Source: a virus. From it: a DNA stretch of 22,088 nucleotides. Shown piece after piece: positions 1 through 22,088 of the stretch. A model generated the notes under the pieces. The model did no database searches. It saw nothing but the letters and a program-made list of their open reading frames with translations, and was not told the DNA's origin. Position 1 is the first letter of the stretch. Each line of letters opens with the position of its first letter. The position numbers were made by a program, and so were the translations under genes. The stretch spans positions 1 to 22,088 of the IMG/VR virus record IMGVR_UViG_3300044720_000052; one strand, 5' to 3'.

Positions 1-1
1 C

Positions 2-304
2 CGCAACCCGCCCTACGTCGTCTACAACAAGCAGGCCGGCACCCCGATCCACACCTTCGGCGGCGTGGCGATCGAGAACGACCTCTACATCGTGCGCGGC
101 GTGACCATCGGCCCCTCGGCCGTCGCCGGCGGCACGATCGCGAAGCTCATCAACGACGCCCTGGCCGACCGGGCGCTCACCATCACCGGCTACACCCACC
201 TCTACCTGCGCCGCGTCTCCGACGTGGACTACCCCGAGGTGGTCGCCGGGGTGCGTTTCTACCACCGCGGTGCCATGTACCGCGCTCTCGCAGACCCGAA
301 CTAA
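2..304 (+). CDS. Tail terminator / tail completion protein (5' partial)
   Basis: The frame is open from the first bases of the window, so the gene starts upstream; an internal GTG at 65 is not the start. About 100 C-terminal residues are visible. They mix beta-strand-like stretches (NDLYIVRGVTIG, THLYLRRVSDVDYPE, GVRFYHRGAMYRA) with one helix (AGGTIAKLINDALAD). This pattern, and the position directly before the major tail protein, fit the small tail terminator/completion proteins (DUF3168-like) that cap the tail tube and join it to the head. The family assignment is from recall and context. It ends in TAA at 302-304, and AAGGAG inside this stop region serves as the ribosome binding site of the next gene. 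Confidence 0.6.
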   Translation, partial: RNPPYVVYNKQAGTPIHTFGGVAIENDLYIVRGVTIGPSAVAGGTIAKLINDALADRALTITGYTHLYLRRVSDVDYPEVVAGVRFYHRGAMYRALADPN

Positions 305-313
305 GGAGCAGAC

Positions 314-733
314 GTGGCTTATTCCGCGGGCAAGAACGCTCAGCTGAAGGTCACCACCCCCATCGGCGGCGGCATCGTCGACATCTCCCCCTACCTCACG
401 AGCGTGCAGGGGCCGTCGGTCGACGCGCAGACCGCCGAGGTCTCGACCCTTGGCGACACCTTCAAGGAGTACATCCGCACCCAGACCGACCCCGGCACGA
501 TCAGCTGCGAGGGGATTCACGACCCCTTCATGGGCACCCTCCTCTACGCGCTCGGCACGGCCGCCGCCGCTGCGATCGAGTGGTACCCGCAGGGCTCCGC
601 GACCGGCTTCCAGAAGTGGTTCGGCACGGCGCTTCTCACGAGCTACGCCGGCCCCGGAGGCGGCATCGACGACGCCGTGACCTTCAGCGCCGACTTCCAG
701 ATCACGAGCGGCATGACGATCTCGGTCATCTGA
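314..733 (+). CDS. Major tail (tube) protein
   Basis: 139 aa. The start is GTG at 314, preceded by AAGGAG at 303-308. The sequence opens with a typical tube-protein N-terminus (MAYSAGKNAQLKV, DISPYLTSVQGPS) and is rich in short beta strands, with a TAEVSTLGD segment and an IEWYPQG segment like those of lambda-V/TP901-type tail tube proteins. It would polymerise as stacked hexamers around the tape measure. Its position between the terminator and the G/T chaperone is the standard siphovirus order. The stop overlaps the next start (TGATG), which suggests coupled translation. The function is inferred from fold-like pattern and synteny; exact family not searched. Confidence 0.75.
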   Translation: MAYSAGKNAQLKVTTPIGGGIVDISPYLTSVQGPSVDAQTAEVSTLGDTFKEYIRTQTDPGTISCEGIHDPFMGTLLYALGTAAAAAIEWYPQGSATGFQKWFGTALLTSYAGPGGGIDDAVTFSADFQITSGMTISVI

Positions 734-1161
734 TGGAGGTGGATCTCGCAGCGGGGGTTGTCGCGCCGCTGGCGGTCGAGGCGGTGCCGAACGGGGACAG
801 ATCCGGGCGCCGGCTGCGTGTCGACGACTTCACTCACGAGGTCGCGCTGGTCGACTCCGAGGAGGTCCAGATCGAGGGGATGGGCACCGTGGTGGTACAC
901 GGGTTCACGAAGTCCGAGCAGCGGCGGCTGCGCAAGGAGGCGAAGGGCCCCGACGGTGAGATCGACGAGGACAAGCTGGAGCTCCTGATGTTCCAGAGGG
1001 GCCTCTCCGACCCTGCGCTCTCGGTCGAGCAGACCCAGCAGGCGTTCGACACCTGGGGCGCCGCCAGGATCGACACCATCCTCGCCGCGATCACGCGCGT
1101 GAACGGGATGACGCCGGGCTTCGCGCGCGAGCAGGTGGCCACCTTTCGCGAGGGATCCTGA
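733..1161 (+). CDS. Tail assembly chaperone, G-type product
   Basis: 142 aa from the ATG at 733, which overlaps the upstream stop. The open frame continues to a GTG further upstream, but that start would lie inside the tail tube gene. The protein is acidic and helical, with a KSEQRRLRKEAKGPDGEIDEDKLELLMFQRGLSDP segment like the N-terminal domain of lambda-gpG-type chaperones, which hold the tape measure protein during tail assembly. It ends at TGA 1159-1161, directly after a GAGGGATCC stretch. A second conserved-looking domain continues in frame +1 up to the tape measure start, so this is probably the short form of a G/GT pair. The placement between tail tube and tape measure genes is diagnostic. 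Confidence 0.75.
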   Translation: MEVDLAAGVVAPLAVEAVPNGDRSGRRLRVDDFTHEVALVDSEEVQIEGMGTVVVHGFTKSEQRRLRKEAKGPDGEIDEDKLELLMFQRGLSDPALSVEQTQQAFDTWGAARIDTILAAITRVNGMTPGFAREQVATFREGS

Positions 1162-1162
1162 C
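1112..1162 (+). promoter_or_regulatory. Putative programmed +1 (or -2) frameshift site
   Basis: Only this stretch is open in both the G and T frames. It ends with GCGAGGGATCCTGAC: a Shine-Dalgarno-like GAGGG at 1150-1154, then a UCC codon, then UGA followed by C. This has the same layout as the prfB (release factor 2) +1 site, where an internal SD, a slippery codon and UGA-C act together. The alternative is a -2 slip on CGC in GCGCGCGAG (1123-1131), where CGC recurs two bases back. Layout is seen; function is inferred. Confidence 0.45.
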
Positions 1163-1336
1163 CTCCAGTTCGAGTTCCGGCTCGCCCGCGACCTGGGGAT
1201 GACGGTCGCCCGAATGAGAGACGAGATGCTCGAGCGGGAGTACAGGGAATGGGTGGCTCTCTACCGACTGGAGTACGAGCGAGAGGCGCGCGCCGCCATC
1301 CACGCCCGCGACCGGGCGCGTAGGAAGGGCCGCTAG
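1160..1336 (+). CDS. T extension of the tail assembly chaperone (frameshift product GT)
   Basis: After the G stop, the frame one base to the right encodes 58 residues (begins DLQFEFRLARDLGM, ends RARRKGR) with TAG at 1334-1336 overlapping the tape measure GTG. The DLxFEFRLARDLGMTxxxM...EYREWVALYRLEYER pattern is what siphovirus T domains look like. The T frame is open from 1112, so the ribosome must change frame between 1112 and 1161 by +1 (or -2). There is no usable start with a ribosome binding site before the conserved start of the domain; the ATG at 1199 would delete it. The fused GT protein would have about 200 residues. This is inferred from sequence; the frameshift itself is unproven. 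Confidence 0.65.
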   Translation, partial: DLQFEFRLARDLGMTVARMRDEMLEREYREWVALYRLEYEREARAAIHARDRARRKGR

Positions 1337-3936
1337 TGGCCGTCGGCTCGATCGGCAACCTCAAGGTCGTCCTCGACGCCGACGTCAAGGGCTTCATGGG
1401 TGGGATGGCTGCGGCCGACGCTCGCATGGCCCAGAGCTCCTCGAGGATGCAGGCCACCGGCAACAAGCTCGCCGGCGTGCTCAAGATGGGGCTCGCCGCC
1501 GGCGTCGCCGGAGTCGGCGTCGCGCTCGCGTCGTCGGTCAAGGTGGCGGGCGACTTCGAGCAGAAGCTCAGCGCCCTGAAGGCGGTCGCCGGTCCGACTG
1601 CCACGCAGTTCGCGGCGCTGCGCGAGGCGGCGCTGCAGCTGGGTGCCTCGTCCGTCTTCTCGGCCCGCCAGGTTGCTGACGCCGAAACGGAGCTGGCAAA
1701 GGCCGGCGTCTCCACCGCCGGCATCCTCGGCGGCGCGCTCAAGGGGTCGCTGTCGCTGGCGGCGGCCGGCGGCCTCGACCTCGCCGACGCGGCCAAGATC
1801 GCCGCCAACGCGATGAACCTCTTCCGTCTCAAGGGCAGCGAGGTCACCCACATCGCGGACGCCTTCGCGACGGCGGCGAACACGACCACCGCGGACGTCG
1901 CGGACTTCGGGATGGCGCTCACCCAGGGCGGCGCCGCGGCGAAGGCCGCCGGGCTCAGCTTCGACCAGACGGTGGTCATCCTCGAGGCGATGGCCAAGGC
2001 CGGCGTCAAGAACTCCGACGCCGGCACCTCGATGAAGAACGCGCTCATCCAGATCCTCTCGCCGTCGAACGCCGCCGCGAAGGCCATGAGGGCCCACAAC
2101 CTCACCCTGACCGACGCGAAGGGCAACTTCGTGAACGCCGCCGAGGCCTCGACGCGTCTGCGCGCGGCGACCGAGGGGATGACGGCGGCGCAGAAGGTCG
2201 CGTTCCTGTCGACCATCGCCGGCACCGACGGCTTCAGGACCCTGCTCGCGCTCATCGACGCCGGTCCCGCGACGCTCGCGGGGTATACGGCCGGCCTGAC
2301 AAAGACGGGCGCCGCCGCCACGACCGCCGCGGTCATGCAGGACAACTTCAAGGGCAAGCTCGAGCAGTTCAAGGGCGCGCTCGAGGTGCTCCAGATCCGA
2401 ATCGGCACCGCGCTCCTTCCGGTGCTGGCCAAGATGGCGACCGCGCTCGCCGACGCCGCTGCCTGGGTGGGCGCGCACTGGCCCCAGATCAAGGCCGTCT
2501 TCGAGACCGTCATGGACGCCGTCCGCCGCGCGGTCGAGGTCGCCGTGACCTGGATCAAGGCCAACGTCGTGCCCGCGATCCAGGGCGTGATCGCCGGCTT
2601 GCAGACGGCCTGGGGTCGGCTCGGCCCGATCGTGCTGGCCGCCTTCAACGCGGTGAAGGCGGTTGTCGGACCGGCCATCCAGACGATCAAGGCGGTCATC
2701 GAGACGGTGATGGCGCTGCTCTCGGGCGACTGGGGCAAGGTCTGGAACGGGCTGAAGGGGATCGCCAGCAACGCCCTTCAGGCTGTCGTCGCGGCCATCA
2801 AGGGGCTGATCGGCACGTTCTTCGCGGCTGCCAGGGCGCTCGGTACGGCCATCTGGGACGGCATCAAGGCCGGCCTCGCGGCGCTTGCCGGGCTCGCCTC
2901 GAAGCTCGTCCAGTTCGTCGGCTCTGCGATCTCCAGCGCCGCCGCCTGGGCGCTGCAGAAGGCGGCCGGGATCGGCCAGGCCCTGGCAACGGGTATCTGG
3001 AACGCCATCCAGGGACTCGGCGGCTGGCTGAAGGGCAAGGTCGAGAGCTGGATCGGCGGCCTGATCTCGAGCCTGAACCCGTTCAGCCCGATGGAGCACG
3101 GTGGCGCGAAGTACATCGGCGAGCCGCTGATCCGCGGCGCCGCGAACGCCATCCTGGCCGGGATGACGGTGCTCTCGGCGGCCCTGCAGAGCACCCTGCT
3201 CGGCGCGGTGAAGGCGGTCCCCGGCGTCTCCCGGAACGCGCTCCTGGAGAAGCTCGGGCTCACGATCCCGACCCAGGCGTGGGAGGCGGACCCGCTCAGC
3301 AAGGGTAACCTCGCCATGGCCATGGCGCAGCTGACACCCCAGCTCTCGGACGACCTGGCCGCGCTCCAGACGCTGGTCGGCGAGGCCACGGCCACGCTCG
3401 GGGCCGCCGCCAAGTCCGGTTCGGCCCAGGCCTACCTGACCGCCGCGAGCGGGCTGAAGCAGGCGCGCGACAACCTCGCCGCGCTCGGCCCGATGCAGCT
3501 GCTCCCCGACGGGACCGTCGTGCCGCTCGGCCCGATGTCCGACACGACCGCCTCGACAGCGGCTGCGGCCTGGGCACCCGCCAACGTGGCCGACTCCTGG
3601 GACTACTCCGCCACCGCCGCTGCGGCCACGGGGGCGAGCGCCGCCTCCACCAAGGCCTATGCGGACTGGTTCGCAGCGGGCTCGGTCGGCGCGATGCCGA
3701 TGGCGACCGGCGGCATCGTCAGCAAGCCCACGCTCGCGCTGATCGGGGAGGCAGGTCCGGAGATGGTGGTGCCGCTGGGTGCCGGCGGGGGCTACGGAGG
3801 CGGCGGTGGCGGGGCTGCCACCTACAACACCAGCGTGACCGTCAACGGCGCCAACATGACGCCCGAGCAGATCATCCGGCTCGTGGACACCTACGAGCGA
3901 CGCAACGGCCAGCGCTGGGTTCGGGTACGCCCCTGA
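1336..3936 (+). CDS. Tail tape measure protein
   Basis: 866 aa, GTG start overlapping the T stop. It is the longest gene of the window and has the hallmarks of TP901-type tape measures: an N-terminal [21 protein letters not shown] segment, a long Ala-rich helical body, a hydrophobic segment near residues 50-70, and a cluster of hydrophobic/amphipathic helices around residues 485-565. Near the C-terminus (about 790-815) is the familiar [20 protein letters not shown] motif, followed by a glycine-rich linker. The protein fixes tail length and is ejected with the DNA. No lysozyme or peptidase domain is visible inside it. Two very long antisense frames across this gene are composition artefacts. 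The stop overlaps the next ATG (TGATG). Confidence 0.9.
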
Positions 3937-4709
3937 TGCCGGTCACCCTCGCCCCCCTGTCGCAGCGGCTGGCGCAGCTCGAGGCGCAGCTGGCGGCCGT
4001 CGCCGGCGGATCGGCGCTCGCCGGCCCGGCAGGCGCGGCGGGGCCGCCCGGCGTCCAGGGGATCCAGGGCATCCCCGGAACGGCCGGCCCGGCGGGGGCT
4101 GCGGGAACGGCGGGTGCGCCCGGCGCTCAGGGGATCCAGGGCACGGCTGGTGCCGCAGGCGTCCAGGGGATCCAGGGAATCCAGGGCGTCCCGGGCCCCG
4201 CCAGCTCCATCGCGGTCCGCCAGTTCGCGCTCGTGGATGCCTGGCCGGATCCCGCCGGCGCCGCCGGCACGCTGAGCCCCACCGCGCTCGGCGCCACCAC
4301 GGCGCGCGTCTTCCCGTTCCTGCTCCCCGGCCCCCTGGTCCTGAACCGCGCGATCATAAAGACGCCGGCGGCCGCGGCGGCCGCCTTCCAGTTCGCGATC
4401 TTCTCAGAGGTCGGCGCCCGGCTCTGGACCTCCGGCGCCGTCGCCACGGTCCTCGGCTACACGGTGCTCACCGCGGCGGCGATTGCGCTGCCCGCCGGCC
4501 AGCTCTTCTTCGCCGTGACCAACAACAACGCCGTGAGCGCCGTCGCCGCACTCGCGGTGAGCCCCGCGCTCGCGGCGGCCTCCATCCCGCGCTGGGGCAC
4601 CGTGCCCGCCACGCTCGGCGCCATGCCGGCGACCATCGACCCGACCGCCATCACCGAGACCGTGGGCGGCTTCCCCGTCTACGTGGTGCTCGGCGAGTGG
4701 GCCACATGA
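3936..4709 (+). CDS. Collagen-repeat tail fibre protein
   Basis: 257 aa. Residues 1-29 form a short coiled-coil-like head ([15 protein letters not shown]), residues 30-89 are 20 uninterrupted Gly-X-Y triplets (many GIQ, GVQ, GPA, GAA), and the remaining 168 residues are a beta-rich, Ala/Val-rich globular domain. A trimerising coiled coil, a collagen stalk and a globular tip make a classic trimeric phage fibre, so receptor binding or a fibre connector is likely. It sits directly after the tape measure gene, where a distal tail protein is usually found, and overlaps both neighbours (TGATG upstream, ATGA downstream). The C-terminal domain was not recognised as a known adhesin. Confidence 0.7.
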
Positions 4710-5923
4710 GCCTGATCGGCAACGTCGTGGTGGAGGTGATGTTCGACTTCGCCTTCACCTGGACCGACGTGACCGCCTACGTGCGCTCCGGGCAGATCAA
4801 CCGCGGCAGCTCCCGCTCGGACGGCGTGCTCGTGCGCTACGAGGCCTCGACCGCATCGGTCGTGCTCTCCAACCTCGACGCGCGCTTCGATCCGACGAAC
4901 CTCAGCGGTCCCTACGTCTGGGGATCGGGCTCGCAGATCCTGCCCGGGGTGCCCTTCCGGATCCGCTCCAGCTACGGCGCTGGCTACTACCTCTGGCGGG
5001 GCTTTGCCGACTCCTGGGACCTCGCCTATCCCGACGGCGCCAAGGACGCCATCTGCACCCTCTCCGGGACGGACGCGACCAAGGCGCTCGACGGTCTCGC
5101 GGCGACGGCGTACACGCCCCCGGCCGAGCTGTCGGGTTCACGGATCACGGGGCTCCTGTCCCTCTGGGGCTTCACCGGCGACGTGGACGCCGGCAACTCG
5201 ACGATGCAGGGCTACGCGGTCGACAACCCCTCCACCTGGGCCGAGATGCAGCTGGTGGCCGACTCCGAGCTCGGCGAGCTCTACGTGAACGGTGGCGGCA
5301 CGGTCGTCTTCCGCCAGCGAGACGCCCTCTTCACCGACGCCCGCTCGGTCACCTCGCAGGGCACCTTCGGCGACGTCGTCGGCGAGCTTCGCTACCAGGA
5401 CGTCCACCTCATAAACGACGACGTGCAGCTGAAGAACCTCGTCCACATCACGAACCTCGGCGGCGGCGAGCAGACCGCCTCCGACACCGACAGCCGGACC
5501 TACTTCGGCGACCACGAGTTTTCGCGGACCGGGCTCCTGCTCACCACCGACGCCGAGGCCGCCGACTATGCGGGCTACGTGGTCGGGCTCTCGAGCGGGG
5601 CACGGGTCGAGGCCGGCGTCGTCAAGCTCTACGGCGACACCCGGGTCGACTCGCTGACGATCGACCCGCGCCGGGACCCGACCAACCTGAACCCGCAGGT
5701 GCTGGGCCGCGAGCTCGGGGACCGCATCACGGTCAAGCTGCGCCCGCCCGGGCGCGCGGCTAGCCCGATCAGCCGCGACGCCTTCATCCGCGGGATCGCC
5801 CACTCGTTCACCCCCGACTCCTGGTCCACCGTCTGGGCGCTCCAGGACGCGACGAGGTTTTCGGTCCTGGCGTTCGACCACGCGACGCTGGGGCGCCTGG
5901 AGTGGAATGTCTTTGGTTACTGA
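4706..5923 (+). CDS. Minor tail / tail hub protein
   Basis: 405 aa from the ATG at 4706 (ATGA overlap); a GTG at 4697 would add only three residues inside the previous gene. It contains [19 protein letters not shown] near the N-terminus, then [25 protein letters not shown] and [11 protein letters not shown], a run typical of actinophage minor tail proteins that form the distal tail/hub. The middle and C-terminal parts are beta-rich with no catalytic motif visible. The C-terminal [26 protein letters not shown] is a beta-strand ending also usual for this group. It probably forms the platform on which the fibres of the neighbouring genes are mounted. Family membership is from recall. Confidence 0.65.
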
Positions 5924-5978
5924 GCCGAAGGATCCCCAGGTCCACCCGCTGATGCTCCAAACGCCCGAGGAGCCCTAA
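5907..5978 (+). CDS. Possible 23-aa micro-ORF between tail genes
   Basis: ATG at 5907 with GGAG at 5899-5902, overlapping the end of the hub gene in another frame, and TAA at 5976-5978 four bases before the next start. The peptide (begins [14 protein letters not shown]) is acidic and proline-rich with no recognised function. Its role may simply be to couple translation of the next gene, whose GAGGAG lies inside it. Confidence 0.4.
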   Translation: MSLVTEPKDPQVHPLMLQTPEEP

Positions 5979-5982
5979 CCCG

Positions 5983-6468
5983 ATGGCCGTCCGCACCGCG
6001 TATCCCGGCAGTCAGTCCGTTGGCGACGTTCTCACGAGCGCCAACTTCACAAAGCTCCCAGGCGGGTGGATCGGCTACGCGGAAGTGACCGCCAACCAGA
6101 CCGGCATCACCACCGACACCGCGCTCACCGGGCTCACCGTCACGGTGACGGTCGGGACCAGCCGCAAGATCAGGATCACCGGGGTTGGCGTCATCGAGCG
6201 CACCGTCGGTGATGGGCAGGGCATCGGCTACATCAAGGAGGGCGCCACCAAGCTCGGCCGTTGGGCACAGGCGAATCAGGTGACTGTCGCCCAGGGAAGC
6301 GGCTCCGTCGTCAGCAACCCCGGCAGCACCTTCACGACTCCCTCAGCGGGAAGTCACACGTACTTCTTGACCCTTGAGCGGACGACCGGCACCGGAACGA
6401 TCCAGCTCGACGCCGCGGCCGGGACCCCCGCCTACATCCTGGTGGAAGACATCGGCCCGGCGGCATGA
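5983..6468 (+). CDS. Tail tip / fibre-associated protein, beta-rich
   Basis: 161 aa, ATG at 5983 preceded by GAGGAG at 5967-5972. The sequence alternates Thr/Val/Gly-rich strands (TGITTDTALTGLTVTVTVGTSRKIRITG, GSHTYFLTLERTTGTGTIQLDAAAGT is the same style) with no membrane or enzymatic motif. Such all-beta, jelly-roll-like proteins following the hub gene are common in actinophage tail modules and are taken to be fibre tips or receptor-binding domains. It is the last tail gene; a hairpin follows six bases after its stop. Function is inferred from composition and position. Confidence 0.55.
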   Translation: MAVRTAYPGSQSVGDVLTSANFTKLPGGWIGYAEVTANQTGITTDTALTGLTVTVTVGTSRKIRITGVGVIERTVGDGQGIGYIKEGATKLGRWAQANQVTVAQGSGSVVSNPGSTFTTPSAGSHTYFLTLERTTGTGTIQLDAAAGTPAYILVEDIGPAA

Positions 6469-6474
6469 GAAGGG

Positions 6475-6488
6475 GGCGCATCCGCGCC
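6475..6488 (+). terminator. Short GC hairpin after the tail module
   Basis: GGCGC-ATCC-GCGCC, a perfect 5-bp stem with a 4-base loop six bases after the last tail stop. There is no U tract. It may act as a terminator or mRNA 3'-end stabiliser between the tail and lysis modules. Confidence 0.3.
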
Positions 6489-6530
6489 GACCGCTAGAAC
6501 CGCAGACGTAGGACCGCCGACCTCCCAGAC

Positions 6531-6569
6531 CCCGTCGTCGGCTCGACCCGCTCACGGCGTGACGACGGG
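6531..6569 (+). promoter_or_regulatory. 9-bp inverted repeat touching the ribosome binding site of the lysis operon
   Basis: CCCGTCGTC at 6531-6539 and GACGACGGG at 6561-6569 are perfect inverted arms around a 21-base loop. The 3' arm is immediately followed by AAGGAGG at 6570-6576, the SD of the first lysis-region ORF. It could be a terminator of tail transcription, an operator, or an mRNA element that stabilises the leader. This is the main content of the 112-bp gap 6469-6580. Confidence 0.35.
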
Positions 6570-6580
6570 AAGGAGGGGCG

Positions 6581-6664
6581 ATGAGCCCGAAGCAGGAGAG
6601 GAGTATTTGGAAGCTCTACCGCGGGGCGCTCGCCTGGGCACGCGCGCACCCGTGGGTGCCGTGA
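6581..6664 (+). CDS. 27-aa microprotein with a strong ribosome binding site
   Basis: ATG at 6581 five bases after a perfect AAGGAGG. The peptide is basic and Trp-rich (MSPKQERSIWKLYRGALAWA then RAHPWVP) and could form one amphipathic helix. Its TGA overlaps the ATG of the next gene (TGATG). The very strong SD and clean overlap make translation likely. A competing GTG start at 6559 in the next gene's frame lacks such an SD. Confidence 0.5.
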   Translation: MSPKQERSIWKLYRGALAWARAHPWVP

Positions 6665-6843
6665 TGGTGAGGACCCGCACGGGCAGCTACCGCAGCTGGC
6701 GGGACTGGCGGGCGGCCGTCACCCGGCCCGCGCCGCGCCGGCCCTTCCCCTGCCCGACCTGCTGGGGGCAGGGCGCAGTCTGGGAGACGGGGATCCTCGG
6801 CTGGATGCCGGTCGTCTGCCCCGAGTGTCTGGGGGCGCGGTGA
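6664..6843 (+). CDS. Small zinc-ribbon protein (DnaJ-type CxxCxGxG pair)
   Basis: 59 aa from ATG 6664; an upstream GTG (6559) in the same frame would lengthen it but would run through the 27-aa ORF. It has two CxxC knuckles, CPTCWGQGAVWETG and CPECLGAR, the pattern of DnaJ-like zinc fingers, after a basic N-terminus. Such microproteins are common in actinophages and their role is unknown; nucleic-acid or protein binding is a reasonable guess. The next reading frame begins just after its TGA. Confidence 0.6.
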   Translation: MVRTRTGSYRSWRDWRAAVTRPAPRRPFPCPTCWGQGAVWETGILGWMPVVCPECLGAR

Positions 6844-6854
6844 GGTGACAGGCC

Positions 6855-7088
6855 ATCTCCGATGAGGAGCCCACGCAGCGCGAGCGCACGGCGCTCCAGC
6901 ACGCCGAAGCGATCAGTCACCTGTTCAGGGTGCTCTGGCCCGTCGTGCTCGCCGTCACGGGCCTCGGCCTGTTGATCTCGTTCCTGTTCATCCCCTCGCT
7001 GCACGACCCGACCTTCGTCGCCGCCATCGGCTCCTTCTACGGGCTGATCGGGTTCGGCGGCACCGCCCTCACAAGGAGCAAGGCGTGA
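6855..7088 (+). CDS. Two-TM membrane protein, holin-like, probable ATC start
   Basis: An open frame from 6849 to TGA 7086-7088 encodes about 77 aa. It begins with a polar helix ([19 protein letters not shown]), then two hydrophobic segments near residues 24-46 ([19 protein letters not shown]) and 52-70 ([15 protein letters not shown]), and a basic tail. No ATG, GTG or TTG precedes the polar helix because a stop lies at 6846. The best start by spacing is ATC at 6855, six bases after the SD-like GAGGTGA. GTG at 6930 would remove the head and cut into TM1. Two TM segments with a charged tail suggest a holin or holin partner. It overlaps the next gene by GTGA. Confidence 0.55.
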
Positions 7089-7207
7089 ACAGGTACGAGC
7101 GTGGGTGGGTCGCCGTGTTGGCCCGCATTCGCCGGCAGTGCCTCATCGTCGTCGCCGCCGAGGGGCTCGCCCTGATCGCCCTGGCGGTGGGGATGGTCGT
7201 CCGTTGA
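7085..7207 (+). CDS. 40-aa single-TM membrane protein
   Basis: GTG at 7085 overlaps the previous stop (GTGA). The peptide has a basic N-terminus ([17 protein letters not shown]) and one hydrophobic stretch rich in Val, Ala and Leu ending in MVVR, so it should be an N-in single-span protein. Its TGA overlaps the TTG start of the next gene. The position between two other membrane genes suggests a role in lysis or envelope modification (antiholin-like size), but nothing specific is recognisable. Confidence 0.5.
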
Positions 7208-8001
7208 GGAAGCACCCCCTCCTCGCGAAGGTGATGGCGCTGCGGGTGTCGCTGGTGCTGGCGATGGCCGTGCTCGCCTGCTCGCTCGGCGCCACCGTCT
7301 ACGCCGTCTACCTCGCATCGACGGCCAACGAGAAGGCGTCGAACGCCAACCGGGCGTTGATCGACGGCCTTCAGCGGCAGAGCGACGCCACTGACGCCAA
7401 GGTCAGCCGAAGCAACAAGTCGACCTGCGACTGGCTGAAGCCACGCGACGGTCTGCTCGTCGGTCTTGCCCAGGACCGCGGCTTGCGGGTCAAGGCCGTG
7501 CCCGAGGACTGTGCAAAGTTCGCCGTGACCGGCACCTTCAAGCCGCTTCCGAAGCCTGCGCGCGGAGTCCCCCCCGTGATAGCGCAGCTGCGGGGAACGC
7601 CCGGTACGGCCGGCGCGCAGGGCGCCCCTGGACGTCAGGGGCTTCGAGGCGTGACCGGGCCGCTGGGTCCGGTGGGGCCGTCCGGTCCCGTGGGGCAACC
7701 GGGTCCGAAGGGTGACCCGGGTCCGCAGGGTGCGGAAGGTCCTCGGGGTGCGGACGGTGCGGAGGGTGCTCGGGGTCCGCAAGGTGCGGACGGTCCTCGG
7801 GGTGCAGATGGGTCTGCCGGGCCTGCCGGGCCCGAAGGCGCGCAGGGCCCCCCCGGCACCTCTGCCGACCAGGCGGAGGTCGCGGCCCTGGCTGCCCAGG
7901 TGCAGGCGCTGACTGCCCAGGAGCAAGCAGACCAGGCGCGCATCGCCGCGCTCGAGGCCCAGGTCGCGGCGCTTATGCCGCCGGCGCCGGCGGTGCCATG
8001 A
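7204..8001 (+). CDS. Membrane-anchored collagen-like / coiled-coil protein
   Basis: 265 aa if started at TTG 7204 (TTGA overlap); ATG 7234 behind GCGAAGG is the alternative. Domains in order: basic N-terminus; one TM near residues 11-37 ([24 protein letters not shown]); a helical ectodomain with two cysteines ([15 protein letters not shown]) that could form a disulphide; 30 uninterrupted Gly-X-Y triplets at residues 131-220 (bases 7594-7863), including GPKGDP; then a heptad-like coiled coil ([20 protein letters not shown]) and a Pro/Ala tail. It would be a trimeric rod projecting from the cytoplasmic membrane. The long open frame upstream of 7204 belongs to the shadow of the previous gene. 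The function is unknown: envelope disruption, surface decoration of lysogens or exclusion are all possible. Confidence 0.7.
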
Positions 8002-8204
8002 CGGGCGACGAGCCCATGCCGATGCCGTTGATCCGCGCGGGCTTCCTCTACTGCCGCTGGTGCCGCTCCTGGCATGCGGCGAGCTTCCTCTACTGCAAGC
8101 GGGGGACCTTCCGCGGGTGGCTCAACCTCTGGCGCGACCGGCTCGGTGGACCGCCGCGCTGGCCGCGCTCGACGGACCATCTCCCACCGACAGGAGGGCC
8201 ATGA
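7998..8204 (+). CDS. Small Cys/Trp-rich protein
   Basis: 68 aa, ATGA overlap with the collagen-like gene. The core [21 protein letters not shown] carries a CxxC and a further Cys and His, a possible single zinc site (CxxC...H...C), followed by a basic Trp-rich stretch and a Pro-rich tail. FLYC occurs twice. No signal peptide or TM is evident. No known family was recognised. Its TGA overlaps the ATG of a 13-codon leader ORF. Confidence 0.5.
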
Positions 8205-8242
8205 CAAACGCGACCCCAACGCCGCCGCCGCCGGTCCCGTGA
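8201..8242 (+). CDS. 13-aa poly-proline leader ORF
   Basis: ATG at 8201 behind a perfect AGGAGG (8192-8197), encoding [13 protein letters not shown] and ending at TGA 8240-8242. The metzincin GTG begins on the very next base (8243) and has no SD of its own. Four consecutive prolines are a known ribosome-stalling context that needs EF-P, so this ORF may be a translational leader that sets expression of the protease by coupling or stalling. The arrangement is seen; regulation is inferred. Confidence 0.45.
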   Translation: MTNATPTPPPPVP

Positions 8243-8635
8243 GTGAACTGGCGCACGCTGGCGGCGGTGGCGCTCCTGGTCCTGGTGCCGTTCATCCTCC
8301 CGGCGTCGAGCCTGCCGTCGTCGGTGCTGCGGGCGATCCCGCTCGCCCGCGTCTACTGGGGGCCGGCTCCATGCGGGCGCCTGCGGGTGGTGGTCACGCC
8401 GCTGCACATCCCGGAGCCCCTCAACGGGCTCACGAATGCCGGCTATGCGCTCCCCGCACGCTGCCTGATCGTGCTCGATCCCGACTTCGTCGAGCAGATG
8501 CCCGATTGGCTCATCTGCGAAAGCCTCCTCCATGAGGCCGGTCATCTGCATGGCCGCGGCCACTCGCTGAACCCGGCCGCCATCATGTTCCGCCAGCTCG
8601 GCAGGCATCACTACCCCTGCCGCTCCACCCGTTGA
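8243..8635 (+). CDS. Minimal secreted metzincin-type zinc metalloprotease
   Basis: 130 aa, GTG at 8243. An N-terminal hydrophobic helix (residues 5-20, LAAVALLVLVPFILPASS) is a signal peptide or anchor. Residues 97-107 read HEAGHLHGRGH, an exact HExxHxxGxxH: His97, His101 and His107 would bind zinc and Glu98 would be the catalytic base. Met115 in SLNPAAIM, eight residues later, fits the Met-turn of metzincins/matrixins. Four cysteines (44, 74, 92, 126) could form two disulphides, fitting an extracytoplasmic location. It lies just before the holin and endolysin. It is small compared with usual metzincin domains (about 150 or more residues). A role in cleaving envelope or surface proteins during lysis is inferred; only the fold class is supported by motif. 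Confidence 0.75.
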   Translation: MNWRTLAAVALLVLVPFILPASSLPSSVLRAIPLARVYWGPAPCGRLRVVVTPLHIPEPLNGLTNAGYALPARCLIVLDPDFVEQMPDWLICESLLHEAGHLHGRGHSLNPAAIMFRQLGRHHYPCRSTR

Positions 8636-8645
8636 GAGGAGGGCC

Positions 8646-8903
8646 ATGAGCCCGAACCGCGTGGTCGCCATCGCGACTGCGGTCATCGCACTGATCCTCG
8701 GCCTGCTGCCGGTGCTGGGAGGGATGGACACCACCTCCACCGCCGGCATCATCGCCGGCATCGCCGCGCTCCTGGGCGTGGCCTACAAGTGGCTCGACGG
8801 CTGGCAGAAGCACGAGGCGCGCCTTGCCACGACCGCCGGCCCCGACGACCCCGCCTTCCCCGTGGTCGGTGACGAGGTCCAGAACCAGATCGTGGTGCCC
8901 TGA
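8646..8903 (+). CDS. Holin, two-TM
   Basis: 85 aa, ATG at 8646 behind GAGGAGG. Two hydrophobic helices (about 7-25, VVAIATAVIALILGLLPVLG, and 32-49, TAGIIAGIAALLGVAYKWL) are joined by a short turn and followed by a polar, partly acidic C-terminus. This is the usual class II holin layout of actinophages. It would form membrane lesions that release the endolysin or trigger lysis. It lies two genes before the endolysin. Its stop overlaps the next ATG (TGATG). Confidence 0.7.
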   Translation: MSPNRVVAIATAVIALILGLLPVLGGMDTTSTAGIIAGIAALLGVAYKWLDGWQKHEARLATTAGPDDPAFPVVGDEVQNQIVVP

Positions 8904-9151
8904 TGCGGCGCTTCACGCTCTACCGACGCGATATCGAACCGGGCACTGAGCGATTTCCGGCGCAGGCGTACAACGATCCTGCCACAGCACAAGTGGAAGG
9001 CGTTGTGTTCTCGGATGGGCGAGTGGCCTGCCGTTGGCTCACGGCCTTCCGGTCGACCGTGGCCTGGGACTCCTTCGCGGACTTTGAGGCGATCCACGGC
9101 CACCCGGAGTACGGGACCGAGATTGTCTGGCAAGACGAGGAGGGCGCCTGA
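8903..9151 (+). CDS. Hypothetical protein between holin and endolysin
   Basis: 82 aa, translationally overlapping both neighbours (TGATG at 8901-8905 and 9149-9153). It is soluble and acidic overall, with no TM or Cys motif, and contains FTLYRRDIEPGTERF and VVFSDGRVACRWLTAFRSTVAWDSFADFEAIHGHPE. The GRVACRW...S...W.S...F...HG pattern looks like a small beta-rich domain seen in hypothetical phage proteins. No function is assigned. Cotranscription with lysis genes is certain from spacing. Confidence 0.6.
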   Translation: MRRFTLYRRDIEPGTERFPAQAYNDPATAQVEGVVFSDGRVACRWLTAFRSTVAWDSFADFEAIHGHPEYGTEIVWQDEEGA

Positions 9152-9867
9152 TGCCGCGCTCGCTCCGGGCGGGCGACCGGGGGCCGGACGTCCAGGCGCT
9201 CCAGCAGGGGCTCCGCAAGGCGCTCCGGGACAAGGCGGTCAACAACGGGAAGGGCGTCTACGGCAGCCTGACCGTTCGCGATGTCGCCGCGTTCAAGCGG
9301 GCGTGGACCTCGGAGTCCGATGGCCACTTCGCCGGGGCGCTGGTCTGGAAGCACCTCGAGCAGTACCTCGGCGCCGGTCAGCGTCGGCTCCTGAGGCAGG
9401 CCCAGGCGCTGGAGGTCGCTCGTCAGCACGAGAGCAAGGAGCAGGCGCTGCGGGGCGCCATCGTGGCCGAGGCGTACTGGGCGCTCGCGAACAACGGGCT
9501 CTTCGTCTACCGCCAGTACCGCCCTATGCCGGCCAGCCTGCGGGTGAAGGAGGCGCGCGATGAGGTGGACTGCTCGACCCTCGTCACCCTCTGCTACAAG
9601 GCGGCGGGTGCGATCGATCCGAATGGCCTGGGCTACAACGGCCAGGGCTACACCGGCTCCCAGTGGGGAAGGGGCGAGGCCATCGCTAGCCCCCAGCCCG
9701 GCGACGTCGCCTTCTACGGCAACATGGGGAACGGCATCCCCAGCCACGAGGCGCTCGTGGTGGACGGCGGGAACGTGATCTCGTTCGGCCACACTCCCAT
9801 TTCCAAGTACCCGCTGCACTACCGCGCCTCGGACTACCGCGGGTCGCGGCGCTACTCCGTTGTCTGA
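9151..9867 (+). CDS. Endolysin: peptidoglycan-binding + NlpC/P60-type amidohydrolase
   Basis: 238 aa, ATG 9151 (TGATG overlap). Residues about 5-70 (LRAGDRGPDVQALQQGLRKAL ... AFKRAWTSESDG) match a PG_binding_1 domain. The catalytic part begins near residue 105: DCSTLVTLCYKAAG gives the nucleophile Cys141, PQPGDVAFYG is the usual pre-His segment, and His199 in SHEALVV is the likely partner; His214 (SFGHTP) is also placed well for the triad. NlpC/P60 and CHAP enzymes share this Cys-His pattern; the DCSTLV and PGDV spelling favours NlpC/P60. It would cut cell wall peptides. There is no signal peptide, so export depends on the holin. The binding domain being N-terminal is common in actinophage lysins. 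Confidence 0.85.
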   Translation: MPRSLRAGDRGPDVQALQQGLRKALRDKAVNNGKGVYGSLTVRDVAAFKRAWTSESDGHFAGALVWKHLEQYLGAGQRRLLRQAQALEVARQHESKEQALRGAIVAEAYWALANNGLFVYRQYRPMPASLRVKEARDEVDCSTLVTLCYKAAGAIDPNGLGYNGQGYTGSQWGRGEAIASPQPGDVAFYGNMGNGIPSHEALVVDGGNVISFGHTPISKYPLHYRASDYRGSRRYSVV

Positions 9868-9879
9868 GGGCAAAGAGAA

Positions 9880-9916
9880 GCCCCCCGCGCCGGAGCACGA
9901 GGGGCCTCGAAGAGGC
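9880..9916 (+). terminator. Weak hairpins after the endolysin
   Basis: GCCCC (9880-9884) can pair with GGGGC (9901-9905), and GCCTC-GAA-GAGGC (9904-9916) is an alternative perfect 5-bp hairpin. Both lie within 50 bases of the endolysin stop and would end the late transcript before the leftward genes. No U tract follows. Confidence 0.3.
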
Positions 9917-9921
9917 GTCCA

Positions 9922-10053
9922 CTACGGTCGCCACCCGGCTATCACCCGTGGCCACGGTAGCAGGCTGAGCGTTGGGGCGGTGGTCGGGTAGCGCCGGGCG
10001 CAGGTGGCGGGGGCGGGGCAGCAGGCGCACGTGGGAGTAGCGTTGCTGGGCAT
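9922..10053 (-). CDS. Doubtful 43-aa leftward ORF
   Basis: ATG at 10053 (minus strand) is preceded by GAGGAAGGA, and the ORF ends at TAG 9922-9924. The peptide is Pro/Ala-rich with four cysteines near the start (MPSNATPTCACCPAPATCAR). It lies downstream of the strong hairpin that follows the leftward zinc-ribbon gene. Without conservation it cannot be told from chance; the rest of 9868-10119 holds only hairpins. Confidence 0.22.
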   Translation of the reverse strand: MPSNATPTCACCPAPATCARRYPTTAPTLSLLPWPRVIAGWRP

Positions 10054-10075
10054 CGAGGTCCTTCCTCGTTGCCGC

Positions 10076-10104
10076 GGCCCGGGGCGTTCAAGCGCCGCCG
10101 GGCC
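10076..10104 (-). terminator. Strong hairpin, terminator of the leftward zinc-ribbon gene
   Basis: GGCCCGG-GGCG (10076-10086), loop TTCAAG, CGCC-G-CCGGGCC (10093-10104): an 11-bp stem with one bulged G. It begins 16 bases after the stop of the leftward gene. No U tract, as is usual for GC-rich actinobacterial terminators. It may act in both directions and also protect against late read-through from the lysis genes. Confidence 0.5.
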
Positions 10105-10119
10105 ACGTGGGTTCTGGGG

Positions 10120-10335
10120 CTAGGCGGCCCGCTTCAGGTTGGTGCCGCAGCCGTTGCACTTGAGCCGCTTGGGAATCACCACGGGCGCGACGACGGCCGC
10201 AGCGCCGAACGTCACGACCGTCGCGAGCCCGGTCGCCCACTTCGCCTTCCCGGTGCGCTTGGAGGTGAAGGCGTTGCGGGCGCCGCACTTGGGACAGCGG
10301 ACGTCGCCGTTCTCGTCGATCGTGGTGGACTTCAT
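10120..10335 (-). CDS. Zinc-ribbon membrane protein, lone leftward gene (possible moron)
   Basis: 71 aa from ATG 10335 with AGGAG eight bases before it; longer frames to upstream starts add only a low-complexity Arg/Pro segment. Residues 13-17 region VRCPKCGARNAF and the C-terminal LKCNGCGTNLKR form two CxxC halves of one zinc ribbon, separated by a basic stretch and a hydrophobic segment (ATGLATVVTFGAAAVVAPVV). The MKSTTIDENGDVRCPKCG start resembles small proteins encoded on actinobacterial chromosomes and in their phages (recall). It is transcribed against the late genes and followed by a strong hairpin, so it is likely an independently expressed lysogeny gene. Function unknown. Confidence 0.75.
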   Translation of the reverse strand: MKSTTIDENGDVRCPKCGARNAFTSKRTGKAKWATGLATVVTFGAAAVVAPVVIPKRLKCNGCGTNLKRAA

Positions 10336-10494
10336 CGGGCATCTCCTGGTCGGGGCACACCCCCACCGTGGCCTCATGCCCACCGGGGCGCATCACCCGT
10401 ATGGGGGAGGTCGAGCTATCCGCACCACCGGGTCTACGGCTGCCGCCAGTGGTGAAGTACGGCTTCCCCGATCGCGCGCGGCCTGAAGTTTTTG

Positions 10495-10532
10495 GGACGT
10501 TGGCGCGTCCGCGCTGCGGGCGAGAGCAGCGC
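10495..10532. promoter_or_regulatory. Two adjacent perfect hairpins upstream of the 10554 gene
   Basis: GGACG-TTGGCG-CGTCC (10495-10510) is directly followed by GCGCTGC-GGGCGAGA-GCAGCGC (10511-10532). The 218-bp gap 10336-10553 between divergent genes also contains a T-rich GTTTTTGGG just before them and a TAGAAT box at 10539-10544. Candidate operator or 5'-leader structure; it may also terminate leftward transcripts from the repressor. Symmetry is seen; role is inferred. Confidence 0.35.
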
Positions 10533-10553
10533 CTCCCTTAGAATGGAGGCAGC

Positions 10554-10787
10554 ATGAGCATCGACGCGCGCGAGCCGGTGGATCGGGTGGCGGAGCGGGA
10601 CCACCGCGTAGCTCGTTGGCTACGGGCGGCCGCCGAGATCAGCTCGCTCGCCGCCGACGACCTGGGGGCTGAGACGCCGGAGGGTCGCTGGTTCGCCCGG
10701 GATTCTCAGCGTGCTCGGGAGGCGGCAGCAGTTCTCCGTACGGGCGGTCCGGGGGCATCGGGCTCGGGGCTCCGGCTGGTCCGGTAG
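10554..10787 (+). CDS. Hypothetical helical protein convergent with the repressor
   Basis: 77 aa, ATG at 10554 with GGAGG five bases upstream. The first 60 residues are charged and helical (VAERDHRVARWLRAAAEISSLAADDLG, GRWFARDSQRAREAAAVLRTGG), the end is Gly/Ser-rich. Its last 149 bp overlap the 3' end of the leftward repressor gene, so one of the two reading frames in the overlap is constrained by the other. The helical part lies outside or at the edge of the overlap. No known family was recognised. It could be a small immunity-region regulator. The good ribosome binding site supports it. Confidence 0.5.
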   Translation: MSIDAREPVDRVAERDHRVARWLRAAAEISSLAADDLGAETPEGRWFARDSQRAREAAAVLRTGGPGASGSGLRLVR

Positions 10788-11025
10788 CACTCTCGTCGGC
10801 TTCGCCGCCGCCGCCCAGCAGCCAATCGAGAGATTTGCCGGTGAGCACCGCCAGTCGCAGGAGCGCATCGGCCTTGGGCACCCCGTCTCGCTCCCATTCC
10901 TGCAAGGCGCTCACAGAGACGCCGATTAGGTAGGCCATCGACTCGCGGGAGAGGTGACGGCCCTTCTTCCCGGGGAGGCTCTCCCGCGCCTGGCGAACGC
11001 GCTCCGCTGAGAGGTGGGGCGGCAT
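10639..11025 (-). CDS. HTH phage repressor (CI-like)
   Basis: 128 aa from ATG 11025. Residues about 24-48 form an XRE-type helix-turn-helix (LSRESMAYLIGVSVSALQEW), followed by the usual ERDGVPKADALLRLAVLTGKSLDWLLGGG ending of lambda-repressor-like domains. The rest is a Pro/Gly-rich tail without a LexA-type Ser-Lys peptidase domain, so RecA-triggered self-cleavage is not expected. The start was chosen because longer frames lack conserved sequence and because TACCCT, a TANNNT box, lies seven bases upstream, suggesting a leaderless transcript; no SD is present. It is divergent from the Cro-like gene, the classic immunity arrangement. Confidence 0.8.
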   Translation of the reverse strand: MPPHLSAERVRQARESLPGKKGRHLSRESMAYLIGVSVSALQEWERDGVPKADALLRLAVLTGKSLDWLLGGGGEADESATGPAGAPSPMPPDRPYGELLPPPEHAENPGRTSDPPASQPPGRRRRAS

Positions 11026-11032
11026 CACCGGA

Positions 11033-11038
11033 AGGGTA
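11033..11038 (-). promoter_or_regulatory. Candidate -10 box of the leftward repressor promoter (leaderless)
   Basis: On the minus strand TACCCT (TANNNT) ends seven bases before the repressor ATG, so the transcript would start at or next to the start codon. No convincing -35 hexamer is seen at 17-18 bp, consistent with a promoter that needs an activator such as the repressor itself. Confidence 0.35.
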
Positions 11039-11061
11039 AGGAGCACCGCCGAACTAGTCGC

Positions 11062-11130
11062 GGGCGAAATCTCCCGGGGGTCTTGCGCTACCGGATTTCC
11101 GGCGGTACAGTCACCCGGTGACTTTCGCCC
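11062..11130. promoter_or_regulatory. Symmetric operator region between repressor and Cro-like genes
   Basis: Three inverted repeats lie here. CCGGA-TT-TCCGG at 11091-11102 is inside the promoter spacer. GTCACC-C-GGTGAC at 11110-11122 covers the transcription start and the GTG. GGGCGAAA at 11062-11069 and TTTCGCCC at 11123-11130 are an outer pair whose midpoint falls within half a base of the central palindrome's midpoint. These are good candidates for repressor and Cro binding sites. Symmetry is seen; protein binding is inferred. Confidence 0.5.
11083..11111 (+). promoter_or_regulatory. Rightward early promoter, leaderless Cro-like transcript
   Basis: TTGCGC at 11083-11088 and TACAGT at 11106-11111 are separated by exactly 17 bp. 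The GTG of the Cro-like gene lies six bases after the -10 box and no SD is present, so the mRNA is probably leaderless. A perfect palindrome fills the spacer. Confidence 0.55.
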
Positions 11131-11411
11131 TGTCCGCCCCGCGGCTCCGCTCAGCACGTGAAGCCGCCGGCCTTAGTCGGCAGGCAGCGGCGGAGGCCGT
11201 CCGGGTCTCGATCTCGACGCTTCAGGCAGCCGAGCGGGGCGACCATGAGCTGCGGGCAAGCACTCTCGCCGCGCTCTCGGTGCTCTACGGGATCGACCTC
11301 TGGTCGCTCTTCGACGGCCACGCCGTCGATGGTGAAGCCCCTTTGCGTCCCGCGCCACCCCCCAATGGTGGAGAAATGCCTGCACCGCCGGTGAACGAGG
11401 AGGCGGCGTGA
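11118..11411 (+). CDS. Cro-like HTH regulator
   Basis: 97 aa, GTG at 11118. Residues about 8-60 make an XRE-type HTH domain (LRSAREAAGLSRQAAAEAVR, VSISTLQAAERGDHE, LAALSVLYGIDLWSLF). The C-terminal third is Pro-rich and disordered. It is the first gene rightward of the operator region and diverges from the repressor, so a Cro or early activator role is likely. The start is fixed by the leaderless promoter geometry and lies within a GGTGAC half of an inverted repeat. The stop overlaps the ParB-like gene (GTGA). Confidence 0.75.
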   Translation: MTFALSAPRLRSAREAAGLSRQAAAEAVRVSISTLQAAERGDHELRASTLAALSVLYGIDLWSLFDGHAVDGEAPLRPAPPPNGGEMPAPPVNEEAA

Positions 11412-12106
11412 GCCGCTTCTCCGACCTCCTCCCCCCGCTGACGTCTGCCGAGTACGAGGCGCTCAAGGCCGACATCGCCGAGCGCGGCGTCGTGGTCCCG
11501 ATCGAGGTGGACGAGGACGGCGTGATCCTCGACGGCGCCCACCGAGACCGCGCGGCACACGAGCTGGGCCTCGCGCCACCGATGCGCATCAAGCGCCACG
11601 GCATGACCGAGGAGCAGAAGCGCGACCACGCGCTCGCGCTGAACGCGCACCGCCGGCAGCTGGCACCCGAGACGCGCGAGGGCCTCATCACCCGCCTGCG
11701 CGAGCGCCGGGAAGAGGTTGTCCGGTTGCGCGAGGAAGGTCTCTCTGTTCGCCGGATCGCCGAAACCGTCGGCGCGCCAAAGAGCACCGTTGCTCGGGAC
11801 CTCGCAGGTGTCCCAGTGGGACACCTCGACAGCGTCACCGGCGCAGACGGCAAGGAGTACCCGGCTGAGCGCCCGGAGCGGGCGTCCACTCCGCCGGTAT
11901 TCGTCGGCCATGAACTGAGTCGCGATGCCGGCCGTCTGGCGCGTGCACTGGCTGCCGCCGACCTCGTTGAGGTCTCACTTGACGGAGAGGCCTCGCACCA
12001 GTTGTGGCGGTTGACCATCGACGACCTCGTTTCCCAGCTTCAGAAGTGGCGGGTTCTTCTCGCCGACGACCAGCACGGCCAGCGCGACTTGCGGAGGGTG
12101 AAGTGA
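11408..12106 (+). CDS. ParB-like protein with HTH
   Basis: 232 aa, GTG 11408 (GTGA overlap). The N-terminal 60 residues match the ParB/Srx-like domain: PLTSAEYEALKADIAERGVV, then PIEVDEDGVILDGAHRDRAA, where DGAHRDRAA corresponds to the DGxHRxxAA nucleotide-binding motif. A helical linker follows and then an HTH near residues 105-130 (LREEGLSVRRIAETVGAPKS). The last 90 residues are less conserved in look. Phage ParB-like proteins of this type act as DNA-binding regulators or partition/segregation factors and some bind or hydrolyse CTP; which applies here is unknown. As no ParA is nearby, a regulatory role is more likely. Confidence 0.75.
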   Translation: MSRFSDLLPPLTSAEYEALKADIAERGVVVPIEVDEDGVILDGAHRDRAAHELGLAPPMRIKRHGMTEEQKRDHALALNAHRRQLAPETREGLITRLRERREEVVRLREEGLSVRRIAETVGAPKSTVARDLAGVPVGHLDSVTGADGKEYPAERPERASTPPVFVGHELSRDAGRLARALAAADLVEVSLDGEASHQLWRLTIDDLVSQLQKWRVLLADDQHGQRDLRRVK

Positions 12107-12567
12107 CCGAGCCTGCAGAGCCTGAAGTGCCCGAGGTGGAGGGTGTCCGCGACTGGATGCGGCGCACCATCAAGGGCCGCGCCATCGTGGATGTGCGCGG
12201 GCTTGCTGAGGAGTGCGAGGGCGCGGGAGTCGTTGACGCCGAGTTCCGCCGCAGGGCGGTCGTTGACCGGCTGAGCATCGACGCCCGCCAAGTGCTCGGC
12301 GAGGTCGACGCGGAAGGCGTCCGCCTCTGGGTCAACCAGATCGTCCGGGGACCGGATGGCTCCCGCCAGGAGTACAAGCAGACGGCGCTCTTCGAGAAGC
12401 GCGACTACCTCGACGCGCTGAAGGCATACGCGCTGCGAATCGACCGACTCGTCGAGCGTCGTAACGCACTCGCCCAGCGCGCGAAGGAGAAGGCGGGCGT
12501 CGAAGCCGGCCAGTTGCGTCTCGTGGTCACCGGGGTGCGCAGGACTAAGGCTACGGCCGCCGCATGA
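12103..12567 (+). CDS. Hypothetical early protein
   Basis: 154 aa, GTG 12103 with GGAGGG upstream and a GTGA overlap; a longer frame from 12004 would sit inside the ParB-like gene. It starts with a Pro/Glu-rich segment, then a mixed helical domain (GVRDWMRRTIKGRAIVDVRG, RRRAVVDRLSIDARQVLGEV) and a second half with VRLWVNQIVRGPDGSRQEYKQTALFEKRDYLDAL and a basic coiled-coil-like helix (IDRLVERRNALAQRAKEKAG). No known motif was recognised. The DGSRQEYKQTALFEKRDYLD segment resembles what follows ParB-like genes in some actinophages, from recall only. Its stop overlaps the next gene (ATGA). Confidence 0.6.
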   Translation: MTEPAEPEVPEVEGVRDWMRRTIKGRAIVDVRGLAEECEGAGVVDAEFRRRAVVDRLSIDARQVLGEVDAEGVRLWVNQIVRGPDGSRQEYKQTALFEKRDYLDALKAYALRIDRLVERRNALAQRAKEKAGVEAGQLRLVVTGVRRTKATAAA

Positions 12568-13136
12568 CCGCCGCCGGCCACATGAGCGCCCGCGACGCCC
12601 GCATGGCTGAGCTTCGCCGCGACGGCTGGACGCTGGCGGCGATCGGCGCGGAGTACGGCCTCAGCCGACAGCGCGTCGAGCAGATCCTCAAGCGCGACGC
12701 GCCAGAGGTTCAGGAACTGGCGCGCCGCGAGCGTGCAGCGATGTTCGATGCACTGCACCGCTGCGTCGATTGCGGCGAGTGGCGCCCCCAAACGGGAGCA
12801 GATCGGTGCTTGCGGTGTGGCGGCCTGGCGCGGCAGTTCTGGACGAAAGAGGCCGTTATCGACGCCATCAAGGACTACGCCGACCTGTACGGCAGGCCCC
12901 CTGGGGCAATGGACTGGTTGCCGGGAATGGCGCGCCAACATGGGCGGCCGGACATCGCCGAGCGGTTCTACGCCGACGGGTGCTGGCCCTCGATGAACAC
13001 GGTGCGGCAGCGATTCGGCTCCTGGAACGCTGGGATCGCTGCTGCAGGCTTTGCGCCGAAGCCGCCCGGTCGCCGGTATAGCGAGCGCGGAGCGGGCGGG
13101 CGGCGGGTGATCGTCACGGGCGAAGCGTCCGCATGA
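12564..13136 (+). CDS. HTH + zinc finger + HNH-associated repeat protein (no nuclease core)
   Basis: 190 aa, ATG 12564 (ATGA overlap); ATG 12582 is an alternative. Residues about 10-50 are a sigma-region-4-like HTH (MAELRRDGWTLAAIGAEYGL, SRQRVEQILKR). Residues about 67-90 hold CVDCGEW...CLRCGG, a zinc knuckle. From about 95 the protein matches the homing-endonuclease-associated repeat (WTKEAVIDAIKDYADLYGRP ... PSMNTVRQRFGSWNAGIAAAGF), normally a DNA-binding module beside HNH nucleases. No H-N-H core is present, so it may be a DNA-binding protein derived from a homing endonuclease. It is in the early operon. Confidence 0.7.
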   Translation: MTAAGHMSARDARMAELRRDGWTLAAIGAEYGLSRQRVEQILKRDAPEVQELARRERAAMFDALHRCVDCGEWRPQTGADRCLRCGGLARQFWTKEAVIDAIKDYADLYGRPPGAMDWLPGMARQHGRPDIAERFYADGCWPSMNTVRQRFGSWNAGIAAAGFAPKPPGRRYSERGAGGRRVIVTGEASA

Positions 13137-13456
13137 CCGACGCCCCCCACCAGGACCTCTGCGACGCCCTGGAGCGCTGGGCCGCGTCGTGGTCCGCGCC
13201 TCCCGACTTCGTCACCTGCGGCGCCTGTGGAGGGAGCGGCGAGATCTGGTTCAACCGCTCCCGAAACCGCGAGCCATGGAACGACGAGAGCTACCCGTGC
13301 CGACGCTGCGGCGGCGACGGCGTCATCCAGACCCCGGCGGTCGGCACACCGCCGGTTGGCGGGCGCTGTGTGGGGTCGCCCGCCGCGCGGCCGTCGGCGT
13401 CGAGCGGTCTCCCCGCTCCGCCGGCGGCCGGCATGACGACGACGGCCAAGCCGTGA
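13133..13456 (+). CDS. Zinc-finger protein, DnaJ-type
   Basis: 107 aa, ATG 13133 (ATGA overlap). It has FVTCGACGGSGEIWFN and YPCRRCGGDGVIQ, two CxxCxGxG knuckles spaced as in one DnaJ-type zinc finger, then a Pro/Ala/Ser-rich tail that looks disordered. An N-terminal helix (DLCDALERWAASW) precedes the finger. Role unknown; RNA, DNA or protein binding possible. The GTG of a doubtful 33-codon ORF overlaps its stop. Confidence 0.6.
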   Translation: MTDAPHQDLCDALERWAASWSAPPDFVTCGACGGSGEIWFNRSRNREPWNDESYPCRRCGGDGVIQTPAVGTPPVGGRCVGSPAARPSASSGLPAPPAAGMTTTAKP

Positions 13457-13554
13457 GTGGCCCCCACGCAGGCCTCCTGATCTTCCCGTCCGACGCCGGC
13501 TCGGGCGCTGCGGAAAACCACGGCGCCGGCACACCACTTTCCCAACCCACTTAG
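13453..13554 (+). CDS. Doubtful 33-aa ORF
   Basis: GTG 13453 overlaps the upstream stop (GTGA) and the frame runs to TAG 13552-13554. The peptide (SGPHAGLLIFPSDAGSGAAE...) has no recognisable motif. Only the overlap speaks for it. Together with the hairpin at 13561 it fills the 159-bp gap before the exonuclease gene. Confidence 0.25.
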   Translation: MSGPHAGLLIFPSDAGSGAAENHGAGTPLSQPT

Positions 13555-13560
13555 ACGACC

Positions 13561-13598
13561 GGCCGCGGCGCCTATCCGTCGAGAGCGACGCCGCGGCC
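13561..13598 (+). terminator. 10-bp inverted repeat before the exonuclease gene
   Basis: GGCCGCGGCG (13561-13570) and CGCCGCGGCC (13589-13598) are perfect inverted arms around an 18-base loop. It lies seven bases before the SD (GGAGGA, 13605-13610) of the exonuclease. Candidate terminator/attenuator or leader structure in an otherwise gap-free operon. Confidence 0.4.
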
Positions 13599-13615
13599 AG
13601 ACACGGAGGATCGTA

Positions 13616-14425
13616 ATGCCCCCACGCAACGCCCGCTCTACCGCGGCCGGCCAGCGCTTCTACGACTGGAAGCCGAGCGGCGAGCGCTTCTACAGCGTGA
13701 CCACGATCATCAACGGGGGTTGTCCAAAACCAGCCTTGCTCCCGTGGGGAATCCGTTCTGTTGCTGAAGGCGCCGTGAAGGCCGTTCAGGACGGCCACCT
13801 GGTCGGGATGATCGAGCACGACGCCGACGCCGCAGTGAAGTTCCTGAAGGAACTTCCATACGCCCACCGCGATCGCGCGGCGAACCTCGGCACGGTCGTT
13901 CACGACTACATCGACGCGCTGAACCTGGGGCGGCCGATGCCGGCGGCCCCGGTCGAGGCGAAGCCCTACCTCCGGCAGGCCGAGCGCTGGTTCAAGGCCT
14001 TCCGGCCCCGAATCCTCGCCAGCGAGGAGGAGGTCTACAACCGGTCCGAAAAGTACGCGGGCCGGCTCGACCTGATCGCGGAGTTCCCTGGCCGCGGCGT
14101 CGGACTCGTCGATTTCAAGACCGGCGCGCGGCCCGGCGACCTGCACAAGGGACCGCCCTATAGGGAGACGGCCCTACAGCTCAACGCCTACTCCCGGGCG
14201 GAATTCATCGGGGCGCCTGACGGCACCGAGCACCAGTTGCCGACGATCGACTTCGCCGCCGTGCTGTACGTGTGGCCGGAGGGCTACCTCTTTGCCGAGG
14301 TCGAGCTGTCCGAGCGCATCTGGGGCGCGTTTTTGTACTGCCGCGAGGTGTACAGATGGATGACCGACCTCAGCAAGCAGGCGTTCGGTGACCTGCTTGT
14401 GCCCCAGGCCGAGGTCGTCGCGTGA
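13616..14425 (+). CDS. RecB/Cas4-like PD-(D/E)XK exonuclease
   Basis: 269 aa, ATG 13616 after GGAGGA. Motifs in order: an N-terminal segment FYSVTTIINGGCPKPALLPW, RAANLGTVVHDYID with His96, YAGRLDLIAEF with Asp152, VGLVDFKTG with Asp166 and Lys168, and ALQLNAYSRAEF with Gln188 and Tyr192. This H...D...DxK...QxxxY set is that of RecB-family nucleases (Cas4, lambda-exonuclease-like phage proteins). It probably resects DNA ends for phage recombination. The nearby gp3-like and RusA-like genes fit a replication/recombination block. No iron-sulphur cysteine cluster is visible, which separates it from Cas4 proper. Overlaps the next gene (GTGA). Confidence 0.85.
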   Translation: MPPRNARSTAAGQRFYDWKPSGERFYSVTTIINGGCPKPALLPWGIRSVAEGAVKAVQDGHLVGMIEHDADAAVKFLKELPYAHRDRAANLGTVVHDYIDALNLGRPMPAAPVEAKPYLRQAERWFKAFRPRILASEEEVYNRSEKYAGRLDLIAEFPGRGVGLVDFKTGARPGDLHKGPPYRETALQLNAYSRAEFIGAPDGTEHQLPTIDFAAVLYVWPEGYLFAEVELSERIWGAFLYCREVYRWMTDLSKQAFGDLLVPQAEVVA

Positions 14426-14850
14426 CCACCGTTGGGCGCATCTGCACCGTCTGCGGTGAGCGGGGCCTGCGCGCCGATCGAGTCCTCAACTGGCGCGGCA
14501 GCCTCGCGCACGCGCGCTGTCAGCCCGAGCGCTACGCCGTCGACGCCGAGGGCGGTCTCATCGTCGGCCGTCGCGGCGAGGTCCTGCGCGGCAGCCGCGA
14601 CCGCCTCGGCTACGTCCAGATCGACGTCGGCACCCCGGGCTTCCGGCGGTTCCAGATGGCCCATCGGATCGTGTGGGAGTCCGTGCACGGCCCGGTGCCC
14701 GACGGCTTCGAGCTGAACCACATCAACGGTGTCAAGGACGACAACCGGATCGCGAACCTCGAGCTGGTGACGCGCGGCGAGAACATCGCCCACGCCTACC
14801 GCCTCGGCCTGCGGTCCTCGATGAAGGGCCGGAGGCTCGCATGCCAGTAG
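14422..14850 (+). CDS. HNH homing-type endonuclease
   Basis: 142 aa, GTG 14422. An N-terminal zinc knuckle (ICTVCGERGLRA...HARC) is followed by a short AP2/NUMOD-like strand region (GSRDRLGYVQIDV) and the nuclease core MAHRIVWESVHGPVPDGFEL-NHINGVKDDNRIANLELVT, with His100 in NHINGVKDDN as the catalytic motif. The core matches HNH_3 homing enzymes. It overlaps both neighbours by a few bases in frame with the operon, so it behaves as a normal early gene and not as an obvious insertion. Role: free-standing homing endonuclease, or a nuclease used by the phage. Confidence 0.8.
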   Translation: MTTVGRICTVCGERGLRADRVLNWRGSLAHARCQPERYAVDAEGGLIVGRRGEVLRGSRDRLGYVQIDVGTPGFRRFQMAHRIVWESVHGPVPDGFELNHINGVKDDNRIANLELVTRGENIAHAYRLGLRSSMKGRRLACQ

Positions 14851-16181
14851 TTGGAATCCAGAGGCGCATGAGGGAGATCGGCCGCATCCGGCTGGGCGAC
14901 CAGGTGCCCGATAAGAACGGGAAGCCGCGGGCGCACATGCTGGAGGCCTTCCGGCTCACCTCGTCCAGCCGCGACATCCTGGCGCTGGCCGCCAAGGCCT
15001 ACGGTGGCGAGGTGACGCCGTGGCCGGACGGTCCGGCCGACTGGCAGCTGTACACGACCTCGACGTCGCTCCCGATCGCGATCCCGCCCTCCGAGGAGCC
15101 GTACAGCCAGTGGCTCGAGCTGTGGTCCGCCGGCGGCTGCCAGCGCCGCTGCGACGGCGTGACGGTCCTGGTCCCCACCGAGAAGGGCATGCGCGAGCGC
15201 AAGTGCATGTGCGACCCCGACGGACCCAAGGGGCGGGAGTGCGTCCTGACGACCCGCCTCTCGGTGATGCTCCCCGACGTCCCGGTGCTGGGGATCTGGC
15301 GCCTCGAGTCGCGCGGGGAGTACGCGGCCCGGGAGCTTCCGGGCGTCATGGCGCTCATCGCCTCGGCCTCCCGGACCGGCGTGATCCTCCCGGGCGAGCT
15401 GCGGATCGAGAAGCGCGAGGTCAAGAAGGCGCAGGAGAAGTTCCCGCGCCGCTTCGTCGTGCCGGTGATCGACCTCCAGGTGCCGCTGCGTGACCTGCTG
15501 CCCGGTGGGGCGCTGACGGGTGGTGAGCTTCCGCCACCGGCGTCCGGCCGACCGGCGCTCCCCTCGGGCACCGCTCTTCCGCAGGAGAACGGCTTCGACG
15601 ACCCCGACCCGGTCGTCGAGGAGGCGGGCTGGGGCGAGCCGCCGCCGCTTCCCCAGAGCGGCGGCACTGTGGCCTCAGACCCGCCCGCGCCCGATCCAGA
15701 GCCCGCGCGCCCCTCGACGCCCGAGGCCCGCGCGGCCTGGAACCGCCTCTTCCACGAGAACGGGATCGAGCCCGACGAGGGCGCCCGCAGGAAGATGAGG
15801 GGCGTTCTCACCGACTGCGGCGTGTCGGTCGACGACCTGGTCGACTACCCGACCTTCGCCGGCGTCTGGCTGGCTGCCCGCCGGCGCTTCGGCCGCTCGC
15901 TCGGCGGCCACACGGCGGCAACCGACGACGAGCCCGCGACCTTCCAGACGCCCGTGCCCTCGCGCGAGTCGGGCGTCTACTGCGTGACGCTCCGCCCCGG
16001 CGGTCCCGACGAGTGCACCTGCAAGGCGGGCCAGCACCGGCGCAAGTGCCATCACCTCCCCGTCGCGATCGGCTACCTGCGCATGTGGGCGTCCGAGAAC
16101 GACGCGCTCGGGCGGGGGCTCCAGAAGGACTTCCTCGTGCTCCTGGCGCTGGAGGAGGGGGCGGAGGAGGCCGCGGCGTGA
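14841..16181 (+). CDS. gp3-like (recombination directionality factor-like) protein with C-terminal SWIM zinc finger
   Basis: 446 aa, ATG 14841 behind GGAGG; it starts inside the last codons of the HNH gene. The N-terminal 200 residues (IGRIRLGDQVPDKNGKPR, AFRLTSSSRDILALAAKAYGGE, WLELWSAGGCQRRCDGV, then RKCMCDPD, a zinc-like Cys set, and LGIWRLESRGEY) resemble phiC31 gp3-type proteins; this is from recall and not searched. Residues about 235-300 are a Pro-rich linker. A helical domain (about 295-355) follows, and Cys392, Cys394, Cys403 and His405 form a SWIM finger (CTC-x8-CxH). In phiC31, gp3 steers a serine integrase; here the integrase is a tyrosine enzyme, so the protein may instead serve replication or single-strand annealing. 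Confidence 0.55.
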   Translation: MPVVGIQRRMREIGRIRLGDQVPDKNGKPRAHMLEAFRLTSSSRDILALAAKAYGGEVTPWPDGPADWQLYTTSTSLPIAIPPSEEPYSQWLELWSAGGCQRRCDGVTVLVPTEKGMRERKCMCDPDGPKGRECVLTTRLSVMLPDVPVLGIWRLESRGEYAARELPGVMALIASASRTGVILPGELRIEKREVKKAQEKFPRRFVVPVIDLQVPLRDLLPGGALTGGELPPPASGRPALPSGTALPQENGFDDPDPVVEEAGWGEPPPLPQSGGTVASDPPAPDPEPARPSTPEARAAWNRLFHENGIEPDEGARRKMRGVLTDCGVSVDDLVDYPTFAGVWLAARRRFGRSLGGHTAATDDEPATFQTPVPSRESGVYCVTLRPGGPDECTCKAGQHRRKCHHLPVAIGYLRMWASENDALGRGLQKDFLVLLALEEGAEEAAA

Positions 16182-16327
16182 GCGGGCGCACGACCATGGG
16201 CTGCTTCAACTTCTGCGGCGGCCTGGCCGGACGTGTGGGCTTCAGCGACTGGTCGCGCTTCTGGTGCAGCTGGGCGTGCTGGCGCGAGTGGATGGCGCGT
16301 GGGCAGCACGGGCGCAGCCTGCCGTGA
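16178..16327 (+). CDS. 49-aa Cys/Trp-rich protein
   Basis: GTG 16178 (GTGA overlap) or ATG 16196. The peptide has four cysteines and six tryptophans (MGCFNFCGGLAG, SDWSRFWCSWACWREWMARG). It may bind a metal or sit at the membrane surface. Its stop overlaps the next GTG. No family recognised. Confidence 0.5.
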   Translation: MSGRTTMGCFNFCGGLAGRVGFSDWSRFWCSWACWREWMARGQHGRSLP

Positions 16328-16785
16328 CCACCAAGCCCCTCGACGCCCCCGCGCCAGCCGCCGGCGACTACCGCCGCTACCTCCAGGCGCTCGCCGACCT
16401 GAACACGGCGCGGGTTGCCCTGCTCCTCGCCCAGGAGCAGCTCGGAAAGCGCCGTGCGGCGCTCGAGGAGGCGGTGGAGGCGCTCGGCAACGACCCGCTC
16501 TACGGGCTCCAGCGAACCGAGCGCGGGCGAAAGCCGCCGGCGCGGCCGGCCGCCTACCGCTCGCTCGAGGAGGCGCTGGGGGAGATCCTGCCGCTCCTTC
16601 CCGGGCGGACGGCCGACCTCTCTCGCCGCCACGGCGGGCTGTCGGCCAAGTACATCTCGAACCGCCTGCGCCGTGCCGAGCAGCTCGGGATGGTGCGCCG
16701 CGAGGAGACCGGCGAGCGGACCTCGGGCGGGCGCCTGATCGCCGTCTGGCACCGGGTGCCGACGAACGGGAGCGGACCGGGGTGA
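16324..16785 (+). CDS. Coiled coil + winged-helix-like protein
   Basis: 153 aa, GTG 16324 (GTGA overlap). Residues 15-60 form a helical/coiled-coil region (ALADLNTARVALLLAQEQLG, RAALEEAVEALG). The C-terminal half (YRSLEEALGEILPLLPG, LSRRHGGLSAKYISNRLRRAEQLGMVRREE, GRLIAVWHRV) has the pattern of a winged helix-turn-helix: recognition helix ISNRLRRAEQLGMV, then a wing ending in the WHRV strand. Likely an early DNA-binding regulator. A different frame in this stretch is a shadow. Overlaps the following zinc-ribbon gene. Confidence 0.6.
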   Translation: MTTKPLDAPAPAAGDYRRYLQALADLNTARVALLLAQEQLGKRRAALEEAVEALGNDPLYGLQRTERGRKPPARPAAYRSLEEALGEILPLLPGRTADLSRRHGGLSAKYISNRLRRAEQLGMVRREETGERTSGGRLIAVWHRVPTNGSGPG

Positions 16786-16988
16786 GCGACGTCATCGACC
16801 TCACGTGCAGCACGTGCGAGGCGCGCCAGCGCGGCACATACACGCTCCCGGCCGCCTGCCGTAACTGCGGCTGGACCGGTTACGTGCGCTTGAGCCGCGG
16901 ACACGAGCGCCCCATCGGCGCCGAGTGCCCCGTCTGCGGTTGCCGCAACGTGCGCGCTGCTCACGGCGCGTGGAGCACTACCGCGTGA
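16782..16988 (+). CDS. Three-knuckle zinc-ribbon protein
   Basis: 68 aa, GTG 16782 (GTGA overlap). Three CxxC knuckles are visible: LTCSTCEARQ, AACRNCGWTG and AECPVCGCRN. The first two would make one zinc ribbon, with CPVC plus the following Cys and a His or Cys making another site. A short segment between them (YVRLSRGHERPIGAE) is beta-like. Function unknown. It is one of several Cys-rich microproteins in this operon. Confidence 0.6.
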   Translation: MSDVIDLTCSTCEARQRGTYTLPAACRNCGWTGYVRLSRGHERPIGAECPVCGCRNVRAAHGAWSTTA

Positions 16989-17434
16989 GGACCATCGTCG
17001 TCGCAGGCGCCCTGGTCCTCGCCATCCTGGGAGCCGGCCTCACCGGCGCCGCCGAGGAGCAGCGCACGAGCGAGCAGCGCTCCGGGTTGGACTTCCGCCG
17101 CGCCGTGTCCGTGGAGCTCGGCCGCCTTCACCGCATCGTGGACCGCCAGCGCGCCGTGCTGCGCCACCGGCCGTCGGTGCAGGAGGCCCTGGATCTGGCG
17201 GCGGTGACGTTCGGGGTGAGCCGCGACGAGCTGGGCCGGATCGCTTTTTGCGAGAGCCGCTTCCAGCCCGAGGCGACCAACGGCCAGTACATCGGCCTCA
17301 TGCAGTTCGGTCCGCTCTGGTACTCGACGCCCTATGCGGCGCTTCCCCGCACCAGCCCGTACGCCGCAGCGCTCGCGGCCGCCTGGGTGCGGCGCGAGCA
17401 GGGATCGTGGCGCGCGTGGAGCTGCTGGCGATGA
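16985..17434 (+). CDS. Secreted lytic transglycosylase (SLT-like) in the early operon
   Basis: 149 aa, GTG 16985 (GTGA overlap). A signal peptide is clear (MRTIVVAGALVLAILGAGLTG then AAEEQ, with an AxA-like cleavage area). After a helical spacer, FGVSRDELGRIAFCESRFQP and YIGLMQFGPLWYST match an SLT/Rpf-type lysozyme-fold domain: Glu90 in CESRF is the catalytic residue and GLMQF is the second conserved motif, followed by a short helical end (PYAAALAAAWVRREQGSWRAWSCW). It would cleave peptidoglycan outside the membrane. This domain normally sits in virion proteins or chromosomal Rpf genes; here it is between early zinc-finger genes, far from the lysis module. Confidence 0.75.
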   Translation: MRTIVVAGALVLAILGAGLTGAAEEQRTSEQRSGLDFRRAVSVELGRLHRIVDRQRAVLRHRPSVQEALDLAAVTFGVSRDELGRIAFCESRFQPEATNGQYIGLMQFGPLWYSTPYAALPRTSPYAAALAAAWVRREQGSWRAWSCWR

Positions 17435-17658
17435 GTGTCTGCCCCGAGTGCGGCAACGAGTTCGTGCCGAAGAGGCATGCGCAGCGATTCTGCTCAAGGG
17501 TCTGCGCGAGACGGACCCGGCCGCAGCAGGACCCATGGCGGCGCTTCATGGCAAAGGTGGACATGAGCGCCGGTCCAGACGTCTGCTGGCCGTGGACTGG
17601 TGCGCACTTGACGTCGGGGAGTTCGTTCCCGTGTGCAGCTTTTGCTGGACGGATCTGA
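17431..17658 (+). pseudogene. Truncated HNH endonuclease remnant
   Basis: 75 codons from ATG 17431 (ATGA overlap). The start matches phage HNH proteins: CPECGNEFVPKRHAQRFCSR (treble-clef knuckle, then VCARR), WRRFMAKVDMSAGPDVCWPWTG. In intact members the nuclease core with the H-N-H residues follows CWPWTG; here only about 18 unrelated residues remain before TGA. No frame restores the core downstream, so part of the gene was probably deleted. It may still be translated as a zinc-knuckle peptide. Family likeness is from recall. Confidence 0.5.
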
Positions 17659-17735
17659 TGATCGCCAACGCGGCCTACGCCAAGGCGATCGCGACGCCGG
17701 GCGTCAGGCTGAGTTTGAGACGGGAGGGGGCGTGA
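17658..17735 (+). CDS. Doubtful 25-aa ORF filling the gap after the HNH remnant
   Basis: ATG 17658 overlaps the TGA upstream (TGATG) and the frame ends at TGA 17733-17735, where it overlaps the next GTG. The peptide (MIANAAYAKAIATPGVRLSL then RREGA) has no known motif. A GTG at 17631 would add CSFCWTDL with a CxxC. It may be the tail end of an older gene. Confidence 0.25.
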   Translation: MIANAAYAKAIATPGVRLSLRREGA

Positions 17736-18127
17736 GCCTCGACCTCTACGCGATCCAGGATCGCCTGGAGCACTGGGAGCGCGGCGGCTCCTGCGCCTAC
17801 CGCGAGGACGTGGCCGCGCTCATGGATGAGGTGGAGCGCCTGCGCGCAGCCCTGGAGGGCCTGGGCAAGCCCGTGCCCTACCCCGATGAACGCTGGCGGC
17901 CTGCGTGCATCGACTGCGCGGAGTCACAGCGGGTCGCCCGCGAGGCGCTGGAGGGCGGGGCGGCGGAATCAGAACCGGAATCTTCCGGACACGTTCCGGC
18001 GGAGTTCCCGAGCCCCGTCGCGATGCCGAGCGCCCTGGCAGACGGGCTCTGCGGCGACTGCGCCGGCTGCGGGGAAATTGCTGGTGTCGAGTGCGCTCTC
18101 TGCGAGGGACGGGGCAAGCTCTCGTGA
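17732..18127 (+). CDS. Helical protein with C-terminal zinc-finger cysteines
   Basis: 131 aa, GTG 17732 (GTGA overlap), GGAGG just before it. The N-terminal part MSLDLYAIQDRLEHWERGGS ... DVAALMDEVERLRAALEG is the same module as the last complete gene of the window (21792), so the two are paralogous over about 40 residues. Then CIDCAESQRVAREALEGGAA (a CxxC and a form of the REAL-GAADEPEG peptide), a linker and a DnaJ-like CGDCAGCGEIAGVECALCEGRG finger. Function unknown. Shows that small early genes here are built from exchanged modules. Confidence 0.6.
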   Translation: MSLDLYAIQDRLEHWERGGSCAYREDVAALMDEVERLRAALEGLGKPVPYPDERWRPACIDCAESQRVAREALEGGAAESEPESSGHVPAEFPSPVAMPSALADGLCGDCAGCGEIAGVECALCEGRGKLS

Positions 18128-18738
18128 GCCCGGAGGAGTACACGCGCGCCTCCCGCGCCGCCCAGGGGCTCCCGCCCACCATCGAGGACCCGGGTGTCCT
18201 TCGGCGCGTGGCCGAGCTCCTCACGAGCGACCTTTCCGATGACGAGTGGATCGACCAGCTTGTCGCGACCGCCAAGGAGCGGCGACGTGAGCGCGAAACG
18301 CGGGACTGGTGCTGCTGGCCCTGCTGGAGGGCCGAGCGGACTCCCAACGCCCCTCTGCCGCGGCACCCTGCGAGCTACCGACGGATGCCCAGTTCGAAGC
18401 GCATCCTCAAGCGGTGGGCGGTGCGGCTTGTCGCTCTGGGCAAGGTCCGCACCTACCAGGAGGCGATGGCCGTCGGTCCTGCCTGGTGCTTCGCCTGCGG
18501 CTGCCGCGAGGGCGGTCTGAAGGAGACCGTGCGCGCTCACATTCTCCCGCGTTGCGAGGGCGGAAATGAGCGGGCAGAGAACCTGCACCTGCTCTGCGCC
18601 GGCTGCCACGACCAGTCCGAGACGCTGAGCGGCGCCGACTACTGGCACTGGTTCAAGGGCGAAGGGTTTTTCGAAAGGATCTTCCGAAGCCGCTTCGGAG
18701 ACATGCTCAAGGCCATGCTCGCGCGGGAGGCGGGATGA
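18124..18738 (+). CDS. HNH endonuclease with N-terminal extension
   Basis: 204 aa if started at GTG 18124 (GTGA overlap); ATG 18385 would give only the nuclease. Residues 1-60 (MSPEEYTRASRAAQGLPPTI ... DEWIDQLVATAKERRRERE) look like the small stand-alone proteins of other actinophages, from recall, then a Cys/Trp link (RDWCCWPCWRAERTP) joins it to the nuclease. The nuclease has CFACGC (Cys122, Cys125), AHILPRCEGG with His139, and NLHLLCAGCHDQ with Cys158, Cys161 and His162: a full zinc-bound HNH core. It may be a natural fusion or a homing nuclease that inserted into the 3' part of a small gene. Stop overlaps the Xis-like gene. Confidence 0.7.
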   Translation: MSPEEYTRASRAAQGLPPTIEDPGVLRRVAELLTSDLSDDEWIDQLVATAKERRRERETRDWCCWPCWRAERTPNAPLPRHPASYRRMPSSKRILKRWAVRLVALGKVRTYQEAMAVGPAWCFACGCREGGLKETVRAHILPRCEGGNERAENLHLLCAGCHDQSETLSGADYWHWFKGEGFFERIFRSRFGDMLKAMLAREAG

Positions 18739-18941
18739 GCGACCTCCCCCTCTACATGGACCGGGCCACCTGCGAGCGGCTGCTGGGCCTGACGCGGGTC
18801 GACGTGGAGCGCATCTTCCGCGCCGGACCGGTCTACGCCATCGACGGCTCCCGGAAGGTCTACATCGCCACCCAGGATGCGCTGGCGCACATCCGCGCCT
18901 ACCCTCGCGGCGAGATCCGCCGCAACTGGGAGGCCGCATGA
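18735..18941 (+). CDS. Excisionase-like HTH protein
   Basis: 68 aa, ATG 18735 (ATGA overlap). ATCERLLGLTRVDVERIFRAGPVYAIDGSRKVYIATQDALAHI is a MerR/AlpA-type winged helix: HTH near residues 10-25, wing at 33-45, ending helix DALAHIRAYPRG. These proteins bend DNA as excisionases or regulate the integrase. Its TGA overlaps the integrase start, so the two are co-translated, which is usual for xis-int pairs. Confidence 0.7.
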   Translation: MSDLPLYMDRATCERLLGLTRVDVERIFRAGPVYAIDGSRKVYIATQDALAHIRAYPRGEIRRNWEAA

Positions 18942-20026
18942 CCCCGAGCATCTGGTACGAGGTCCGTCTCACCGCCGCGGGGAAGCGGCACTATCGCGTG
19001 CAGTACCGCCTCGGCGGCCGCGAGAGCCCCAAGGTGGCCGGCGGCACCTTCGCGCGCCTCACCGACGCCGAGGCGCGGATGAAGCTGATCGCCTGGGAGA
19101 TCGCCAACGGCCGAGCGCCGGACCTGCGTCTGCTCGGACAGATCCCCACGCCGCCCAAGCCGCTCGCGGAGTACGTCGAGGCGTGGTTTGCCAGCCGCCG
19201 CAACGTGCAGGAGGCGACGCGCCGGATCAACCGCGCTGGACTTGCCCACCTCGGGAATCTTGCCGAAATAGCCCCGGAATCGATTACCCCTCAGGACGTC
19301 TCCACCTGGATCGGCGAGCTCGAGGCGAAGGGGCTCCGGCGCAGCACCATGCGCACGGTGCTCGGACCGCTGCAGATGCTCCTCGACTTCGCCGGCGTCG
19401 ATCCGAACCCCGCCCGGCACCGGACCGTTGTGCTGCCCTACCAGAAGCGCGAGGAGATCACGCCGCCGCCGGCCGAGCACGTGGAGGCGATCCTCGCCGG
19501 CGTGGCGCGCAAGTACCGACTGCCGCTCTGCATCCTGGACGCCACCGCGTTGCGCGGGAACGAGCTCGTGCGCCACCGCTGGGGAGACATCGACGCCATG
19601 GCCGCCCGCTGGCGCGTGGCCCGTCGTCACAACAAGGGCGGGACGGCGCACTGGGTGCCGGTGCCGGCGCTGCTCTTCGGGTTCGTCGAGGACCTGGTGC
19701 CGCGGGAGGATCGCGTCCTCGAAGATCGAGTCTTCGAGGGGCTGAGCCACGATGCGATGCGCACCGACATGGCCCGCGCCTGCAAGCACGCCGGCATCCC
19801 GCTCTACTCGCCCCACGACCTGCGCCACCGGCGCATCTCGCTCTGGCACCGCCAAGGCGTCACCTGGGCGCAGATCGGGGAGTGGGCCGGGCAGCGCTCG
19901 CTCGCCACCACGGCGGACATCTACACGCACGTGATCCTCGACCCGCGCGAGGTGGACTACGGCGCTGTTTTGGGCGACGAGCGGCGACGCGGTGCCCCCT
20001 CAGTGCCCCCACGGCGCGAGGACTGA
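18938..20026 (+). CDS. int: Tyrosine integrase
   Basis: 362 aa, ATG 18938 overlapping the Xis-like stop. N-terminal residues 1-60 form the arm-binding domain (beta-rich WYEVRLTAAGKRHYRVQYRL), residues about 70-160 the SAM-like core-binding domain (PPKPLAEYVEAWFASRRN ... DFAGVDPNPA), and the rest is the catalytic domain. Arg206 in ALRGNELV, Lys233 in HNKGG, His293 and Arg296 in HDLRHRR, and Tyr329 in DIYTHV fit the active site. The residue ten before the tyrosine, normally His or Trp (GHxxxxTTxxxY), is Gln319 here (AGQRSLATTADIY). Its 3' end overlaps the candidate attP. Confidence 0.9.
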   Translation: MTPSIWYEVRLTAAGKRHYRVQYRLGGRESPKVAGGTFARLTDAEARMKLIAWEIANGRAPDLRLLGQIPTPPKPLAEYVEAWFASRRNVQEATRRINRAGLAHLGNLAEIAPESITPQDVSTWIGELEAKGLRRSTMRTVLGPLQMLLDFAGVDPNPARHRTVVLPYQKREEITPPPAEHVEAILAGVARKYRLPLCILDATALRGNELVRHRWGDIDAMAARWRVARRHNKGGTAHWVPVPALLFGFVEDLVPREDRVLEDRVFEGLSHDAMRTDMARACKHAGIPLYSPHDLRHRRISLWHRQGVTWAQIGEWAGQRSLATTADIYTHVILDPREVDYGAVLGDERRRGAPSVPPRRED

Positions 20027-20178
20027 GGGCGTCGTGCCTGCAAATCGCCACTTAGTCCGACTCCACGATGATGTCGAGTGCCCCTGTCGTGGAGCCGGTC
20101 TTGGCTCGGTAGCGCCCCCGCTTCGGGCGGTCGGGGGGCATCGGCGCCGTGGCCGTGCCCCCATGGTGCCCCCACGGC
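19992..20178. other. Candidate attP with paired arm-type sites
   Basis: GTGCCCCC-TCA-GTGCCCCCACGGC at 19992-20015 and GTGCCCCC-ATG-GTGCCCCCACGGC at 20155-20178 are the same 24-base block in the same direction, differing only in the three central bases. Each block holds two GTGCCCCC octamers exactly 11 bp apart, one helical turn. The copies flank 139 bp that include CTCCACGA (20061-20068) and TCGTGGAG (20087-20094), a perfect inverted repeat with an 18-base spacer. Paired direct arm sites around an inverted core is the layout of lambda- and L5-type attP. The first block lies within the last codons of integrase. Confidence 0.5.
20061..20094 (+). terminator. 8-bp inverted repeat after integrase (terminator or core-type sites)
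   Basis: CTCCACGA and TCGTGGAG around an 18-base loop, 35 bases after the integrase stop. It may be the integrase terminator, or the two core-type binding sites of attP. CCCG-CTT-CGGG near 20117-20127 is a second small hairpin. There is no gene in 20027-20191. Confidence 0.35.
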
Positions 20179-20191
20179 AAGGCGCCCTGTT

Positions 20192-20776
20192 GTGAGCAGC
20201 GTGAGCCCGCCCCTCGCCGCCTGGTGTCCAGCCTGCCGCGAGCTGGTCGCGTTCGACGAGCACGGCCGCTGTCTCTGGTGCAGCGAGGCCACCGGAGGCG
20301 CCGCGCCGCAGGCGGTCATCCGCGCCAGACGCTCCCACACCGGGAAGCCCTACCTGATGAGCGAGGAGCAGATCGTCGAGGCGCGCGTGCTCTACGCCTC
20401 CGGGCTCAGCCTTCGCGCCGTCGCGCGCGAGCTCCACCCGCGCACCGCCTACGCAAGCGTCGACAGCCTGGCGAACTCGATCGAGACCCAGTTCCGCCAC
20501 CGCGGCTGGGCGCTGCGCCGCCTGGAGGCGGTCACCAGCGCGCGCAACTACCGCCACGGGTTGAAGGCCGACGGCGCCGCCTACCACCGCTGGTGGCGGG
20601 CGAGGCGCAGCACCCCCTGCGCCGGCCTTCGCACGACCTACCCGGGCAGGGGGAAGCCGTGCCGGCGCCGCGCGGTGCTGGGCGGGAACTACTGCGCGGC
20701 CCACGACCCGGCGCGGGCCGCCGAGCGCGCGGCTCACCTTGCGCGGGCGCGGGCGCGGATCGGGGCGGCGGCGTGA
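20192..20776 (+). CDS. Cys-rich HTH-like protein
   Basis: 194 aa from GTG 20192 (a second GTG at 20201); the longer open frame from 20078 runs through the attP region and has no conserved look. It begins with WCPACRELVAFDEHGRCLWC, a zinc ribbon. The middle carries an HTH-like helix set (SEEQIVEARVLYASGLSLRA, VARELHPRTAYASVDSLANS), in the style of recombinase/sigma HTH domains. The C-terminal third has PCAGLRTTYPGRGKPCRRRA and NYCAAHDP, a Cys/Cys/Cys/His set that could bind a second zinc. Probably a DNA-binding early protein. Start is uncertain because no strong SD is present. Confidence 0.6.
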   Translation: MSSVSPPLAAWCPACRELVAFDEHGRCLWCSEATGGAAPQAVIRARRSHTGKPYLMSEEQIVEARVLYASGLSLRAVARELHPRTAYASVDSLANSIETQFRHRGWALRRLEAVTSARNYRHGLKADGAAYHRWWRARRSTPCAGLRTTYPGRGKPCRRRAVLGGNYCAAHDPARAAERAAHLARARARIGAAA

Positions 20777-21246
20777 CGAGCCCCGTCGTCTCCTTCACCG
20801 TGCTTGGCGCCATCGTGGGCAAGCAGCGCCCGCGGATGACGCGCAACGGTCATGCCTACACGCCCGTGCAGACCCAGCGCGCAGAAGACGCCATCCGTGC
20901 CGCCTGGGACGCCGCAGGAAGGCCGCGGCTGCCCGACGGACCCATCTGTGTCGAGGTGGCCGCCATGTTCTCACGGCCGCCCTCCCACTACGGCACGCGG
21001 GGAAGCCTGTCGGCCGCCGGCCGGCGCGCCATCCCGGGGCGCGTCGATGCGGACAACGTGCTGAAGCTGCTCGACGCGCTGAACCGCCTGGCCTGGAACG
21101 ACGACCGGCAGATCACCTCCGCGCTCGTCACCAAGGAGTGGGGCGGCCGCGAGCAGCCGGAGTGCCTGCGCGTGCTCGCGTGGGCGCCCGATCGCGATGA
21201 CGTGACGAGGCCGGACCGTGAGGCGATGGAGGTAACCGATGCCTGA
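20773..21246 (+). CDS. rusA: RusA-like Holliday junction resolvase
   Basis: 157 aa, GTG 20773 (GTGA overlap). VLGAIVGKQRPRMTRNGHAY is the usual N-terminal basic segment, and PGRVDADNVLKLLDALNRLAWNDDRQ is the RusA signature: Asp92, Asp94 and Asp110/Asp111 correspond to the three catalytic aspartates. The ALVTKEWG strand after it is also typical. It would cut four-way junctions during phage DNA recombination and packaging. It pairs in function with the RecB-like exonuclease. The last codons overlap the next ATG by eight bases. Confidence 0.85.
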   Translation: MTSPVVSFTVLGAIVGKQRPRMTRNGHAYTPVQTQRAEDAIRAAWDAAGRPRLPDGPICVEVAAMFSRPPSHYGTRGSLSAAGRRAIPGRVDADNVLKLLDALNRLAWNDDRQITSALVTKEWGGREQPECLRVLAWAPDRDDVTRPDREAMEVTDA

Positions 21247-21544
21247 CGACCGCGCCCGCGAGCAGATGCAAGCCCTGGTGGAGGTGCTGGAGGACATCAG
21301 GCGCGTGGCCTGGGACCCCCAGATCAGCGACCCGTTCGCACGGGCGCACATCCAGTCCGAGGTCAACCGCATCCTCTCTGCCCACCTTGCATGGATCTCC
21401 GTCTCGGACTCCTGGTGCGGCGAGCGCGCCCGCGAGGCCCTGGCCGGCGCGGCTGACGAGCCCGAGGGCAGCGGGGAGCGCAGCCTCGGAGAGACGCTCA
21501 AGGACTTCGACATGCCGCCACCGTCGGCTCAGGGATACGCATGA
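21239..21544 (+). CDS. Hypothetical helical protein ending near a GAADEPEG repeat
   Basis: 101 aa, ATG 21239 with GGAGGT before it. Mostly helical (REQMQALVEVLEDIRRVAWD, FARAHIQSEVNRILSAHLAW), followed by REALAGAADEPEGSGERS, which is the shared peptide, then a short tail (LGETLKDFDMPPPSAQGYA). No known family. Its stop overlaps the following gene (ATGA). Confidence 0.55.
   Translation: MPDDRAREQMQALVEVLEDIRRVAWDPQISDPFARAHIQSEVNRILSAHLAWISVSDSWCGERAREALAGAADEPEGSGERSLGETLKDFDMPPPSAQGYA
21430..21468 (+). repeat. 39-bp exact direct repeat, copy 1
   Basis: Identical over 39 bases to 21962-22000, 532 bp away, and coding for the same peptide (REALAGAADEPEG) in both. A 23-base stretch at 21763-21785 is a third copy with one mismatch. 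See the paired entry. Confidence 0.85.
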
Positions 21545-21792
21545 GCGAGCCTTTCGAGTCCGTACCGGCGCGGATGGCCCGCCTGATTGCCGATGCGCTC
21601 GCGGCCGACGAGATCAGCCAGGCCGAGTTCTGCCGTCGCGTCGCCGTGAGCCCGAAGCACCTGAATCAGGTGCTCGGCGGTCGTGCCGTTGCGACCCCGG
21701 CCATGTTGCAGTTCTGGGCGTTCGCGCTGGGGCGTCGGTTCGACGTGAACCTCGTCGCGCTGGGCGCGGCGGACGAGCCCGAGGGGGTGTGA
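21541..21792 (+). CDS. Small XRE-type HTH protein
   Basis: 83 aa, ATG 21541 (ATGA overlap). MARLIADALAADEISQAEFC, RRVAVSPKHLNQVLGG and ATPAMLQFWAFALGRRFDV follow the XRE helix-turn-helix pattern (helix 2 QAEFCRRVAV, recognition helix SPKHLNQVLGG). It ends in LVALGAADEPEGV, the shared peptide. Likely a DNA-binding regulator or antitoxin-like protein; no toxin partner is visible. Confidence 0.65.
   Translation: MSEPFESVPARMARLIADALAADEISQAEFCRRVAVSPKHLNQVLGGRAVATPAMLQFWAFALGRRFDVNLVALGAADEPEGV
21763..21785 (+). repeat. GAADEPEG repeat, partial third copy
   Basis: 23 bases matching the 39-bp repeat with one mismatch, in the last codons of the HTH gene. All three copies are in the same reading phase and encode GAADEPEG. 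Confidence 0.7.
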
Positions 21793-22013
21793 TGGCGCTT
21801 GACCTGGATTCGATCAGGGCGAAGTTTGAGTTCGGCTACGAAACCTGGGTGCAGCGGGATGTAGGTGACCTCATCGCAGAAGTGGAGCGGCTGCGGGGCG
21901 CCTGCGAAGGCGCCATCGAGTACTCAGGCATCGGAGACTGGATCGCTGCCGAGGCGATGCTCCGCGAGGCCCTGGCCGGCGCGGCTGACGAGCCCGAGGG
22001 ACGGGCAACGTGA
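21792..22013 (+). CDS. Paralogue of the 17732 gene ending in GAADEPEG
   Basis: 73 aa, ATG 21792 (TGATG overlap). MALDLDSIRAKFEFGYETWV, then RDVGDLIAEVERLRGACEG, matches the N-terminus of the 17732 gene in the same order (M-LDL-I, DV-L--EVERLR-A-EG). It ends with LREALAGAADEPEGRAT. Helical; no enzyme motif. Function unknown. Confidence 0.6.
   Translation: MALDLDSIRAKFEFGYETWVQRDVGDLIAEVERLRGACEGAIEYSGIGDWIAAEAMLREALAGAADEPEGRAT
21962..22000 (+). repeat. 39-bp exact direct repeat, copy 2
   Basis: Copy of 21430-21468, at the 3' end of the last complete gene. The flanks differ from the first base on both sides, which suggests exchange or duplication limited to this block. Confidence 0.85.
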
Positions 22014-22088
22014 GCATCTTCCTTTGGCCGTGCTTCCACGCGCGCTGCTCCAAGCGCGGGAGCCACGTCGTCCGCATCGAGTATGGCG
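22010..22088 (+). CDS. Start of a further small early gene (3' partial)
   Basis: GTG 22010 overlaps the TGA at 22011-22013 (GTGA) and stays open to the end of the window. The visible residues (SIFLWPCFHARCSKRGSHVV then RIEYG) contain two Cys and two His, and suggest another small zinc-binding protein. Nothing more can be said. Confidence 0.5.
   Translation, partial: MSIFLWPCFHARCSKRGSHVVRIEYG

What the first reader, a model, noticed from the sequence alone, without database searches (positions are those of the whole stretch)
8243..8635. Minimal phage metzincin beside holin and endolysin
HEAGHLHGRGH is an exact HExxHxxGxxH, with a Met eight residues later, in a 130-aa secreted protein with four cysteines. 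Phage lysis modules usually carry wall hydrolases, not proteases. The enzyme might cut surface-layer or wall-linked proteins, process the collagen-like membrane protein encoded two genes upstream, or activate the lysin. Its size is near the lower limit for the fold.
Basis: partly seen in the sequence, partly recalled or inferred. Interest (0 to 1): 0.65.

Follow-up and report, generated by a model that had tools for sequence, protein, structure and literature searches.

The report
Small cysteine-stabilised phage matrixin-like protease

Summary
Residues 97-107 of the 130-aa ORF at 8243-8635 read HEAGHLHGRGH, Met115 lies eight residues after the third His, and there are four Cys. Chance expectation for the motif in the window is 0.0035. 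Alone, the protein has almost no database match. A motif scan plus profile searches recovered about 30 further viral contigs and about 11 chromosomal copies from one class of Actinomycetota. In the 31-row alignment all three His, both motif Gly, the Met and the last Cys are invariant; Glu98 is kept in 30 of 31. Models (pLDDT 84 and 92) give a stripped-down metzincin core of helix A, three strands, helix B and Met-turn, closest to matrixins, archaemetzincin and selecase. Cysteine spacing and co-loss suggest bonds C44-C74 and C92-C126. The order metzincin, holin, endolysin recurs in two other phages, so the lysis link is not a single accident, but most relatives sit elsewhere, often opposite tail genes. 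A working precedent exists: Listeria prophage Mtz-Tim. Best reading: a lysis-accessory envelope protease, substrate unknown. One relative carries an intact copy plus a catalytically dead paralogue. New variant of a known kind.

The parts
8243..8635 (+). 130-aa matrixin-like metzincin (P0001), GTG start
8531..8563 (+). HEAGHLHGRGH: zinc ligands H97, H101, H107 and general base E98
8585..8587 (+). Met115 of the Met-turn, third His +8, invariant in the family
8243..8317 (+). hydrophobic N-terminal signal or anchor segment (residues 1-25)
   Evidence: sequence; helix 3-13 in the model
8318..8359 (+). helix A ending in the AxxYWG motif (residues 26-39)
8372..8374 (+). Cys44, inferred partner of Cys74
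   Evidence: spacing and co-loss in L148, L157, L052
8462..8464 (+). Cys74
8516..8518 (+). Cys92, five residues before H97, inferred partner of Cys126
8618..8620 (+). Cys126, invariant after the Met-turn
8201..8242 (+). in-frame 13-codon leader ORF with Shine-Dalgarno, ending in TGA directly before GTG 8243
7204..8001 (+). collagen-like protein with N-terminal hydrophobic segment, candidate but unproven substrate
7998..8204 (+). 68-aa Cys-containing protein between the collagen-like gene and the metzincin
8646..8903 (+). holin by position; homologue (56% overall, 64% over 59 aa) directly downstream of the metzincin in L146
8903..9151 (+). 82-aa phage protein of unknown function (phrog_21173)
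9151..9867 (+). endolysin: peptidoglycan-binding plus NlpC/P60

Best explanation
The gene encodes a minimal, probably disulfide-stabilised metzincin endopeptidase. It reaches the outside of the membrane by an N-terminal signal or anchor segment, folds there with two disulfides, binds zinc through H97, H101 and H107 with E98 as base, and cuts one or more proteins of the host envelope late in infection. This would make the cell easier to lyse by the neighbouring holin and endolysin, as the Listeria prophage metzincin Mtz does. Shown by computation: the motif, the family conservation, the predicted fold, the cysteine pattern and the recurring metzincin-holin-endolysin order. Inferred: export, zinc, proteolysis, timing, substrate and the effect on lysis.
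For: Invariant catalytic set and Met-turn across 31 divergent sequences, bar one Glu. 27 of 31 members match Pfam matrixin, best 5e-9; a profile of the family matches MMP-12 and MMP-8 at 2e-9 to 6e-9. Models with pLDDT 83.8 and 92.4 whose nearest solved structures are metzincins and mini-zincins. Same gene order in L146 (SLT/M23 gene, small membrane genes, metzincin, homologous holin, NlpC/P60 endolysin) and L155 (collagen-like, metzincin, holin-like, CHAP endolysin). In the tree the window groups (90/81) with L146, L160, L148, L157 and L052; L146 is in a lysis cassette and L160 and L148 follow baseplate genes on the same strand. In two other phages with this holin the same slot holds a VanY/PG-binding wall peptidase. 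Experimental precedent: Mtz-Tim with active Mtz gave culture-wide lysis and about five-fold more virions (PMC8235301).
Against: Most relatives are not in a lysis cassette: many stand alone opposite tail genes or among small early genes, and chromosomal copies exist. No TIMP-like partner was identified. The window protein is on a long branch with about 34% identity to its nearest relative. The Foldseek E-values are only 2.5e-3 and 4.2e-3 at best. No activity has been tested. Phages related by a tail gene lack any HExxHxxGxxH in the stretches held, so the gene is dispensable.
Confidence: 0.5

Rival explanations
1. A moron: a secreted protease gene traded between phages and hosts that serves the lysogen or competes with other cells and phages, with no part in lysis.
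For: Varied gene positions, often with its own orientation at the end of a tail operon (L127, L132, L141-L144, L147, L159, L161); chromosomal homologues at ordinary loci in one class of Actinomycetota (12 of 299 genomes); a copy beside an integrase gene in G601 (L261).
Against: In the window, L146 and L155 the gene is co-directional and packed between late genes, with the holin next to it.
Confidence: 0.27
2. A dedicated processing protease that cuts the neighbouring membrane-anchored collagen-like protein, freeing it as Mtz frees Tim.
For: Collagen-like gene two genes upstream in the window and directly upstream in L155; Mtz cleaves the lipoprotein encoded next to it (PMC8235301).
Against: 26 of 33 family loci have no collagen-like ORF within 8 kb, including the close relative L146; the 2 of 117 background is not host-matched; collagen-like tail proteins are common in phages.
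Confidence: 0.1
3. A wall hydrolase that cuts peptide bonds of peptidoglycan, standing in for the VanY-type peptidase found in the same slot in other phages.
For: L269 and L271 carry VanY plus PG-binding directly upstream of a homologous holin.
Against: As far as I know metzincins cut protein chains rather than wall peptides (own knowledge); no wall-binding domain; VanY has a different fold and motif.
Confidence: 0.07
4. A binding protein or decaying gene without protease activity.
For: Catalytic residues lost in L147 (HAVGH), L249 (HNVGH), L257 (REVGH) and the second copy in L155; in-frame TGA before the window ORF.
Against: The window copy keeps every catalytic residue and all four Cys, and most of the family does too.
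Confidence: 0.06

Closest known systems
Listeria Mtz-Tim pair (PMC8235301)
   Same: Secreted phage-associated metzincin with HExxHxxGxxH/D and Met-turn, often near holin-lysin in prophages; enhances phage lysis
   Different: Has a TIMP-like lipoprotein partner, in Firmicutes; no partner seen here; the Mtz sequence itself was not compared
Matrixins (Pfam PF00413, MEROPS M10)
   Same: HExGHxxGxxHS, Met at third His +8, helix A with W, best profile and fold matches
   Different: Window protein scores 15.4 against a cut-off of 24; three predicted strands instead of five; conserved four-Cys pattern; no propeptide seen
Archaemetzincins (M54)
   Same: Metzincin core; top fold match 3lmc
   Different: Their signature has Cys right after the third His and a late CxxC (PMC3427221); absent here
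Snapalysin (M7) of Streptomyces
   Same: Very small secreted actinobacterial metzincin
   Different: Third ligand is Asp in snapalysin (own knowledge); M7 is not among the Pfam families matched by members
Selecase and abylysin mini-zincins
   Same: About 105-110 residues; fold matches
   Different: To my knowledge not secreted three-His Met-turn enzymes with two disulfides

Membership tests
Metzincin | HExxHxxGxxH/D zinc site | tested here: met
Metzincin | Met-turn Met after the third ligand | tested here: met
   Met115 invariant
Metzincin | overall fold with helix A, sheet, helix B, lower subdomain | tested here: met
   models and Foldseek, reduced sheet; zinc geometry could not be measured (no coordinates)
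Metzincin | bound zinc and proteolytic activity | not testable with these tools
   needs protein
Matrixin (PF00413) | Pfam curated cut-off | tested here: not met
   window protein 15.4 bits against 24; relatives match down to 5e-9
Matrixin (PF00413) | HExGHxxGxxHS with Met at +8 | tested here: met
   HEAGHLHGRGHSLNPAAIM
Matrixin (PF00413) | five-stranded sheet | tested here: not met
   three strands predicted
Archaemetzincin (M54) | Cys after the third His and CxxC | tested here: not met
   sequence; signature from PMC3427221 (abstract)
Snapalysin (M7) | HExxHxxGxxD and the M7 profile | tested here: not met
   third ligand is His; no M7 among matched families
Mtz-Tim pair | adjacent TIMP-like partner | tested here: inconclusive
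   no candidate by sequence in the window; the Tim resemblance is structural only (PMC8235301) and neighbours were not folded

The most novel reading that the evidence does not exclude
A phage-borne metzincin family in which some phages pair an active enzyme with a catalytically dead paralogue (L155: intact copy at 7704-8156, dead copy at 5924-6451 on the other strand, with 4 Cys and Met-turn kept), the dead one acting as decoy, inhibitor or substrate adaptor that tunes envelope proteolysis and lysis.
Probability: 0.1. Interest if true: 0.72.

Novelty: new variant of a known kind. Interest (0 to 1): 0.46.

Why it matters
It suggests that envelope proteolysis is a recurring aid to phage lysis outside Firmicutes, and it defines a compact, probably two-disulfide metzincin scaffold of about 95-130 residues that phages and hosts of one actinobacterial class appear to share. 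The family has no profile of its own in PHROGs or NCBIfam.

Tried and rejected
Direct searches with the single protein found nothing significant in phages, IMG/VR or GTDB genomes. Endolysin search: nothing. Two motif scans were wasted because I wrote the pattern one base short; corrected. Relatives found by the tail gene (L002-L006) lack the metzincin. Searches with relatives against cultured phages and plasmids gave no member, except motif-length matches to an Acinetobacter phage matrixin and weak chance-level hits. The collagen-substrate idea was tested by neighbourhood counts and not upheld as general. Recoding of TGA was considered for the stop before GTG 8243 and rejected, because many genes here end in TGA at ATGA overlaps. 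Class controls: the Kineosporia class gave only partial, motif-region matches (profile positions 59-128 at most) in 4 of 297 genomes, and the class of an Acidimicrobiia MAG gave 0 of 296.

Full report
What is there. The window is a whole 22,088-base IMG/VR virus record with tail genes, a lysis region and an integrase gene. The ORF at 8243-8635 gives 130 aa with HEAGHLHGRGH and Met115. HExxHxxGxxH occurs once in the six frames, against 0.0035 expected from residue shuffles. Upstream, ATG 8201 has a Shine-Dalgarno and an ATGA overlap with the gene before it, reads [13 protein letters not shown] and stops at TGA 8240-8242, directly before GTG 8243 in the same frame. The protein is probably made by re-initiation, or the stop is an error; this is open.

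Finding the family. Alone, the protein matches matrixin only at E 0.018, no PHROG or NCBIfam model, MMPs and a zinc peptidase only above 0.1, and no relative in three collections. A DNA pattern for HExGHxxGxxH with [IV]M at the matrixin spacing gave at least 120 viral stretches, so matrixin-type enzymes as such are not rare in phage contigs. Among them a distinct small type shared the window's cysteine pattern. An alignment of five fetched 36 viral loci, many of them covering most of the query. The resulting 31-row alignment has invariant H97, G100, H101, G104, H107, M115 and C126 and near-invariant A35, E98, S108 and P111.

Fold. Models for the window protein (pLDDT 83.8, pTM 0.74) and for L137 (pLDDT 92.4, pTM 0.81) show an N-terminal helix, helix A, three strands, the zinc helix and a Met-turn loop, with a further C-terminal helix in L137. 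The nearest solved structures are archaemetzincin, selecase, MMPs and abylysin and MMPs, with modest E-values (2.5e-3 and 4.2e-3 at best) and Foldseek probability near 1. Sequence profiles agree.

Cysteines. Relative to H97, Cys fall near -53, -23, -5 and +29 in nearly all members, viral and chromosomal. L148, L157 and L052 lack the first two together and keep the last two, which points to C44-C74 and C92-C126. This is inference.

Where it occurs. Many of the chromosomal copies sit at ordinary loci, for instance near a thioredoxin-reductase-like gene; one is next to an integrase gene (L261). Traffic between phages and hosts of that class is likely; the direction is not resolved.

Gene setting. 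In L146 the order is SLT/M23 gene, small membrane genes, metzincin, holin homologous to the window's, NlpC/P60 endolysin. In L155 it is collagen-like, metzincin, holin-like, CHAP endolysin. In L269 and L271 the slot before a related holin holds a VanY/PG-binding peptidase. Elsewhere the gene follows baseplate genes (L148, L160), lies opposite tail or other late genes (L127, L128, L132, L141-L144, L147, L159, L161) or sits among small genes away from the lysis region (L129, L134-L139). So the lysis link is real for the window and some kin, but not for the whole family.

Catalytic exceptions. L147 has HAVGH, chromosomal L249 HNVGH and L257 REVGH, and L159 and L161 carry an insert before the third His. 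L155 holds a second, divergent copy with the zinc site gone but the cysteines and Met-turn kept, found independently by the family profile at 1.7e-12. These are exceptions, and the dead copy beside a live one is the most unusual thing seen.

Mechanism. In Listeria, a phage-associated secreted metzincin cleaves its partner lipoprotein, and active Mtz with Tim makes cells more sensitive to phage lysis and raises virion release about five-fold (PMC8235301). By analogy, I think most likely that this protein cuts an envelope protein late in infection and helps lysis (0.5). A moron role unrelated to lysis is the main rival (0.27). The substrate is unknown; the collagen-like neighbour is possible but not general.

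Verdict. A real metzincin, by sequence and predicted fold, of a new small family and a new variant of a known kind. It is not a formal matrixin by Pfam's cut-off or by strand count, and not an archaemetzincin or snapalysin, but it would work on matrixin lines.

Noticed in passing
L155:5924-6451 (-): Second family member with all catalytic residues lost but 4 Cys, Trp and Met-turn kept, in a phage that also has an intact copy at 7704-8156.
   Followed up: partly
window 8201-8245: In-frame 13-codon leader with polyproline and TGA directly before GTG 8243, possible re-initiation or a sequencing error.
   Followed up: partly
window 16985-17434: Short protein with N-terminal hydrophobic segment and weak SLT transglycosylase similarity, far from the lysis genes.
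   Followed up: partly
L269:3074-3934, L271:2975-3886: VanY plus PG-binding peptidase directly upstream of holins related to the window's, the slot the metzincin takes here.
   Followed up: yes
L257 (G601) against L253 (G645): Chromosomal family member near a thioredoxin-reductase-like gene: intact HEIGH in one genome, REVGH in the other.
   Followed up: partly
window 7204-8001 and 3936-4709: Two collagen-like genes in one phage, one with an N-terminal hydrophobic segment.
   Followed up: partly
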